DNA from: Pseudomonadota bacterium
GTDB lineage: Bacteria > Myxococcota_A > UBA796 > GCA-2862545
DNA: 64,000 nucleotides
Assembly (NCBI GenBank): GCA_023954855.1
Contig: JAGSGY010000014.1
Location: forward strand, 1-64,000
Reading direction: 5' to 3'
Shown: positions 1 to 64,000 of the stretch, piece by piece
Layout of the letters: every line of letters begins with the position of its first letter
Position numbering within the stretch: position 1 is the first letter of the stretch
Translations under genes and position numbers: made by a program
The notes under the pieces: generated by a model
What the model was told of the DNA's origin: nothing
Database searches by the model: none
The model's input: only the letters and a program-made list of their open reading frames with translations

Positions 1-1675
1 GACCGGCCAGCCGGCCACGGCGGCGGTCCTCGACTTTGACCTCCCGCTGGCGGAGGGCACCAAGTACGCGGCGGTCGCGTACGACGCGCTGAACAACATC
101 ACCGCGCTGCCGCTCACCGATGACGACACCAACATCGCCACCGGCGACATCCGACTTCAGATCGCCCATGTCGCTGTAGGTGTCGGCGAGGTCGACATCT
201 ACGACGTGAGCACTGGTAACGTGGTCGCGGAGAACCTCGGTTTCGGCGCGAGCGACGTCGTCGATGTGCCGGCGAGTGCGTACAACCTCGGGTTCGACAC
301 GAACGACGACGGTGTCGCCGAATTGATCTTCGCTGTGCCGGACCTGGGTTCCGAAGTCTTGGTGGACGTCTTCGCAGTCACCGAATCGGACGGTACCCCC
401 TTCCTGCATGCGCAGTTCGAGGACGGCTCCGAGGCCAGGGTCGACTTGGCCCCTTCGGCAAACGTGCGGGTGCTTCACTTGTCGCCCGATGCCCCCAACG
501 TGGACGTCTTCGTCAACGACGTCCGATCGGGCATCGTGGACCTGCCCTACGAGACGAGCACGACCTATGTGGAGCTGAACGCCGGACTCACCAACTTCAA
601 GGTGGTCGGGACCGGTGCAGCGCTGGGAACCGAGGTGCTCGACTTCGATGTCAACCTGCAGCCTGGAGAGTTTTACACCGCAGTCGCGTACGGCGCATTT
701 GCGACGATAGACGCGCTTCTGTTGGTGGACGACTACGACGCGATCAACACGGGCGACGTGCGGATTCTCGTCGGCCATGCTGCAGATGGCGTGGGCACTG
801 TCGACGTGCTCAACGTGTCGGCGAGTGGCTTGCTTGTGCCAGACCTCACCTACGGAACGACCGATGTGGTCGACGTCCCAGACGCAGCTCGCACGCTGGG
901 GCTCGACACAGACCAGGACGGGTCCGCCGACTTCCTCTTTGACGTGCCTGCCCTCGGCGCGGATACGTTGGTCAACGTGTTCGCAGTGCTCCCGGCGACC
1001 GGGCCCGTGCTCGTGGCCCAGTTCGACGATGGTTCTACGGTGACACTCGACGCGTACCAGCCGGCTCGCGTCAGAGTCCTGCATGCCTCTCCGGACGCTC
1101 CCAACGTGGATGTGTTCGTCGACGATGTGCGGTCGGGGGTGATCGACCTCGCATTCACGGAGGGCACGTCGTACATCGCGTTCGCTCCGGGTCTATACAA
1201 CTTCAAGGTGGCCGAGGCGGGCTTCACGGCGGCTGATGCCGTGCTCGACTTCGACCTGACACTTGAGGCAGACACGCTGTATTCGGCGGTTGCATACGGC
1301 GACGTGCTCAACATCACGCCGCTTGATCTTGTCGATGACGTCGATGGCATCCCGCAGGGAAGTACGCGCCTGCAACTGTCCCACATCGCAGACGGAGTGG
1401 GCCAGGTCGACATCTGGCGCTTCAGTGGCGGTCGTCCGACGCTGCTGCTGGAGAACGTCAACTACGGCACGACCGGCACGGTTGAGTACGCCGCGGGCCC
1501 AATCCGCGTGGGTATCGACACCAACGACGACGGTGGCTACGAGTTCACCTTCGATCTCCCGAATCTGGGTGCCGACACGCAAGTCAATGGCTTTGCGGTC
1601 CTCGATGAAGTGGGGGCTCCCTTCATCCTGGCCCACCTGCCCGACGGCTCGACGGTGAGCGTTCCCGCAAACTAG
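1..1675 (+). CDS. DUF4397 repeat protein, 5' partial
   Basis: The reading frame is open from base 2, so the gene begins before the window; the ATG at 206 is internal. At least 557 residues are visible. The protein is built from DUF4397-type beta-rich units, recognisable by the recurring core LSPDAPNVDVFV and by a second block carrying DTNDDG-like acidic turns followed by FAVPDLG. Such domains occur in secreted or surface proteins; no enzymatic function is established. The acidic turns could bind calcium, which is inference. There is no sorting tail at the C terminus: it ends shortly after a final DGSTV block. A strong intrinsic terminator follows directly. Function is unknown. Confidence 0.85.
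   Translation, partial: TGQPATAAVLDFDLPLAEGTKYAAVAYDALNNITALPLTDDDTNIATGDIRLQIAHVAVGVGEVDIYDVSTGNVVAENLGFGASDVVDVPASAYNLGFDTNDDGVAELIFAVPDLGSEVLVDVFAVTESDGTPFLHAQFEDGSEARVDLAPSANVRVLHLSPDAPNVDVFVNDVRSGIVDLPYETSTTYVELNAGLTNFKVVGTGAALGTEVLDFDVNLQPGEFYTAVAYGAFATIDALLLVDDYDAINTGDVRILVGHAADGVGTVDVLNVSASGLLVPDLTYGTTDVVDVPDAARTLGLDTDQDGSADFLFDVPALGADTLVNVFAVLPATGPVLVAQFDDGSTVTLDAYQPARVRVLHASPDAPNVDVFVDDVRSGVIDLAFTEGTSYIAFAPGLYNFKVAEAGFTAADAVLDFDLTLEADTLYSAVAYGDVLNITPLDLVDDVDGIPQGSTRLQLSHIADGVGQVDIWRFSGGRPTLLLENVNYGTTGTVEYAAGPIRVGIDTNDDGGYEFTFDLPNLGADTQVNGFAVLDEVGAPFILAHLPDGSTVSVPAN
470..1670 (+). repeat. Internal ~600-base tandem repeat of the DUF4397 unit
   Basis: The core encoding LHLSPDAPNVDVFV near base 473 recurs as LHASPDAPNVDVFV near base 1070, and the flanking sequence is repeated with it. 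This gives a period of about 600 bases or 200 residues. The copies are diverged at DNA level. The partial first copy at the window edge follows the same order. Confidence 0.7.
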
Positions 1676-1689
1676 GTCGCCATTCGTCT

Positions 1690-1739
1690 GGGCCCGGGGC
1701 CGACCGCAAAGCCGCGGTCGTCCTCGGGCCCTTCTTTCT
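1690..1739 (+). terminator. Intrinsic terminator after the DUF4397 gene
   Basis: An 18-base arm starting GGGCCCGGGG (1690-1707) pairs with an arm ending TCGGGCCC (1714-1731) with about two mismatches. A T-rich run (TTCTTTCT) follows. It lies 15 bases after the stop codon. Confidence 0.8.
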
Positions 1740-1844
1740 GAGGGGTCGTCGGTGCGCCCGGCCCACTACGAGCCACGGGACCGCTGGCGAAGACGGGCGG
1801 CGATGACTGCGGCGCGGGCTGGCCAGCATCGACCGCGCGCATAC

Positions 1845-1877
1845 GAAAAAGCCCCGCCATCTTGCGATGACGGGGCT
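1845..1877 (-). terminator. Intrinsic terminator after rpsD
   Basis: On the minus strand AGCCCCG-TCATC pairs with GATG-GCGGGGCT around a GCAA loop, followed by TTTTTC. It sits 24 bases beyond the rpsD stop and closes the rpmG-rpsD transcript. Confidence 0.8.
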
Positions 1878-1901
1878 CTTCGGGGTTCGACCCGCGGAAG
1901 A

Positions 1902-2519
1902 CTACAGCTTCTGCGAGTAGAACTCGATGATGGCTTGCTCGTTGAGCTCGAAGGGCAGGTCACTCCGCTCGGGGGCGGTGATGAGCTTGCCTGCGGCCTT
2001 GGCCGGGTCGAACTCGAGCCATGCGGGACGCGGCATTGCTGCCGAGCGCTCGACGGCTTCGAGGATGAAGCTCTTGCTCTTGCTCTTCTCGCGCACGCTG
2101 ATCTCGTCGCCGGCCTTGAGCTGGTAGCTCGGACGGTCGACGCGCTTGCCGTTCACCATGATGTGACGGTGCACGACGAGCTGACGTGCGGCCGGAATGG
2201 TCGCGGCCAGGCCGAGACGCCAGACGACGTTGTCGAGGCGGCTCTGGAGCAGCTTGACGAGGTTGAGTCCGGAAGGACCCTTGCGGCGGGATGCCTCGCG
2301 CACGTAGCGCTGGAACTGCCGCTCGAGCAGGCCGAAGTGCCAACGGGCCTTCTGCTTCTCGACGAGGCGGATCTTAAAGTCGCTGGGCTTACCCCTGCGA
2401 CGTGCACCGTGCTGTCCCGGAGGGAAAGGACGCTCAAGCGTTGCCGCCGTCGTCAATCCGGGAAGCACCGTGCCCACTGCCCGGCACTTCTTGAGCCGGG
2501 GTCCACGATAACGCGCCAT
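1902..2519 (-). CDS. rpsD: 30S ribosomal protein S4
   Basis: The 205-residue product is S4, a primary 16S rRNA-binding and assembly protein. It opens MARYRGPRLKKCRAVG and carries the RPFPPGQHG segment, with the S4 RNA-binding domain in the second half (LDNVVWRLGLA, then HIMVNGKRVDRPSYQLK). The zinc-binding cysteines found near the N terminus of some S4 proteins are absent, leaving one Cys, so this is the zinc-free form. The start has AGGAG upstream (AAGGAGCGCGTA before ATG). It follows rpmG by 84 bases and ends at an intrinsic terminator. It does not sit with rpsM, rpsK or rpoA, its usual neighbours in the alpha operon. Confidence 0.97.
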   Translation of the reverse strand: MARYRGPRLKKCRAVGTVLPGLTTAATLERPFPPGQHGARRRGKPSDFKIRLVEKQKARWHFGLLERQFQRYVREASRRKGPSGLNLVKLLQSRLDNVVWRLGLAATIPAARQLVVHRHIMVNGKRVDRPSYQLKAGDEISVREKSKSKSFILEAVERSAAMPRPAWLEFDPAKAAGKLITAPERSDLPFELNEQAIIEFYSQKL

Positions 2520-2603
2520 TACGCGCTCCTTTATTGGGTGCTGAATGCAAGTGGCGGGGGCTTTCGATCAGGAGGATCGTGGGCCGCTCACCTGCGAGTT
2601 GAA

Positions 2604-2792
2604 CTACTTGATTTCGCGGTGCAGGGTGTGCCGACGAAGAAACGGGTTGTACTTCATCAGCTCGAGCCGGCCAGTCGTGTTCCGCTTGTTCTTGGTCGTC
2701 GTGTAGCGCGACATTCCAGGAACACCGGAGCCTTTCTGCTCGGTGCACTCGACGTGAATGGTCTGGCGAGCCAGATTCTTTTTCTTAGCCAT
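2604..2792 (-). CDS. rpmG: 50S ribosomal protein L33
   Basis: The 62-residue protein starts [10 protein letters not shown]; a good Shine-Dalgarno (GCGAGGAGC) fixes this start rather than upstream in-frame codons. It has the L33 core [19 protein letters not shown] and ends LHREIK. Zinc-type L33 has two Cys pairs; here CTEC reads CTEQ and the KYCP-type Cys is Asn, so only one Cys remains and zinc binding is unlikely. It is slightly longer than the usual 50-55 residues because of an insert around GSGVPGM. It is the first gene of the rpmG-rpsD transcript. Confidence 0.95.
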
Positions 2793-2832
2793 AGAAAGCT
2801 CCTCGCACGGGGGTCCGTGCTGGCGACCCGGC

Positions 2833-2861
2833 CGACTATCGTGGTCTGCCCTGCGCGTCAA
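2833..2861 (-). promoter_or_regulatory. Candidate sigma-70-type promoter for rpmG-rpsD
   Basis: On the minus strand TTGACG (bases 2861-2856) is followed after 17 bases by TAGTCG (2838-2833), about 40 bases before the rpmG start. The -35 element is strong and the -10 weak. Assignment rests on pattern only. Confidence 0.4.
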
Positions 2862-3042
2862 AAGGATCCGATCGAAGGGGAACCGCAATCCAGTTCCGCG
2901 GTCCTACCTCACATCCAGGAGCGGCGCCGCTCACCCTTTCCCAACATATCCCCGGGCAAGGCCTCCCGGTCGACGCCGTTCCTGGACCTCCACCTGGCAA
3001 AGCAGCGATCTCTCGGGTACCACTGGGCATCCTGGAGTGCCT

Positions 3043-3621
3043 GTGCTGACTGTCCTGCTCGCTTCCGCCCTGGCGGCTTCTCCCTACGCAGACGCAAATG
3101 CCGATGTGGTGACCTCGGCCACGGTGCCCGCCCCTCGTGAGGCTGTGCACGCTGCGCTCGAGGACCTCGACACCTTCAAGGCGATCCTTCCGTGCGCCTC
3201 GGACTGGGCCTTCGGAAGCGTGCGCAAGGGGCAGGGGGCGTCGGTGGAGCTCACCTACGACGTGGCTTCGATGCACCGGCGCCTCACCGCCGTCGTCTCC
3301 AAGACGGAAGCGCCGCGGCTCGTCGACTTCGATCATGCGGGAAACAAGGGCTTCGTCACCCGCTGGAAGCTGACTGAGCAGGCGGATGGCACGCTGGTCG
3401 AGCTCACGACCTACCTCAACGCGCCGCCGTGGCCGTTCCGGAAGGTGTACTTCAAGCGCGTCCAGCCAGCTTGGGAGGCCTGCTACGACGAGGCTCTGGC
3501 CGCACTTCCCGACCATGTCGACGTGCGCCCACCGGTCGAGAAAGCAGAGGCCGTGCCCGAGACGCCGACGGTGGAGAAAGCGCTGATGGAAGAGTCCGAA
3601 GCGCCGGTCGTCGAGAAGTAG
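3043..3621 (+). CDS. Secreted SRPBCC/START-like domain protein
   Basis: I place the start at GTG 3043, five bases after GGAG, giving 192 residues that open MLTVLLASALAASPYA, a typical signal peptide. The body resembles the SRPBCC (polyketide cyclase/START) fold: an early VTSATVPAPREAVHAALED helix-grip start, a long beta sheet, and a final helix WEACYDEALAALPDHV. Such folds bind hydrophobic ligands; the ligand here is unknown. The tail (about residues 160-192) is rich in Pro, Glu, Val and Lys and looks disordered. It converges with the SulP gene with only 3 bases between stops. A second secreted SRPBCC-type protein lies at 42819-43391. Confidence 0.7.
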   Translation: MLTVLLASALAASPYADANADVVTSATVPAPREAVHAALEDLDTFKAILPCASDWAFGSVRKGQGASVELTYDVASMHRRLTAVVSKTEAPRLVDFDHAGNKGFVTRWKLTEQADGTLVELTTYLNAPPWPFRKVYFKRVQPAWEACYDEALAALPDHVDVRPPVEKAEAVPETPTVEKALMEESEAPVVEK

Positions 3622-3624
3622 GCG

Positions 3625-5355
3625 CTAGGCGCGGAACTCGATCGGAAGCTCGCCCTCTTCGGTGGGCTCCGGCTGCAGGCCGAAGCTGTGCACGGCCTCC
3701 TCGATGCTGTGGAAGATGCACTCTTCGCCGATGTGATCGAGGGTTCCGCTGGCTTCCATGATGTCGTGGAGCGGGCCGGAGAGCTCGGCGATCAGGAGTG
3801 CCGTACCGGCTTCGTGCAGCTCGTCCGCGATCTGCTCCAGCACTTCGAGGGCGGTGGCGTCGAGGTCGTTCACGGCGATGAAGTCGAGGATGATGCCTTC
3901 GGGCACGTCGGGGTGCTCGTTCGAGGCGTGCTCGACGGCATCCTTGAGGACCGGTGCATTGGCGAAGTACAGCGACTCGTCGATGCGCAGGATGATGACG
4001 TCGGGGTCGATTCGCGCATCGGGGTGACGGCGGATGTCGCGGTAGTGCGTGGTTCCCGGCACCCGACCCAGCGTCGCGATGTGCGGCGTGGACGTGTGGT
4101 GCAGGTGCAGGGCAATCGAAGTGGCAATACCCGACAGGATGCCGATCTCGACGCCGAACAGCAGCGTGAGGATGAAGGTCACGCCGAGAGCGAAGGCATC
4201 GTAGTTGCGGAAGCGCAGCAGGCGCAGCGGCTCGCGGAAGTCGATGATTCCCGCCACGGCAACCATGATGATCGCAGCCAAGGCGGGCTTCGGCAGGTAG
4301 GTGAATGCGGGCGCGAACCACATGAGCGTCAGGAGTACGACCGAGGCCGTGAAGCCGGCGGCGAGCTGGGTGCGTACCCCCGCCTGAGCGGCCACAACCG
4401 TGCGGCTGATGTTGCCGGTAGAGACGTAGGCGCCGAACAGACCACCCACCAGGTTGCCGATGCCGATCGCGGCGAACTCACGGTTTGCATCGACATCGTA
4501 GCGGTGCTTGAAGCCGTAGGTCTTTGCGACGCTGATCGACTCCATAAAGCCGACCAATGCGATCGCGACCGCGTGTGGCATGAGGGCCTTGAGCATGTCG
4601 GTGCTCGGAAGGACGGGGAGCATCGGCGTCGGCAGGCCAGAGTCGAAGGCGCCGACGACTGTGACGCCCTTCGCCTCGAAGCCCAGAGCGACGCTGGCGA
4701 TGGTGCTCACCACCACGAGGAGGAACGCGGCTGGCGCCTTCGGAGCGAACTTCTTGAGGAGGATGAGGACCGAGATGCAGGCGATGGAGACGCCAACGGT
4801 CAAGGGATGCGCGTTGGGTAGTGCCCAGATCGCGTCGCCCAGCACGTGGAAGAAGTCGCCCTGAGGGATGGAAACGCCGAGAGCGAGTGAGAGCTGGGAT
4901 GCAGCGATGATCAGGGCTGCGGCGGACATGAAGCCGTTCACGACGGGTCGAGACAGCAGGTTGACCATGATGCCGAGGCGCATGACGCCGAGGCCGAGCT
5001 GAACCGCCCCGACCATCATCGCGAGTAGGACCGCGAGGGCAACCCAGAGCTCGGATGCTTCGGCGGCCTCGGGTGCCACCATCTGCACGGCTTGCGCGGA
5101 CATCAACGAGATGAGTGCGGCGGGGCCGACCGACAGCTCACGGCAGGTGCCGAGCATGAGGTACAGCGTCATCGGCACGACCGATGCGTACAAGGCGACC
5201 TGGGGAGGCACCCCCGCGAGCAAGCCGTAGGCGATGGCCTGCGGAATGATCATCACGGCGACCGTGAGGCCGGCCTGGGCGTCGCCGCGCAGGTCCTCTC
5301 GGGTGTAGCCGCGCAGAACACCGAGGACCGGAAAGAGTTGCTTGAGCCACGTCAT
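3625..5355 (-). CDS. SulP family anion transporter with STAS domain
   Basis: The 576-residue product is a SulP-type permease, a family that moves sulfate, bicarbonate or other anions. The N-terminal 400 residues hold about 12 hydrophobic segments with family motifs: IPQAIAYGLLAGVPPQ, a conserved SVGPAA segment, and FMESISVAKTYGFKHRYDVD before GNLVGGLFGAYVSTG. A cytoplasmic STAS domain occupies about residues 430-560 (IILRIDESLYFANAPVLKD, IILDFIAVNDLDATALEVL). It is the last gene of the five-gene operon and its ATG overlaps the preceding GTPase stop as ATGA. Its link to the GTPases is unexplained. The transported anion cannot be read from the sequence. Confidence 0.9.
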   Translation of the reverse strand: MTWLKQLFPVLGVLRGYTREDLRGDAQAGLTVAVMIIPQAIAYGLLAGVPPQVALYASVVPMTLYLMLGTCRELSVGPAALISLMSAQAVQMVAPEAAEASELWVALAVLLAMMVGAVQLGLGVMRLGIMVNLLSRPVVNGFMSAAALIIAASQLSLALGVSIPQGDFFHVLGDAIWALPNAHPLTVGVSIACISVLILLKKFAPKAPAAFLLVVVSTIASVALGFEAKGVTVVGAFDSGLPTPMLPVLPSTDMLKALMPHAVAIALVGFMESISVAKTYGFKHRYDVDANREFAAIGIGNLVGGLFGAYVSTGNISRTVVAAQAGVRTQLAAGFTASVVLLTLMWFAPAFTYLPKPALAAIIMVAVAGIIDFREPLRLLRFRNYDAFALGVTFILTLLFGVEIGILSGIATSIALHLHHTSTPHIATLGRVPGTTHYRDIRRHPDARIDPDVIILRIDESLYFANAPVLKDAVEHASNEHPDVPEGIILDFIAVNDLDATALEVLEQIADELHEAGTALLIAELSGPLHDIMEASGTLDHIGEECIFHSIEEAVHSFGLQPEPTEEGELPIEFRA

Positions 5356-6422
5356 CGAGAGGGGAGACTTTCCTGTGCAGCGCGCAGTAATAGCCGTTGC
5401 GAGTCGGTTTGGGCAGCGCGGCGTGCGAGTGCGGGCTCGAGGTGGTCCGTCTGCCAGTCCAAAAGGGCCATATCGCCGTCAGAGAACCACTGGGCTGTCG
5501 CGGCGGTCACGGCACGCTTGGCTGCAGCCTGACCCCCCATCCCGGCAATCAGGGCGTGGATGGGGCTCTCGTCGGTGGCCTCCAGCTTCGGGAACTGGGG
5601 CGGGCGTACGCCGTGTCCGTCGAGGAACGGGTCGTGTTCCAGGGCATGTCCGACGTGTGTGCGGGCCCGGTGCGCTGCACGCTGGACGGTGGCCAGCGCG
5701 GTGGTGGCGTCCGCAAGGGTGCCGCTCTTCACATCGGCCAGCACGGCATCTCGGACGGAGTGGGCCGTCGAGCGCCAGGCTCGCCGCAAGTCGTGGAGGA
5801 AGGCGGTGCTGTCTGGCGGGCCAGGGAGGGCCGCGATGGCACGCTCGAGCGCGTCGTGCATCTGGGCGATTCGCGGCGAGGAGGGCAGTTCGGTGGACGT
5901 GAGTGCGTCGGGGATCGGGTCCGTGCGGAGGTCGAGCGCAATGATTGATGCGGCTCCGGCGTGAAGCCGGTGGACTCGGGCGAGGACGGCGTCACGCTCC
6001 TCGGGTTCCAGCAGGTCAGCGCGACCGACGATGACGTGTACGGGCGTGTGCTCGGGAAGAAGCTCGGTGACCACTTGACGTTCTGAGGCGGTCGAGGGCG
6101 CTCGACCGTCGAGCACCCAGATCACCGCGTCGGCCCGCTGTAGAGGGGCTGCCAAGATCGCGCGGGCGATGCGGGTGTCGTCAATGCCTTCCGTGTCGAG
6201 CACGACGCAGCGCGAGCCGTAGAGTGGCTGTACGCCGCGCGTGACGCCGCCAAGCCCTGTCGGAGCGGCTTGCTCGGTGAGTCGGTTCGCCAGGGTCGTC
6301 TTGCCCACGCCGGTCATGCCGACGATGGCCACGGTGTAGGGGGCCGTCCACGCGGCGCGCAGGGACTCCGCGTCGTCGCCCATCGTGTCGAGGGCGCTCG
6401 CGAGCGCGTCGGGAAGGCTCAT
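5352..6422 (-). CDS. Era/dynamin-like small GTPase domain protein
   Basis: The 356-residue protein has a G domain in its first ~190 residues: P-loop GMTGVGKT (35-42), DTEG (76-79, standing in for DxxG) and GRAD (133-136) where NKxD is expected. The last departs from consensus, so guanine specificity may be weak. The second half is helical with no clear membrane span. It overlaps the dynamin-like gene upstream and the SulP gene downstream by 4 bases each, so translation is probably coupled. It may act as a regulator or partner of the dynamin-like proteins; this is inference from context. Confidence 0.75.
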   Translation of the reverse strand: MSLPDALASALDTMGDDAESLRAAWTAPYTVAIVGMTGVGKTTLANRLTEQAAPTGLGGVTRGVQPLYGSRCVVLDTEGIDDTRIARAILAAPLQRADAVIWVLDGRAPSTASERQVVTELLPEHTPVHVIVGRADLLEPEERDAVLARVHRLHAGAASIIALDLRTDPIPDALTSTELPSSPRIAQMHDALERAIAALPGPPDSTAFLHDLRRAWRSTAHSVRDAVLADVKSGTLADATTALATVQRAAHRARTHVGHALEHDPFLDGHGVRPPQFPKLEATDESPIHALIAGMGGQAAAKRAVTAATAQWFSDGDMALLDWQTDHLEPALARRAAQTDSQRLLLRAAQESLPSR

Positions 6423-8416
6423 GTGTGAACCGTCGTGTCGAGGCCGGTCATGGCGTCGTCGAGGGCCTCTTCGATGGCGTCCCAGCTGGCGGCGCGCTTC
6501 TCGGCGTCGTCGGCAGCTTCGCGGCGGGCGGTAATCGTGGTCGTGAGCAATTCCTTGAGCTCTTCGGCGTCCGAGCGGGCCGCGGCGACGACCGCCTCTC
6601 TTAGGGGCTGCAGCGCCTCGACCACCTGCGCTTCGACGGCCTCGCGCTGGGCATCTGCATGGGCGACCAGGCCTCCGCCCACTTGGTCGGCGAACACCCG
6701 GCGGAGCCGTCGAAGCTGCCCCCCACCGGTGCGCAAGACCAGCAGCAGATCGACCGCGGCGTACATCACTAGGCCGGCCCAGCCGACGGGTCCAAGCAGC
6801 GCGCCCATCGCGACGAGCGCGACCCGAGCGCCAATCCGGCCTGCGGCACCCTTCAGCGCGCCTTCATAGCCGTCGGTCCATGCAGCAGCGATAGTGCCCG
6901 GAGAGAGCAGGGCGGCGCCGACGGCCACCGAGAACCAGCGCTCGAGCGGGTCCATGGCCTCGGCCTCGGTCTGGGGACTCGGCAGGGCCACATGGGCGCC
7001 CGCGAAGCCGTCGAGGATGGCGTCGGTCACGCTGTCGAACTCTCGCGCCTCCGCGGCTAGCTCCACGCGGAGGTCGTCGAGGGCCGCCGTGAGCTTGGGC
7101 CGAAGGGACTCGCGCCAGGCATCCATCTGATGGGCGAACCAAGTCTCCAAGCCTTGCTGCAGCGCAGCCTCGGCCCGCGCTCGGCCGGCACTGGTGAGCA
7201 GGTCCAGGCCTGCCAGGCCGGGCAATTCCATGTCGGCGATGGCGTCTGGCAGACCCTCTTGGAGCGAGACCAGGTGCGTTCGTAGGTCTTGCCAGACCCG
7301 TACTTTCTGCCGCTCGATGAAGTGGGCCACCGTGCGGTCGACGCGCACAGCCACGCGTTCCAGCTCGTCGAAGCGGGGACCAAGCTCGGCTTGGCGGGCT
7401 TCGAGTTCTTCGACCGAGGCCGCTGCACTCGCGCGATCGAGCTGGGCTTGGCGGCGCACTGAAGTGCGGGCGTGCGCGGCGGCTCCGTAGAGGCGCTCGA
7501 GCTGGGCACGGCCCCGCTCGTCGACCAAGAAGTCGGTCAGGGCGTCCTCGAACGGCTCAAAACCGGAGGCTTCGAGGCTGTCGCCGGAGGCTCGCGCCTT
7601 GAGCGCACCGCGGGCGTCGAGCAGGAAGAAGCGGTCGTCGAAGCGGTCCCTTTCGTCCACGATGGTGAGCGGTGCGAGCTGCTCGCGTGCACGGACTCGA
7701 ATGGCGTGCCGGGCTTGGTCCGCGTCGGCAGCCACGTGGGTCAGCAGATCGGCCATCGTGACCGGGAAGAACAGGTTCGACAGGCCTAAAGGCAGCAGCT
7801 GCTCGCGAATCGTCTGGCGCTCGAGCTCGGTGAGAAAGCGGAGGGCGTTGAGGACGACAATCACCGCATCCGCGCGCGGGAGCATGTCCAAGGTGCGAGC
7901 GGTGCGCTGTGGATCGTCGTCGAGCCCAGGGGTATCGACAAGGACCACGCCCTTCGCGAGCAGGGGCAGCGGGACGTGCACGACTGCGCGGTCGACCTTG
8001 CCGAAGCGGTCGGCGACTTCCCGTCCGGCCTCTGAGACATCGTCTGCGGCCAGTTGGTAGGTCTCGAGGAAGTGCTCCGTGGACATGCGCTCGACCGCAC
8101 CGTCCACCCCGTGGACGTCAACGACGGGCTCGGTCCCGTGCACCAACTCGGTCAAGATGGCGGTGCATGGATTCACCCGAACCGGCAGCACGGGCTCACC
8201 GACGATGGCGTTCAGGAGCGTGCTCTTTCCCGTCGAGAAGGCACCGACCAACACCACGTGAAAGCGGTTTGCGCGCGCGCGGGTGGCGGCAGCGCGAAGC
8301 ACCTCGGCTGCGGCGATGGGGCTCGGTGCGGCGTCGAGGCTGTCCGCCATGGCCTCGACGTGATCGGCCGCGGCCGTGCGGCGGGCGGCAAAGCGCTCGA
8401 GCGCTTCGGTGCTCAT
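6419..8416 (-). CDS. Dynamin-like GTPase with membrane hairpin
   Basis: I choose ATG 8416, giving 665 residues, because it forms an ATGA overlap with the upstream stop; the frame extends further but that part is a shadow of the upstream gene. The G domain has P-loop GAFSTGKST (58-66), switch Thr in NPCTAI (about 85), DTPG (161-164) and TMAD (220-223). A long helical stalk follows. A strongly hydrophobic hairpin at about 530-561 (VALVAMGALLGPVGWAG and on) resembles the membrane-inserting tip of bacterial dynamin-like proteins, and a coiled-coil tail ends the protein. The expected role is GTP-driven binding or remodelling of a membrane. Substrate membrane and process are unknown. Confidence 0.88.
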   Translation of the reverse strand: MSTEALERFAARRTAAADHVEAMADSLDAAPSPIAAAEVLRAAATRARANRFHVVLVGAFSTGKSTLLNAIVGEPVLPVRVNPCTAILTELVHGTEPVVDVHGVDGAVERMSTEHFLETYQLAADDVSEAGREVADRFGKVDRAVVHVPLPLLAKGVVLVDTPGLDDDPQRTARTLDMLPRADAVIVVLNALRFLTELERQTIREQLLPLGLSNLFFPVTMADLLTHVAADADQARHAIRVRAREQLAPLTIVDERDRFDDRFFLLDARGALKARASGDSLEASGFEPFEDALTDFLVDERGRAQLERLYGAAAHARTSVRRQAQLDRASAAASVEELEARQAELGPRFDELERVAVRVDRTVAHFIERQKVRVWQDLRTHLVSLQEGLPDAIADMELPGLAGLDLLTSAGRARAEAALQQGLETWFAHQMDAWRESLRPKLTAALDDLRVELAAEAREFDSVTDAILDGFAGAHVALPSPQTEAEAMDPLERWFSVAVGAALLSPGTIAAAWTDGYEGALKGAAGRIGARVALVAMGALLGPVGWAGLVMYAAVDLLLVLRTGGGQLRRLRRVFADQVGGGLVAHADAQREAVEAQVVEALQPLREAVVAAARSDAEELKELLTTTITARREAADDAEKRAASWDAIEEALDDAMTGLDTTVHT

Positions 8417-9741
8417 GCCAGCTCCTTCAGACGCTTCACAGTGCTGTCGAGGTGTGCGTGCTGTGCGACGAGTCTGGCATGGGCGACCTCGAGCTCGGCT
8501 CGGAACGCGTCCTGGCTGCGTGCGGCGGCCTCCGTGCGTTCGTCCTGAAGTTCCGCCTGTTCGGCGGCCATGGCCTCGATCTGCTCGTTGAGGACGCGCT
8601 CGGCGTCGCGACCCATTCCGCGTAGTGCCTCGCTCGCGCCGTCGATGAGCGCGTCGCGGGTGTCGGCTTCGTCCTTGTCCCCTGCCCATGTTGACCAGGC
8701 AAAGCCACTTCCGACCGCGAGCAGGGTCGGAACCCAGAGGCCTGCAGCGGCCAACAGTGCTGCGCCGCCGAGTGCGGCGGTCATGGCCAGCCGTCGCCCC
8801 CAGCCAGTCTCGCGAGTAAACGGGGGCGGGTGGAGTGTCGGCAGCAAGAGCTCGGCTTGATCGGTGGTCTCAGCGTCGACCTCGAGCTCGGCGAGATCCG
8901 CGAGCACCGCCACACGCCAGGTCGACAAGCCTTGGTCCAGAGCAGTGTCGATGACGTGTTGCAGCCAGTGCGGAAGGGCACGGCGGGCGAGGTCCAGGTC
9001 GTCGACATCGTGCAGCTGTGCAGGCAGGTCTTGTTCGACGCGGACCAGCAGATCACGGACGTCGATCAGCAGCTGCTCGGTGTGGCGGCGCATGGCGGCC
9101 AGTACGTGGGCGGCCACACGAGCTGCGTCGCGGCGTGCGCGTTCGAGCGCTTCGTCTTCCTTCTCGGTCAGCGTCGCCACCTGCGCCAGCTCTGTCCTGA
9201 CGGAGTCGGCCTGCTGATCGAGCTTCGCGAGAGCGCCGTCGATCAGCGTGCCCGCAACCTGCTGGGTCCGCTGTGCTCGGAGCTCGTCATTCGGCGTGAG
9301 TGAGGCGTCGAGGGGCCAGTTCTCGGGAAGAAGCTTCGCGATCCGGGCCCTGATCTCCTCCGCCTCGGTGGCCGGGTCGTCTGAGATGCGCGCGAGCAGA
9401 TCGCGGTCGGCGAGGACGACGCTGCGGTGCTCCGGCGCCGTGGTCAGCGCATCGAGCAACTCGCGTTCCGCCGAGGGAAGGGGAGCGTGGGCGGGGGTGG
9501 CCCAAATCACCGCGTGGACGCTGAGCAGGTCGTCGAGCAGCCCGAGCGAGACCTCCGTCACCTGCCTCGCGTCGATGAGCCAGGTCGCGTCCTCGAGGTC
9601 GTCAGCAAGTCGACGGGCCACCGCGGCGTCGCGCGCCAACACCAGCAAGCGCAGTGGGCCGGCCAGATCGCGTCGTGATGTGCGCCAGATCGCCGCCGCA
9701 CCGGTCTCGCCGGCCGCGAGCAGGGCTTCTTCGATGCTCAT
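8413..9741 (-). CDS. Dynamin-like partner protein lacking a P-loop
   Basis: The start at ATG 9741 gives 442 residues and an ATGA overlap with the gene upstream. The N-terminal ~130 residues look like an alpha/beta domain with the strands of a G domain (LRLLVLARDAA, ATWLIDAR, HAVIWATPAHAP, RSVVLADRDLL), but no GxxxxGKS/T, DxxG or NKxD motif is present. A helical stalk follows, then two hydrophobic segments (about 325-360: LAMTAALGGAALLAAAGLWV and TLLAVGSGFAWSTW) and a C-terminal coiled coil. The layout mirrors its neighbour. I infer a degenerate dynamin-like subunit, possibly a hetero-oligomer partner. No named family is claimed. Confidence 0.65.
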   Translation of the reverse strand: MSIEEALLAAGETGAAAIWRTSRRDLAGPLRLLVLARDAAVARRLADDLEDATWLIDARQVTEVSLGLLDDLLSVHAVIWATPAHAPLPSAERELLDALTTAPEHRSVVLADRDLLARISDDPATEAEEIRARIAKLLPENWPLDASLTPNDELRAQRTQQVAGTLIDGALAKLDQQADSVRTELAQVATLTEKEDEALERARRDAARVAAHVLAAMRRHTEQLLIDVRDLLVRVEQDLPAQLHDVDDLDLARRALPHWLQHVIDTALDQGLSTWRVAVLADLAELEVDAETTDQAELLLPTLHPPPFTRETGWGRRLAMTAALGGAALLAAAGLWVPTLLAVGSGFAWSTWAGDKDEADTRDALIDGASEALRGMGRDAERVLNEQIEAMAAEQAELQDERTEAAARSQDAFRAELEVAHARLVAQHAHLDSTVKRLKELA

Positions 9742-10649
9742 GCGACACCCAGCAGCGCGGCGGTCGCTTCGTTCAGCGCCTCGGTCGAGAGAAGCTCCTC
9801 GCCGACCGGTGTGCCACCCGCATCGGCGAAGGCTTGCGAGCGTGCGAACAGCTCGAGGGCGCGGATGCGCTTGTGAAGCCATGGGGCGCTCGAGAGCACC
9901 TCGGTCCACCGCCCTGGTTCCTGGTCGGCCCCCATCGCTTGGCGCTGGCGCACGAATTCTTCAGGATCGACGTCGGGGCGCGTGGCGAGCGCAATGCGCA
10001 GAAGGGCGGTCGATGCATCCTCGACGCTGTCGCAGCAGAGCAGCCCGGCCCGGTCAGCGGTGACCTCGGCCGCGCGATGCCAGCGCGACAAGCCAAGGCG
10101 TGCGCCGAGGGAGAGGGGGGCGAGGACGAGCTCAAGGGCCGGGCCGACGTTGCGGCGTGCGACGCGACGCAGGCCATCGTGATCGACGATGAGCGCGTAC
10201 AGCGTTCCCCAGGTGACCTGGTGGGCGTCGATGTGACCGCACAGCCGGCCGGCAATGAAGCGACGCTGGCCCTCGGTAGCCCCGGCAAAGAACAAGGAAG
10301 ACAGCCGCAGGGTCGGCCGAACATCGGTCCCAAAGGTGCCTTGGGACGCACCGCCACATCCGCTGACGATGGCGGGAGGAACGGCGATTCCGAGGGTGCG
10401 CGAGGCATGCAGCACGTCCCGATACGCCTCGCTCATCGCATTGGGCCCGGCATAGACACCGTCGACGAGCCACTCAGCACGCTGCAGCGAGACCACGGTG
10501 TCGAGGATCTCTTCGAGCCGATCGGTCAGTGCACCGGCCGGAAGCGTCGGCGGACCGGTCGGATGCGCGTAGGCCACCGGACCTGGACTGCGTCGGGCAG
10601 CCCAAGTCGAGGCGAAGTCGGCGAGCGAGGGATAGTCGAGGTCGTGCAT
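9738..10649 (-). CDS. M48-like metallopeptidase homologue with degenerate active site
   Basis: ATG 10649 gives 303 residues, first in the operon. The layout matches the M48 (HtpX/Ste24-like) peptidase core. The distal motif is intact: SRWHRAAEVTADRAGLL (188-204), with Glu195 where the third zinc ligand belongs. At the HExxH position, however, the sequence reads GRLCGHIDAH: residues 135-139 are Arg-Leu-Cys-Gly-His instead of His-Glu-x-x-His. The first zinc ligand and the catalytic Glu are therefore missing and the protein is probably not a protease. There is no signal peptide. Tight coupling to the dynamin-like genes suggests a structural or regulatory role, which is inference. Confidence 0.7.
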   Translation of the reverse strand: MHDLDYPSLADFASTWAARRSPGPVAYAHPTGPPTLPAGALTDRLEEILDTVVSLQRAEWLVDGVYAGPNAMSEAYRDVLHASRTLGIAVPPAIVSGCGGASQGTFGTDVRPTLRLSSLFFAGATEGQRRFIAGRLCGHIDAHQVTWGTLYALIVDHDGLRRVARRNVGPALELVLAPLSLGARLGLSRWHRAAEVTADRAGLLCCDSVEDASTALLRIALATRPDVDPEEFVRQRQAMGADQEPGRWTEVLSSAPWLHKRIRALELFARSQAFADAGGTPVGEELLSTEALNEATAALLGVA

Positions 10650-10695
10650 CAATCTCCAGGATGCGTCGATGCTACACACGAACGGAGGAGGGACA

Positions 10696-10896
10696 ATGAC
10701 GCTTACGTACACTGTGACTGGGATGACCTGCGGCGGCTGCAAGGGTTCCGTGGAGCGCGTCGTCAAGCGCGTCGCGGGCGTTGAGGACGTTCGCGTCGAG
10801 CTCGAGACGGGTGCGGTTGAAGTGGATGGTGCCGCCGATCGCGCCGCCGTCATCGCCGCGATCGAGAAGGCCGGCTTCGGAGCGCAGGCCGCCTAA
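10696..10896 (+). CDS. Heavy-metal-associated (HMA) domain chaperone
   Basis: The 66-residue protein is a single HMA domain, the ferredoxin-like fold of CopZ-type copper chaperones. The metal-binding loop reads GMTCGGCKGSV, with CxxC at residues 11-14. The rest fits the beta-alpha-beta-beta-alpha-beta pattern and ends IEKAGFGAQAA. The start at ATG 10696 is set by a strong GGAGGAGGG just upstream; an in-frame ATG 27 bases earlier lacks this. It diverges from the M48-like gene with 46 bases between start codons. The expected role is cytosolic Cu(I) (or other soft metal) transfer; no P-type ATPase partner is in the window. Confidence 0.9.
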   Translation: MTLTYTVTGMTCGGCKGSVERVVKRVAGVEDVRVELETGAVEVDGAADRAAVIAAIEKAGFGAQAA

Positions 10897-10906
10897 TCGC
10901 GCTCGG

Positions 10907-11242
10907 CTAGCCGTCGAAGTCTGATGCCCGTAGATCGGCGTTGACCCCCACTCCTCCCTCGGCGGCGTCGGCACCGAGACTGATGACGTCCCACTTCCGG
11001 GTGCCTCTTCCGGGTCGGACGTACTCGAACGCGTTGCCCCAGCCGTCGGTGGGCTCGGCCCGCCGCGGGTAGACGGTCTTGACCGTCTTCGGCAGCCGCT
11101 GGTTGCGCGTGCGGTACATGGCGATGGCCGTGTCGACTTCTTGGATCACCTTCTTGGTCTCGTCGACTTTCTGGGTGTCTTCGTACAGTTGAGCGCTCTG
11201 CTCGCAGCCGGCGAGCAGGAGCAGCGCGAACAGCATGCGCAT
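10907..11242 (-). CDS. Lipoprotein with type II secretion pseudopilin (GspG-like) C-terminal domain
   Basis: The 111-residue protein has a lipoprotein signal peptide (MRMLFALLLLAGC, lipidated Cys13). The mature part resembles the globular domain of major pseudopilins: an IQEVDTAIAMYRTRN helix, then LPKT, then DGWGNAFEYVRPG and ISLGADAAEGG, the last matching the calcium-loop end of GspG. The N-terminal pilin helix with its prepilin cleavage site is missing, replaced by a lipid anchor. It therefore cannot polymerise like a pseudopilin. Role unknown. It converges with the HMA gene with 10 bases between stops. Confidence 0.75.
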   Translation of the reverse strand: MRMLFALLLLAGCEQSAQLYEDTQKVDETKKVIQEVDTAIAMYRTRNQRLPKTVKTVYPRRAEPTDGWGNAFEYVRPGRGTRKWDVISLGADAAEGGVGVNADLRASDFDG

Positions 11243-11313
11243 GCGGCCTCCGGCGACAGTGTGCCTCAGCTTGGCGACTCGGCCCGGGTTAGTTCTGCCC
11301 GTCTGGAGGTCTC

Positions 11314-12300
11314 ATGGCTCATTACCCTTCGCTTCGTCCCCGCCGTCTCCGCTCTGGACCGGGAATTCGCGCCCTCGTACGCGAGACGAGCCTGAGCCCC
11401 GCCGACTTCATCCAGCCCTTCTTTGTTCAGGACGGTGAAGGGGCCGACGAGCCGATTGCCTCGATGCCAGGGCAGTCGCGCCTACGCCTTCCGACCTTGC
11501 TCGAGCGCGCTGCGGAGGCCTACGAAGCCGGAGTGCCGGCCATCGCGGTGTTCCCGAAGATTGCCGATGAACACAAGTCCTACCGGGGTGACGCCGCTTG
11601 GGATGACGACGGTCTGGTGCCGCGTGTCGTGCGTGCGCTGAAGAAACAGCTCCCCGATCTCTTGGTGATCACGGACGTGGCGCTCGACCCTTACTCCTCG
11701 CTCGGCCAGGACGGCATCGTGCGGGACGGCAAGATCCTCAACGACGAGACCATCGAAGCCCTCGTGCAGCAGGCCGCCTGTCAGGCCCGTGCGGGCGCGG
11801 ACTTCGTGGCCCCTTCGGACATGATGGATGGGCGAGTGGGCGCGATTCGCGACCGGCTCGACGCCGATGGCCACGCGGACACGATGATCATGGCCTACTC
11901 GGCCAAGTACGCTTCATCCTTCTACGGACCCTTTCGCGATGCACTGGACTCTGCGCCTCGTGGTGGCGCCGACAAGCGCACCTACCAGATGGATCCCGCC
12001 AATACGAACGAAGCACTGCTCGAGGTTGAGCTCGATCTGCTCGAAGGCGCGGACATGGTGATGGTCAAGCCCGGCATGCCCTACCTGGACGTACTCTGGC
12101 GCGTGAAGGAGCAGTTCCAGCGGCCCACCGCGGTCTACCAGGTCTCTGGGGAGTACGCGATGTTCAAGGCCGCAGGCCAGAACGGATGGATTGATGAGCG
12201 CGCGTGCGTGCTCGAAGCGCTGCTGGGCTTCAAACGCGCCGGTGCCGACGCCATTCTGACCTACTACGCGACCGAGGCCGCCGGCTGGCTGAACGACTAG
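11314..12300 (+). CDS. hemB: Delta-aminolevulinic acid dehydratase (porphobilinogen synthase)
   Basis: The 328-residue enzyme condenses two 5-aminolevulinate molecules to porphobilinogen in haem biosynthesis. The Schiff-base lysines are Lys198 in YSAKYASSFYGPFR and Lys252 in MVKPGMPYLD. The segment that binds catalytic zinc through Cys residues in the E. coli enzyme here reads TDVALDPYSSLGQDG with no Cys, matching the magnesium-type enzymes such as that of Pseudomonas. The start has GGAGG 7 bases upstream. The stop codon shares a CTAG with the stop of the convergent metalloprotease gene, leaving no room for a terminator. Confidence 0.97.
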   Translation: MAHYPSLRPRRLRSGPGIRALVRETSLSPADFIQPFFVQDGEGADEPIASMPGQSRLRLPTLLERAAEAYEAGVPAIAVFPKIADEHKSYRGDAAWDDDGLVPRVVRALKKQLPDLLVITDVALDPYSSLGQDGIVRDGKILNDETIEALVQQAACQARAGADFVAPSDMMDGRVGAIRDRLDADGHADTMIMAYSAKYASSFYGPFRDALDSAPRGGADKRTYQMDPANTNEALLEVELDLLEGADMVMVKPGMPYLDVLWRVKEQFQRPTAVYQVSGEYAMFKAAGQNGWIDERACVLEALLGFKRAGADAILTYYATEAAGWLND

Positions 12301-13745
12301 CGTCGCCTCCGCATCGCGATCAGCGGAAGCACGAATCCAAACGCCGAGAACGGGCTGCTTGTGCATCCGCAGGCCCGCGGCTCTTCCTCCTCGACCACGG
12401 GTCGGTCCACCACGAGGGAATAGGTGTAGGTCGAGGTGTAGTCATCGGTTGCCGCGCGTGGCGAGACCACGAGGTGAACGTCGGTGAGCGCCGCAATGCC
12501 CTCGGTGTTGTACACCTCACCGACGGGGATCGGGATCTGCACCGCCTGACCGTTGTCGCGGGCTGAGATCGCTGCGAACCATGCGTCGGGCGTGGACTGT
12601 GGGGTCACGAGAATCGAGACGTCGGCACCGGTGTCGAGCGTCCACAAATTCGCCCCGAAGGACTGCGGCGGATGGTCCGGAGCGGCCGTCACTCGGTCCC
12701 CACCCCAGGCTAGCGTTCCCTGCAGGCGGTGGTCGTCTGCACCCCCCGACCAGTCGTCGTAGACCAGCTCGTAGACGTCGCCTTCGGGGAAGTCCCAGGT
12801 GGGTAGACGGCTGGTGTAGTCGTCGTGCATCGCTCCAATCGAGGTGCCGTGCTCACCGAGCAGGTCGTCGAGCACGAGCAGGGGATCTCCATACGGTGGC
12901 GCCTCGACCCATGAGCGCCTCACAATGTCGCGGTCCTCGGTCAGCGTCGTCATGTGGCGCACGAACACCGCGGCGCCGTATTGGTGGTAGTCGGCCCACG
13001 TGTCGTTATCGATGTCGCCAAAGGTGCCGACGTTGAGCTCCGGGAGCAGGAACACGGAGGGGGTGTTCGTCGAGTTGCTCGGCTTGGTTCCGCGGATCTC
13101 GGTCTCGGCCCAGGATGCGGTCGCTTCCCAGTACCAGCCGCCTGCGCCCGCGTAGTCGTAGGTGTCGATGACGCCCTGGAGTGCGTGAAAGAACTCGTGC
13201 GCCGCGAGGTCGTCGGCCCAGTCGACATCGGTGAGCGCGAGTCGCTCGAGGACAATCTCCGGGTAGCCCTCGCTGTCGTACCAGAAGTAGCCGCCGTAGC
13301 CCGCAGCGCTGGGTGATGGCGCGCCGGTGTCGCCGATGTAGATGTTGAAGCGGTAGGTCGTCGAGTGCTCCGGTGGTGGGTAGCCCCAGTTCACGACCTC
13401 CTCCGCCCAGACGGCCTCAAACGAGTCTGCAATCCGTTGGATGTCGGCGGTGTTGACGGTCGTGTCGTCGCCCCACTTCACCGCGAAGTTGTCGGTCTCG
13501 AGCACGTTCGTCCATGTGTCGAGCACGTCCCGGGTGACCTTGGTCGAGCCTGGCGGGGGAGTGGGCGTTCCTCGATGAGGCGCAACGACCGGAAGACCGT
13601 GGCGAGCGAGGACGTCTGGGCATGCCGAGCGGGCACGGAGAAGGGTCGACGTGCTGCAGCGCTCAGCTGACGGCTCGCTCAGCCACGCCTCCAGGGCGTC
13701 ACAGGAGGGGGCGGCGAAGGTCGCGCTGATGAGCATCCAGAGCAT
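12297..13745 (-). CDS. Secreted HExxH metalloprotease-like protein with MYXO-CTERM-like tail (copy 2)
   Basis: The 482-residue protein starts with a short signal peptide (MLWMLISATFAAPSC). A zinc-peptidase motif AHEFFHALQG lies near residue 190, and a downstream WYWEATASWAE gives a candidate third Glu ligand, as in gluzincins. A beta-rich region with VVSPRAAT-type strands follows. The C terminus is RACGCTSSP, a short hydrophobic stretch and RRRR, a MYXO-CTERM-like sorting tail that suggests processing and surface anchoring. It is the second gene of a tandem pair, 27 bases after its paralogue, with GAGGGA before the ATG. Its substrate is unknown. Confidence 0.8.
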   Translation of the reverse strand: MLWMLISATFAAPSCDALEAWLSEPSAERCSTSTLLRARSACPDVLARHGLPVVAPHRGTPTPPPGSTKVTRDVLDTWTNVLETDNFAVKWGDDTTVNTADIQRIADSFEAVWAEEVVNWGYPPPEHSTTYRFNIYIGDTGAPSPSAAGYGGYFWYDSEGYPEIVLERLALTDVDWADDLAAHEFFHALQGVIDTYDYAGAGGWYWEATASWAETEIRGTKPSNSTNTPSVFLLPELNVGTFGDIDNDTWADYHQYGAAVFVRHMTTLTEDRDIVRRSWVEAPPYGDPLLVLDDLLGEHGTSIGAMHDDYTSRLPTWDFPEGDVYELVYDDWSGGADDHRLQGTLAWGGDRVTAAPDHPPQSFGANLWTLDTGADVSILVTPQSTPDAWFAAISARDNGQAVQIPIPVGEVYNTEGIAALTDVHLVVSPRAATDDYTSTYTYSLVVDRPVVEEEEPRACGCTSSPFSAFGFVLPLIAMRRRR

Positions 13746-13772
13746 GATTCCCTCGGGTCCATGCCTAGGATG

Positions 13773-15269
13773 TCAGAGTTTCTCGGCTCCGTCACGGCCT
13801 TGTCGACGCCGTAGGGCGAGCAGCGGGAGCACGAACCATCCCAATGCACCCCCACCCGTCGAGCAGCCGCAGGCGACGGGAAGCTCGAGGTCAAAGCCGG
13901 TGTCTGGCGGCTCGAAGTCGGCGGGCGCCACGGTGAGCGTGTAGGCGTAGGAGGTCGTGTAGTCCGCGGTGCCTCCGATGGCCGAGACCACCAAGTGCAC
14001 GTCACTCAGGTTCGCCATGTCTTCGGTCGTCACGGTGGTTCCATCGGTCGGGAGTGCGATCTGCACGCCCTCGCCGTCGCGCATCCCCGAGAGGGTGAGG
14101 TGCCAGGCCGTGGGAGCGCTCGTGGGCGTGAAGGTCACTTGCACATCCGAGCCGGCGGTCTGCAGACGCCACAGATTCACGCCGTAGGCCTGTGGTGGGT
14201 GTGCGGGGGTGACCGTCGCGGGCTCGGCGACCACGGTGAGTGTGTCCTCGATGCGGTGTCCGCCCTGCATATCCGAGTAGGGGCGGTAGGCGGCTTCGTA
14301 GATGTCCCCGTCCGGGAAGTCCCAGGTCGCCATCCGGCCCGCGAAGTCGGTGTGGGTTTCTTCGAGCGTCGTTCCGTGCTCTGCGAGCAGGTCGTCGAGC
14401 TCAAGTAGCGGATCGCCTCCGCGCGGTGCCTCGAGAAAGGACCTGCGAATCATCTCGTCGTCGCCAGCGATCTCGCTCAGGTGCGAGATGAAGATGAACG
14501 CACCGTACTGGTGGTACTCCTGCAGCGAGCCCTCGTCGGGGTAGTCGAAGAAGCCGACGTTGAGCTCGGGGAGCAGGGCAAAGCCAAACAGAAAGCCGGC
14601 ATTGCTCGTCGTCGTGCCGAACACCTCGGTCTCGGCCCAGCTCGCTGTAGCCTCGTAGTACCAAGCGCCGGCGCCGTCGTATTGGTAGGTGTCGATGGCG
14701 CCCTGGATGGCGTGAAAGAACTCGTGGGTGGCCACGTCGCCGGCCCAGATCTCGTCTTGGAGGGTGCCGCGGTTGATGACGATCAGCGGGTAGCCCTCGT
14801 TGTCGTACCAGAAGTAGCCGCCGTTCCCCTGCGCACTCGGTGCGAGCCCGCCGGTGTCGCCGATGTAGACATTGAAGCGGTAGGCAGAGCTCTGTTCGGG
14901 AGCGGGGTAGCCCCAGGCAACGACCTCCTCGGCCCAAGCGAGCTCGAAGGCGTCGGCGATTTTCTGCACGTCCTCGGTGCGTACGGTGCCGTCGCTTCCC
15001 CACTTCACGGCGAAGTTGGTGGTCTCGATCAAGTTCGGCCAGGTCTCTTCGACATCGCGCGTGATCTTGCCCCCCGGAGGCGCGGGAGGTCCCCCTCGCA
15101 TCGGCGTCACGACGGGAAGACCGTGTGCGGCGAGCACGTCGGGGCAGTGCGCACGGGCGGCGTGGAGCAGTGGCGTGCCGCAGTGGCCCGGCTCATCGCG
15201 CGTCAGGGCCTCGTCGAGCGCGTTGCAGTCTGGGGTCGCGAACGCGGCGGCGAGCAGCATCCAGGTCAT
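13773..15269 (-). CDS. Secreted HExxH metalloprotease-like protein with MYXO-CTERM-like tail (copy 1)
   Basis: ATG 15269, preceded by AGAGGA, gives 498 residues; the frame is open further upstream but MTWMLLAAAFATPDC is the signal peptide matching that of the paralogue. The two proteins align throughout, for example NFAVKWG, EEVVAWGYPAPE, YRFNVYIGDTG and NGGYFWYD. The zinc motif is THEFFHAIQG and the following Glu-bearing motif is WYYEATASWAE. The tail is VACGCSTGGG, a hydrophobic stretch and RRRQGR. A PPDTG segment precedes the tail. The pair probably arose by duplication. Secretion and surface anchoring are inferred from signal peptide and tail. Confidence 0.8.
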   Translation of the reverse strand: MTWMLLAAAFATPDCNALDEALTRDEPGHCGTPLLHAARAHCPDVLAAHGLPVVTPMRGGPPAPPGGKITRDVEETWPNLIETTNFAVKWGSDGTVRTEDVQKIADAFELAWAEEVVAWGYPAPEQSSAYRFNVYIGDTGGLAPSAQGNGGYFWYDNEGYPLIVINRGTLQDEIWAGDVATHEFFHAIQGAIDTYQYDGAGAWYYEATASWAETEVFGTTTSNAGFLFGFALLPELNVGFFDYPDEGSLQEYHQYGAFIFISHLSEIAGDDEMIRRSFLEAPRGGDPLLELDDLLAEHGTTLEETHTDFAGRMATWDFPDGDIYEAAYRPYSDMQGGHRIEDTLTVVAEPATVTPAHPPQAYGVNLWRLQTAGSDVQVTFTPTSAPTAWHLTLSGMRDGEGVQIALPTDGTTVTTEDMANLSDVHLVVSAIGGTADYTTSYAYTLTVAPADFEPPDTGFDLELPVACGCSTGGGALGWFVLPLLALRRRQGRDGAEKL

Positions 15270-15318
15270 GGCATCCTCTGCATGGTGGCCAGCATGCCCG
15301 AAGCACGGGCCTGTCGCG

Positions 15319-15912
15319 TCAGGAAAGCGTGGGACGCCGAAGGCCCGTCCCCTGGCCATCGAGTCGGTGAAGCAGGTCGTCGATGAGCTGCAGGGTCAGC
15401 CCCCAGAGCATCACGTCGTCGAAGTCGACCTTGGGAAGCTCGACGTCGTTGCCCTGCCATTGGAAGGTGAACGACGAGCGTCCTCGGCCCTGCAGCAGAT
15501 GGGCGACGGGAAGGGTGTGGATGCCAGCGACCTCGGAGGCTTCGAGCTTGAGGTCCCCGTAGTCCTCGACCGCGAAGACATAGGGCCGGACGAGCATCTG
15601 GACGGGCCGCTTGGTGGCGACGTCGTCGAGGCGTCCGAGCAGGTCGGCATTGGACAGATCGAGTCCCACTTCTTCGACGGTCTCGCGGCGCGCGGTGTGC
15701 AGCATGTCGAAGTCGGTGGGGTCTCGACGACCACCGGGGAAGGACAGATGGCCGCTCCACGGGTCGCGTTCCCTCGTGGCTCGACGAATCAGCAGAAGGT
15801 CGAGGTCCTTGTTCAAGATCGCTGCGACCGCCGCATCTCGCTTGTCGTCGAGGGTCGGCGCGGTGAACGGCTCGCGAGCCAGGGCTTGTCGTATTCTGTC
15901 GAGGGTGGGCAC
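15319..15912 (-). CDS. Nudix hydrolase, CoA pyrophosphatase type
   Basis: The 197-residue protein has the Nudix fold and resembles NudL-type CoA pyrophosphatases, which split CoA or its thioesters to 4'-phosphopantetheine and 3',5'-ADP. The Nudix box runs SFPGGRRDPTD to RRETVEEVGLD; the spacing, one residue longer than the standard box and with GGxxDxxD, is that of the NudL group. The catalytic Glu cluster REtvEE is intact. The start is GTG 15912 with a weak ribosome site. It diverges from lepB with 44 bases between starts. Exact substrate is inferred from the family. Confidence 0.85.
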   Translation of the reverse strand: MPTLDRIRQALAREPFTAPTLDDKRDAAVAAILNKDLDLLLIRRATRERDPWSGHLSFPGGRRDPTDFDMLHTARRETVEEVGLDLSNADLLGRLDDVATKRPVQMLVRPYVFAVEDYGDLKLEASEVAGIHTLPVAHLLQGRGRSSFTFQWQGNDVELPKVDFDDVMLWGLTLQLIDDLLHRLDGQGTGLRRPTLS

Positions 15913-15956
15913 AGCATCTGGTAACCCGATAGGGAGGCTCGACTGCAGGAGAGCCG

Positions 15957-16790
15957 GTGAGTGTGAGTCCCGACGAGGCGCCCAAGAAGACCCCCCCGAG
16001 CGCGGGAACCGAGGGTCAGATGTCGTGGCTGTCGGAACAGGTTCGCACCTGGGGACCGGCCATCTTTGCGGTGTTGTTCATCCGTACCTTCATCTTCGAG
16101 CCGTTTCGCATTCCGTCCGGCTCGATGCTGCCGACGCTGCAGATTGGCGACCACGTGTTCGTGACCAAGGCCAGCTACGGTTTGTGGGTCCCGGGTACGG
16201 TTCTCGATGTGCCGATGATGGATAGCTTCAAGGTGATTCCGCGCTTTGAGCTGGTGGATTGGGGCGATCCGGAGCGGGGAGACATCATCGTGTTCCGCTT
16301 TCCTCGGAACGAGAGCGTCAACTTCATCAAGCGCGTGGTGGCCGTTCCCGGTGACCGCATCAGCGTGCGCAACAACAAGGTCGTGCTCAACGGTGAAGAG
16401 CAGACGATGAAGTACCAGGAGCGCCAGACCTTCCTCGACCAGTACTGCAACGGCCGCGAAGTCCGCAGCTACCACGAGGACCTCGCGGGTCTCGACCACT
16501 GGACCTACACCAACGCCAGTGCGCTCGGCGGGCCACTCTCGAACCATCGCGAGATCACCGTCCCAGAAGGGCACGTGTTCGTGATGGGCGACAACCGCGA
16601 CAACTCCGAGGACAGCCGGGCCTGGAAGTTCGTGCGCTTCGACCAGATCAAGGGCAAGGCGCACTTCGTCTGGCTCTCGCTCAACTCCTGTCCCGACGGC
16701 GAGAACAGCACGCCGTCGATGCTCGGAAAGCCCCGCTCGGAGCGCTTCTTCAAGGGCCTGTACGGCACGCCAGAGGTCACGGCCAAGTGA
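15957..16790 (+). CDS. lepB: Signal peptidase I
   Basis: The 277-residue membrane protease removes signal peptides from exported proteins. One transmembrane segment (about 33-48: GPAIFAVLFIRTFIF) precedes the catalytic Ser56 in IPSGSMLPTL. The general base Lys125 lies in FIKRVVAVPGD, and the late conserved box GDNRDNSEDSR is present. The start is GTG 15957 with AGGAG upstream; a second in-frame GTG lies two codons later. About 25 hydrophilic residues precede the membrane span. Its stop overlaps the start of the O-methyltransferase gene as GTGA. Confidence 0.96.
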   Translation: MSVSPDEAPKKTPPSAGTEGQMSWLSEQVRTWGPAIFAVLFIRTFIFEPFRIPSGSMLPTLQIGDHVFVTKASYGLWVPGTVLDVPMMDSFKVIPRFELVDWGDPERGDIIVFRFPRNESVNFIKRVVAVPGDRISVRNNKVVLNGEEQTMKYQERQTFLDQYCNGREVRSYHEDLAGLDHWTYTNASALGGPLSNHREITVPEGHVFVMGDNRDNSEDSRAWKFVRFDQIKGKAHFVWLSLNSCPDGENSTPSMLGKPRSERFFKGLYGTPEVTAK

Positions 16791-17437
16791 GTGTTCCCCG
16801 CGACGCGCTGCGGGAGCCCTTCGACGCCGAGATGCGTGACTACGTGCTCGACCTCGCCGGAGAGTCCGACGCGCTCGTCGACCGCATGGAGCTCTACGCC
16901 CGCGAGCGGGACTTTCCGATTGTGGGTCGCAACGCCGGTCGCTGGCTCGAGATGCTGGCGCGGATGGTGGGCGCCAAGCAGGTCCTCGAGATCGGCTCTG
17001 GCTTTGGCTACTCCGCGTTCTTCTTTGCGCGGGCGGTGGGCGAGGACGGTCGCGTGGTCTGCGTCGAGCACCATGCGCACGAGGTCGTGGTCGGCGAAGT
17101 GCTCTACACGGGGCATCCCTTCGGGGAGCGGCTCGAGTGGGTGAGCGGCGACGGTGCGGCCTATCTGCAGACCAACACTGAGAGCTGGGATGTGCTCTTC
17201 GTGGACGTCGAGAAGGCGGACTATGCCGCGATGCTCGCGCTTGCGGTGCCGCGACTGCGTCCTGGTGGCCTGGTCATCTTCGACAACGCGCTCTGGGGCG
17301 GCCGTGTGACGCGCGAGGCGTCGGACGAAGCCACCCGCGGAGTTCAGGCATTCAACGAGGCGCTGTTCGCGCATCCCGAGCTCGATGCCCACATCCTGCC
17401 GGCAGGCGATGGGCTCGCCGTCGCGCGAAAGCGCTGA
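16787..17437 (+). CDS. SAM-dependent O-methyltransferase (family 3 type)
   Basis: The 216-residue protein resembles catechol/caffeoyl-CoA-type O-methyltransferases. The SAM-binding loop is LEIGSGFGYSAFFFA. The acidic residue of the next strand is in VVCVEHH, and metal-binding residues are suggested by LFVDVEKADY and FDNALWGGRV. It starts at GTG 16787, overlapping the lepB stop by 4 bases, so the two are co-transcribed and probably coupled. It ends adjacent to the stop of the convergent gene with no bases between. The methyl acceptor is unknown. Confidence 0.9.
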   Translation: MSVPRDALREPFDAEMRDYVLDLAGESDALVDRMELYARERDFPIVGRNAGRWLEMLARMVGAKQVLEIGSGFGYSAFFFARAVGEDGRVVCVEHHAHEVVVGEVLYTGHPFGERLEWVSGDGAAYLQTNTESWDVLFVDVEKADYAAMLALAVPRLRPGGLVIFDNALWGGRVTREASDEATRGVQAFNEALFAHPELDAHILPAGDGLAVARKR

Positions 17438-18832
17438 TTACGCCTCTTCTTCTTCGGAGTCGTCGTCTTCGTCGAAGTAGGCCTCTTCTTCCAGGGCGTT
17501 GAGCTCGTCGAGGGTCTCGAGGCCGACGATCTCGCTGGCGTCGTCTTCTTCTTCGAGATCACCGAGCTCGAAGGTGTCGCCGAGCAGGTTCACGGAGTCT
17601 TCGTCCTCGTGGGGCACCATGCTCGCGGTGGGGTCGGTGACCTCGGATAGGCGCGCGCTGGTGCGGCGGAGGTTTGCCGACAGCGACAGCAGCATGTTCC
17701 AGAGGATTTTCACCGCCAGCATCGGGTTGCTGCGCAGCATCGCGAAGAAGGCCTCGCGGCTGATCACCAGCAGCTCGCAGTCTTCGGCGGCGATGGCCCC
17801 GGCAGACCGAGTGGGCTCGTCGAGCATCGCCATCTCGCCGAAGTTCGAGCCCGGCTGCAGGGTCACGATGCGCGAGCCTCCGCGCTCGATGTCGACGGTT
17901 CCGGAGATCAACAGAAACAGCTCGGTGCCGGGGTCGCCCTCTCGGAACAGGCTCTGGCCCTTGTGAAAACGCCGGGGGGTGGTGCTGCTCGCGATCTCTC
18001 GCAGCTCGCGTTCCGAGCAGTGCGTGAACAGCGGCATCGGTGCGAGCAGGGCCAGGCGGCGGCGACCGGCATCCGCACCCGAAGGAGCGCCGCCACCAAT
18101 CTGGGCTGCGGCGAGCGCGAGGGCCCGCTTGGGGGCGAGTCCGGGGATTGCTGCAGGTAGGTTCTTTAGATGCTCGTAGATCAGAGCGCTCTGGATATCC
18201 GAGCTGCTGAGCGACGCGTACAGGTGGGGGGTCGTGACGACAAAGCGGTCACCAGCGACGACCTCCATGGTCATCGACTCGACGCGAACCGTCGGCGAGG
18301 GGCCGAGGCAGCGGACGCTCGCGCGGTTTCCGGTGCTCGAGGCACCGCCGTCTTCGGACGGCACGGCCTCGCTCGGCGAGGCTTCGGCTTGGGTGTGATC
18401 GACGGTGAGCTGGTGCACCAGTCCCCGGCGCACGAGCAAGACACGCCCGTCGCCGACGTGCCCGACAAAGGCCTCGTGTCCGAGCAGCAGGACGACGTCG
18501 AGGGTGACGCGCAGGTCGTCGTACCGGCGCGCGAAGGCGTACAGCTCTTGGGCGGCGCGGGTAAAGCCCTCTTCGACGAGCTCGAGAATGCGTGACCGCA
18601 GCTCGCTGGTGGGCTGTTCGCGGAAGCGGTCGAGCACATCCTTGTGCTTGCGGATGTGGTTGAACACCGCCTCGAGAGCGATTCGTTTGGCGGGAAGTGC
18701 TTGACCTGCACGTCCGCCCGGCGCGTCTGTGACGGCGAGCAAACCCAGCTCGGGATGATCAATCACTTGCTCGGGATGAACACGCGGACGTCCCTCACCA
18801 GAAGTGAGAATCCTCGCGGTGACCAGCTCCAA
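17438..18832 (-). CDS. Degenerate PP2C-like domain fused to cNMP-binding domain
   Basis: I place the start at TTG 18832, preceded by GGAGGAG, giving 464 residues; an in-frame GTG at 18871 has no ribosome site but remains possible. The first ~230 residues follow the PP2C pattern: LLAVTDAPGGRAGQ (DGMGG position), VGHVGDGRVLLVRRG (GDSR position), LTVDHT, and GDRFVVTTPHLYASL where SDGL is expected. The last catalytic Asp is lost (TPHL, 201-204), as is the final DN motif, so phosphatase activity is doubtful. A cyclic-nucleotide-binding domain follows (267-382) with FGEMAML and Arg342 in EPTRSAG. The last ~60 residues are very acidic. A regulatory role is inferred. Confidence 0.75.
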   Translation of the reverse strand: MELVTARILTSGEGRPRVHPEQVIDHPELGLLAVTDAPGGRAGQALPAKRIALEAVFNHIRKHKDVLDRFREQPTSELRSRILELVEEGFTRAAQELYAFARRYDDLRVTLDVVLLLGHEAFVGHVGDGRVLLVRRGLVHQLTVDHTQAEASPSEAVPSEDGGASSTGNRASVRCLGPSPTVRVESMTMEVVAGDRFVVTTPHLYASLSSSDIQSALIYEHLKNLPAAIPGLAPKRALALAAAQIGGGAPSGADAGRRRLALLAPMPLFTHCSERELREIASSTTPRRFHKGQSLFREGDPGTELFLLISGTVDIERGGSRIVTLQPGSNFGEMAMLDEPTRSAGAIAAEDCELLVISREAFFAMLRSNPMLAVKILWNMLLSLSANLRRTSARLSEVTDPTASMVPHEDEDSVNLLGDTFELGDLEEEDDASEIVGLETLDELNALEEEAYFDEDDDSEEEEA

Positions 18833-18961
18833 CGCTCCTCCAACAGCGAGACGATAGCCCAGGAGATGCACGTCGGCAGCGTGTCGGCCGTGGGGGTTGC
18901 CGATTCGTTTCCCGCCTCACGGTTGGTCGGCCGAGCCAGGCGGCCTCTCGGCGGCCATTGC

Positions 18962-19537
18962 CTAGAGAGTCTTCTTGCGGTTGGTGAGGCGATCGACGGC
19001 CTCGGTCGCGCGCAGGACATCCGGATGCCCTTCGGGGCCCATCGCCGCTCGACGCAGCACGGTGAGGGCTTCTTCCGCACGACCGGTGACCCGCAGCAGC
19101 GTGCCCAGGTTGTAGAGCGCGGCTGGATCATCGGGGCGGCGCTCAAGGGCGTTGCGATAGCACTTCTCGGCCTCTTCGAGCTCGCCGTCCAGGTAGTGGG
19201 AGAGTCCCTCCTGGACGAGTTCGTCGGCTTCGTGCAGGAACTCGACGTCGAGCACCGTGTTGGCGCCGAGGTTGAACAACACCGCGAGCAGCGGCGAGGT
19301 CAACCAGAAGGCTGCGCCCTCGGTGGCGAGAAACAGCGCGAAGGGAACGTCGGGCAGCAGCTGCCGGCCCTTGTAGGAGATGCGCACCTTGGTGTAGCGG
19401 CCGCTCTTGAAGCTCTCGCGAACCCGGTCGCGGATCTGCTGAATGGCCTCTTCGACCTTCTTGGGATCGATCTCGATCTTGAAGCCGTCGAATGGGCGGC
19501 GAGTGGCGTCGTCGTCGTCGTGGAATTCGTCGCTCAA
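18962..19537 (-). CDS. TPR protein with DUF4342-like N-terminal part
   Basis: The likely start is TTG 19537, five bases after GGAGG, making a TTGA overlap with the pseudouridine synthase stop and a 191-residue product beginning MSDEFHDDDD. Residues ~30-95 (KVRISYKGRQLLPDVPFALF, then a hydrophobic SPLLAVLFNLGANTV) resemble a DUF4342-type module, with moderate confidence. Residues ~100-185 form about two TPR repeats (LSHYLDGELEEAEKCYRNAL, DDPAALYNLGTLLRVTGRAEE). It probably acts as a protein-interaction adaptor. It is the last gene of the exonuclease III, pseudouridine synthase, TPR run. Confidence 0.7.
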   Translation of the reverse strand: MSDEFHDDDDATRRPFDGFKIEIDPKKVEEAIQQIRDRVRESFKSGRYTKVRISYKGRQLLPDVPFALFLATEGAAFWLTSPLLAVLFNLGANTVLDVEFLHEADELVQEGLSHYLDGELEEAEKCYRNALERRPDDPAALYNLGTLLRVTGRAEEALTVLRRAAMGPEGHPDVLRATEAVDRLTNRKKTL

Positions 19538-20190
19538 GCATCCTCCGATGCAGTGTTCGTATCCACCATTGCCCATTCGGGTAGGGGGACGGGCGTGGTC
19601 TGGATGCCATCGCCTACCAGGCCTACGTGGTGAAGGTAGAAAGTCATGCCCTGCGGAGCCCCCTCGGGCGTGGGACCCCCGCCGTACAGGGCGTCGCCGA
19701 CGATCGGAATGCCGACGTACGCGGCGTGCAGGCGAATCTGGTGCATGACGCCGGTGTGCATGGTTGCCTGGAAGAGGAGGCCGTCGAGTCGCTCGAACCA
19801 GGTCTCGGCGGGCATCCACTTGCCGCGATGAGGGGTGTTCTGGCCCCGACGCACGACCATGCGCTTCTTGCGGCGACGATCGTGCGCAAGCTCGGCCTCG
19901 CAGTGGTTGCGGGACCAGCGTACGTCCTTTCGCGCGAGCAGGCGGTAGGTCTTGGTGAGCGCCTTTGCGGCGAACGCCTCGCGCAGCTGCACGAGCTCCT
20001 CGGGGCTGTCGGCGACGAGCAGCGCTCCGCTCGTGGAGATGTCGAGTCGGTGGGCGATGCCGCCGGCGAAGGCGTCTGGAAAGCCCAGGGCGGCGCGCTT
20101 GGGCTCTTCGTCGAGCAGGCGTCGAAGAACGCAATCACCGCTCGGCTCGTCGTGCGGCGGAAAGACCGGGATGCCGGCCGGCTTGGCCAC
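19534..20190 (-). CDS. RluA family pseudouridine synthase
   Basis: The product isomerises uridine to pseudouridine in RNA. The catalytic loop is GGIAHRLDISTSGALLVA with the nucleophilic Asp in HRLD; later family motifs are TGVMHQIRLHAAYVGIPIVGD. I set the start at GTG 20190, five bases after the exonuclease III stop, giving 218 residues. This leaves only MAKPAGIPVFPP at the N terminus and lacks the strand that usually precedes VxKPAG. The true start may lie inside the upstream gene. It has no S4 domain. The target RNA is unknown. Confidence 0.82.
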   Translation of the reverse strand: MAKPAGIPVFPPHDEPSGDCVLRRLLDEEPKRAALGFPDAFAGGIAHRLDISTSGALLVADSPEELVQLREAFAAKALTKTYRLLARKDVRWSRNHCEAELAHDRRRKKRMVVRRGQNTPHRGKWMPAETWFERLDGLLFQATMHTGVMHQIRLHAAYVGIPIVGDALYGGGPTPEGAPQGMTFYLHHVGLVGDGIQTTPVPLPEWAMVDTNTASEDA

Positions 20191-20195
20191 CGTCC

Positions 20196-20963
20196 TCAGC
20201 TCAGCTCCAGCGTCACCGGCGCGTGGTCCGAGATGGTGATGCCGGCGTCGCGGCGAATCCGGACCTCGCCGCATCGCGGCCCGAGTGCCTTGTTGGCGAG
20301 CAGGTAGTCGATGCGCCAGCCGCGATCGAGCTCACGTGCGCGTCCACGGGTCGACCACCAGGTGTACGGACCCTTCTGATCGCCAAAGTGGCTGCGCAGC
20401 GCATCGGTCCAGCCCTGGTCGAGAAGGTCGGTGAACCACTGGCGCTCGTGCGGCAGAAAGCCCGAGTTCTTCTTGTTGCCGGTCGGGTTGTGGATGTCGT
20501 TCGCGGTGTGGGCGATGTTCAGATCGCCGCCGAGGACCACCGGCTCCTCCCCATCGACCAACGCGGCGGCCCACGGCGAGAAGCGCTTGAGCCACTGCTC
20601 CTTCTGTTCCTGCCGGTGGGGGCCGGAAGAGCCGGACGGGAGGTAGATGCTGACGGCGCGGACGCCGCCGGTGCGCACGGACAGGACCCGTCCTTCGGAG
20701 TCAGGGTCGTCTGCGCTGAGACCGGTCTGGACGTCCTCGATCGGGGTGCGCGAGAGCACGCCGACGCCGGAGTAGCCCTTCTTCTCGGCGGGGTGCCAGT
20801 GCACGTGCCAGCCCTCGGGTGCGGCCCAGGCCCCCATCTGCTCCGGCAGTGCGCGGATCTCTTGCAACAAGAGCACGTCGGGGTTGATGGACTCCAGCTC
20901 CTCGGCGAAGCCCTTGCGAAGGGCAGCGCGGATGCCGTTGAGGTTCCAGGTCGTGATGCGCAT
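20196..20963 (-). CDS. xth: Exodeoxyribonuclease III
   Basis: The 255-residue enzyme of the exonuclease-endonuclease-phosphatase fold acts on double-stranded DNA as an AP endonuclease and 3'-5' exonuclease in base-excision repair. Family motifs are MRITTWNLNGIRAALRKG, LLLQEIRA with the metal-binding Glu, GYSGVGVLSR, LGGDLNIAHT, GWRIDYLLAN and the final SDHAPV with the catalytic His. The ATG at 20963 starts exactly at the conserved first strand and has AGAGGC upstream. It heads a three-gene minus-strand run and diverges from the amidase gene. Confidence 0.95.
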   Translation of the reverse strand: MRITTWNLNGIRAALRKGFAEELESINPDVLLLQEIRALPEQMGAWAAPEGWHVHWHPAEKKGYSGVGVLSRTPIEDVQTGLSADDPDSEGRVLSVRTGGVRAVSIYLPSGSSGPHRQEQKEQWLKRFSPWAAALVDGEEPVVLGGDLNIAHTANDIHNPTGNKKNSGFLPHERQWFTDLLDQGWTDALRSHFGDQKGPYTWWSTRGRARELDRGWRIDYLLANKALGPRCGEVRIRRDAGITISDHAPVTLELS

Positions 20964-20971
20964 CGAGCCTC

Positions 20972-21001
20972 TTGTGGCGGGCGAAGGAGCGGGACTATAG
21001 C
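20972..21001 (+). promoter_or_regulatory. Candidate promoter for the amidase gene
   Basis: TTGTGG (20972-20977) and TATAGC (20996-21001) are separated by 18 bases, ending 32 bases before the amidase ATG in the divergent spacer. The -10 match is good, the -35 fair. Confidence 0.45.
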
Positions 21002-21033
21002 CAGGTGATCTCTCTTTGTTCGGAGTTCTCTCC

Positions 21034-23700
21034 ATGTCACTCTCTCTTCTGTTCGCGTTGTCGCTTTCTGCCTTTGCAGAGACCCCCACGCACTTCGAGG
21101 TTGAAGTCGAGCTTTCGCACGATGAAAGCCTGTCTTCCGATGTGTACGACGTCCTTCTCGAGGACGCTGCAGGCCGGGCACCGCTCGGCACCTTGTCCGT
21201 CGATGTCGTCGCGCGGGATCCCGAGACCGGTCGGGTGCGGTCGCTCCAGGACCTGATTCCACCGGTCGCCGGAGCCCTCGACAAGCAGGGCGAGCGCGCC
21301 GTCCGCACGCCCTACAATGACGTGGTGGGCGAGAGCCAAGGACAGCTGTCCGGAAAGGCTGTGTACCTGTCCCAGTGCCACGGGTGGATCTACTACGAGA
21401 CCCTGGGCCGGTTCTCGACCCAGCGCGGAAACCTCTTCGACACCGTCGAGGACTTCCACAACCCCGAGGGCGCGAACCAGTTCCTGACGGCCTACCTCCA
21501 GAATGCGGGCGCTCAAGTGTTTACGGTCAAGGAGCGGGACCTGAACCCGAACTCGGCGATCGCAGACAACGATGGGGAGGGCTACTCCGAGACGGGAAGC
21601 GGCTTTGGCGACGGTCTCGACGGAAACGACGGCTTCGCCGATGCGAACACCTTCGCCTATGGCGTGAACCCCTTCGATGCGGGCACGACGCGGCGCTTGC
21701 CGGCCGACGGGGGCGCGGTGGCGACCTGGATTCCGGAGGTCCCCGTCGATGACTTCTACGCCGTCTATGTGTCGTGGGACTCGCACTCACAGAACGCGAC
21801 GGATGCGCACTACCAGATCACCCATCCCGGTGGCGTGATCGACCGCCACTTCGACCAGACGGTGCACGGAGCGACCTGGCAGTACGTCGATACCCTCTGG
21901 CTTCCCCAGGGCGTCGAGGGCTTCAAGGTCGAGTTGGTCGGCGACTCATCGCAGGCGGGCAAGTACCTGTCTGCGGATGCCGTACGTATCGGCGGAGGCA
22001 CCGGGCAGGTCACCCGCCATGGCGGCACCACCGGGCGTCCGCGCTGGGAGCAGGGCGCCATCCTGCACACGCAATACAACGGCGCCCCCACGTCGGTGTA
22101 CGACCCCGGCAACGATGGCGATGGCTCCGATCCGAGCTCACGTGCACGCTGGGCTGCCTGGGAGCACCCGACTGGCGAGGATGCGCTCTACCTGTCCTGG
22201 CACAGCAATGCCGGTGGCGGCGTGGGCACGAGTGTCTACACCTACGACGGCGCGGCGACGGCTGGCTCTGAAGAGCTTGGCGACCTGCTCGTCGAAGAGA
22301 TCGTCGACACGAGCCGCACCCTGTGGGATTCCGGCTGGACCGACCGAGGCCACCGCTATGCCAACTTCTCGGAGGTCAACCCGAACAGCAACTCCGAGAT
22401 GCCTGCAGCGCTGATCGAGCTTGCGTTTCACGACAGCGACACCGACATCGTCGCGCTGAAGAGCCCGACCTATCGCCGAGATGCATCAAGAGCGATGTAC
22501 CGGGCCATCGTGCGCTACTTCGCCGAGCGCGACAGCGAAGCTGCGGCCTTCTCCCCAGAGCCTCCGATCGGCCTGTCGATCACGCACAATGCCTCCGGTG
22601 AGCTCGAGGCTTCTTGGCAGGCGGGCATCTCGGGCACGCCCTTCGGAAATCCGGCGACGAGCTACCGCATCTACACCTCGGCAGATGGCCTCTCTTGGGA
22701 CAACGGCACCGAGGTCTCCGGCACCTCGACGCTCATCGACGTGCCCACTGGAACGACGGTGTTTGTTCGGGTCGTTGCGGTCAACGCCGGCGGCTGGTCC
22801 TTCCCTACCGAGGTGGTGGGCGCGCGCCGCTCGACCGGCGGCTCAGCGGATGTGCTGATTGTCGGCGCCTTCGACCGGCTCGACAACGGCATGCTCGTCA
22901 CGCGCGACGTGGGTCCGGTCGGTACCGTGAAAGGCATGGACCTGACCCGCATGAACCGTGGCGACTCGGCCGCGATTCACGGGCGCGCGGTGAGTGCTGC
23001 GGGCTACCCCTTCGACACCGTCACTGACGAGGTCTTCGATGGCTTGAACATCGATGACTACGGGGTTGTCGTGTGGGTGGCTGGCGAGGAATCGACCTCG
23101 GACGAGACCTTCACTGCGGCCCAGCAGACCAAGCTCACCGCCTTTGTCGGTGCCGGTGGCGCGCTGTGGGCGAGCGGTGCCGAGATCCTGTGGGACCTCG
23201 ACTCCCGCGGCGATGCCGCCGACCAGGAGTTCGCCGCAAACGTGCTCGGCGCCGGGATGGCCGCAGATGATGCGGGCACCACCGTCGTGACCGGCGCAGG
23301 CCTACTCGACGGCGTCGGCGCCATGGACTTCGGCGAGAGCGCGGGCGCGCCGTACCCGGTGGAGTGGCCAGACGTGCTCGACACAAGCCGGACCGTCATC
23401 GCGACCTACGGGGATGGGGCGACCGCTGGGGCACTCGGCAACAACGTGGCCCTGTTTGGCTTTCCGTTCGAGACCATTGGGGACGCTGCGGTGCGCGACG
23501 AAGTCGCTGCTCGTCTACTCGGAGAGCTCATCGACGGCGGCCGCGACACGGGGCCATTCGGCGACAGCGGAGGTGGCGACACCGGCGATGTCGTGGACCC
23601 GCGCACTCCCATCGACCGAGGCTGTGGCTGCCAGTCGACACCGTCACCGTTCACAGCGCTCTGGCTCGTCCCGCTCGCGCTTGTGCGTCGGCGGCGCTGA
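21034..23700 (+). CDS. N-acetylmuramoyl-L-alanine amidase with golvesin-like and FN3 domains and MYXO-CTERM-like tail
   Basis: ATG 21034 (GGAG upstream) gives 888 residues with signal peptide MSLSLLFALSLSAFAET. The amidase_3-type catalytic domain is split: LSQCHGWIYYE and TVEDFHNPEGAN early, then LYLSWHSNAGGG and MPAALIELAFHDSD later. These supply the His and Glu residues expected for zinc-dependent cleavage of the MurNAc-L-Ala bond. Between them lies a golvesin/xanthan-lyase-type beta domain (about 220-330, FYAVYVSWDSHSQNATDAHY). A fibronectin III-like domain follows (about 510-605), then a GATase-like domain (VLIVGAFDRLDNG). The tail is RGCGCQSTP, a hydrophobic stretch and RRRR. The protein is probably surface-anchored and acts on peptidoglycan. 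Confidence 0.85.
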   Translation: MSLSLLFALSLSAFAETPTHFEVEVELSHDESLSSDVYDVLLEDAAGRAPLGTLSVDVVARDPETGRVRSLQDLIPPVAGALDKQGERAVRTPYNDVVGESQGQLSGKAVYLSQCHGWIYYETLGRFSTQRGNLFDTVEDFHNPEGANQFLTAYLQNAGAQVFTVKERDLNPNSAIADNDGEGYSETGSGFGDGLDGNDGFADANTFAYGVNPFDAGTTRRLPADGGAVATWIPEVPVDDFYAVYVSWDSHSQNATDAHYQITHPGGVIDRHFDQTVHGATWQYVDTLWLPQGVEGFKVELVGDSSQAGKYLSADAVRIGGGTGQVTRHGGTTGRPRWEQGAILHTQYNGAPTSVYDPGNDGDGSDPSSRARWAAWEHPTGEDALYLSWHSNAGGGVGTSVYTYDGAATAGSEELGDLLVEEIVDTSRTLWDSGWTDRGHRYANFSEVNPNSNSEMPAALIELAFHDSDTDIVALKSPTYRRDASRAMYRAIVRYFAERDSEAAAFSPEPPIGLSITHNASGELEASWQAGISGTPFGNPATSYRIYTSADGLSWDNGTEVSGTSTLIDVPTGTTVFVRVVAVNAGGWSFPTEVVGARRSTGGSADVLIVGAFDRLDNGMLVTRDVGPVGTVKGMDLTRMNRGDSAAIHGRAVSAAGYPFDTVTDEVFDGLNIDDYGVVVWVAGEESTSDETFTAAQQTKLTAFVGAGGALWASGAEILWDLDSRGDAADQEFAANVLGAGMAADDAGTTVVTGAGLLDGVGAMDFGESAGAPYPVEWPDVLDTSRTVIATYGDGATAGALGNNVALFGFPFETIGDAAVRDEVAARLLGELIDGGRDTGPFGDSGGGDTGDVVDPRTPIDRGCGCQSTPSPFTALWLVPLALVRRRR

Positions 23701-24095
23701 TGGCCACCTGGAGCGAGCTGCTTGGGGCCTGCGCCCCCCTGCACGGATTTGAGCAAACGTCCGAGAATGAGTTCCAGGTCTTGGTCCAGCTTCGTGGCGA
23801 GCGCGGAGAAGACCGGGCGCAGCGATGCTGGGTTCGTCGCTTCGACGCTTGGGGGGAGTCCATGCTCGAGGTGCGGTCGGCCTTTGCCTCGTCGGTGGAG
23901 CTCTCCGCAGGCGACGCCCTGTGCCGCAATCTCGACCTTCCGATCGGGGCCATCGCACGCCACGGAGAGGTGCTCGTGCTGGTCCACAAGCTCCCGCTCG
24001 AACCAATTTCGATCGAAGGGGTGCTCTTCGTCGTGGAGCATGTCAGCATGGTCGCCGACACGCTCGAGGCGAAGCGCGGCACCGACCGCTTCTAG
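23700..24095 (+). CDS. YbjN-like protein (copy 1)
   Basis: The 131-residue protein starts at ATG 23700, overlapping the amidase stop by one base (TGATG). It resembles the YbjN/type III secretion chaperone-like fold: an alpha-beta-alpha sandwich with LDLPIGAIARHGEVLVLVH and a final helix VSMVADTLEAKRGTDRF. It aligns with the next gene, including the closing VADTLEA motif. Such proteins often bind partner proteins, but no partner is known. There is no signal peptide. Coupling to the amidase is inferred from the overlap. Confidence 0.7.
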   Translation: MATWSELLGACAPLHGFEQTSENEFQVLVQLRGERGEDRAQRCWVRRFDAWGESMLEVRSAFASSVELSAGDALCRNLDLPIGAIARHGEVLVLVHKLPLEPISIEGVLFVVEHVSMVADTLEAKRGTDRF

Positions 24096-24112
24096 TCGGC
24101 GACGGAGGACAC

Positions 24113-24499
24113 ATGGCGAGCTGGGATGACGTGCGCGAACACATGCGCCGGAGCTACAAGCTCCACCACGACGAGCCCGAGGTCTTGTCGATGGTGTGGT
24201 CCTACGAGGACGGTCGCCACCAGAAGATCGTGCTGCGCACCTACGAGGCTTTCGGCCGTCGCATGGTCGAGTTCAAGAGCGCCTTCGCCCGCGCCGAGGG
24301 CGTGGATCCCATCGAGCTCCTGCGCAAGAACGCAGAGCTTCCGCTCGCGACGATCGCTCTGCACGGTGACGTCTACGTTGCTGTCTACAACGCGGTTCTC
24401 GACCACCTCGACATGGATGACTTCGAGCTGTACCTGTCTCGCGTGGCCGGCTTGGCCGACACGCTCGAGGCGGAGCTTGCCCAGGGCGACGAGTTCTAG
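24113..24499 (+). CDS. YbjN-like protein (copy 2)
   Basis: The 128-residue product is a paralogue of its upstream neighbour: KSAFARAEGVDPIELL, AELPLATIALHGDVYVAVY and LADTLEAELAQGDEF match the same positions. The AxLP...IALHG...VY pattern and the terminal AD-x-LE helix are typical of YbjN-like proteins. The start has GGAGGAC 6 bases upstream. It lies 17 bases after copy 1 and is probably in the amidase transcript. Function is unknown. Confidence 0.7.
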   Translation: MASWDDVREHMRRSYKLHHDEPEVLSMVWSYEDGRHQKIVLRTYEAFGRRMVEFKSAFARAEGVDPIELLRKNAELPLATIALHGDVYVAVYNAVLDHLDMDDFELYLSRVAGLADTLEAELAQGDEF

Positions 24500-24665
24500 A
24501 AAGGACCTTTGTGTCAGTCCTGCGACCGGTCCGTTTCATCCGGTGAACTGCCGTTCATTTTGCATGCACCCAACCGGTCCAAGGGCTACCTCAAACGCCC
24601 GGCGTAGATGCCGGGGGTGTGGTCGCAAGGGCCGCGTCTGTACGTGCTTTCAGGGGTAGACCGAT

Positions 24666-25664
24666 ATGGCCATCAAGGCAGAGTACATTTGGGTGGACGG
24701 CGCTGAGCCGGTGAAGACCCTTCGTTCGAAGACCAAGATCCTCGCGGACGGCACCACCGACTACCCAGACTGGGGATTCGACGGCTCGAGCACCAACCAG
24801 GCCGAGGGACACGCCTCGGACTGCATTCTCAAGCCCGTGTTCTCGTGCCCGGACCCGATCCGCGGCAACCCCCACGTGCTCGTGCTCTGCGAAGTGTACG
24901 ACGCCGAGGGCAACGCGCACTCCACGAACACACGCGCCCCGCTGCGCGAGGTGGCCGAGCGTCACGCCGCCCACGAGGCCTGGTACGGCATCGAGCAGGA
25001 ATACGTGATGTTCGAGGACAACCGTCCTCTCGGCTGGCCGATCAGCGGCTACCCGGCACCCCAGGGCCCGTTCTACTGCGGCGTTGGCGCCGACGAGGTC
25101 TTCGGCCGAGAGATCGCCGAAGAGCACATGGACGCGTGCCTCGAAGCCGGTCTCAAGCTGTCTGGCATCAACGCCGAGGTCATGCCCGGCCAGTGGGAGT
25201 TCCAGATCGGCCCCGCCGGTCCTCTCGAGGTCGGTGACCACATGGTCGTCGCTCGCTGGCTGCTGTACCGCATCGGCGAGGACTACGGCGTCACGATGAC
25301 GCTCGATCCCAAGCCCGTTCGCGGCGACTGGAACGGCTCTGGTGCGCACACCAACTTCTCGACCAAGGCCATGCGCGAAGAGGGCGGCATGGAAGCCATC
25401 CTCGCGTCGATGCCGAAGTTCGAGGCGCGCGCTGACATCCACATCGCGAACTATGGCCCCGGCATCGAGCAGCGCCTCACCGGTCTGCACGAGACCTGCT
25501 CCTACAAGGAGTTCCGCTACGGCGTGGGCCACCGCGGCGCGTCGATTCGCATCCCGCTGCAGGTTGCACAGGCCGGAAAGGGCTACCTCGAGGATCGTCG
25601 TCCGAACTCGAACATCGATCCCTACGTCGTCGCTCGCCTCATGCTCGAGACCGTCTGCGACTAG
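24666..25664 (+). CDS. glnII: Glutamine synthetase, type II (eukaryotic-like)
   Basis: The 332-residue enzyme makes glutamine from glutamate, ammonia and ATP. It belongs to the GSII group by sequence: EYIWVDG, LRSKTKIL, PDWGFDGSST, the active-site Glu motif WYGIEQEYVMF, CGVGADEVFGREIAEEH, NAEVMPGQWEFQIGP and the ammonium/phosphate region NGSGAHTNFST. The C-terminal GHRGASIRIP and EDRRPNSNIDPY motifs are present. It is somewhat shorter than plant GSII. It lacks the adenylylation-loop Tyr of GSI, so GlnE-type control is not expected. A 166-base leader precedes it and a clear terminator follows. Confidence 0.95.
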   Translation: MAIKAEYIWVDGAEPVKTLRSKTKILADGTTDYPDWGFDGSSTNQAEGHASDCILKPVFSCPDPIRGNPHVLVLCEVYDAEGNAHSTNTRAPLREVAERHAAHEAWYGIEQEYVMFEDNRPLGWPISGYPAPQGPFYCGVGADEVFGREIAEEHMDACLEAGLKLSGINAEVMPGQWEFQIGPAGPLEVGDHMVVARWLLYRIGEDYGVTMTLDPKPVRGDWNGSGAHTNFSTKAMREEGGMEAILASMPKFEARADIHIANYGPGIEQRLTGLHETCSYKEFRYGVGHRGASIRIPLQVAQAGKGYLEDRRPNSNIDPYVVARLMLETVCD

Positions 25665-25686
25665 TTCGCGCGCTCGAGTGAGCAGA

Positions 25687-25716
25687 GCCTCCCACTTCGG
25701 TGGGGGGCCTTCTTGC
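25687..25716 (+). terminator. Intrinsic terminator after glutamine synthetase
   Basis: GCCTCCCAC pairs with GTGGGGGGC (one G-T) around a TTCG tetraloop, followed by CTTCTTGCT, 22 bases beyond the stop codon. Confidence 0.8.
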
Positions 25717-25723
25717 TCAGGGC

Positions 25724-27856
<2,133 letters not shown>

Positions 27857-29362
27857 TTGGAAGCCTGGGAATCTGTAGTCCTCACGGAGCCGGTCAACCC
27901 GGATCCGAGCCTCATCAACGACGACATTCGACCCTCCAACATGGAGGAGCGGCACTGGTCCGTGCTGAACATGGCGAGTCTGTGGATCGGCATGGTCGTC
28001 TGCGTGCCGACCTACACCCTTGCGGGTGGCCTGGTCGATGCCGGCATGAACTGGTGGCAGGCCGTCGGCACCATCATGCTCGGCAACATCATCGTGCTGG
28101 TCCCGATGGTGCTCAACGCGCATCCCGGCACGAAGTACGGCATCCCGTTTCCCGTGCTCTCGCGGGCGAGCTTCGGCATCAACGGCGCCCACGTGCCCAG
28201 CATGCTTCGCGCCTTCGTGGCGTGCGGCTGGTTCGGCATCAACACCTGGTTCGGTGGCTACGCCATCTACCAGATGCTCGACGTGGTGCTCGGCGGCGGC
28301 ATGGCCATGGCGGACCTCCCGCTTCTCGGCATCTCAGCGACCGAGTTCCTCTGCTTCCTGTTGTTCTGGGCGCTGCAGATCGCCGTGATCTACCGCGGCA
28401 TCGAGAGCATTCGCGTGCTCGAGACCTACGCGGCACCGTTCCTGATTGCCATTGGTCTGGCGCTTCTCGCGTGGGCCTACGTGGCGGCCGGCGGCTTCGG
28501 CGAGATGCTCTCGGCCCCGAGTGCCTTCGAGCCCGGCGGCGAGAAGGAAGGCCAGTTCTGGTCGGTCTTCTTCCCGAGCCTCACCGGCATGGTCGGCTTC
28601 TGGGCCACCTTGTCGCTGAACATCCCCGACTTCACCCGCTACGCCAAGTCACAGCGTGACCAGGTGCTCGGCCAGGCCATCGGCTTGCCGCTGACCATGA
28701 CGCTGTTTGCCTTCATCTCGGTGGCGGTGACCAGCGCGACGGTGGTGATCTTCAAGGAGGCGGTGCCCGATCCAACCGTGCTCGCCGGCAAGATGGGCGG
28801 TGGCTTCACCGTGATGATCTCGCTGTTCGCCCTCGCAGTTGCGACGCTTTCGACGAACATCGCGGCCAACGTGGTCTCGCCGGCCAACGCGATGATCAAC
28901 GCAATGCCCTCCAAGATCACCTTCCAGCTCGGCGGCTACATCACCGCAGCCGTGGGTCTTGTGATCATGCCGTGGAAGCTCATCGAGAGCACCGACGGCT
29001 ACATCTTCACCTGGCTCGTCGGCTACTCGGCACTGCTCGGTCCGATCGGCGGCATTCTCATTGCCGACTACTTCCTGGTTCGCGGCACCAAGCTCGACGT
29101 CGATGGGCTCTACCAGGCGAACGGGCCGTATCGATACGTGAACGGATTCAACGTTTGGGCGCTCCTCGCACTCGTGATAGCCGTGGCACCCAATGTGCCG
29201 GGCTTCGCCCACCAGGCCGGCTTCGTCGAGTCGGTCCCTGCCATCTTCGACACCATCTACACCTACGCATGGTTCGTGGGCTTCCTTCTCGCAGGCGGAT
29301 TGCACCTGCTGTTCATGAAGGTGCTTCCCCACGACTCCATCCAGCCTTCCAAGGGGGCCTGA
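27857..29362 (+). CDS. NCS1 family nucleobase:cation symporter
   Basis: The 501-residue permease has about 12 hydrophobic segments and the NCS1 N-terminal pattern: NDDIRPSNMEERHW, then SLWIGMVVCVPTYTLAGGL. Other family segments are GIPFPVLSRASFGINGAHV, GWFGINTWFGGYAIYQML, and LSLNIPDFTRYAKSQRDQ. NCS1 members carry cytosine, uracil, thymine, allantoin or hydantoins with Na+ or H+. The start is TTG immediately after the previous stop, with GGGAG upstream; the next ATG would remove conserved residues. Its operon position suggests uptake of uracil, thymine or dihydropyrimidines, which is inference. Confidence 0.9.
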   Translation: MEAWESVVLTEPVNPDPSLINDDIRPSNMEERHWSVLNMASLWIGMVVCVPTYTLAGGLVDAGMNWWQAVGTIMLGNIIVLVPMVLNAHPGTKYGIPFPVLSRASFGINGAHVPSMLRAFVACGWFGINTWFGGYAIYQMLDVVLGGGMAMADLPLLGISATEFLCFLLFWALQIAVIYRGIESIRVLETYAAPFLIAIGLALLAWAYVAAGGFGEMLSAPSAFEPGGEKEGQFWSVFFPSLTGMVGFWATLSLNIPDFTRYAKSQRDQVLGQAIGLPLTMTLFAFISVAVTSATVVIFKEAVPDPTVLAGKMGGGFTVMISLFALAVATLSTNIAANVVSPANAMINAMPSKITFQLGGYITAAVGLVIMPWKLIESTDGYIFTWLVGYSALLGPIGGILIADYFLVRGTKLDVDGLYQANGPYRYVNGFNVWALLALVIAVAPNVPGFAHQAGFVESVPAIFDTIYTYAWFVGFLLAGGLHLLFMKVLPHDSIQPSKGA

Positions 29363-30840
29363 TGCGCTTCTCAGCAACCAGCTACGACTTCACTGAGTAC
29401 GTCCGGAACGACAACTACATCAACGGCGAGTGGGTCGATGCCCCCGGTCGCGAGCGCATTGACGTCATCAATCCGCGCTACGGCAAGGCGATGTCGACGG
29501 TGCCGATGTGTGGCTACGAAGAAGTCGATGCCGCCGTGAAGGCTGCCGAGGCCGCGCAGCCGGCGTGGGCCAACCAGCCGATCCGCGAGCGCGCCTACGT
29601 GTTCTACAAGCTTCGCGAGCTGATGCACCGCGACGTCGAAGAGCTCACCTGGCTCGTCTCTCACGAGAACGGCAAGACCTACGGCGAGTCCAAGGCCGAG
29701 GTCCTCAAGGCCATTGAGTGCGTCGAGTACGGCTGCTCGCTTCCGAACCTCGCGGCGGGCACCCAGCTTGACGTGTCCCGCGGCGTGAACTGCCAGGTCG
29801 TGTACGAGGCCGTCGGCGTCGTCGCCGGTGTGACGCCCTTCAACTTCCCGATCATGGTGCCGCTGTGGATGATTCCGCAGGCGCTGGTCGGTGGAAACGC
29901 CTTCATCCTCAAGCCCAGTGAGCAGGTGCCGCTGTCGATGATTCGCCTGGCGGAGCTGTTCGCCGAGGCAGGACTGCCGAACGGCATCTTCAACATCGTC
30001 AACGGCGGCCGCGAGGTCGTCGAGGCGCTGTGTGATCACCCCGGCATCGACGCCTTCGCCTTTGTCGGTTCGACCCGCGTCGCGAAGCTGGTCTACGGAC
30101 GCGCGGCCACCTCTGGCAAGCGCGCTCTCGCCCTCGGCGGTGCCAAGAACCACCTCATTGTCGTGCCCGACGCCGACCTCGAAGTCACGGCCGACAACGT
30201 CGTCGCTTCGTTTACCGGCTGCTGCGGACAGCGCTGCATGGCGGCCTCGGTGCTCGTGGCCGTCGGCGACGTCGACCACATCATCGACGAAGTGGCCAAG
30301 CGCGCGGCGAAGCTCGTCCCTGGCGAGCACATCGGTGCCATCAACATGGACGCATCGGTGGACCGCATCCGTGGCTACGTCGATCGCGCTGAGGCCGGCG
30401 GTGCCAAGGTCCTCGTCGACGGACGCGGTGCGAGCGGTGACGACGGCTACTGGTTCGGTCCCACCATTCTCGATGGCATCGACGCCGACAACCCGGCCCG
30501 CGTCGAGGAGATCTTCGGGCCGGTCCTGTCGATCGTCCGCGTCGCGAACCTCGAAGAGGCCATCGCCCTCGAGAACAGCAGCGACTACGGCAACGCGAGC
30601 GCGGTCTACACCACGAGCGGTGACGTCGCCCGCAAGGTGATGAACGAGGTGAGCGCCGGCATGTGCGGCGTGAACATCGGCGTGCCGGTTCCCCGCGAGC
30701 CCTTCGGCTTCGGCGGCTGGAACGACTCGAAGTTCGGGGCGGGCAACATCACCGGCTGGGATGGCTTCCGCTTCTTCACGCGTCCGCGCAAGATCACGAC
30801 CAAGTGGGCTGTGCAGTCCGACCAGACCTGGATGAGCTGA
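29362..30840 (+). CDS. mmsA: CoA-acylating methylmalonate-semialdehyde dehydrogenase
   Basis: The 492-residue aldehyde dehydrogenase converts malonate or methylmalonate semialdehyde with CoA and NAD+ to acetyl-CoA or propionyl-CoA and CO2. Features are NYINGEWVDA, the cofactor segments VTPFNFPIMVPLWMIP and FVGSTRVAK, and catalytic Cys292 in GQRCMAAS. The usual ALDH Glu motif reads ALGGAKNHLIV, with Ala-Lys-Asn typical of this CoA-acylating subgroup. The ending NDSKFGAGNITGWDGFRFFT also fits. Its ATG overlaps the permease stop (TGATG). Here it completes the breakdown of beta-alanine and beta-aminoisobutyrate. Confidence 0.95.
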   Translation: MRFSATSYDFTEYVRNDNYINGEWVDAPGRERIDVINPRYGKAMSTVPMCGYEEVDAAVKAAEAAQPAWANQPIRERAYVFYKLRELMHRDVEELTWLVSHENGKTYGESKAEVLKAIECVEYGCSLPNLAAGTQLDVSRGVNCQVVYEAVGVVAGVTPFNFPIMVPLWMIPQALVGGNAFILKPSEQVPLSMIRLAELFAEAGLPNGIFNIVNGGREVVEALCDHPGIDAFAFVGSTRVAKLVYGRAATSGKRALALGGAKNHLIVVPDADLEVTADNVVASFTGCCGQRCMAASVLVAVGDVDHIIDEVAKRAAKLVPGEHIGAINMDASVDRIRGYVDRAEAGGAKVLVDGRGASGDDGYWFGPTILDGIDADNPARVEEIFGPVLSIVRVANLEEAIALENSSDYGNASAVYTTSGDVARKVMNEVSAGMCGVNIGVPVPREPFGFGGWNDSKFGAGNITGWDGFRFFTRPRKITTKWAVQSDQTWMS

Positions 30841-32159
30841 TGAATTCGCAAGAGATGATCGATCTGTGCAAGAAGCACACGATGTACACGTGGACGGCGG
30901 GAGACAACGTCTCGCCGATGCCGATCTCGTCGGCGAAGGGGATCTGGCTCTACGGTCCCGACGGTCAGAAGTGGCTCGACTTCAACAGTCAGCTGATGAG
31001 CGTAAACATCGGCCACAGCCACCCAAAGGTCATTCAGGCGATCAAGGACCAGGCCGATACGCTGATCTACACGATTCCCGCTTCGGCCACCGAGGCGCGT
31101 GCCAAGCTCGGGCAGCGACTGGCTGAGCTCGTCCCCGGCGACCTCAACACCTTCTTCTTCACCCTGGGTGGAGCCGAGGCGAACGAGAACGCCATCAAGG
31201 CCGCGCGCCTGTACACCGGCAAGTTCAAGATCTTGTCGCGCTACCGCAGCTACCACGGCGCCACGAACGCCTGCATGCAGCTGACTGGCGACCCTCGGCG
31301 TACCCACAACGAGCCTGGTGCGCCCGGCTTCGTGAAGGTGATGGGCCCGTACCCCTACACCTGGGACTGGGCCGAGGACGAAGAGGAGATCACGCGCCGG
31401 AACCTGACCTACCTCGAAGAGGTGATTCAGTACGAGAACCCCGACACCATCGCCGCGATGTTCATCGAGACGGTGGTCGGCACGAACGGCATTCTCATTC
31501 CGCCGAAGGGCTACCTTCAGGGCCTGCGGGCGCTGCTCGACAAGTACGGCATCTTGCTGGTTTGCGACGAGGTCATGGCGGGCTGGGGTCGCACCGGAAA
31601 GCTGTTCGCCTTCGAGCATGCAGGCATTGTCCCGGACATCCTCACGATGGCCAAGGGGCTGACCAGCTCGTACGTTCCGCTCGGTGCCATGGCGGTGTCT
31701 GACAAGATCGCAGAGCACTTCCGGACGAACGTGTTCTGGGGTGGGCTGACCTACAACGCACATGCGCTCGCGTGTGGGACGGCACTCGCCGCCATCAACG
31801 TGCTCGTCGAGGAGAACCTGGTCGACAACGCGGCGCGGCTCGAGAGCGTGATGCGCTCCGAGATGGACCGTCTTGCCGAGAAGCATCCCTCAGTGCGCGG
31901 TGGTCGTTGCATCGGCCTGTTCGGCATGATCGACATTCAGAAGAACAGCAAGGGCGACCCGATCTGCGGGTACAACGAGACCCATCCCGCGATGAAAGCC
32001 TTGAGCAAGGAATTCCTCGATAACGGGCTGTTTACCTTCGTTCGCTGGGGTTCGTTCATGTGCAACCCGCCGCTGAGCATCACCGAGGAAGAGCTGCTTC
32101 AGGCCTTCGCGATCATCGATGCGGCGCTGCACGTGACGGATGCGGTCTTCGAGGGATGA
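30840..32159 (+). CDS. Class III aminotransferase, likely beta-alanine/beta-aminoisobutyrate
   Basis: The 439-residue PLP enzyme is of fold type I, class III (omega-aminotransferases). The PLP lysine is Lys272 in LTMAKGLTSSYVPLGA; the cofactor Asp is in LVCDEVMAGWGRTG, and GGAEANENAIKAAR binds phosphate. Relatives act on taurine, beta-alanine, GABA or putrescine. In this operon the logical substrates are beta-alanine and beta-aminoisobutyrate, giving the semialdehydes used by the preceding dehydrogenase. Its ATG overlaps the dehydrogenase stop (TGATG). The amino acceptor, pyruvate or 2-oxoglutarate, cannot be assigned. Confidence 0.9.
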   Translation: MNSQEMIDLCKKHTMYTWTAGDNVSPMPISSAKGIWLYGPDGQKWLDFNSQLMSVNIGHSHPKVIQAIKDQADTLIYTIPASATEARAKLGQRLAELVPGDLNTFFFTLGGAEANENAIKAARLYTGKFKILSRYRSYHGATNACMQLTGDPRRTHNEPGAPGFVKVMGPYPYTWDWAEDEEEITRRNLTYLEEVIQYENPDTIAAMFIETVVGTNGILIPPKGYLQGLRALLDKYGILLVCDEVMAGWGRTGKLFAFEHAGIVPDILTMAKGLTSSYVPLGAMAVSDKIAEHFRTNVFWGGLTYNAHALACGTALAAINVLVEENLVDNAARLESVMRSEMDRLAEKHPSVRGGRCIGLFGMIDIQKNSKGDPICGYNETHPAMKALSKEFLDNGLFTFVRWGSFMCNPPLSITEEELLQAFAIIDAALHVTDAVFEG

Positions 32160-32920
32160 GCGGTCGCGGCCGGTCGCTGGCGTTGCTCGCGGCGGTCGCG
32201 TCTCTATTGGCGCTCCTGGCCCTTCTGTGGCTGGGCGCGCAGTCGACCGAGGTCGAGGTCGCGGCGACTCCCCGTGCCGAGCTTGGCGACGCTGATGCTT
32301 TAGAGCCGTCCAGTGAGGCGTTCGAGCGAGTTCCCTTGCCTGAGAAGGGCGAGGACACGCGCGAGCAGGTCGTGGAGCGCGCGTTTGCCGCGGGAATGGC
32401 GGTCCTACGGTGCGCCACGCCGATCCGGGAAGCGGCCGGCGTCGAGCTGGAGTGGCCGCGCTTGGACCGCAGCGGAAGACCCCTGCCCACGGGTGTGATC
32501 TTCGACTCGGAATTGGTCCTGCCCATTCTTCGCGGTGCCATGTCCACGGGGCCCGCTTGGATTCCGGGCGAGGGCACCGTGCGCGTCAAGTGGGACGCCA
32601 CGAGCCTCCCCGTGGTCGGAAGCTGCGACTCAGACGTCCGGCCCACCGCACTCGTCGAAGGTGTGGTGGCGGAATTCGATGATGACACGCGGGTGATCGG
32701 CTGCGGGGTCATCAAAGCGGTCGGGGAGGATGGGCGCTTTCTAGCATTCGTCGAGGCGCCCGTGCGTTGCGCGCTCTCGGTCGAAGGCGTTCGCGACGGC
32801 CTGATGTTCGAGAGCGAGGCTGTTGAGGTGGACGTTCGACCTGGGGAGCGGATCGAGGTGGTGCTCGCGGTGGGAGAGCCCGAGGTGGATGGCGAGCGGC
32901 ACGACCAAGGCGAGCCATGA
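32156..32920 (+). CDS. Membrane-anchored hypothetical protein
   Basis: The 254-residue protein starts at ATG 32156 in an ATGA overlap with the aminotransferase. It has one N-terminal membrane span (residues ~7-26, LALLAAVASLLALLALLWLG), an acidic linker, then a domain with strands TALVEGVVAEFDDDTRVIG, RFLAFVEAPVRCALSV and VDVRPGERIEVVLAVG, which looks beta-sandwich-like. Four Cys in the outer domain may form disulfides. I recognise no family. Its overlaps on both sides place it in a run with the pyrimidine operon, although no functional link is visible. Confidence 0.7.
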   Translation: MSGRGRSLALLAAVASLLALLALLWLGAQSTEVEVAATPRAELGDADALEPSSEAFERVPLPEKGEDTREQVVERAFAAGMAVLRCATPIREAAGVELEWPRLDRSGRPLPTGVIFDSELVLPILRGAMSTGPAWIPGEGTVRVKWDATSLPVVGSCDSDVRPTALVEGVVAEFDDDTRVIGCGVIKAVGEDGRFLAFVEAPVRCALSVEGVRDGLMFESEAVEVDVRPGERIEVVLAVGEPEVDGERHDQGEP

Positions 32921-34215
32921 GCAAGCCACTCCGCGTCTCGATTCACTGGCCTCGCGGGTCTCACCTTCGGCCGAAGGTCCATCTCCACGAAGAGCTTCCG
33001 TTCGACGAGGTCGAAGTCCGGGCCGCCAACGCGCTCGCCTATGCCTGGCTCGACGCCTGCTATGCGGCCGCCACAGCCGGAGAACCGCAGCCGCACCCCG
33101 AGACGGCGCTCACCGACGCCCAGCGGCGTACGATCCGTCTCTTTGTCGATCAGTGGTCTGCCATCGAGCGCACCATCAACAGCTACTACCCCGAGAAGGT
33201 CCGGCCGAAGCTCGAGTGGGGCGGGGTGTCGTTTTCGACCGAAGAGAAGGACGGGCAGGTCTACGTCGAGGTCAGTGGCCACTACGCGGGCGACGATCAC
33301 GGTCACTATTCCGAGCACGGTGTGGGCGCGGTGCTGCTTGGTCCCCAGGTCCTCGCGTTCGGCGAGCGCGGTCCCACCTGGGTGCGCACGGGAAAGCGCC
33401 CACCAAAGGAGCCCCTTCGTCCTCACCCCGAGTACAACGAGCTGAGCCTGCAGGCCGTTCGGGACTACGTGGCCCGGCGGGACTTTGGCGGTCTGCGCGA
33501 CGCGATTCGCTCCCACGATGGTGTCGAAGCCGGCCTGATCAGCGCCGCGGCCGAGGTCGAACGCTGGCTGTTCGAGCTGCCGCCCATCGAGGCGGCGGCA
33601 CAGGTACCCGCGGCCGCCTTTCTGCTGCGCCGACTCAATCGCCATGTTGATGAGACCTCCGTGAAGCGCAGCCTCGTCTTGATGCGCGCGCTCGTCGACG
33701 CCAAGGCGTATCGCATGCCGGACCACGCGCTAGCCCGGTGCACGGACCCCGAGAGCGCGTCGCGGTGGGCGGCGCTCGGTGCGAAGGTCAACCCCTGGCA
33801 CGCCAGCCAGTACTCGGACAAGACGCCGCTCTGGGTGCACCGGAACCGACCCGAGATGGTCGAGGCCTTGTTCGAGCTCGGCGCGAATCCCCGTGGCCTG
33901 GTCGACGAGTTCGGTCAGCCCTACGAGGCGCTGCCCGCGCAGACGATGGCCGTTCTTCGGCGTCGCCATCCCGAGATCTTCCACAAGGACCCGACGCCGC
34001 GTCCCGTGCCGCAGGTTCTCAGCGACTGGGTCGAGCGGGGATGGATCGAGCCCGAGGAGGGCGTGGACGCGGTCGAGCTCAACAAGCTGCTCGCCTCGCT
34101 TCTCAGCATGGGCTGGGAAGCTGACAAGGTCATGGATGCCTTGATCGACATGCAGGGGGTCGAGGAGGTCTATGTCAGCGATGACGAGCTACTGGAGTTC
34201 TTGCTGAAGTGGTGA
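32917..34215 (+). CDS. Hypothetical protein, ankyrin-like middle
   Basis: The 432-residue cytoplasmic protein overlaps the previous gene by ATGA. Residues ~70-150 hold a His-rich stretch (SGHYAGDDHGHYSEHG). Residues ~285-340 include ARWAALGAKVNPWH, TPLWVHRNRPEMVEALFELG and ANPRGLVDEFGQPY, which read like one or two ankyrin repeats with an LGA-type turn. The C terminus is helical and ends YVSDDELLEFLLKW. I do not recognise the family and assign no function. It ends 19 bases from the convergent acetyltransferase gene. Confidence 0.65.
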   Translation: MSKPLRVSIHWPRGSHLRPKVHLHEELPFDEVEVRAANALAYAWLDACYAAATAGEPQPHPETALTDAQRRTIRLFVDQWSAIERTINSYYPEKVRPKLEWGGVSFSTEEKDGQVYVEVSGHYAGDDHGHYSEHGVGAVLLGPQVLAFGERGPTWVRTGKRPPKEPLRPHPEYNELSLQAVRDYVARRDFGGLRDAIRSHDGVEAGLISAAAEVERWLFELPPIEAAAQVPAAAFLLRRLNRHVDETSVKRSLVLMRALVDAKAYRMPDHALARCTDPESASRWAALGAKVNPWHASQYSDKTPLWVHRNRPEMVEALFELGANPRGLVDEFGQPYEALPAQTMAVLRRRHPEIFHKDPTPRPVPQVLSDWVERGWIEPEEGVDAVELNKLLASLLSMGWEADKVMDALIDMQGVEEVYVSDDELLEFLLKW

Positions 34216-34234
34216 CGCAGGCGCTGGCGTTCGA

Positions 34235-34798
34235 TCAGTCGGCGCGCAGCGTGAGCCATGCCTCGGCGGTGATCTCCCAGGCTTGGGTATCGGTGATGCC
34301 CTCGTGGTGGGCCAGCTCAACGATGCCGAGGCGCACTCCGCCCGTCTTCTCTTTGATGCGACCCGACCCTGTGTTGGTGACGGCGTTGTGGACGACCAGC
34401 CGGTCGTGGCCGAGCTCGAGGAAGATGTAGTCCTGAAAGGCGATCACGGCTTCGGTCATGAGCCCGCTGCCCTGCCAGTCCTCGGCGAGCCAGAAGCCCC
34501 GGTGGTCGGTCGATGCGGGGTCTCGACGCCACTCGAGTAGTCCGATGGCTTCGCTCAGCGAACCATCCTCGTTCTTTGCCCGCAGCGCCCAGGCCATCGC
34601 CTTTCCGGCGGTGATGCGCGGCAGTAGATCACCCTCCAGGAAGGTCTTCACGCCATCGTCCGGGTAGGGCCAGGGCACGGCTACTGAGAGACGCCGGATG
34701 ATCTGCCAGTTTGCGAAGTGCCGCTGCAGGCCGTCAACGTGGGCCAGCGAGACCGGCTCGAGCACAAGCCTGGCGGTGTGAAGCGTGGGGGTGTTCAT
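34235..34798 (-). CDS. GNAT family N-acetyltransferase (RimJ/RimL type)
   Basis: The 187-residue protein begins TPTLHTARLVLEPVSLAHVD, the usual opening of RimJ/RimL-like acetyltransferases. The acetyl-CoA loop is EDWQGSGLMTEAVIAF, a Q-x-x-G-x-x form, and VHNAVTNTGSGRIKEKTG is the late motif where NxxSxxxxEK is common. It probably transfers acetyl from acetyl-CoA to an amine, perhaps a protein N terminus. Its ATG overlaps the symporter stop by 4 bases, so it is the second gene of that transcript. The substrate is unknown. Confidence 0.85.
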   Translation of the reverse strand: MNTPTLHTARLVLEPVSLAHVDGLQRHFANWQIIRRLSVAVPWPYPDDGVKTFLEGDLLPRITAGKAMAWALRAKNEDGSLSEAIGLLEWRRDPASTDHRGFWLAEDWQGSGLMTEAVIAFQDYIFLELGHDRLVVHNAVTNTGSGRIKEKTGGVRLGIVELAHHEGITDTQAWEITAEAWLTLRAD

Positions 34799-36330
34799 GC
34801 CGCTGCCTCGTCGATCTCGGCGCCGACGCCTTCGACGCGGGCCCGGCCAGACGGGTCCATCAGGCTTACTGCGATGCCTACGACGCCGGCGGCGACAAAC
34901 GCCGGCGGCAGCTCACCAAGCTCACCGAGCAGCTCACCCACGACGGGGAAGGACGGGCCGCCGAACTTGAACAGCGGCACGCACAGAAAGCCCGTGACCA
35001 TCGAGGCAAGGGCGCCGTTGGCGGTCATGCCCTTCCAGTACAGCGACAAGATCATGGTCGGACAGAAGGTGGCGGCGATGCCCGACCAGCCGAAGATCAC
35101 GAACCAGAAGATGGTTCGCTCTTCCATGACGACGGCCACTGACATTGCGAGTGCCAGCGCCACCAGTCCGAGGCCGAGGGTGGCCATTCGGCTCTTGGTG
35201 ATCAGCTTCTCGTCGGGGATGTCGGGGTTGAGCACCTTCTGGTAGCCATCGCGCACGGCGGCGGAGCTCGCCACGACGAGCAGCGAGTCGACGGTGGACA
35301 TGATCGCGGAGAGCACAATGGCGATGTAGAGGCCGATGAGCATCGGTGGCATCACCGCCTCGACGAGCAAGGGCAGAACGCTCTGACCTCCGTTGCCGAG
35401 CACGCCTTCTTTGCCGGTCATCAGCACGCCGGGCTGGTCGAGGTAGGCCCGTCCCACCATGCCGACGAGCACGGCTCCAGCATCGGCGAGTAGGGTCCAC
35501 ACGAAGGCCACCATCGTGCCCTTGGGGATCTCGCCGGGGTCCTTGAGAGCGAGGAAGCGCACGAAGATCTGTGGCGAACCGAGAAAGCCGAGGCCGATGA
35601 GCGCCAGGCCGAGGGTCGAGGCGATGACGGGTGCCGTCCAGCCGTCGGGCCCCGCCAGCGACAGCAGGCTCGGGTCGATGGTGTGGAGGGTCGAGGTGAC
35701 TTCGCTCGGGCCACCCATGGCGATCACGCCGACGATGGGCAGCAGCACGAGTCCCAGGAACATTAGCGTGCCCTGAAACACGTCGGACCAGACGACGGCC
35801 AGAAAGCCGCCGGTAACCGAATAGGCCATCACCACGCCAAAGCCGATGAGGGCGCCCGCGAAGTAGTTCACGCCCAAGAAGCTCTCGAAGGCGGTGCCTG
35901 TGGCGTCGATCTGGGCCGAGACGTAGATGGTCACGAACACGACGAGGGCAGCGGCGGCCACCATGCGTAGTCGCTTGCTCTTGTCGCGAAACCTGGACTC
36001 GAGGTAGTCGGGGATGGTGAGGGAGTCGTAGGTGTCGGTCAGCCGCTTGAAGCGCTTCGACATCAGCATCCACGCGCCGACGACGCCGAGGACTTCGCCG
36101 AGCACGACCCAAAAGCCACGCACACCCACGGTGGCGCCCATTCCCGTGAGGCCGAGGAGCAGCCAGGCGCTCTCGCCCGTCGCACGAGCCGAGAAGGCGA
36201 CGGCCCAGAAGCCGAGCTTCTTGCCGCCCGCGAAGTAGTCCTTCATGTCCTTGGTACGGCGGCTGGCGAGCACGCCGATTCCGAGAAGCACCGCCAGGTA
36301 AAGGGCGACGCCGACGACTTTGTAGATCAT
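34795..36330 (-). CDS. Sodium:solute symporter (SSS family, PutP-like)
   Basis: The 511-residue membrane protein has about 13 hydrophobic segments and the SSS pattern. It opens LGIGVLASRRTKDMKDYFAGG, continues SARATGESAWLLLGLTGMGA, and carries AYSVTGGFLAVVWSDVFQG, the signature near the Na+ site. Close similarity to the proline symporter PutP is suggested by GFLGSPQIFVRF and AIVLSAIMSTVDSLLVV, the latter holding the conserved Ser residues of the Na2 site. The solute is not certain. The start has GGAG upstream. It is followed by the overlapping acetyltransferase. Confidence 0.9.
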   Translation of the reverse strand: MIYKVVGVALYLAVLLGIGVLASRRTKDMKDYFAGGKKLGFWAVAFSARATGESAWLLLGLTGMGATVGVRGFWVVLGEVLGVVGAWMLMSKRFKRLTDTYDSLTIPDYLESRFRDKSKRLRMVAAAALVVFVTIYVSAQIDATGTAFESFLGVNYFAGALIGFGVVMAYSVTGGFLAVVWSDVFQGTLMFLGLVLLPIVGVIAMGGPSEVTSTLHTIDPSLLSLAGPDGWTAPVIASTLGLALIGLGFLGSPQIFVRFLALKDPGEIPKGTMVAFVWTLLADAGAVLVGMVGRAYLDQPGVLMTGKEGVLGNGGQSVLPLLVEAVMPPMLIGLYIAIVLSAIMSTVDSLLVVASSAAVRDGYQKVLNPDIPDEKLITKSRMATLGLGLVALALAMSVAVVMEERTIFWFVIFGWSGIAATFCPTMILSLYWKGMTANGALASMVTGFLCVPLFKFGGPSFPVVGELLGELGELPPAFVAAGVVGIAVSLMDPSGRARVEGVGAEIDEAAA

Positions 36331-36379
36331 GGAGACTCCGAGGCGTCACCTTACGCGCTGGCGCCATGCGGCGCGGCGA

Positions 36380-37189
36380 CTAGGCGGCGGTCGTGAACTG
36401 CGGAATGGCCCAGGCGAGAATCGGAATCAGCGTGCCGATGCCCAGATAGATGGCGGTCATCAGCAGGAGCTGCTTGTTCATCAGCCCCTGGATGGCCTTC
36501 TTGAACTCCTTGGCGGCGCGCTCGAAACCGACCTCGCGCACTCGAGCCATCGATACGCCCCCGCCGTGTCCATCGGCAATCTCTTTGCGCACGATGGTGA
36601 GCAGCAAGCGCTGGATCTGCTTGAGGACGAAGCGCCGAATCCAGCGCATGATGCGGGTCGAGCCTTCGGTGGTCTCGCCGAGGACCGCGGCGACGGCGCT
36701 CGAGAGCAGTGCCTCCCAGCGCTCGAGCGGAAGGTCTCCAAGCCAGACTTCAGATTTGTCCATGGCGGCGTCGACCCGCTGCGAGGCGCGCAGCATGCCG
36801 ACCATCTTGTCGAAGATCGCTGAGAGCAGGCTGACGACCCATCCGTTGTCCACGCCGAGCGCAATCACGAAGCGCCCAGCTCCACGCCACATCCCGGCGT
36901 AGCCCCAGGCGGCCACTCCGCCGCCGACGTAGAGGACCGCGAGAACCACGGTGATGGGGGTCTGGTAGTCGGGCCACGGAAAGGTGAGCAGGCCGAGCAT
37001 CCACAGTCCGGTGAACACGGTGGCGCCGAGCACGCCGCCCCACCAACCCCACCACAGGGTGCGCGAGATGACCCTTCCGGTGCCCATTGCCGTGAGCGCA
37101 GCGCCGTGCTTGGCGTAGCGAAGCAGCATCTGCTTCTTGCTCTCTTCGACGGCCTCGGACAGTGCCGGTGCTGCGGGCATTTCGGACAT
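36380..37189 (-). CDS. Hypothetical membrane protein
   Basis: ATG 37189 (GAGGAG upstream) gives 269 residues. There are two membrane spans near the N terminus (LWWGWWGGVLGATVFTGLWM and ITVVLAVLYVGGGVAAWGY), an amphipathic middle region, and one span at the C terminus (LLLMTAIYLGIGTLIPILAW). The middle is basic and helical (RIMRWIRRFVLKQIQRLLLT). I recognise no family. It follows the cytosine-deaminase-like gene by 22 bases and precedes the symporter's minus-strand neighbourhood, but no function is implied. Confidence 0.7.
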   Translation of the reverse strand: MSEMPAAPALSEAVEESKKQMLLRYAKHGAALTAMGTGRVISRTLWWGWWGGVLGATVFTGLWMLGLLTFPWPDYQTPITVVLAVLYVGGGVAAWGYAGMWRGAGRFVIALGVDNGWVVSLLSAIFDKMVGMLRASQRVDAAMDKSEVWLGDLPLERWEALLSSAVAAVLGETTEGSTRIMRWIRRFVLKQIQRLLLTIVRKEIADGHGGGVSMARVREVGFERAAKEFKKAIQGLMNKQLLLMTAIYLGIGTLIPILAWAIPQFTTAA

Positions 37190-37211
37190 GCGACTCCTCG
37201 GAGCGTCGACT

Positions 37212-38375
37212 CTACCGAAAGACGCGCGGAGGTGTCCGGGTACGGATGACTTCGATGGGATCGTCCTCGGCCCACCACAACAGCTGGCCACGCTCGCCGG
37301 CCTCGAGCCTCGGCGGACCCCCAAACGGCAGATGGTTGTCGCCGCTGAGGGTGTCGAAGACCCGACGCATCTCGTGCTCGCTGGTGAGCTGGCTCACGTG
37401 GATGAGCATGTAGGCCGGGTCGAGCATGTTCGCGGTGCCCAGGCGGTACCAGGGGTCTTGGACGGAGTCGTGCCCGATGCCGACGAGCGCGCCGGCCTCC
37501 CAGAGCTGATCGACACGGGTGATGCCCCGTCGGCGTGGGTAGGTGTCGTAGCGTCCCTGGAGCACCACATTGTCGAGGGGATTGGCGATGACCTGCACGC
37601 CGGCTTCAGCGACGAGCTCGATGACCTTGGCGGCGTGGGGGGCGTTGTAGCTGTGCAGAGCGGTGCAGTGCCCGGCGACCACCCGGCCCTGCCAACCCCG
37701 GTCGAGGGTCTCGGCGCAGACCACCTCGAGGTTGCGCGAGTGGGGGTCATCGGTCTCGTCGCAGTGGAAGTCGATGAGCGTGTCGGTGCGTTCGGCCAGG
37801 TCGAACACCCGGCGGACGCTGTCCCAGCCCTCCTCGGTAGTGCGCTCGAAGTGCGGAATGCCGCCCACGGCGTCGCAGCCCATGCGCACGGCTTCTTCCC
37901 ACTGTTCGAGGCGACCGGGTGCGCGCAGAATGCCCTCTTGCGGGAAGGCCACGACTTGCAGATCGATGCCGCGCGACGCGAACTCGGCCTTGAGGCCCAC
38001 GAGCGTCTCGACGGCGAGAAGGCTGCCGGTGTCGACGTGCGTGCGGATACGAAGGGTGCCGGTCTGCGCGTACATCTCGGCGGTCTCGATGGCTCGCTCC
38101 CGCACGTCCTCGACGGTCAGTTCCTCGCGCAGGACCGCCCAGTTGGCGATGCCTTCGCGCAGCGTTCCCGAGCGGTTCGGCATGCGTGCGCCGAGTAGCG
38201 CGGCATCGAGGTGGACGTGGGGCTCGGCGAAAGGAGCGGTGATTCGCCCGTTCAGCAGCACTTCTTCGCCCGGAAGGGGAGCGAGTGTCTTCGAGTCGGC
38301 GACGGCGGCGATGCGGCCGTTTTCGAGGCGGAGGTCGACCTGTCGGTCGTTCAAGTTCGTGTCGCGAAACAGCAT
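37212..38375 (-). CDS. Cytosine deaminase-like amidohydrolase with altered pocket
   Basis: The 387-residue protein aligns with E. coli CodA, which deaminates cytosine to uracil. Metal and catalytic residues are kept: His53 and His55 in EPHVHLD, Gln146 in FPQEGI, His204 and Glu207 in HCDETDD, His236 in GHCTALHSYN, and Asp303 in GHDS. The loop that reads GHDDVFDPW in CodA is GHDSVQDPW here: the residue equal to Asp314 is Ser304 and that equal to Phe316 is Gln306. Both line the CodA substrate pocket, so substrate preference may differ (cytosine, isocytosine or a related ring). The C terminus is about 40 residues shorter than CodA. It lies between the two pyrimidine-catabolic gene groups. Confidence 0.82.
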   Translation of the reverse strand: MLFRDTNLNDRQVDLRLENGRIAAVADSKTLAPLPGEEVLLNGRITAPFAEPHVHLDAALLGARMPNRSGTLREGIANWAVLREELTVEDVRERAIETAEMYAQTGTLRIRTHVDTGSLLAVETLVGLKAEFASRGIDLQVVAFPQEGILRAPGRLEQWEEAVRMGCDAVGGIPHFERTTEEGWDSVRRVFDLAERTDTLIDFHCDETDDPHSRNLEVVCAETLDRGWQGRVVAGHCTALHSYNAPHAAKVIELVAEAGVQVIANPLDNVVLQGRYDTYPRRRGITRVDQLWEAGALVGIGHDSVQDPWYRLGTANMLDPAYMLIHVSQLTSEHEMRRVFDTLSGDNHLPFGGPPRLEAGERGQLLWWAEDDPIEVIRTRTPPRVFR

Positions 38376-38435
38376 GCAAGTCCCGGGTGAAGCGGCAGTC
38401 TATCAGCGTGCCGGCGTGCGGGTGTATCGTGCGGC

Positions 38436-38846
38436 ATGGCACCCTCCATCCGCTCTGTCGCTCCGGTTCTCTTCGCCTTTCTCCCGTGCGTCGGCTTCGC
38501 GTTGGCGTGTGGTGGCGAGGTGGCCGACGAGCCGGCCTCCGTCACAGAGATTGCCGAGGCCGTCGACGTGGCGCTGGTCGATGGCGAAGCGAAGACCGAG
38601 GCGACCGGGTGGCCGGAGTACGACCTGTGGAGCGACTGCAAGTCGTTCTGTGACCGCGCGAGTGTGCACTGCGGCATCGCTGAAGCAAAGGAAGGCATGC
38701 ACTGCTTCATGCAGTGCGACATCGCTGCACAGTGGGAGGGGATGGAGCAGCCGACTGAGTTTTCCGCCGCGATCCGCGAAGAGCTTGTTTGTACGGTGAA
38801 GGCGACGGACTGCGATCAGGTTCGCGCCTGCCTCAGCGAGGACTAA
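38436..38846 (+). CDS. Small Cys-rich lipoprotein
   Basis: The 136-residue protein has a lipoprotein signal peptide ending FALACGG (lipidated Cys25). The mature part is acidic at first (EVADEPASVTEIAEAVDVAL). It then holds eight Cys residues in WSDCKSFCDRASVHCGIAEA, MHCFMQCD, LVCTVKATDCDQVRACL, suggesting four disulfides in the periplasm or outside. No family is recognised. It diverges from the deaminase gene and converges on the SGNH hydrolase gene with 3 bases between stops. Confidence 0.75.
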   Translation: MAPSIRSVAPVLFAFLPCVGFALACGGEVADEPASVTEIAEAVDVALVDGEAKTEATGWPEYDLWSDCKSFCDRASVHCGIAEAKEGMHCFMQCDIAAQWEGMEQPTEFSAAIREELVCTVKATDCDQVRACLSED

Positions 38847-38849
38847 GCT

Positions 38850-39776
38850 CTACTCGGGTACCCGGTCGAGAATCACGTCCAGGAACAGGTCGGCAAGGGC
38901 TTCGTGGCCCTCTGGCGTTGGGTGAATGCAGGTTCCGTCGAACCAACGCTCGGTGCCCGGGCCGCGGTAGCACTCGTTGTCGGGGTCCTCGTTCTTGAAG
39001 CCGTGGCCGCAGAAGTGCTCGAGGCTGAATACGACATCGGTGCCGGTGAGCACGGCGGTCTCGACGTAGTGTTCGTTGATCGAGACGTAGGCGCTGCGAA
39101 TCTCGGGGGCTTGGCCCGAGACGCCGAAGGTGGCCGCTGTGGGACAGGCATCCATGTCGCCGGTGGTGTCGGTGAACTCGTAGATGTTCGCGAACACGAC
39201 GTCCACGCCGCCCGGAAAGCGAGTCGCCTCGTCCTCGCGGAACCACTGAATGGCGGTGCGGAAGGTGTTCGACCACTCCTCCACGTCGGGCATGATTTCC
39301 TCGACCGTGGCGCCGGCCGAGATGTCCTGCGCGGCGTTCGACATGTCATTCCCGCCGAGGGTCATCACCACGAGCGTGCGCTGGTCTGTGGGCTCGGGAA
39401 AGCAGCGAGGAATCTGGTCGGACATCAGGTGATGTCCTCGTGCGCCCCACTCTGCGCAGGAGTCGACCTGCAGGCCCGGCCATTCGTCCTGCAGTGCGCG
39501 CGAGACGAGCTCAGCGTAGAAGTCCTCCGGGTCGGTCGGAGGGGTGCCCACCGTGACGCTGTCTCCGAGAAACACCAAGCGCTCGACGGCGGCGATGTCT
39601 TGGTGGTCGGTACCCGCGCAGTGCCTGCCGATAGTCGGCTCGAATACGTCGTATTCCGGCAGTCCTTTTGCTGGATCGCCGACGCCCTCGAAGCAGCGTT
39701 CGCGCACGGTTCCGTCCCACGGTTCTTCCACGGGTTCGGCGGTGCAGGCGAGCAAGAGCAGGGGGAGCATTCGCAT
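38850..39776 (-). CDS. SGNH/GDSL hydrolase lipoprotein
   Basis: ATG 39776 gives 308 residues with lipobox MRMLPLLLLAC (Cys11). The SGNH hydrolase blocks are visible: FLGDSVTVG with nucleophile Ser73, a Gly in ARGHH, TLGGNDMSN with the oxyanion Asn, and HPTPEGH near the end with the catalytic His. An Asp at DGTCIHP lies five residues before the His rather than the usual three. Six or more Cys suggest disulfides. The enzyme probably cleaves an ester or acetyl group outside the cytoplasm. Upstream in-frame residues are not part of the gene. Confidence 0.82.
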   Translation of the reverse strand: MRMLPLLLLACTAEPVEEPWDGTVRERCFEGVGDPAKGLPEYDVFEPTIGRHCAGTDHQDIAAVERLVFLGDSVTVGTPPTDPEDFYAELVSRALQDEWPGLQVDSCAEWGARGHHLMSDQIPRCFPEPTDQRTLVVMTLGGNDMSNAAQDISAGATVEEIMPDVEEWSNTFRTAIQWFREDEATRFPGGVDVVFANIYEFTDTTGDMDACPTAATFGVSGQAPEIRSAYVSINEHYVETAVLTGTDVVFSLEHFCGHGFKNEDPDNECYRGPGTERWFDGTCIHPTPEGHEALADLFLDVILDRVPE

Positions 39777-39835
39777 GCCGAGACCATAGCGCCGACACCT
39801 GCCGCTGGCGTGGGAAAACCCGATGCCCTCGATGC

Positions 39836-39865
39836 TTGCAATTGCGTCCCCGGCAATCCTAAGCT
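39836..39865 (+). promoter_or_regulatory. Candidate promoter for preTA
   Basis: TTGCAA (39836-39841), 18 bases, then TAAGCT (39860-39865), 38 bases before the preT-like ATG in the divergent spacer 39777-39903. Confidence 0.35.
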
Positions 39866-39903
39866 GGCGGTTCATTGCGGGGATAGCCCCTGACGGAGAG
39901 GGA

Positions 39904-41211
39904 ATGAGCAAGCTTCCGGACGGACGCTCTGAAGAGGTCTTCGAAGACTTCAAGAGCCCGTACACCGAGGCGCAAGCACTGGTCGAGGCCAACCGATGCC
40001 TCTACTGCTACGACGCGCCGTGCATTACCAAGTGTCCAACGTCGATCAACATCCCGGAGTTCATCCGGAAGATCGCCACCGACAACGTGAAGGGGTCGGC
40101 CAAGACCATCTTCGACTCCAACATCCTCGGCATGAGCTGCGCTCGGGTCTGTCCCGTCGAGGTTCTCTGTGTTGGGGACTGCGTCTACACCGCGATGGGC
40201 GTGCCCCCGATTCAGATCGGAAAGCTGCAGCGCTACGCCACCGACAAGGCCTTTGAGCAGGAGTGGGACTTCTTCTCGGCGGGCCCCGACACCGGCAAGT
40301 CGGTCGGACTCATCGGTGGCGGCCCCGCATCGCTCGCGGCGGCCCATGAGCTTCGGCTGCTCGGCCACGCGGTCACCATCTACGACAAGCGCGACGTGCT
40401 CGGCGGCCTGAACACCACCGGCGTCGCTCCCTACAAGATGCCTGCGGCCCGCTCGGTCGAAGAGGTCGACTGGGTGTTGAGCATCGGCGGCATCGACGTG
40501 CGCACCGGTGTGTCGGTCCCCGAGGACATCAGTTTCGAGCAGATCGAAGCGGACCATGACGCAGTGTTCGTCGGCTTCGGCCTCGGACCCGACCGCCTGA
40601 TGAGCGTGGAAGGCTCTGACCTCGCCGGCATCGTCGGTGCGGTCGACGCCATCGAGCAGTTCAAGCTCGGCTCCTTCGACCTCGAAGGCGTCTGGAACGC
40701 GCTGATCATCGGCGGCGGCAACACGGCGATCGACGCGGTGCGCGAGTTCATCGGCCTCGGCGTCGATCGGGTGACCATGGTCTACCGCGGTACCGAAGCC
40801 GGCATGAGTGGCTACACCCACGAGTGGAAGGAAGCCAAGATGGAAGGCGCGCTGGCCCAGTACCAGGCCGTGCCCATCGCGTTCATCGGCGAAGAGGGGC
40901 GGGTCACGGCAGTGCGCTGTCAGCGCCTCGACCTCGACAAGAAGCCCATTGCGGGAAGTGAGTTCGAGCTCGCGGCGGACCTCGTCCTGATGGCGATTGG
41001 CCAGTCGAAGCTCGGTGACCTGCTTGCCGATGTCGACGGCATCGAAGTCCAGTGGGGCCGCATTGCGGTCGACGAGAACCAGGCCACGGGTCGTCCGGGT
41101 TGGTTTGCTGGTGGCGACTGCGCCAACGGCGGAAAGGAAGTGGTGAACGCCGCGGACGAAGGCAAGCGCGCCGCACGGGCCATTCACGCCCATCTCACGG
41201 AGGCGAACTGA
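39904..41211 (+). CDS. preT: Dihydropyrimidine dehydrogenase, electron-transfer subunit (PreT-like)
   Basis: The 435-residue flavoprotein passes electrons from NAD(P)H to PreA for reduction of uracil and thymine. Two Fe-S cluster motifs lie at the N terminus: CLYCYDAPCITKCPTSIN and CARVCPVEVLCVGDC. Two Rossmann dinucleotide-binding sites follow: LIGGGPASLAAAHEL (near 135) for FAD and IIGGGNTAIDAVRE (near 278) for NAD(P). The end holds WFAGGDCANGGKEVV, the GD motif for FAD. GGAGAGGG precedes the ATG. Its stop overlaps the PreA start (TGATG). The pair resembles E. coli PreTA or the two halves of mammalian dihydropyrimidine dehydrogenase. Confidence 0.92.
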   Translation: MSKLPDGRSEEVFEDFKSPYTEAQALVEANRCLYCYDAPCITKCPTSINIPEFIRKIATDNVKGSAKTIFDSNILGMSCARVCPVEVLCVGDCVYTAMGVPPIQIGKLQRYATDKAFEQEWDFFSAGPDTGKSVGLIGGGPASLAAAHELRLLGHAVTIYDKRDVLGGLNTTGVAPYKMPAARSVEEVDWVLSIGGIDVRTGVSVPEDISFEQIEADHDAVFVGFGLGPDRLMSVEGSDLAGIVGAVDAIEQFKLGSFDLEGVWNALIIGGGNTAIDAVREFIGLGVDRVTMVYRGTEAGMSGYTHEWKEAKMEGALAQYQAVPIAFIGEEGRVTAVRCQRLDLDKKPIAGSEFELAADLVLMAIGQSKLGDLLADVDGIEVQWGRIAVDENQATGRPGWFAGGDCANGGKEVVNAADEGKRAARAIHAHLTEAN

Positions 41212-42482
41212 TGGCTGATCTATCGACGAACTGCGCGGGCATTCGCTCTCCGAACCCGTTCTGGCTGGCCTCGGCGCCGCCGGCGAACTCGGGCGACCAG
41301 ATCAAGCGCGCCTTCGACGCAGGTTGGGGCGGCGCGGTCTGGAAGACGCTGGGAACCCCGATCCAGAACGTGTCGAGCCGCTTTGGCGCCATCAACTGGA
41401 AGGGCAGCTCCGGCGTGGGCTTCAACAACATCGAGCTGATCACGGACCGTCCTCTCGACGTGAACTTCCGCGAAATCGCCGATGTGAAGAAGAACTACCC
41501 CGACCACGCGGTCATCGTGTCGCTGATGGTCGAGACCAAAGAGGAGTGGAAAGAGATCATCCAGCGGTCGATCGACGCTGGCGCGGACGGTCTCGAGCTC
41601 AACTTCGGCTGCCCGCACGGCATGTGTGAGCGCGGCATGGGCTCGGCGGTCGGTCAGGAGCCGACGGTCAACGAGCGCATCACCAGCTGGGCCAAGGAAT
41701 ACTCGACCATTCCCGTGCTCGTGAAGCTGACGCCGAACGTCGGAGACATCGTTCCGCACGGGCTCGCCGCACAGGCGGGTGGTGCCGACGGCGTGTCGCT
41801 CATCAACACCATCAAGAGCATCATCGGCGTCGACCTCGACTCGCTGGTGCCGCGTCCGGTGGTCGGCAACAAGTCCTCGAACGGCGGCTACTGTGGTGCT
41901 GCGGTGCGTCCCATCGCGCTGCACATGTGTGCGGCCCTGGCCCGTGATCCGGGCTTCAACGTGCCGATCAGCGGCATCGGCGGCATCACGAACTGGCAGG
42001 ACGCCGCAGAGTTCATGCTGCTCGGCTCGTCTTCGGTGCAGGTCTGTACCGAGGTCATGCTGCACGGCTACCGCATCGTCGAGGACATGATCGAGGGCCT
42101 GTCGGACTGGATGGACGACAAGGGCTTTGAGACGCTCGACGACTTCGTCGGAAAGTCGATTCCCGCCTACTCGGACTGGGGCAATCTCGACCTCAACTTC
42201 GAGTCGATTGCCAAGATCGACCCCGCCTCGTGCATCGGCTGCAACAAGTGCATGGTCGCTTGCCACGATGGCGCGCATCAGTGCATCCATCCGAACGAGC
42301 AGGGCCTGCACGTGCCCGTCATCGACGAGGATGAGTGCGTGGGCTGCAACCTCTGCCAGATCGTCTGCCCAGTGCCCGGCTGCATCACGATGGAGGAGGT
42401 CGACAACGGCTTCGACCCCGCCTCGTGGAACCAGCACTTGGGCGAGGGCAAGGAGCTCCGCCACAAGAAGGGCTCGCACTAG
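41211..42482 (+). CDS. preA: NAD-dependent dihydropyrimidine dehydrogenase, catalytic subunit (PreA)
   Basis: The 423-residue protein has an FMN TIM-barrel of the dihydroorotate dehydrogenase type (NPFWLASAPPANSGDQIKRA, ELNFGCPHGMCERGMGSA, ISGIGGITNWQDAAEFMLLG). The catalytic Cys is expected in the HGMCERGMG loop. Two C-terminal 4Fe-4S motifs, CIGCNKCMVAC and CVGCNLCQIVCPVPGC, take electrons from PreT. It reduces uracil and thymine to the dihydro forms, the first step of the pathway completed by the 26405-32159 operon. It is the second gene of a coupled pair. Confidence 0.95.
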   Translation: MADLSTNCAGIRSPNPFWLASAPPANSGDQIKRAFDAGWGGAVWKTLGTPIQNVSSRFGAINWKGSSGVGFNNIELITDRPLDVNFREIADVKKNYPDHAVIVSLMVETKEEWKEIIQRSIDAGADGLELNFGCPHGMCERGMGSAVGQEPTVNERITSWAKEYSTIPVLVKLTPNVGDIVPHGLAAQAGGADGVSLINTIKSIIGVDLDSLVPRPVVGNKSSNGGYCGAAVRPIALHMCAALARDPGFNVPISGIGGITNWQDAAEFMLLGSSSVQVCTEVMLHGYRIVEDMIEGLSDWMDDKGFETLDDFVGKSIPAYSDWGNLDLNFESIAKIDPASCIGCNKCMVACHDGAHQCIHPNEQGLHVPVIDEDECVGCNLCQIVCPVPGCITMEEVDNGFDPASWNQHLGEGKELRHKKGSH

Positions 42483-42483
42483 C

Positions 42484-42822
42484 GTGGCGTGGCTGCTCTT
42501 CCTTGTGGCTTGCGGTGGATCGGTCGATCCAGCGCTCGGCACCTGGGAGGGCAAGACCGCCTTCGACCAGTCGCTCACGCTGAAGCTGCGCGAGGGCGGG
42601 GCGATGCAGGTGAAGATCGGCGACGCGGTGCACTCGGGGACCTGGGCCATCGATCGGTCCCAGGACCCGATGCACTTCGACCTCGACCTCGATGACCGCG
42701 ACCCGATCCACACCGTGGTCGCATTCCCGTCCGTGGACACGCTCATCTATGAGGACATCACCTCGAGTGATGCCCGTCCGGCCGCGCTTGGCGATGCGCA
42801 GCTCGAGCTGAAGCGCCGCTAG
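42484..42822 (+). CDS. Small lipoprotein
   Basis: Starting at GTG 42484, one base after the PreA stop, the 112-residue product begins MAWLLFLVACGGS, a short lipoprotein signal (lipidated Cys10). The mature part has strands GTWEGKTAFDQSLTLKL, AMQVKIGDAVHSGTWAID and TVVAFPSVDTLIYED, which look like a small lipocalin-type beta barrel. No family is assigned. It appears to be in the preTA transcript. Its TAG shares a CTAG with the convergent gene's stop. Confidence 0.65.
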   Translation: MAWLLFLVACGGSVDPALGTWEGKTAFDQSLTLKLREGGAMQVKIGDAVHSGTWAIDRSQDPMHFDLDLDDRDPIHTVVAFPSVDTLIYEDITSSDARPAALGDAQLELKRR

Positions 42823-43391
42823 TTCAGGTACTCGTGAAGCTCGGTGACCACGGCGGCAAAGCCAGAGGTCTGGAAGCTACGCACGAGGAAGCCCGGCACG
42901 CTGCCACCCGGATCGTAGCGAAGCTCGTAGGTCACGTTGACGCCACCCTCGGCGCGGGGCTGCACTTCCCACCATCCGTCGCTGCGCTCGCAGACGACGT
43001 GTCCGCTTGCGGCGGTGAGGGGCTCATCGCTGGCCTTCGTCCAGGCGTAGCGCCAGCCCTCGCCCTTCTGGGTGAGCTCGCCCCAGAGCAGGATGTCTCG
43101 GTTGCTGATGCCGCGGGCCACGTGGGTCTGGAACACGAGCTTCTTGTCGCCGTCGCGCTGGACCTTTGATGCCGAGACGCTGCTGAAGATGTCGTCGTGC
43201 TTGGTCCAGTCCTGGAACACGCTGTGGAACTTGTCGACGGTGACGTCGGGCCACACGCACTCGGCGTACATCGGCACATCACCCTGGTCGTCGGCGGGGC
43301 CCTTCGACAGCTCACATCCCGAGACGTCGGTCTTGGTGACGGTGAAGCCAGAGGGGGCGGCGAGAGCAGTGGCGAGCAGGAACGTGATCAT
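42819..43391 (-). CDS. Secreted SRPBCC/START-like domain protein
   Basis: The 190-residue protein has a signal peptide (MITFLLATALAAPSG). The rest fits the START/SRPBCC lipid-binding fold: PDVTVDKFHSVFQDWTKHD, the strand pair RGISNRDILLWGEL, then SDGWWEVQP, VTYELRYDPGGSVP and a long final helix. It follows the two aminotransferase genes by 41 bases on the same strand. A ligand-binding role outside the cytoplasm is plausible; nothing more can be said. Confidence 0.72.
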   Translation of the reverse strand: MITFLLATALAAPSGFTVTKTDVSGCELSKGPADDQGDVPMYAECVWPDVTVDKFHSVFQDWTKHDDIFSSVSASKVQRDGDKKLVFQTHVARGISNRDILLWGELTQKGEGWRYAWTKASDEPLTAASGHVVCERSDGWWEVQPRAEGGVNVTYELRYDPGGSVPGFLVRSFQTSGFAAVVTELHEYLN

Positions 43392-43432
43392 GGAGGGCTC
43401 CGTGAGGACCCCAGCTTAACCCGCGAGTGCGG

Positions 43433-44629
43433 CTAGACCGTCCGTCCGGGGTAGCTCGCGAGCGCCAGATCGAGCAGCTCCATCGCCCGGCGCAGGTCGG
43501 CTTCGCGCAGGACCGCGGCCACGCGCACCTGGGTGCGGCCCAACGACGGGTCCGAGTAGAAGCCGGGGCCGGGGGCCACGACCAGGCTCTCGCCCTCGTG
43601 ACGGAACTCCTCGACCAGCCAGCGGGCGAAGGTCTCGGCATCGTCGACGGGCAGGTCGAGCATGGCGTAGAAGGCGCCCTCGGGGCGGTGGGTGCGCACG
43701 CCCTCGATCTTCGAGACCGCGTTCATCAGCGCGTCGACACGGCGGCGATAGGTGGCGCGCACTTCCTCGTAGTAGTCGGCGGGAAGGGACAGCGCGGCCA
43801 AGGCGAACTGCTGGGCAAGGGGCTGCGGGCCGAGGCGGGCCTGGCCCAAGCGCTCGATCTTCTCCATCAGCTGGGCGTTTCGCGAGATCAGAAAGCCCAG
43901 TCGGGCGCCGCAAGCCGAGTAGGTCTTCGACAGCGAGTCGATGCAGATCACGTGGTCGCGGGCGTCTTCGAACTCGAGCGCACTGGTGGGCGGCTCCGTG
44001 AACCAGATGCGGCGGTAGACCTCGTCGGCGATCACGAAGATGCCGTGCCGCTTCGCCCAGGCGAGCAGGCGCTCGAGTTCTTCCTTGCCGTACACAGCAC
44101 CCGTGGGGTTGCCCGGGTTCGAGAACACGATGGCCCGGGTTCGCGGCGTGACGTAGGTGTCCATCTCCTCGTCGGACGGCAGTGCGAAGCCGTTCTCGAG
44201 CTTGGTCGCAATCGGGTGGACCTTGGCGCCAGCCACCGACGCGAAGCCGTTGTAGTTGGTGTAGTAGGGCTCGGGAACCAAGATCTCGTCGCCCGGGTCG
44301 CACACGGCGGTGAACGCGAAGAGCAGGGCCTCAGAGCCGCCCTGGGTCACGGCGACGTGCTTGGACTCGAGGCCGGGGCTCCAGCGCGAGTGATACTTGG
44401 CCGCGGCCTGGCGAACCGCGGGAATGCCGCTGGCGGGGCCATACGAGACCACCGAGACATCCCAGTTGTGCACGGCCTCGAGGAGGGGACGCGGGGTGGG
44501 GATGTCGGGCTGACCGATGTTCACGCGAAACCACCGCACATTCGGGTGCAGCGCGACGGTGAGATCGAGCTTTCGGATTGCGGACTCTTGTAGTCCGAGC
44601 ACGCGGTCTGAGAGGGTCGGTGCGGTCAT
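43433..44629 (-). CDS. Class I/II aminotransferase (aspartate aminotransferase-like)
   Basis: The 398-residue PLP enzyme of fold type I has the expected elements: IGQPDIPTPRPLL, TQGGSEALLFAF, NPGNPTGAVYG, VIADEVYRRI with the cofactor Asp and Tyr, and the PLP Lys in SLSKTYSACGARLGF. A late Arg in RTQVRVAAVL binds the substrate carboxylate. It most resembles subgroup I aspartate-type aminotransferases. GGAGG precedes the ATG. It lies 51 bases after a second aminotransferase gene of the same class. The amino acid substrate is uncertain. Confidence 0.88.
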   Translation of the reverse strand: MTAPTLSDRVLGLQESAIRKLDLTVALHPNVRWFRVNIGQPDIPTPRPLLEAVHNWDVSVVSYGPASGIPAVRQAAAKYHSRWSPGLESKHVAVTQGGSEALLFAFTAVCDPGDEILVPEPYYTNYNGFASVAGAKVHPIATKLENGFALPSDEEMDTYVTPRTRAIVFSNPGNPTGAVYGKEELERLLAWAKRHGIFVIADEVYRRIWFTEPPTSALEFEDARDHVICIDSLSKTYSACGARLGFLISRNAQLMEKIERLGQARLGPQPLAQQFALAALSLPADYYEEVRATYRRRVDALMNAVSKIEGVRTHRPEGAFYAMLDLPVDDAETFARWLVEEFRHEGESLVVAPGPGFYSDPSLGRTQVRVAAVLREADLRRAMELLDLALASYPGRTV

Positions 44630-44680
44630 CGGGCCTCCGGGGCGGGGCCATTACCCCGATTCACCCCGGACAGCACGACT

Positions 44681-45991
44681 CTAGGCGACCTTCTCGAGTA
44701 GAGCGCGCAGGCGTACGAGCGAGTTCTGCACATCTTCGACGGTGACCGCGCCGATGCTGAAGCGCACCCAGCCGCTCTTTGGCGGGTAGCCGAAGGCCGT
44801 GAACGGAACCACGGCGATGTCGGCTTCTTCGAGCAGCATGCGACGCACATCTTCGTCGCTGGTCAGCGTGCGACCGTCGGGGGCCGTCTTGCCGAGCAGA
44901 TCGAAGCGGGCCGACAGGTAGATGGCGCCCTCGGCGTCGAGGGCATCGACGGGCATGCCCTCGTCCCGCATGGCCCACAGACCGTCGCGCAGCGTGGTCA
45001 GGCGCTCTTGCACGGCGCCCTTGAACTCATCCATCCACGGGGCGATGGTCTCGGGCTCGTTGAGCAGGCGGGCGGTGGCGAGCTGCTCGGGACGGGCTGC
45101 CCAAGCACCCATGTGGCCGACGAGGGGCTTCATGCGGCCGCGAATCCACGGCGGAACCACGCCCCAGCCGACCCGCATGCCGGTGCCGGCCCAGCACTTG
45201 CTGATCGCGTCGATGAACACGGTGTAGCGGGCCATCTCGGGGTGGAGCTCGACGGGGGTCCAGTGCTTGTGCTCGCCGAAGGTGAGCTGCCAGTAGACCT
45301 GGTCGTAGAGCAAGATCAGCGGGCGGTGGCCGACGGCGGTGCGGCGCTTGTTCTCGTTGATGATCGCCACGCAGAGGTCCGAGAGGACTTCCTTGCTGAT
45401 CGTCGTTCCCGTCGGGTTGAGCGGGCTGTTCAAGCAGAGCACGCGGGCTTCGCGCAGGTACGGGGCCAGCGCCTCGGCTGTCGGCATGAAGCCGTCTTCG
45501 GGGCTCGCGGTGATGACCTCGCTACGCGCCTGGTTGAGGTAGGCGTAGTAGTTGTTGTTCCAGCTCGGAACCGAGTAGACGACCAGGTCGCCCGGCTCGA
45601 CGAGGATGCGGAACGCGCTGTAGATCGGCGGGCGTGCGCCGGAGCCGACCTGGACCGTGCCCTCGGGGTACTTGAGGCCGAGCTCGCGCTCGTAGAGGTT
45701 GCGGATGGCCTCGCGCAGCTCGGGAACGCCGATGGCAGGCGGGTAGTTCGTCTGGCCGGCCTCGAGCTCCTCGCCGATGTACTTCGAGAAGGCCTCGGGA
45801 ATCGCGAACACCCCAGGCTTGAAGTCGCCGACCGTGAAGTTCGCAACGTCCGCGCCCGACGCGATGCGCGCTTTGACCTGGCCGGCGATCGCGAGGATCG
45901 CAGAGCCTTCCATGCCAGCGGCAAGGGGGCTTGGGGTGAGCTGTGCGAGGGACTCGCAGTCCTCGAAGAGTGCGCCGCAGTCGATGGCCAC
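44681..45991 (-). CDS. Class I/II aminotransferase
   Basis: The 436-residue enzyme has PLP-binding elements VGSGARPPIYSAFRIL, SPLNPTGTTISKE, LLYDQVYWQLTF and the PLP Lys in IDAISKCWAGTGMRVGW. It shares only the general fold with its downstream neighbour, so the pair is not a recent duplication. The N-terminal ~30 residues (LTPSPLAAGMEGSAIL) match a branch of aspartate-aminotransferase-like proteins. It is first in a minus-strand run of two aminotransferases and an SRPBCC protein and diverges from the large secreted protein gene. The substrate is unknown. Confidence 0.85.
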   Translation of the reverse strand: MAIDCGALFEDCESLAQLTPSPLAAGMEGSAILAIAGQVKARIASGADVANFTVGDFKPGVFAIPEAFSKYIGEELEAGQTNYPPAIGVPELREAIRNLYERELGLKYPEGTVQVGSGARPPIYSAFRILVEPGDLVVYSVPSWNNNYYAYLNQARSEVITASPEDGFMPTAEALAPYLREARVLCLNSPLNPTGTTISKEVLSDLCVAIINENKRRTAVGHRPLILLYDQVYWQLTFGEHKHWTPVELHPEMARYTVFIDAISKCWAGTGMRVGWGVVPPWIRGRMKPLVGHMGAWAARPEQLATARLLNEPETIAPWMDEFKGAVQERLTTLRDGLWAMRDEGMPVDALDAEGAIYLSARFDLLGKTAPDGRTLTSDEDVRRMLLEEADIAVVPFTAFGYPPKSGWVRFSIGAVTVEDVQNSLVRLRALLEKVA

Positions 45992-46146
45992 TGGATTCTC
46001 CGCTGTTGTCCCGAGCCGTGCAGGCCCGGGTGCCCGGCGCCCATATCCCGCGTCTGGATTTTGGGCCGAACCGTTTACGGGACCCTGTGATCTTGGAACC
46101 TCAGTTTCTGTGTAAGGTCCACCCTAGTTCTGCGTTCCGGAGCCGA

Positions 46147-49100
46147 ATGAGACGACGCCCCCACCTCTCGCATCTCGGACTCTGCGCCCTGCTCGCCCTC
46201 GCGATGCCGGCGTGGGGGAGCTCTGCGTACCTGTCGGGGAACCGCCACCACGGCATGCTCGAGCCGCGTGAGCCGAAGCCCGAGCGGGCCCCCGGTCCAC
46301 GCGTCACCGATCGCGAGGTCGTACTCGAGACCTTGGATGACGGTCTGCGCGTGCGGGTGAAGTGGACGATCAAGACGGACCGACCGGGCTGGTTCGCCGG
46401 GCGCCTCATGGGCTCGAACCTGCACATGGAGTCGCTCAAGCTCGACCAGCCGCGACTGGGCGTGCACGCGAACTCCGGCGGGCGGAATCTGTACGGGTGG
46501 ATCGACGAGGACGCCACGGTCGAGGCGGTGGCGGTACTGCACGACTGGACCCCCGGCACGCCCGTCGATCTACAGCTGCTTCGCTCGGCGCTCGGGTCTG
46601 TCGAGCTGGATTCCGAGGACTTCGAGCTTAGACTCGAGGCCACCGCAGCCGCCGAGATCGACGAGTCATGGTGGACCGGTGCCGAGCGCATGCGGGTGAA
46701 CTTCGAGCGCCCTGGCGTGCAGCAGCCGAGGAACCGGCGCGCGCTGATCACCGGCCAGTCAGGCGTCGGCCTCACCGTCATGGACAGCGATCTGCAGGGC
46801 AAAGCCCGCCTCTCGTGGCAGGTGCTTCGCGGTGAGGTCAAGACCGTGGCCTTCACTGCGGTTGGCGTCGGCGCGGACCTCGAGGTGACCGGGCCTAATG
46901 TGCGCAGCTTCTCGACGGCGCGCGGGAAGGTCGTGATCGAGCTGCAAGAGCCCACCTCTCAGCGGGTCGACGTCGAGGTCAACTGGACGCAGCCCGTGTC
47001 TGGTGGCATCGAGGCCGCCATGGTGGCGCCCGCATTGGTCCCCGAAGCGTTTCGGGTCGAGACCTCGCTGCAGATTGCGCGGGGCGGCGACCAAGAGGTC
47101 GTGCCGACCTTGAATGGCTGGCAGCCGCGCGCGGCCTCGCAGCTTCCTGAGTACGGTCAGGGGCTGATCGAAGGGACGCCGACATCGGCATTCGTCGGGC
47201 AGGGCAGGGGAACAGGACAGCTCGGCTTGTTCCGCTTCGAGCCGGTCTCCGGGCCGCCCACCGTGGTCGACGTGGCCCAGTACACCATCGCCACCTCAGG
47301 TGAGGGGCGGGTGTTGATGCGGGCGCTCTACGAAGTTCGGAACGAGCGCGGGCAGTGGCTGGAGGTCAAGCCTCCGGAGGGCATGAGCTTCCTCGGTGCG
47401 CGCGTCGGTGCCGACACGGCCTTTCCCGTGGAAGGGGACGATGGCAGCTGGCGCATCCCGCTGTTGCGAAGCGTCGAGACCGTCGAGGGTCTGCTCACCT
47501 TTCCCGTCGAGGTCGCGTTTATCGGCGAGGTCGACGAGTGGGGTCTGAGCGAGGACCGCGAGCTCGGCTTGCCCACGCTGTCCGCCGACGTCGCGCTGAG
47601 TCGTGTGACGCTCTACCTACCCCCCGGCTACGCCTCTCAACTCGACGAGAACGAGGCCGGAAGCGTCCCCGCGTTCTCGGCGGGCGACGGCCTGGCCTAC
47701 GGCTTCGGCGTCGGCGAAACGGGGGCTGCGCAGGCCGACACCCTCTTTCAGGATGCCGTCTCCGCCTGGATGGACAACGACTTCGACAAGGCGCAGGTGG
47801 CGCTCGACGACCTGCGAAACATGGGCGGCGAGAACGAGAACGTGGCTCGCCTGCAGTCCAACCTCGACCTCGTCAGCGGCAACTACCAGGGCGAGGCCGA
47901 CATCGCGATGTCTAGGCGCATTCGGGATCAGGCGAGGGCACGCGGCCTCGATGATGAGCGCAAGGCCGAAGACCTTCGTCGCCGCGCAGAAGAGGCCCAG
48001 GTCCAAGGCGACTACGGCGGGTCAAGCGCCTACTACGATGAGTACCTCGAGGTGAACGCCAAGCTGCAGATGCTCGAGCAGGATGAGTCGGTCGAGTACA
48101 AGGCCCTCGAAGAGAAGGCTCGCAAGTCCGTGGCCGACAACGCCTACTACGAGCAGTCGCGCAGCACCGCGTCCTCTGCAGGCAAGCGCAAGAGCAAGAA
48201 GGGCGAGAATCGTCGGTCGTCCGGCGAGGAGACCACCGTCTACGACTTCGAGACCGAGGTGGTGAACGGTGCCCTGGTCACGCCGGATGGTGCGGAGATG
48301 AACCGCGTGGTCGTGACCGAAGAGCCCATGCTCGTCTTCGACCCCTCGGGACGTCCAGATGCCGTGGTCGACATCAGCGGTCTCGATCAAGATGGCCGGG
48401 ACGTGCTCGACGCGAACGCCGGCGACTACGCCGATCGCGACTTCATGACCGAGGCGATGGAGGGCGAGCCGCACTACCGCGACGGTCAACTGGCTACGGG
48501 GGGCGCCATGGGCGACGGCGCGGCTTTCGCCTTCGAGGGCGTGACGATCGAGGGCTACTCGGAGCTGTCGCCGTCGAGCGATGGCTTTGCCGGTGGCCTG
48601 ATCGGGTCGACAGAGATGACCGGCGGGCTTGGCGCGCAGGGCCGGGGTCGTGGAGGCGGCGGTGCGGCCACGGGTGCCGTCGTCGAGGTCGAGCGGGCCT
48701 CGGCAGGGCAAGTGATCACCCAAGAAGAAATCCAGCGTGTGCCCGTTCGCGCGGTGCAGAGCGTGCCCGGCGTAACGATGTCCTCCCGCAGTCGGCGCGG
48801 TGGCGGGCGGGGTCGAAAGGCCGATGCTCCGACCTCCGCGGCGATGCCGACTCCCTCAGCCGCGCCGATGGCGCCGCCACCACCGCCGGTGGACTACGGA
48901 CCCGAGCCCTCGCCGGAGCCCGAGTACGAAGAGTACGAGGAGTCCGACGACTGGGCCGACGAAGACGGTGAGGTCCTCCTGGAAGAAGTTCACGACCTGG
49001 GCGGCCGCAACTACACCCAGAGTGTCTCGCTCGCCAAGCGAGAACGGGCGCGCGTCCGCCTTCCATCGATCTCGGCCAAGAAGAAGGCGCCCGAGCCGGC

Positions 49101-49305
49101 GCAGCCCTTCCACGAGCCAGACACCATCGAGATCTTCGCCGAAGAGCCCGATGTCCCCGAGGTCACCGCGACCTCGCTCTCCATCGTCGTGCCCAATCTG
49201 GGCGGCGAGACCGTTCTCTACCAGAAGCTACTGCTTCCTGCGGGAGCGACGCCGAGCGTCGTGGTCCGCGCCAAGACATCCAAGAAAGACAGGAGAAACC
49301 GATGA
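46147..49305 (+). CDS. Large secreted protein, paralogue of its neighbour, with TPR-like and low-complexity insert
   Basis: ATG 46147 (CGGAG upstream) gives 1052 residues with signal peptide LCALLALAMPAWGSS. The first ~520 residues are beta-rich. Residues ~390-465 align with ~413-485 of the next protein: YEVRNERGQWLEVK, then IPLLRSVETVEG, then FPVEVAF. A helical region follows (about 530-720, FQDAVSAWMDNDFDKAQVAL, TPR-like, then coiled coil), then Gly-, Pro- and acid-rich stretches. Residues ~845-878 read VEVERASAGQVITQEEIQ and VPGVTMSS, similar to TonB-receptor plug starts. The final ~35 residues (VVPNLGGETVLYQKLLLPAG) resemble the end of the next protein. Function is unknown. Confidence 0.75.
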   Translation: MRRRPHLSHLGLCALLALAMPAWGSSAYLSGNRHHGMLEPREPKPERAPGPRVTDREVVLETLDDGLRVRVKWTIKTDRPGWFAGRLMGSNLHMESLKLDQPRLGVHANSGGRNLYGWIDEDATVEAVAVLHDWTPGTPVDLQLLRSALGSVELDSEDFELRLEATAAAEIDESWWTGAERMRVNFERPGVQQPRNRRALITGQSGVGLTVMDSDLQGKARLSWQVLRGEVKTVAFTAVGVGADLEVTGPNVRSFSTARGKVVIELQEPTSQRVDVEVNWTQPVSGGIEAAMVAPALVPEAFRVETSLQIARGGDQEVVPTLNGWQPRAASQLPEYGQGLIEGTPTSAFVGQGRGTGQLGLFRFEPVSGPPTVVDVAQYTIATSGEGRVLMRALYEVRNERGQWLEVKPPEGMSFLGARVGADTAFPVEGDDGSWRIPLLRSVETVEGLLTFPVEVAFIGEVDEWGLSEDRELGLPTLSADVALSRVTLYLPPGYASQLDENEAGSVPAFSAGDGLAYGFGVGETGAAQADTLFQDAVSAWMDNDFDKAQVALDDLRNMGGENENVARLQSNLDLVSGNYQGEADIAMSRRIRDQARARGLDDERKAEDLRRRAEEAQVQGDYGGSSAYYDEYLEVNAKLQMLEQDESVEYKALEEKARKSVADNAYYEQSRSTASSAGKRKSKKGENRRSSGEETTVYDFETEVVNGALVTPDGAEMNRVVVTEEPMLVFDPSGRPDAVVDISGLDQDGRDVLDANAGDYADRDFMTEAMEGEPHYRDGQLATGGAMGDGAAFAFEGVTIEGYSELSPSSDGFAGGLIGSTEMTGGLGAQGRGRGGGGAATGAVVEVERASAGQVITQEEIQRVPVRAVQSVPGVTMSSRSRRGGGRGRKADAPTSAAMPTPSAAPMAPPPPPVDYGPEPSPEPEYEEYEESDDWADEDGEVLLEEVHDLGGRNYTQSVSLAKRERARVRLPSISAKKKAPEPAQPFHEPDTIEIFAEEPDVPEVTATSLSIVVPNLGGETVLYQKLLLPAGATPSVVVRAKTSKKDRRNR

Positions 49306-51140
49306 CTCGTGCACTCTCACTGGTACTCGCGCTCGCACTCGGAGCCCCCGCATTTGCCGAGGACCACCCCGAGCGCGTGGTCATGGAGCTCAACGACTTC
49401 CTGCGTCTGTACGAACAGACCAAGGACCGTCCCGAGAAGCCCGAAGAGGCCCCTCGCCACTTTGCGGTGCCCTCCGCCCGCTACGCCGGACAGGTCATCT
49501 TCGAGGACGAGGAGCCGCGGTCAGCGGTGTTCGATGCGACTTTCAACGTCGAGGTACTGCGCGAGAAGGGCTGGGTGCAGGTCCCGCTGCTGCCGGCCAC
49601 CGTCGCCGTCGATCGGGCGACCATCAACGGCGCCGAGGCGTCGGTGGTGCTTCAGAACGGCTGGTACACGCTGGTTACCGACAAGAAGGGCAGCTTCGAC
49701 GTGAAGGTGAAGTTCGCCGCCAGCGTGATGTCCTCGCAGGGATCAAGCAGCCTCTCGTTCCAGCTCGCACCGTCGGCGGGAACGACGGTGGAGCTCTCCG
49801 TTCCGTCCACCGAAGACCTCGACTTCACGGTCGCAAACTCGCGGGTCCAGTCTGTCTCTCAGCGGCGCGCCCAGCGCGTTCTCGATGCGACCCTTCCTGC
49901 CACCGGAAGCCTCGCGGTGTCCTGGCAGCGAGACATCCCCGAAGAGGAGCAGAAGCTCGATCCCCGTGTCTACGCCGAGGTCTTCACGCTCGTGGGCATG
50001 GGCGAAGGTCTGCTCGAAGCGACGACGACCATTCACCACACCATCCTCTTCGCCGGTGTCGACAAGCTCCAGGCCCAGGTACCAGACGGCATGACGCTGC
50101 TCGACGTGCAGGGCTCGGGTATTCGCGACTGGTCCGTGGATGATGAAGGACTGCTTTCGGTCGAGCTCAACTACGCCGCCGAGGGCGCCTACCCGCTCAC
50201 CATGAAGATGGAGCAGGTCGTCGGCGAAGGCAGCGTGTCGGCCAGTGCTCCGATCGCCAAGCCAGTGGGCGTGGAGCGGTCCAAGGGCTGGCTCGGCGTC
50301 GAGGCGCGCGGCAACCTCGAGATCAGCTCGGGTGCCGTGCAGAACGCGACCTCCATCGACGTTCGTGCCCTTCCCGGCGCCATCCTCGGCGTGACCGGAC
50401 AGCCCGTGCTGCTCGGCTACAAGTACCTCTCCGAGGACCCGACCATTCCGCTCTCGGTGACCGAGCACGACGATGTCGATGTGCTTGTGACCCTGCTCGA
50501 CCAGGCGCAGGCCCGCACGATGTGGACCCGCGATGGCCGTCGCATCACCAGCGTTCGCTACCAGGTTCGCAACAACCGCAAGCAGTTCCTGCGGCTCACC
50601 ATGCCCGAGAACGCTGAGCTCTGGAGTGCGTCGGTGGGCGGAAAGGCCGTGCAGCCCGCCAAGGCGGGGGATGGCCGCGTGCTCGTTCCGTTGATTCGCT
50701 CTGTGTCGACCGGAGGTGCGCTTGCGGCCTACGGGGTCGAGGTGGTCTACGTCGAGGACGGTGCCTCGCCGAGTGCGACGGGCACGGGTTCGTTCAGTGC
50801 CACGCTGCCGCTTCCGGACGTGCCGACCACCTACGTCGGCTGGACCGTGTACGCGCCCTTTGACGCGAAGATTCCGAAGAAGTCGTACGACGGCAGCCTT
50901 CGCCACGTCGACTACCTCTCGAACGTCATCAACGCCGCCGATGTGACCTACATCGAGACGGCGACCGCGAACATGCAGCAGTCCGCCGCAATGCAGACCG
51001 CGGGTGGCGCGCTCGGACAGGGTGCAGCGCCGGTTCCGGTCAGCTTGCCGCTCGAGGGCCAGCCCCTCTTCTTCGAGAAGCTTCTCGCGCTCGATGAGCA
51101 GCTGACCGTTGGCTTCGACTACAAGGGCCTCAAAGACTGA
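49302..51140 (+). CDS. Large secreted beta-rich protein, shorter paralogue
   Basis: The 612-residue product starts with signal peptide MTRALSLVLALALGAPAFAE. AGGAG lies 7 bases before the ATG, which overlaps the previous stop by 4 bases. It is beta-rich throughout. Residues ~413-485 (YQVRNNRKQFLRLTMP, VPLIRSVSTGGA, YGVEVVYVED) align with the upstream protein, as does the C terminus (PVSLPLEGQPLFFEKLLALD). It lacks the helical and low-complexity insert of the larger protein. Both are probably exported and may assemble together. No known family is claimed. Confidence 0.75.
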   Translation: MTRALSLVLALALGAPAFAEDHPERVVMELNDFLRLYEQTKDRPEKPEEAPRHFAVPSARYAGQVIFEDEEPRSAVFDATFNVEVLREKGWVQVPLLPATVAVDRATINGAEASVVLQNGWYTLVTDKKGSFDVKVKFAASVMSSQGSSSLSFQLAPSAGTTVELSVPSTEDLDFTVANSRVQSVSQRRAQRVLDATLPATGSLAVSWQRDIPEEEQKLDPRVYAEVFTLVGMGEGLLEATTTIHHTILFAGVDKLQAQVPDGMTLLDVQGSGIRDWSVDDEGLLSVELNYAAEGAYPLTMKMEQVVGEGSVSASAPIAKPVGVERSKGWLGVEARGNLEISSGAVQNATSIDVRALPGAILGVTGQPVLLGYKYLSEDPTIPLSVTEHDDVDVLVTLLDQAQARTMWTRDGRRITSVRYQVRNNRKQFLRLTMPENAELWSASVGGKAVQPAKAGDGRVLVPLIRSVSTGGALAAYGVEVVYVEDGASPSATGTGSFSATLPLPDVPTTYVGWTVYAPFDAKIPKKSYDGSLRHVDYLSNVINAADVTYIETATANMQQSAAMQTAGGALGQGAAPVPVSLPLEGQPLFFEKLLALDEQLTVGFDYKGLKD

Positions 51141-51269
51141 TCGGCCCGCTTGGGACCGGATTCGAGACACCGCGTCGTGCATTCGTGCCGGCCCGGTTGA
51201 CTTTGTGGCACAGCAGTTCGACTGTAGCCGGGAAACGCTCGCGCATTTACGCGCGGCAATCCAGTGAAC

Positions 51270-51306
51270 GGGCCCCTAGCCGACCACCCCACGTGTGGTG
51301 GGGCCC
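51270..51306 (+). other. GC-rich hairpin upstream of the AIM24 genes
   Basis: GGGCCCC (51270-51276) can pair with GGGGCCC (51300-51306); inside, CCCCAC and GTGGGG can form a competing stem. No T-run follows, so it may be a leader structure rather than an intrinsic terminator. The rest of the 51141-51334 spacer shows nothing clear. Confidence 0.35.
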
Positions 51307-51334
51307 CGGGCTCGAAGGAAACTGCGGAGGATCG

Positions 51335-52033
51335 ATGGAGATCGAACTGGACTCACGGCCGTCCTACGGAATGGCCGTGGTCACGATGGCAAAGGGCGAA
51401 AAGCTCATTGCCGAGAGCGGCGCGATGGTGGCGATGTCCACAGGCGTGGCCGTAGACACCAACTTCAACGGCGTCGGTAAGAGCGGCATCGTCGGCTTCA
51501 TCAAGGCGGCGCTCACGGGCTTGGCTCGCAAGTTCCTCGCCGGCGAGTCGATGTTCGTGAACCACTTCCGTGCCAAGGAAGACGGGCAGCAGGTCATGCT
51601 CGCACCGTCGCTCGTGGGTGATGTCGTCGACGTGCCCATGGAAGAGGGCAGGGCCGTCACCGTTCAGGCGTCCAGCTACCTGGCGTCGACGCCCGATGTC
51701 GATGTCGAGCTCGTCTGGGGCGGGCTCTCCATGCTCTTCTCGGGTGAGGGCGCCTTCTTCCTGAAGTGCCGAGGCAAGGCTGGAAACCTTCTCATCAACG
51801 CTTATGGCGCGATCGAGAAGCTCGAGGTCAACGGCAAGTACGTCGTCGACTCCGGCCACGTCGTCGCCTTTGAAGGTGACCTCAAGTACAAGATCAAGCG
51901 TGTCGGCGGCTGGAAGGCGTCGCTGCTCTCCGGCGAGGGCCTCGTGCTCGAGTTCGAGGGCGACGGGACCCTGTGGCTGCAGAGCCGCAACCTCGGCTCG
52001 TTTGTGTCCTGGATCACCCCGTTCTTGCCGTAA
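51335..52033 (+). CDS. AIM24 family protein (copy 1)
   Basis: The 232-residue protein belongs to the AIM24/TIGR00266 family, a single-stranded beta-helix-like fold of unknown biochemical function. Family marks are MAVVTMAKGEKLIAESGAMV, a hydrophobic GFIKAALTGLARKFLAGES with FVNHF, the LAPSLVGDV strand, FSGEGAFFLKCRGKAG, DSGHVVAFEGDLKY and LQSRNL near the end. GCGGAGG precedes the ATG. It is the most diverged of three tandem copies. It has no signal peptide. Confidence 0.9.
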   Translation: MEIELDSRPSYGMAVVTMAKGEKLIAESGAMVAMSTGVAVDTNFNGVGKSGIVGFIKAALTGLARKFLAGESMFVNHFRAKEDGQQVMLAPSLVGDVVDVPMEEGRAVTVQASSYLASTPDVDVELVWGGLSMLFSGEGAFFLKCRGKAGNLLINAYGAIEKLEVNGKYVVDSGHVVAFEGDLKYKIKRVGGWKASLLSGEGLVLEFEGDGTLWLQSRNLGSFVSWITPFLP

Positions 52034-52042
52034 GGAGGCCCG

Positions 52043-52738
52043 ATGAACATCGATATTCAACACGGGCCTGCCTACGCGCTGGCCATCGTTCACCTCGACC
52101 CCGGCGAGACCGTTGTGGCCGAGGGCGGCGCCATGGTCTCGATGGACACACACGTGACCATGGAGACCACCACCAAGAAGAAGGAAGGACAGGGGCTGCT
52201 CGGTGGCCTGATGTCCGGGCTCAAGCGCATGGTCGCTGGCGAGTCCTTCTTCCAGAACCACTTCACCGCGCAGGGCTCCCCCGGTGAGGTCACGTTCGCG
52301 CCCTCGCTTCAGGGCGACATCATGCAGAACGAGCTGTCGGGGAACACCATCTTCCTGCAGTCGACGGCGTACTTGTGCAGCGGAACCGACGTCGAGATCG
52401 ACGCCAAGTGGGGAGGGGCCAAGACCTTCTTCGGCGGCGAAGGCCTGATCATGCTGAAGGCGTCGGGCAATGGCCCGTGCGTGTTCAACAGCTTCGGCGG
52501 CATTCGCGAGATCGACGTCGATGGTGACTACATCGTCGATACCGGCCACATCGTGGCTTTCGAGGATTCACTCCAGTTCAAGGTGACCCGCTTTGGCGGA
52601 GGCTGGAAGGCCTTCATCTTCGGTGGGGAGGGCCTTGTCTGCCGCTTCACCGGCACCGGCAAACTCTGGATCCAGACACGCAATCCACAGGCCTTTGGCG
52701 AACTGATCGGCGCCAAGCTGCCGATGCGGCAGGGATAG
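52043..52738 (+). CDS. AIM24 family protein (copy 2)
   Basis: The 231-residue paralogue lies 9 bases after copy 1 with GGAGG before its ATG. It has the full family pattern: VHLDPGETVVAEGGAMVSMD, MVAGESFFQNHFTAQG, FAPSLQGDIMQNEL, WGGAKTFFGGEGLIMLKASG, DTGHIVAFEDSLQFKV, FGGEGLVCRFTGTGKLWIQT. A 67-base block around the WGGAK motif is almost identical to copy 3. No catalytic residues are known in this family. Confidence 0.92.
   Translation: MNIDIQHGPAYALAIVHLDPGETVVAEGGAMVSMDTHVTMETTTKKKEGQGLLGGLMSGLKRMVAGESFFQNHFTAQGSPGEVTFAPSLQGDIMQNELSGNTIFLQSTAYLCSGTDVEIDAKWGGAKTFFGGEGLIMLKASGNGPCVFNSFGGIREIDVDGDYIVDTGHIVAFEDSLQFKVTRFGGGWKAFIFGGEGLVCRFTGTGKLWIQTRNPQAFGELIGAKLPMRQG
52403..52469 (+). repeat. 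67-base block shared with 53083-53149
   Basis: These bases match 53083-53149 at 64 of 67 positions and encode AKWGGAKTFFGGEGLIMLKA versus the same with one change. The flanking sequence of the two genes is much more diverged. Confidence 0.75.
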
Positions 52739-52746
52739 GGGGCATC

Positions 52747-53421
52747 ATGAAGCACGAAATTCGCAACAAGCCCGATTACGCTTCTCTTCACGTGCTGCTG
52801 GACGAGGGCGAGGCAGTCGTCACCGAGTCTGGCGCAATGATGGGCATGGACCCCGCGCTGAAGATGGAGACGAACATGAAGGGCGGCCTGCTCGGCGCCG
52901 CCAAGCGCGCGATGAGCGGAGAGTCGGTGTTCTTGAACACCTACACCAGCACCGGTGAGGCACAGCGCCTCGACGTCGCACCCTCCACGCCCGGCGACAT
53001 GGAGCACATCCGCCTCGAGAACTCGACGGTGATCGTGCAGCGCGGCTCGTACTGCGCTTGCACGCCCGACATCGAGGTCAGCGCCAAGTGGGGAGGGGCG
53101 AAGTCCTTCTTCGGCGGCGAAGGCCTGATCATGCTCAAGGCGTCGGGCACTGGAGACCTGTGGATCGCGTCGTACGGCGCCATTCACCAGGTCGAGGTCA
53201 ATGGCGGCTACACGGTCGACACCGGGCACATCGTGGCCTTCGACGAGTCGCTGACCTTCAACGTGACCAAGTCGGGTGGACTGAAGAGCTTGTTCTTCTC
53301 CTCCGAGGGCCTCGTCTGTCGGTTCTCCGGGACGGGACGGCTGTGGATTCAGACGCGTAATGCCCCGTCGCTGGCTGGCTTTCTGCATCCGTTCCGCGCG
53401 GTTCAGCAGAACAACAACTAG
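52747..53421 (+). CDS. AIM24 family protein (copy 3)
   Basis: The 224-residue paralogue follows copy 2 by 8 bases (GGGGG upstream of ATG). Motifs match copy 2: LLDEGEAVVTESGAMMGMD, MSGESVFLNTYTSTG, VAPSTPGDMEHI, WGGAKSFFGGEGLIMLKASG, DTGHIVAFDESLTFNV and CRFSGTGRLWIQTRN. Copies 2 and 3 are closer to each other than to copy 1. The triplet may form a hetero-oligomer; this is inference. An ABC exporter gene follows after a 147-base spacer. Confidence 0.92.
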   Translation: MKHEIRNKPDYASLHVLLDEGEAVVTESGAMMGMDPALKMETNMKGGLLGAAKRAMSGESVFLNTYTSTGEAQRLDVAPSTPGDMEHIRLENSTVIVQRGSYCACTPDIEVSAKWGGAKSFFGGEGLIMLKASGTGDLWIASYGAIHQVEVNGGYTVDTGHIVAFDESLTFNVTKSGGLKSLFFSSEGLVCRFSGTGRLWIQTRNAPSLAGFLHPFRAVQQNNN

Positions 53422-53441
53422 CGATCCACGGGCTTCGCGGC

Positions 53442-53469
53442 TTGCCGCTGCGGAGTCCGCGCCTAGGTT
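53442..53469 (+). promoter_or_regulatory. Candidate promoter for the ABC transporter gene
   Basis: TTGCCG (53442-53447) and TAGGTT (53464-53469) with a 16-base spacer lie about 100 bases before the ABC transporter ATG. Confidence 0.35.
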
Positions 53470-53568
53470 CGGAAATCCAGCACGGTCGACGCGCCTCGTA
53501 TTCCCGAGGGTCTGACTGGCGGTGAGATGGCGCGAAGCCGCTCCCGCCTTGTGCCCGGTGGAGTTCCG

Positions 53569-55311
53569 ATGGCTGAGTCCAATCACGTTCCCATCAGCCG
53601 CATTCTCGCGCTGGCTCGGCCCCAGCTGCCGATCTTGAGTCTCGCGACGTTCGCTCTGTTGGTGTCGGGAGCGGCCACGCTGGTGTTTCCGAAGGCCGTC
53701 GGCACGATGGTCGACACCATCCTCGGCAGCGATGATCCGGGCTCACTCGACTACGTTGCCGCGTTCCTGATCGTGGTCTTTCTGGTGCAGGCCGTGTTCT
53801 CGATGCTTCGGTCGTGGTTGTTCACCGTGGCCGGCGAGCGCATCGTGGCTGCGTTGCGGACCGACCTCTACAAGGCCGTGATCAGCCAAGATGTCGGCTT
53901 CTTCGACCTGACCCGCATCGGCGAGCTGACGAACCGCCTCGCGGCGGACACCACGGTGCTACAGAACACGGTCACCGTGAACGTCTCCATGGCGCTTCGC
54001 TTCACGATGACCGCGGTCGGCGCAGTCATCATCCTCGCCTACACCTCGCCAAAGCTGGCCCTCGTCGCGCTCTCCGTCGTGCCCGTGGTCGCCATCGGTG
54101 CATCCGTCTTCGGCCGACGGCTTCGGTCCCTCTCCAAGCAGGTCCAAGACGCGCTGGCTCACTCCACGACCGTCGCCGAAGAGACCATCGCCGGTGTGCG
54201 CACCGTGCGCTCGTTTGCCCGCGAACCGCGTGAGGTCGAGCGCTATGGCGAGGCGGTTCAGGCCAGCTACCGGGTGGCGGCGAAGCGGGCGTTGGCTGTG
54301 GGCGTGTTCCACGGCTCGCTGGGCTTTGCCGGCTATGCCGCGATTGGCCTGGTTGTCTGGTACGGCGGACGGATGGTCATGTCCGACTTGCTCACCCAAG
54401 GTGAGCTCGTACAGTTCCTGCTCTACACCTTCATGGTCGCCATGGCGCTCGGTGCGCTGGCAGGCCTCTACGCCGACTTCATGAAGGCGACCGGCGCTTC
54501 GCAGCGCATCTTCGAGCTCATCGATCAGACGGCGGGGATCGAGACCGAGGAGGGCCGACTGCTCGACTCCGTCCGCGGACACCTGCAGTTCGACGGCGTG
54601 CGCTTCGCGTACCCGGCCCGGCCGGACGTCGATGTGCTGACCGAGGTGAATCTCGACATTCATCCGGGTGAGGTCGTGGCGGTCGTCGGACCGTCGGGTG
54701 CCGGCAAGAGCACCATTGCTTCATTGGTTTCGCGGTTCTACGACCCGCTCGATGGCGTGATTACCGTCGACGAGGTGCCGCTGACAGAGCTGCAGCCCAG
54801 AGGCTTGCGCGAGCATGTCGGGTTGGTGGCGCAGGAGCCCATCCTCTTCGCGGCTTCGATTGCCGAGAACATCCGCTACGGCCGGATCGATGCGACGGAT
54901 GACGAGGTCGAGGCCGCCGCCCGCGCCGCCAACGCCCACGACTTCGTGAGCGAGTTCCCCGAGGGCTACCAGACCCTGGTCGGTGAGCGCGGCGTGCGGC
55001 TTTCCGGCGGTCAGAAGCAGCGGGTGGCGATCGCCCGCGCGCTGCTGAAAGACCCGGCGATTCTTGTGCTCGACGAGGCGACTTCGGCCTTGGACTCCGA
55101 GAGCGAGCACCTCGTCCAAGAAGCCCTTGACCGGCTCATGGAAGGGCGCACGACGTTGATCATCGCCCACCGGCTGTCGACGGTTCGCGACGCCGATCGC
55201 GTGGTGGTGCTCGAGGGCGGCCGAGTCGCCGAGACGGGCACCCACGATGAGCTCGTCGCGAGCGGCGGGCTCTACCACCGGCTCGTCGAGAGGCAGTTTG
55301 CGGTAGCCTAG
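53569..55311 (+). CDS. ABC exporter, fused membrane and ATPase domains (ABCB/MsbA-like)
   Basis: ATG 53569 (GGTGGAG upstream) gives 580 residues; an upstream in-frame ATG lacks a site. Six membrane spans occupy about residues 20-310. The nucleotide-binding domain has Walker A GPSGAGKST (about 374), the Q-loop in LVAQEPILFAAS, signature LSGGQKQRVAIARALL, Walker B ILVLDEATSALD and the H-loop IIAHRLSTV. The organisation is a half-transporter that works as a homodimer and exports lipids, drugs or peptides. The substrate is unknown. Confidence 0.95.
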   Translation: MAESNHVPISRILALARPQLPILSLATFALLVSGAATLVFPKAVGTMVDTILGSDDPGSLDYVAAFLIVVFLVQAVFSMLRSWLFTVAGERIVAALRTDLYKAVISQDVGFFDLTRIGELTNRLAADTTVLQNTVTVNVSMALRFTMTAVGAVIILAYTSPKLALVALSVVPVVAIGASVFGRRLRSLSKQVQDALAHSTTVAEETIAGVRTVRSFAREPREVERYGEAVQASYRVAAKRALAVGVFHGSLGFAGYAAIGLVVWYGGRMVMSDLLTQGELVQFLLYTFMVAMALGALAGLYADFMKATGASQRIFELIDQTAGIETEEGRLLDSVRGHLQFDGVRFAYPARPDVDVLTEVNLDIHPGEVVAVVGPSGAGKSTIASLVSRFYDPLDGVITVDEVPLTELQPRGLREHVGLVAQEPILFAASIAENIRYGRIDATDDEVEAAARAANAHDFVSEFPEGYQTLVGERGVRLSGGQKQRVAIARALLKDPAILVLDEATSALDSESEHLVQEALDRLMEGRTTLIIAHRLSTVRDADRVVVLEGGRVAETGTHDELVASGGLYHRLVERQFAVA

Positions 55312-55328
55312 CCCCGACCGGAGGGAGC

Positions 55329-55850
55329 ATGGGCCAATACGTCGACGTCGCTTTTCAGCTGACGCGCCAAGCCTTCGAGGCGAAGTTCACCGTCACTCAA
55401 GAGCGGGACGAGGAGTTTGACGAGGTCGCGTACGACGTCGGGGGACTTCCTGTGCAGTTCGGCGCGGACGTGGTGGTGGTCTGCACGTTGTGGGGCCCCG
55501 GCGTGTCCGTGCCCTTTGCGGTCGCCGAGGCCGATAAGGCGGTGCCGGGTCTTGGGGCTGAACTCGGGCCAGACCGGGTCGCGGTGGGTCTCGAGGCGGG
55601 GGATGTGTCCGACGAGACGGGTTTCGCCGAGCTCACCCGCGGTTGGGTGCATGGAGACGGGCTCTCCGAGGAGCGCGAGGTGTTCACCGCGCTGTTTGGC
55701 GAGGACCTGCCGTCGCGAGCCGAGGCGGCGCCAAGCCCTCGTCCGGCGCCGACGGAGGATGTCGATGCCATCGCCGAGGCCTACCTAGAGGGCATCGACG
55801 TACGCGCGCTACGGCTGGCCATCGAGCAGAAGATCCGCGACCGTTCCTAA
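55329..55850 (+). CDS. Hypothetical protein
   Basis: The 173-residue protein starts at ATG 55329 with GGAGGGAG just upstream, 17 bases after the ABC transporter. The first ~120 residues are mixed alpha/beta (VDVAFQLTRQAFEAKFTVTQ, VGGLPVQFGADVVVVCTLWG) without signal peptide or membrane span. A Pro- and Ala-rich linker (EAAPSPRPAPTED) leads to a C-terminal helix pair (AIAEAYLEGIDVRALRLAIE). I recognise no family. Its TAA overlaps the TAG of the convergent gene on CTAA. Confidence 0.65.
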   Translation: MGQYVDVAFQLTRQAFEAKFTVTQERDEEFDEVAYDVGGLPVQFGADVVVVCTLWGPGVSVPFAVAEADKAVPGLGAELGPDRVAVGLEAGDVSDETGFAELTRGWVHGDGLSEEREVFTALFGEDLPSRAEAAPSPRPAPTEDVDAIAEAYLEGIDVRALRLAIEQKIRDRS

Positions 55851-56647
55851 CGGCTCAGGCGCATCCAGCCGTCGTCTTCCATGGCCATCGTGCGCATGCG
55901 GGTCATCGCGACATCTTGGCGTGCTTCGTACTGCGCCTTCCAGCCCTCGAGGACGGCGAGGATCTCGGGGTCCTCGGTGGCCTGCAGCGTGAGCGTGTAC
56001 GGCCCGCGATCGAGCAGCTTGCCGATGCGGTCGAGCACCTTCTTGGTCGCGGCCTGCTGATCCGAGATCGGCATGGACTTCGGGTCGATCGTGAGCTTGA
56101 AGGCCTCGTGGTCCCCGATCGGCTGCGCCGGCGACTTCTGAAAATCATCGCCGTCGATGACGTAGGCCACCACTTTGCAGCGGGCACCCACGGGAAGCTC
56201 GAGGGTCGCCGCGCCGTCGGTGGTCGTGACGATGTCGGTCCACGGACAGGATGCGACTATGGCCTCGACGGGGGTGTCCTCCGCGTCGACCACCTGCACG
56301 CTGACGGTGTAGGTCTCGACGGGTCCCACGGTGCAGCCCTCCGCATCCCAGGTGAGGGTGCCGATGGGCTCGAACATACCGAGCAGGGCGTTCTTTCCGC
56401 TCTCCTTAGGCGAGGCCATGCTGATGCCGGTCGGCGTGGCGTGCAGCCAGTGGATGTCGCGAGCCGAGTAGGCATCGGCGGCGGGAGCAGCGCAGTGCTT
56501 GGGCGTCAGCTCGGGTGCGAGTAGGGCCCACGCCGCGTCGATGGGCGGAACCGCCGGTTCGCGGTTCAAGACGTTCGGGAGCCAGAGCGCGGCGGCGGCA
56601 ATGGCGACGAGGATGGCGATGGCGACAGCGGCGAGACGCGACTTCAT
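55847..56647 (-). CDS. Membrane-anchored hypothetical protein
   Basis: The 266-residue protein has one N-terminal span (LAAVAIAILVAIAAAALWLP). Outside it lies a mostly beta region (VETYTVSVQVVDAEDTPVEA, TTTDGAATLELPVGARC) that resembles a carboxypeptidase-regulatory-like or Big-type beta sandwich. A helical C terminus with TRMRTMAMEDDGWMRLSR follows. Four Cys may pair. It follows the DUF5916 gene by 6 bases, so the two are probably co-transcribed. It is similar in plan, not clearly in sequence, to the protein at 32156-32920. Confidence 0.7.
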   Translation of the reverse strand: MKSRLAAVAIAILVAIAAAALWLPNVLNREPAVPPIDAAWALLAPELTPKHCAAPAADAYSARDIHWLHATPTGISMASPKESGKNALLGMFEPIGTLTWDAEGCTVGPVETYTVSVQVVDAEDTPVEAIVASCPWTDIVTTTDGAATLELPVGARCKVVAYVIDGDDFQKSPAQPIGDHEAFKLTIDPKSMPISDQQAATKKVLDRIGKLLDRGPYTLTLQATEDPEILAVLEGWKAQYEARQDVAMTRMRTMAMEDDGWMRLSR

Positions 56648-56653
56648 GACAGA

Positions 56654-58777
56654 TCAGATCCGGAGGAGCAGGGTGCCCTTGGCGAACACAGTCCGGTTCA
56701 TAGCCTGTGGCTGCGCACCGAGTCGGGTGGTCTCGGCATAGCCCACGTAGATGGCGGTTCCCGGGTGCTGGAGCCAGGTGAACAGGACCGAGCTGGTCAG
56801 GTTTGGGGCGTCGTCACCGGCGTGGACGTGCTGGCCGAGCACGCGGACGCCGAGCTTCTGGGTGAACTGCCAGGTGAGCCGGGAGCGCATGCTGGTGGCT
56901 TGTCGGGCTGACCCGTCCTCCGGCATGAGCCGGTCATAGCGAAGGGTGTTGTCGAGGCGAATGCCGGCAGTAGGCCGAAGCGTGGCCTCGATGGTGCTGC
57001 CGAAGCGCGAGGCGCGTCCGAGCGTGCTCCAGTCGATGGTGCGCGACAAGGAGCCGTCTACGTCCCAGGAGAGCCAGCTCGTGCTGTAGCCGCCAAAGCC
57101 TGCTGAGACCCATCGTCCGGGCACTTGCACGCCAGACTCGAGCGTGTCCGACGCCCCAAAGGCGAGGTCGAGGTCGTACACGCCAGCGATCGTCGCGTCT
57201 GCGTAGAGGGACATCGAGCGCTGGTGGTCGCCCTCGTCTTCCTGTCGGAAGTTCGCCGACACGCCGGGCGTCCAGGTGTTGATGATGCCTTCGGGCTCGA
57301 AGGTCCAGGTGGCGTGGCCGCCGCCGTCCGTGAACCCGCTCTGCGTGAGAAATCCGGTCTCTTGCCGTACGCCGGGTGAGCTCGACCGTACAAACATGCC
57401 GGTGCCAAAGCCCTCGGCGGCTTGTCGCGCCAGCCAGACGCCTCCGCGGTGGCCGTACAGGCCGTCCTCGCCTGGCCGACCGGTGAGGGTGTGGAGCGTG
57501 TCGGCGGCGAAGGTCCAGCGCTCGCCGATCGGCGTGTAGAGCTGGGCCGCGAGACTGTCGTGAGCGCCGCGCAGGCCGTCCTGAGCGATGACGCGCTTGT
57601 CGGCCACGGTGACGCCTAGATGGCCCCCTTCGAGGATGTCGAGCGCGGTGCGAGCCACAGAGGTCGAGGCCATGGCGCCATCGACGTCCTCGGGCGTAAA
57701 CCCGGGGGTCTCGTACTGGTGGACCGACGCGGCGGGGGCGCGGTCGAGGGCGTGCAGCACACCTACAGACGTGCGGCCCTCACGTCCTGTGGACTTCACG
57801 CCGTAGAGAGGATCGACGATCGAGCGCGAGTAGAGGGTGGCGGCCCGATCGGCGAAGAAGCCGGCGCCATCGAGAAAGAAGGGGCGCCGCTCCGAGAACG
57901 AGAAGGCGAAGCGCTGGTTCACGTCGATCGGGGTCTCGTCGTTCTCGACCTGGCTGAAGTCTGGGTTCAGCGTCGCACCCAGGCCGATGTTCGGCGTCAG
58001 CCCGTACTTGAGATCGAGGCCGGGTCGAATCGTCTGGGGCGACGGGCGGTCCCAGGTCATGTGGTCTTCGTCGTTGCGTCGGCTCTGGGCAATCAGGGCG
58101 AGCTCCGAGCGGATCTCGAGGCCCGAGCCGGCTGCGGGAGGGTCGAGACGCATCGCAGCACCCTGGCTGAACACACGAGGCACATTGCGCTCGATGTCCG
58201 GGAAGGCGTACTTCGCGCCCTCACCGGGGATCTTGCGGGTGATGATCAGGCTCCAGTCCTGCTTTCCGTCTTCGCCCGAGTACTTGAGCGACCGAAAGGG
58301 GAATGCGATCTCGAGGTCGTAGCCATGCTCGCCAACCAGGGTTCCCTTGCTGCGAAAGACGGTGTCCCAGCTGGGGTTGAAGTTACCGGGTAGAACGCGC
58401 ATGTCCTGCTGGATGCCGATCGCGTTCAAGTAGAAGATGTACCCGCTGCCGCCCTCCTGGAACGGGTCGAGGTAGATGCCGATCTGGTCGTCGGCATTGA
58501 TGCGCTCCCGTGCCGACACGCGGGCGCGAATGGGTAGGTCAGAGTCGCGAACCCGCACGCCGATGTACAGGGTTCGCTCGTCCTGCAGAAACCGGACCTC
58601 GGTCGTTCCGGGCGGGGCGCCGCCTTCGTTGGGCTGGTAGCGAAGAAACTCGGTGACGACGGCACCCTGGTCCCAGATCGCCTCATCCATGCGCCCATCA
58701 ATCGCGATGGTGGACGTGTCGACGTCGGGAACGTCGGGTCCAGAGGCGAGCGCGAGACTGGCGAGGGTGAGCCACAT
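56654..58777 (-). CDS. DUF5916 outer-membrane protein with CBM9-like N-terminal domain
   Basis: ATG 58777 gives 707 residues with signal peptide MWLTLASLALASGP. Residues ~20-210 are a CBM9-like domain (IDGRMDEAIWDQGAV, LYIGVRVRDSD, DDQIGIYLDPF, YDLEIAFPFRSLKY). The remainder matches DUF5916, predicted as a beta-barrel: ERNVPRVFSQGAAMRLDPPA, TPNIGLGATLNPDFSQVENDE and FSERRPFFLDGAGFF are its marks. Amphipathic strands continue to LLLRI at the end, which has no C-terminal aromatic. Family members are outer-membrane proteins of unknown function, often near transport systems. Confidence 0.88.
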   Translation of the reverse strand: MWLTLASLALASGPDVPDVDTSTIAIDGRMDEAIWDQGAVVTEFLRYQPNEGGAPPGTTEVRFLQDERTLYIGVRVRDSDLPIRARVSARERINADDQIGIYLDPFQEGGSGYIFYLNAIGIQQDMRVLPGNFNPSWDTVFRSKGTLVGEHGYDLEIAFPFRSLKYSGEDGKQDWSLIITRKIPGEGAKYAFPDIERNVPRVFSQGAAMRLDPPAAGSGLEIRSELALIAQSRRNDEDHMTWDRPSPQTIRPGLDLKYGLTPNIGLGATLNPDFSQVENDETPIDVNQRFAFSFSERRPFFLDGAGFFADRAATLYSRSIVDPLYGVKSTGREGRTSVGVLHALDRAPAASVHQYETPGFTPEDVDGAMASTSVARTALDILEGGHLGVTVADKRVIAQDGLRGAHDSLAAQLYTPIGERWTFAADTLHTLTGRPGEDGLYGHRGGVWLARQAAEGFGTGMFVRSSSPGVRQETGFLTQSGFTDGGGHATWTFEPEGIINTWTPGVSANFRQEDEGDHQRSMSLYADATIAGVYDLDLAFGASDTLESGVQVPGRWVSAGFGGYSTSWLSWDVDGSLSRTIDWSTLGRASRFGSTIEATLRPTAGIRLDNTLRYDRLMPEDGSARQATSMRSRLTWQFTQKLGVRVLGQHVHAGDDAPNLTSSVLFTWLQHPGTAIYVGYAETTRLGAQPQAMNRTVFAKGTLLLRI

Positions 58778-58875
58778 GGCCGGCGGGTCACTCGATGGGC
58801 TGGACCTGACAACACTGCCGGACACTTTCGGACATTCGCGCCGCTCGCACCCGCTCGGCGGGGTACAGCCCGGGG

Positions 58876-60093
58876 GTGAGCGTCGCCCCGTCCTACTGGA
58901 AGCTGGTCACCAGCAACGACAACTTCCGCCGCGTCTGGCTGGGCGAGGTGGTGAGCTTCCTCGGCGACTGGTTCTCGCTGATCGCGCTCTACACGGTCGT
59001 ACAGGAACTGACGGACTCGACGACCGCACTTGCGGGGGTCATTGTCGGCAAGACCCTTCCGATCTTCCTGATGACGCCGATTGCCGGACCCCTCGCGGAC
59101 CGCTTCGATCGCCGGTGGATCCTTATTGGAAGCGACATCGGGCGTGCCGTGCTCGCGCTGGGCCTGATGGCGGCGTGGCAGTTCGAGTCGCTGCCGCTTC
59201 TCTACACCGTGCTCTCGCTGCAGATGTGCTTCGCGGGGCTGTTCATCCCGGCGCGTACCGCGGTGATTGCCCAGGTCACCGACGCGGACGAGCTTCCGGT
59301 GGCGATGGCGCTCTCGGGCGGCACGTGGTCGGTGATGCTGGCCTTTGGTGCCGCGCTGGGAGGCCTGCTCACGCAGATCGTAGGCATCCACGGGGCGTTT
59401 CTGCTCGATGGCCTGACCTATCTGTTGTCGGTGGCCTTTCTCTGGGGCCTTCCGTCGTTGCCGCCTGAAGGAAAGGCAGGGACCGAGCGAGGCTTTGTCG
59501 ACGGGCTTCGCTATGTGGGCCGGTCCCCTTGGCTTGCGACGGTGCTGACTGTGAAGCCGGCGATGGCCGTGCAGTCCGCGGTGCTGGTCATGCTGCCGGT
59601 GTTCGGAAATGGCGTCTTTCCCAAGACCGCGGGACCGCTGTTCATCGGCCTTCTCTACTCGGCGCGTGGACTCGGCGCGCTCCTGGGCTCGATGGGCACG
59701 CGCAATCTGACCGGGGACTCAACCCGGGCGATGCGCCTGTCACTGCCCGTGGCATTCACGGGTGCGGCAGGGTCCTACGTACTGATTGCTTGGGCGCCAA
59801 ATCTCTGGGTGGCGGCCCTCGGCTTCTTTCTCGCAGCCGTGGGTACCGGCACCATCTGGGTGTTCACCGGAACCCTGGCACAGCGCGCTGCGGATGGCCC
59901 CTTTCGTGGACGGGTGTTCGCGCTGGAGTGGGGACTCATGACGCTCGCCTCCGCCGGCAGTGCTTGGGTCGCCGGCGTCGTGGTCGATGCCTGGAGTCTC
60001 TCGGCGCGGCAGGTCGCGTTGTTCATGGCCGTCTACATGCTCGTGCCGGCGCTGCTCTGGCCGATTGCCGCCGCCAAGACCTCGCCGGACTAG
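58876..60093 (+). CDS. MFS transporter (enterobactin-exporter-like group)
   Basis: The 405-residue membrane protein starts at GTG 58876 with no clear ribosome site. It has about 12 membrane spans and MFS marks: NFRRVWLGEVVSFLGDWFS, ALAGVIVGKTLPIFLMTPIA, ADRFDRRWILIGSDIGRAV (loop 2-3 motif), and RTAVIAQVTDADELPVAMAL. It resembles the MFS_3 group around EntS, which exports siderophores or small molecules. The substrate is unknown. It diverges from the DUF5916 gene by 98 bases and converges with the HelD-like gene on a shared CTAG. Confidence 0.9.
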   Translation: MSVAPSYWKLVTSNDNFRRVWLGEVVSFLGDWFSLIALYTVVQELTDSTTALAGVIVGKTLPIFLMTPIAGPLADRFDRRWILIGSDIGRAVLALGLMAAWQFESLPLLYTVLSLQMCFAGLFIPARTAVIAQVTDADELPVAMALSGGTWSVMLAFGAALGGLLTQIVGIHGAFLLDGLTYLLSVAFLWGLPSLPPEGKAGTERGFVDGLRYVGRSPWLATVLTVKPAMAVQSAVLVMLPVFGNGVFPKTAGPLFIGLLYSARGLGALLGSMGTRNLTGDSTRAMRLSLPVAFTGAAGSYVLIAWAPNLWVAALGFFLAAVGTGTIWVFTGTLAQRAADGPFRGRVFALEWGLMTLASAGSAWVAGVVVDAWSLSARQVALFMAVYMLVPALLWPIAAAKTSPD

Positions 60094-62177
60094 CCGGGAA
60101 GCTTGGCGACCGCTTCGCGGACCACCGGAGACAGCGTTCCCACGCAGGTGATCCACAGTTGGTGCACCGCGCGGGTGGCGCCGACGTGCAGCACGCGGCG
60201 GGCTGTCGGCGTGTCCGGATAGCGCTGAGCGCTCGTCTCGACGAGGATCACGTAGTCGAACTCGAGCCCCTTGACCGACTGGACCTCGGTGACCTCCACG
60301 CCGGGCGCAAAGGTGAAGACCTGGTCCTCGACGAGTCGGAGACGCGGCACTTCGCCCTTGTCGAGCCCATCGTAGTAGAGCCGGGACATGTCGCGACCCG
60401 GGGTGAGCACGGCCACGCTGGCGAGCGGCTCGGCGCGGATCAGGTCGCGCAGCACGTCCGACAGAAACGCCACGGTGGCGCCGTGGTCAGTGAACTTGAA
60501 CAGCTCGACTGGCGGACCGCCGCGGGTGGTGACCGGAACGTTGTCGTCTTCCCAGTACTCACCCAGCAGATCGACCGCGAAGCTGACGATGGGATGGCTC
60601 GAGCGGTAGGCGATCCTCAGGGTGTTGACCGCGGTGCCCCGTACGCCCAGATGCCCGAAGAAGTCGGCCCAGCTCGTGAAGCCGGCATCCTGCATGACGT
60701 GCTGCTGGGTGTCGCCAGCCAGGGTGATGCTGCGGTTCTTGTCGAGGGTCTCGAGCAACACCCGGACCTCAATCGGGCTGAAGTCCTGGACCTCGTCGAT
60801 TGCGATGTGGCGGTAGACGAGCGGACGTCCTCGGCGGCGAAGGCGGCCGACCCGGAGCTGCCAGGCGCGAAGCAGCAGGGCGTCGTCCTCGGCGTCGAGC
60901 TCGACGGAGATCTCACGTTCGCCCTCGAGCCAGTTCACCAGCTCCTCGTTGCGGTCGCGGGCCCAGGTCGTGACCCGGTCGATCTCGGCATCGCTCATGC
61001 TTCCTGGCGCCACACGGGCGAAGACGCGCTTGAGCAGGGGCGCGTTGACCATCACGCTCATCCAGTCGTCGAGCGCCTGCTCACGGGTGTTGCGCCCGTC
61101 GACGGTCCGGACCTGCTCTTCGAGTGCGGCGAGGATGGCCGGGTGGTTCTTGAGCTTGAGCACGACCGCGGGCGTGTCGTCGCGGACCTTGCGCGGCAGC
61201 TTGTTGAAGTGGTTGCGACGCTGCTCGCGGGCCCAGTCGCCGAAGGAGCGGACCTGTGCGTTCTCGACGCCGAGGGCGGGCAACACGTGGGCGACGTAGT
61301 CGCGAAGCGCCTTCGAGAACACCACGAACATGGTGGCCTTCGAGTCGATGCGCGGGTCGTCGTACGCGAGGTAGGCGATGCGGTGCAGCGCGACGGTGGT
61401 CTTGCCCGAACCGGCCGTTCCGCGAATGACCACAAAGCCGGACTGGGGCTGCGTGATCAGCTCGAATTGCTCGGTGTCGATGAGGCCGGCGATGTCGGGC
61501 AGACGCTTGTCGCTGCGACGACGGTGACCCTCGAGGTCGGTGCCGAGCCGACGATGCATGCCCTTGCCGCTGTCGTGGGCGCGCATGGCGGCGCCTTCTC
61601 CACCGGCCATGCGCGGGGCCTCGATGGCGTCGACGTGCCACTCGCCGTCCTTGCGAAGGCTGAAGCTCCCGTCCGGAGACAGGATGCCCTCGAGCTTGCC
61701 GCCACGGATCGCGACCGTCCGACGTGCGACCACCTCGCCGATCAGGGCGCGTTCACCGATGTCTTCCTCGTACTCTTCACCCTGCTGGTAGCGGTAAAAG
61801 ATCTTCGAGATCGGGGCGTCTCGCCAGTCGACGATGCGGATGCCGCGCTGGATTCGGGTGGCCTTGCCCAGGCAGAGATCGCGCTCGCGGCCGTTCTCGC
61901 GAAGCCGGATGTGCGCGAAGTAGGGCGAGTCTGGATCCACCTGAGGACGCTTGCGGGCCTCACGAAGCTGCTCGAGAAGGGCGATTTGCCGATGGTATTG
62001 CTCCATCAACGCGCCCTTGTCCTCTTCCTTTGCATCGACGATCTCATCGCGGATGCGCAGGAGCTCAGCGACGATCCCGGCCTCGGAAGGCGGCAGGTCG
62101 TAAGGCTGCTCTTCGAGCAGGATGCGCACGCGGTCGAGCAGCTCGAGCTCGTCCTGGATGATGGGGTGGTCCTGCAC
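60090..62177 (-). CDS. HelD-like superfamily 1 ATPase
   Basis: I set the start at GTG 62177, giving 695 residues; GTG 62201 is an alternative and the frame remains open further upstream as a shadow of glyoxalase II. An N-terminal coiled coil (EEDKGALMEQYHRQIALLEQ) leads to DPDSPYFAHIRL and VDWRDAPISKIFYRY, typical of HelD, an RNA polymerase recycling factor. SF1 motifs follow: RGTAGSGKTTVALHRIAYLA (P-loop 253-260), IDEVQDFSPIE, GDTQQHVMQDAG, AYRSSHPIV, VQSVKGLEFDYVIL and HVGATRAVHQLW. It may free stalled RNA polymerase; some relatives confer rifampicin tolerance. Confidence 0.85.
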   Translation of the reverse strand: MQDHPIIQDELELLDRVRILLEEQPYDLPPSEAGIVAELLRIRDEIVDAKEEDKGALMEQYHRQIALLEQLREARKRPQVDPDSPYFAHIRLRENGRERDLCLGKATRIQRGIRIVDWRDAPISKIFYRYQQGEEYEEDIGERALIGEVVARRTVAIRGGKLEGILSPDGSFSLRKDGEWHVDAIEAPRMAGGEGAAMRAHDSGKGMHRRLGTDLEGHRRRSDKRLPDIAGLIDTEQFELITQPQSGFVVIRGTAGSGKTTVALHRIAYLAYDDPRIDSKATMFVVFSKALRDYVAHVLPALGVENAQVRSFGDWAREQRRNHFNKLPRKVRDDTPAVVLKLKNHPAILAALEEQVRTVDGRNTREQALDDWMSVMVNAPLLKRVFARVAPGSMSDAEIDRVTTWARDRNEELVNWLEGEREISVELDAEDDALLLRAWQLRVGRLRRRGRPLVYRHIAIDEVQDFSPIEVRVLLETLDKNRSITLAGDTQQHVMQDAGFTSWADFFGHLGVRGTAVNTLRIAYRSSHPIVSFAVDLLGEYWEDDNVPVTTRGGPPVELFKFTDHGATVAFLSDVLRDLIRAEPLASVAVLTPGRDMSRLYYDGLDKGEVPRLRLVEDQVFTFAPGVEVTEVQSVKGLEFDYVILVETSAQRYPDTPTARRVLHVGATRAVHQLWITCVGTLSPVVREAVAKLPG

Positions 62178-62285
62178 GGCTTCGTCCCGGGGAAACCGCA
62201 CGCATATCCGGTCCTCGCGGTGGTGGAAACCGACAGAAGGGTGCCGAGCTTTGCCGGTCCGAGGTATGCGGCGGAGGGAGGTCGC

Positions 62286-63155
62286 ATGTCGCACGTCGTG
62301 ACGCGTCCGCGCGAACCGTTTTTGGTGGCCCACGGACGGCTGCGGGTGCACCAGGTTCCCGCCGCGCAGGACAACTTGGTCTGGCTGCTCGAGTGTGTGG
62401 CGACCGGCGTCACGGCCATCGTCGACGGACCGAGTGCCACCGAGGTGTTCGCGTACTGCAGTGCGCACGGCCTCACGCCCACGATGGTGCTCAACACCCA
62501 CACGCACCACGACCACATCGGTGTGAACGTCGATCTTGCCGAGAGAGGCCGACTCCCCGAGTTTACGGTCGTGGGAAGCAAGAAGATGGCGGCCCAGATT
62601 CCTGGCCTCACCCAGCCTGTCGAGGATGGCGATCGCGTCCGAGTCGGCGAGGTGAACGGCACCGCCTGGCTCACCGAGGGCCACATCGAGGGGCACATCA
62701 CCTTCGTCTTCGACGGAGCGGTGTTCTGCGGAGACACGCTGTTTACCGGCGGCTGCGGCTACCTGTTCGGCGGACCTTGGCAGCCGATGCACGCGAGCCT
62801 CTCCCGTCTCGCGGAACTTCCGGACGAGACCCTGGTGTGCTGCGCGCACGAGTACACCGAAGACAACCTTCGCTTTGCCTGGACCATCGAGCCCGACAAT
62901 GTGGCGCTGGCCGAGCGCATTCGTCACGTGTGGGCGGTTCGGGCCGAGGGGGGCTGCACGGTTCCGTCGACGATGGCCCAAGAGCGGGCGACCAACCCGT
63001 TTCTGCGCGGCGATTCCGAGGGCCTGAAGGCGGCTCTGAAGCTTCGAGTGCCTTCTGCTGATGTCGGGTCTGCCGGCACGACCTTCGCCGCTGCAAGAGC
63101 CCTGAAGGACACCGGAGCCCACAAGCGAGTGACCGATGGCGACCTCCCCCTCTAA
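62286..63155 (+). CDS. gloB: Glyoxalase II-like metallo-beta-lactamase-fold hydrolase
   Basis: The 289-residue protein hydrolyses S-D-lactoylglutathione or a similar thioester. Metal ligands are in THTHHDHIG (71-79), EGHIEGHITF, FCGDTLFTGGCGYLFGG and CCAHEYTEDNLRFA, all characteristic of hydroxyacylglutathione hydrolase. The C-terminal part ends NPFLRGDSEGLK, where family members have NPFLR. It has about 35 extra residues compared with E. coli GloB, mostly at the C terminus. GGAGGTC precedes the ATG. The last 20 bases overlap the next gene. Confidence 0.93.
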   Translation: MSHVVTRPREPFLVAHGRLRVHQVPAAQDNLVWLLECVATGVTAIVDGPSATEVFAYCSAHGLTPTMVLNTHTHHDHIGVNVDLAERGRLPEFTVVGSKKMAAQIPGLTQPVEDGDRVRVGEVNGTAWLTEGHIEGHITFVFDGAVFCGDTLFTGGCGYLFGGPWQPMHASLSRLAELPDETLVCCAHEYTEDNLRFAWTIEPDNVALAERIRHVWAVRAEGGCTVPSTMAQERATNPFLRGDSEGLKAALKLRVPSADVGSAGTTFAAARALKDTGAHKRVTDGDLPL

Positions 63156-63804
63156 ACCCGGCGCCTGGGCGTACGTGCGGGCGGCGTTCATCGCCTTTCA
63201 CCTGGTGGCGATCTCGTTGATGGCCATGCCCGCTCCGGGTGGCGGCATGTCGCGGAGCGCCTGGAAGGATCCGACGGTGCAGGCCGAGTTTCGGGCGTGG
63301 ACCGACCGCGTCAATGCCATGGGCGCTGACGTCACCCAGCAAGAGTTCGAGGATCGCCTCTGGGACTTCGCGACGGGCTTCATGAAGGCACGGACCAAGG
63401 TGCTCGCGCCGCTCGGGCCGTACTTCAAGTACACAGGTGCCAAGCAGTCTTGGCGCATGTTCGTCGCCCCGCACCGCTTTCCCGCCCGGCTTGAGTTTCG
63501 CGTGCGCATCGATGGCGACTGGCAGACCATCTACCGGGCGCGCTCGGACGAGTACACCTGGCTCGGCACTGAGCTCGACCACGATCGCATGCGCTCGGCC
63601 CAGTTTCGTTACGGATGGAGCCAGTACGCGGGGACCTACCGGCGCTTCTCGGACCACTACGCGGCCCGCGCCCTCGAGGACTATCCGGACGCCGATGCCT
63701 TCATGAGCGTGTTCTACAAGTACCGCACCCTCTCGCCAGAGGAGGCGCGCTCGGGCATGGACATCGAGGGGCGCTACATCTCCGCGCGAGTGGTGAACCG
63801 ATGA
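63136..63804 (+). CDS. Hypothetical membrane protein next to HTTM gene
   Basis: The 222-residue protein overlaps the glyoxalase II gene by 20 bases at its start (ATG 63136). It has one N-terminal membrane span (YVRAAFIAFHLVAISLMAMP) and a soluble domain with FVAPHRFPARLEFRVRID, WQTIYRARSDEYTWLG and FMSVFYKYRTLSPEEARSG. It overlaps the HTTM-domain gene by 4 bases (ATGA), so the two are likely partners. Such small proteins are often seen beside HTTM genes, but no activity is known. Confidence 0.75.
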   Translation: MATSPSKPGAWAYVRAAFIAFHLVAISLMAMPAPGGGMSRSAWKDPTVQAEFRAWTDRVNAMGADVTQQEFEDRLWDFATGFMKARTKVLAPLGPYFKYTGAKQSWRMFVAPHRFPARLEFRVRIDGDWQTIYRARSDEYTWLGTELDHDRMRSAQFRYGWSQYAGTYRRFSDHYAARALEDYPDADAFMSVFYKYRTLSPEEARSGMDIEGRYISARVVNR

Positions 63805-64000
63805 GGCTCGTCGATCGCTTTGTGCGCTTCTTCGATCAGCGCGAGCCCGCCACGCCGCTGGCGCTCGTTCGCATTCTTCTCGGCCTCACGACGGTGCTCA
63901 CCATTGGCTCCGTGGTGATTCACGGCCTGGTGCCGGTGCTCTGGTTCGACATCGCGGACGGCGGCTACCGCTCGCATCCGCAGGGGCCTTGGCTTGTGCA
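63801..64000 (+). CDS. HTTM domain protein, 3' partial
   Basis: Only 66 residues are in the window; the gene runs off the right edge. It begins MRLVDRFVRFFDQREPATPL, then ALVRILLGLTTVLTIGSVVI, a first membrane span, and WFDIADGGYR. This matches the start of HTTM-domain proteins, related to vitamin K-dependent gamma-glutamyl carboxylase. The ATG overlaps the previous stop as ATGA. Bacterial members have no established reaction. Confidence 0.75.
   Translation, partial: MRLVDRFVRFFDQREPATPLALVRILLGLTTVLTIGSVVIHGLVPVLWFDIADGGYRSHPQGPWLV

Follow-up and report, generated by a model that had tools for sequence, protein, structure and literature searches.

A five-gene operon in the 64,000-nucleotide stretch of DNA analysed here (the window) probably encodes a heterotypic dynamin machine, in which a dynamin-like GTPase is joined by an inert dynamin subunit and by a protease turned binding partner. 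Genes A, B and C, generally with D, form a cassette conserved beyond chance, and this cassette is a descendant of a wider M48-dynamin gene pair of the phylum, in which the M48 metallopeptidase is usually intact. The M48-dynamin module is a broader find than the five-gene operon. The five genes, their minus-strand orientation and the four junctions between them, all proposed in an initial annotation made from the letters of the DNA, are reproduced at the same coordinates, as are the P-loops that it saw in two of the proteins, C and D (Table 1).

Table 1. Genes and gene junctions of the operon.
Feature	Coordinates	Strand	Description
Gene A	9738-10649	minus	303 aa; degenerate M48 metallopeptidase homolog; HExxH site = RLCGH; third-ligand region AEVTADRAG kept
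Gene B	8413-9741	minus	442 aa; P-loop-less, predicted dynamin-like: pseudo-GTPase head, long helical stalk, hydrophobic tip
Gene C	6419-8416	minus	665 aa; BDLP-type dynamin-like GTPase by sequence; P-loop GAFSTGKS, DTPG; hydrophobic segment ~532-561
Gene D	5352-6422	minus	356 aa; small TRAFAC-type GTPase, C-terminal helical part; P-loop GMTGVGKT
Gene E	3625-5355	minus	576 aa; SulP-family anion transporter with STAS domain
A/B ATGA overlap	9738-9741	minus	sequence
B/C ATGA overlap	8413-8416	minus	sequence
C/D ATGA overlap	6419-6422	minus	sequence
D/E ATGA overlap	5352-5355	minus	sequence

At each of the four A-E junctions the start ATG and the preceding stop share the 4 bases ATGA. Elsewhere in the window junctions of this type are found at 4 of 24 other same-strand neighbour pairs (by a rough gene call), so that four consecutive overlaps mark one tight operon while being nothing odd in themselves. 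Gene A is the first gene of the operon, since a CopZ-like metallochaperone gene (10696-10896, plus strand; 66 aa, GMTCGGC motif, NF047957 match below the cut-off) runs the opposite way from 10696, separated by 46 bases from the start of A at 10649.

Conservation of the cassette was followed through the window's family, whose members are uncultivated and are recorded mainly as MAGs labelled Deltaproteobacteria, Proteobacteria or Myxococcales. Taken with the MXAN_6640-like proteins of the window, these labels suggest Myxococcota as the phylum. Against the genome contigs a single-sequence query of C gave no match, and an alignment query of C recovered mainly the window's own family. Orthologs of C (40-73% identity) are present in 11 of 20 other family genomes searched, and A-B-C occur in this order, mostly with 4-base overlaps, in eight other family genomes (L031, L032, L033, L035, L036, L038, L039, L040). 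Gene D lies directly after C in L031, L032, L038, L039 and L040 (4-base overlaps or gaps of at most 17 bases) and at a greater distance in L033 and L036, so that it follows A-B-C in seven of the eight; no D was found at the L035 locus. Three short contigs (L034, L037, L041) carry only a partial cassette, and in L034 some 2 kb separate B from C. The initial annotation had taken the lack of this gene order in any related genome as grounds for abandoning its reading, and the order it described is in fact kept for A-B-C and largely for D, while E follows in L031 alone. About half of the family genomes are without the cassette, which is thus dispensable. One such genome (L043, 4608-11965) has an M48 gene (HELGH) and three consecutive dynamin-like genes with P-loops. 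When the window is compared with L031, A and E both have a dN/dS of 0.18, which for A indicates purifying selection on a dead protein; the value is 0.26 for B, 0.21 for C and 0.39 for D. D, the least conserved cassette member by this measure, is also the one that lies apart from C in some genomes.

The wider M48-dynamin pair emerged among relatives of A: of 284 genomes of the phylum, as sampled by the search tool, 112 have relatives recovered by its profile. The gene neighbourhoods of 112 M48 proteins were read, and as the genomes were so sampled and this protein set was fixed by an E-value cut, the linkage counts are those of this sample. A quick tree built without the motif columns splits 67 of the proteins from the other 45 (SH-aLRT 100) with A inside the clade of 67, its exact placement being unsure owing to a long-branch warning around the window's clade. 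In 64 of these 67 cases the M48 gene is adjoined by a dynamin gene of like orientation, which in nearly every case lies downstream; two of the three unlinked members (L144, L163) sit at a contig end and the third (L153) is apparently a real exception. Outside the clade, dynamin linkage is seen in 2 of 45 (L045, L136). Most members of the clade retain HExxH. The motif is lost in 17 of the 112 proteins, all of them inside the linked clade, namely the nine of the window's family and a second group of eight (L141-L144, L146, L149, L206, L214), and parsimony gives at least two loss events. The initial annotation is supported on the cassette and overlooked its descent from the wider M48-dynamin pair.

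Some of these loci carry further genes. At L141, L143 and L206 a pseudo-M48 gene and the dynamin gene after it are adjoined by a second dynamin of ~940-970 aa, which in L143 has N-terminal TPR repeats, and at L116, L118, L119 and L124 the M48-dynamin pair is preceded on the same strand by two genes, one for an FHA-type coiled-coil protein (classified by eye) and one for another conserved protein. Among Bacillota M48 loci, three of nine (L220, L229, L230) adjoin a dynamin; none of 20 cyanobacterial M48 loci has one inside 1.5 kb flanks, and no dynamin is annotated alongside the M48 relatives on three plasmids. We found no description of an M48 and bacterial dynamin pair in the open-access literature searched.

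By sequence, C is a BDLP-type bacterial dynamin-like GTPase. Its Dynamin_N domain (94.9 bits) carries the P-loop and DTPG motif, and a helical neck and trunk with a hydrophobic tip are indicated by Dynamin-like_hel_bact (PF21808, 74.4 bits), by a full-length profile match to Nostoc punctiforme BDLP1 (2j68, E 2.9e-84) and by the hydrophobic segment. All 12 orthologs retain the P-loop and D-T/S-P-G, and at E 0.001 C has a single match in the window's genome. While C shares with BDLP1 its full length, P-loop, DTPG and hydrophobic tip region, it differs in its G4 motif, which is TMxD. We know of no M48 or P-loop-less partner gene described with BDLP1.

A role in anti-phage defence, with the cassette related to the LeoA/LeoBC (Eleos) dynamin systems and acting on membranes upon phage infection, appears unlikely. 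Both are bacterial operons with dynamin-like GTPases, the cassette is patchy within the family, and the PADLOC LeoBC and LeoA models match C (1.7e-11 and 7.2e-11) and, weakly, D. However, these matches are partial, covering only part of C, and reflect general dynamin homology, A and B have no PADLOC match, and entire families of the phylum carry M48-dynamin pairs, which is a better fit to a chromosomal cell-biological role. To our knowledge no M48 or P-loop-less subunit belongs to LeoA/LeoBC.

B is dynamin-like in its predicted fold and is not classed as a dynamin GTPase. It passes no Pfam cut-off, and the P-loop (GxxxxGK[ST]) is absent from B and its family orthologs, leaving the protein without the signature of GTP binding. 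In hhalign the B profile aligns collinearly with that of C (97%), from the G4 region onwards and into the helices, and with the GTPase domain of D from β1 (96%), compared with 0.2% for a SulP control, the E-values of B being those of single pairwise comparisons of helix-rich profiles. The head of B is shortened, and like C the protein has a hydrophobic segment where the tip would lie. An AlphaFold2 model was built from nine family sequences (pLDDT 77.6, low only near the hydrophobic tip). Only dynamins are among its significant Foldseek matches, with IniA, Cj-DLP2, BDLP and LeoA ranking highest (3e-6 to 2e-4), and VIA-align superimposes it on Cj-DLP2 (5owv_C) over 365 residues (Z 10.5, rmsd 4.8). 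Global Foldseek TM-scores against dynamins lie at only about 0.2-0.4, which we take to reflect differing hinge angles, so that the assignment of head, stalk and tip to a dynamin fold relies on element order and local structure in the model. Profile comparison and predicted fold thus agree with the P-loop-less dynamin-like partner of the initial annotation, which would have given way had the 442-residue protein proved unrelated to dynamin folds.

It is improbable that B instead arose from a D-like small GTPase, or is an unrelated Rossmann-like domain with long helices. The collinearity with D and the low TM-scores would fit such an origin, as would the VIA-align comparison of the head alone, for which septin and EF-Tu GTPase domains score as high as dynamins. 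Against this, B passes from its head through long stalk helices to a hydrophobic tip and back by a returning helix, as bacterial dynamins do, the Foldseek matches include no other fold at significance, and the B protein of L040 is recovered directly by the C profile (9.5e-11). Convincing B-type matches are confined to the window's family within the 284 phylum genomes. The B profile gave nothing significant in hhalign against the L045 zinc-ribbon protein, the L043 middle dynamin, the L047 second dynamin or L044, with the SulP control equally low, and as no significant counterpart was found outside the family we do not claim an ancestral dynamin for B. The L045 locus (5893-10467) has a layout resembling A-B-C, with an intact HELGH M48 carrying a zinc ribbon, then a P-loop-less zinc-ribbon protein and then a P-loop dynamin; its middle protein has no recognisable homology to B. 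A search of the open-access literature found no description of bacterial dynamin pseudo-GTPases.

A is assigned to the M48 family by its sequence and predicted fold. The match to Peptidase_M48 (PF01435) is weak yet passes (24.5 bits, cut-off 20.3). For the AlphaFold2 model the best VIA-align matches include 3c37 (Z 10.3), BepA (Z 9.4), ZMPSTE24 and HtpX; Foldseek gave nothing below E 0.001, with M48 folds nonetheless ranked first. The intact relatives of A are, like A itself, M48 proteins by Pfam and fold and are closest to HtpX models, but A and these relatives fall below every NCBIfam HtpX cut-off, the relatives far below, and differ from HtpX and other M48 peptidases in their link to dynamins and, in the window's family, in the loss of HExxH. 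That loss, which bears out the degenerate M48 of the initial annotation, extends to all nine family members (RLCGH, RSMGL, QVMGA, RACGE, RLLGP or QQLGH), while relatives from the same taxonomic order retain HECGH or HELGH. No intact A paralog was seen in the window's genome at 1e-15, where the A profile has one match. A peptidase whose catalytic residues have moved, or which uses a different metal site, would account for the third-ligand Glu, retained in seven of the nine, and for the well conserved C-terminal half, but it is very unlikely given six different replacements of the motif in nine members and no new invariant His/Glu set there. The retention of a gene whose HExxH is gone argues that the function kept by A is binding, for which the B-C assembly is the candidate partner.

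Of the two remaining genes, D matches MMR_HSR1 (42 bits) and the C profile (hhalign, 98.6% probability). E is a SulP protein (TIGR00815, 445.3 bits against a cut-off of 380.45; Sulfate_transp and STAS domains); it adjoins D in L031, the single congener examined, and nowhere else among family loci, no SulP match being present at the remaining family loci read (some on short contigs). A recent, lineage-specific addition of E to the operon is the best explanation. The membrane-stress machine tied to anion transport that the initial annotation put forward is most improbable, because the D/E overlap and the adjacency in one congener are set against the family loci read that gave no SulP match, which leaves its anion-transport half weak.

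In the heterotypic machine that we favour, C would be the working membrane GTPase of BDLP type, and B, its nucleotide binding lost, would supply a stalk and membrane tip. B and C should co-assemble into mixed oligomers, by analogy with Cj-DLP1/Cj-DLP2, in which GTP cycling would be carried out by the C heads alone, while D, a second GTPase, could switch recruitment or assembly. Most bacterial dynamins occur as operon pairs, and Cj-DLP1/2 of Campylobacter (5owv, 5oxf) co-assembles and tethers membranes (PMC6104087). The two adjoining dynamin-like genes and the match of the B model to Cj-DLP2 parallel that system; in contrast to B, both Cj subunits have P-loops, and both P-loops are required for GTP turnover (PMC6104087), so a one-sided B-C pair would work differently. 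A would derive from the M48 protease whose gene accompanies dynamin genes throughout the phylum. This protease is intact in most lineages, where it probably clips or clears the neighbouring dynamin; in the window's family, with the catalytic motif gone, A may have been retained to bind the B-C assembly.

The genetic linkage, taken with mitochondrial OMA1-OPA1, suggests dynamin cleavage by the intact M48 proteins. OMA1 is active and cleaves OPA1 (PMC8027119), and the likeness, an M48 protease coupled to a dynamin, is an analogy of arrangement only, from which the window's M48 departs in being degenerate. We put forward tentatively, as one possibility, that the phylum has a dedicated M48-dynamin module whose protease controls the dynamin by cleavage in an OMA1-OPA1-like manner, that at least two lineages turned the protease into a non-catalytic regulator, and that in the window's family this coincided with the loss of enzyme activity from a dynamin subunit. 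The operon bears on the regulation of bacterial dynamins and on the reason for their pairing. One working and one dead subunit would separate the structural role of a dynamin subunit from its GTPase role, and the natural active-site losses suggest a role for M48 proteins beyond cutting. A conserved M48-dynamin pair would also offer a tractable bacterial setting in which to ask if the control of dynamins by proteases predates mitochondria or extends beyond them.

Finally, the window contains tandem paralogs on the minus strand (12297-13745 and 13773-15359) that resemble MXAN_6640 putative metalloproteases below the cut-off and carry an HEFFH motif. They also show weak similarity to the Svx/AvrXca model, and their Cys-Gly-Cys...Arg-rich C-terminus has the appearance of a MYXO-CTERM sorting tag.
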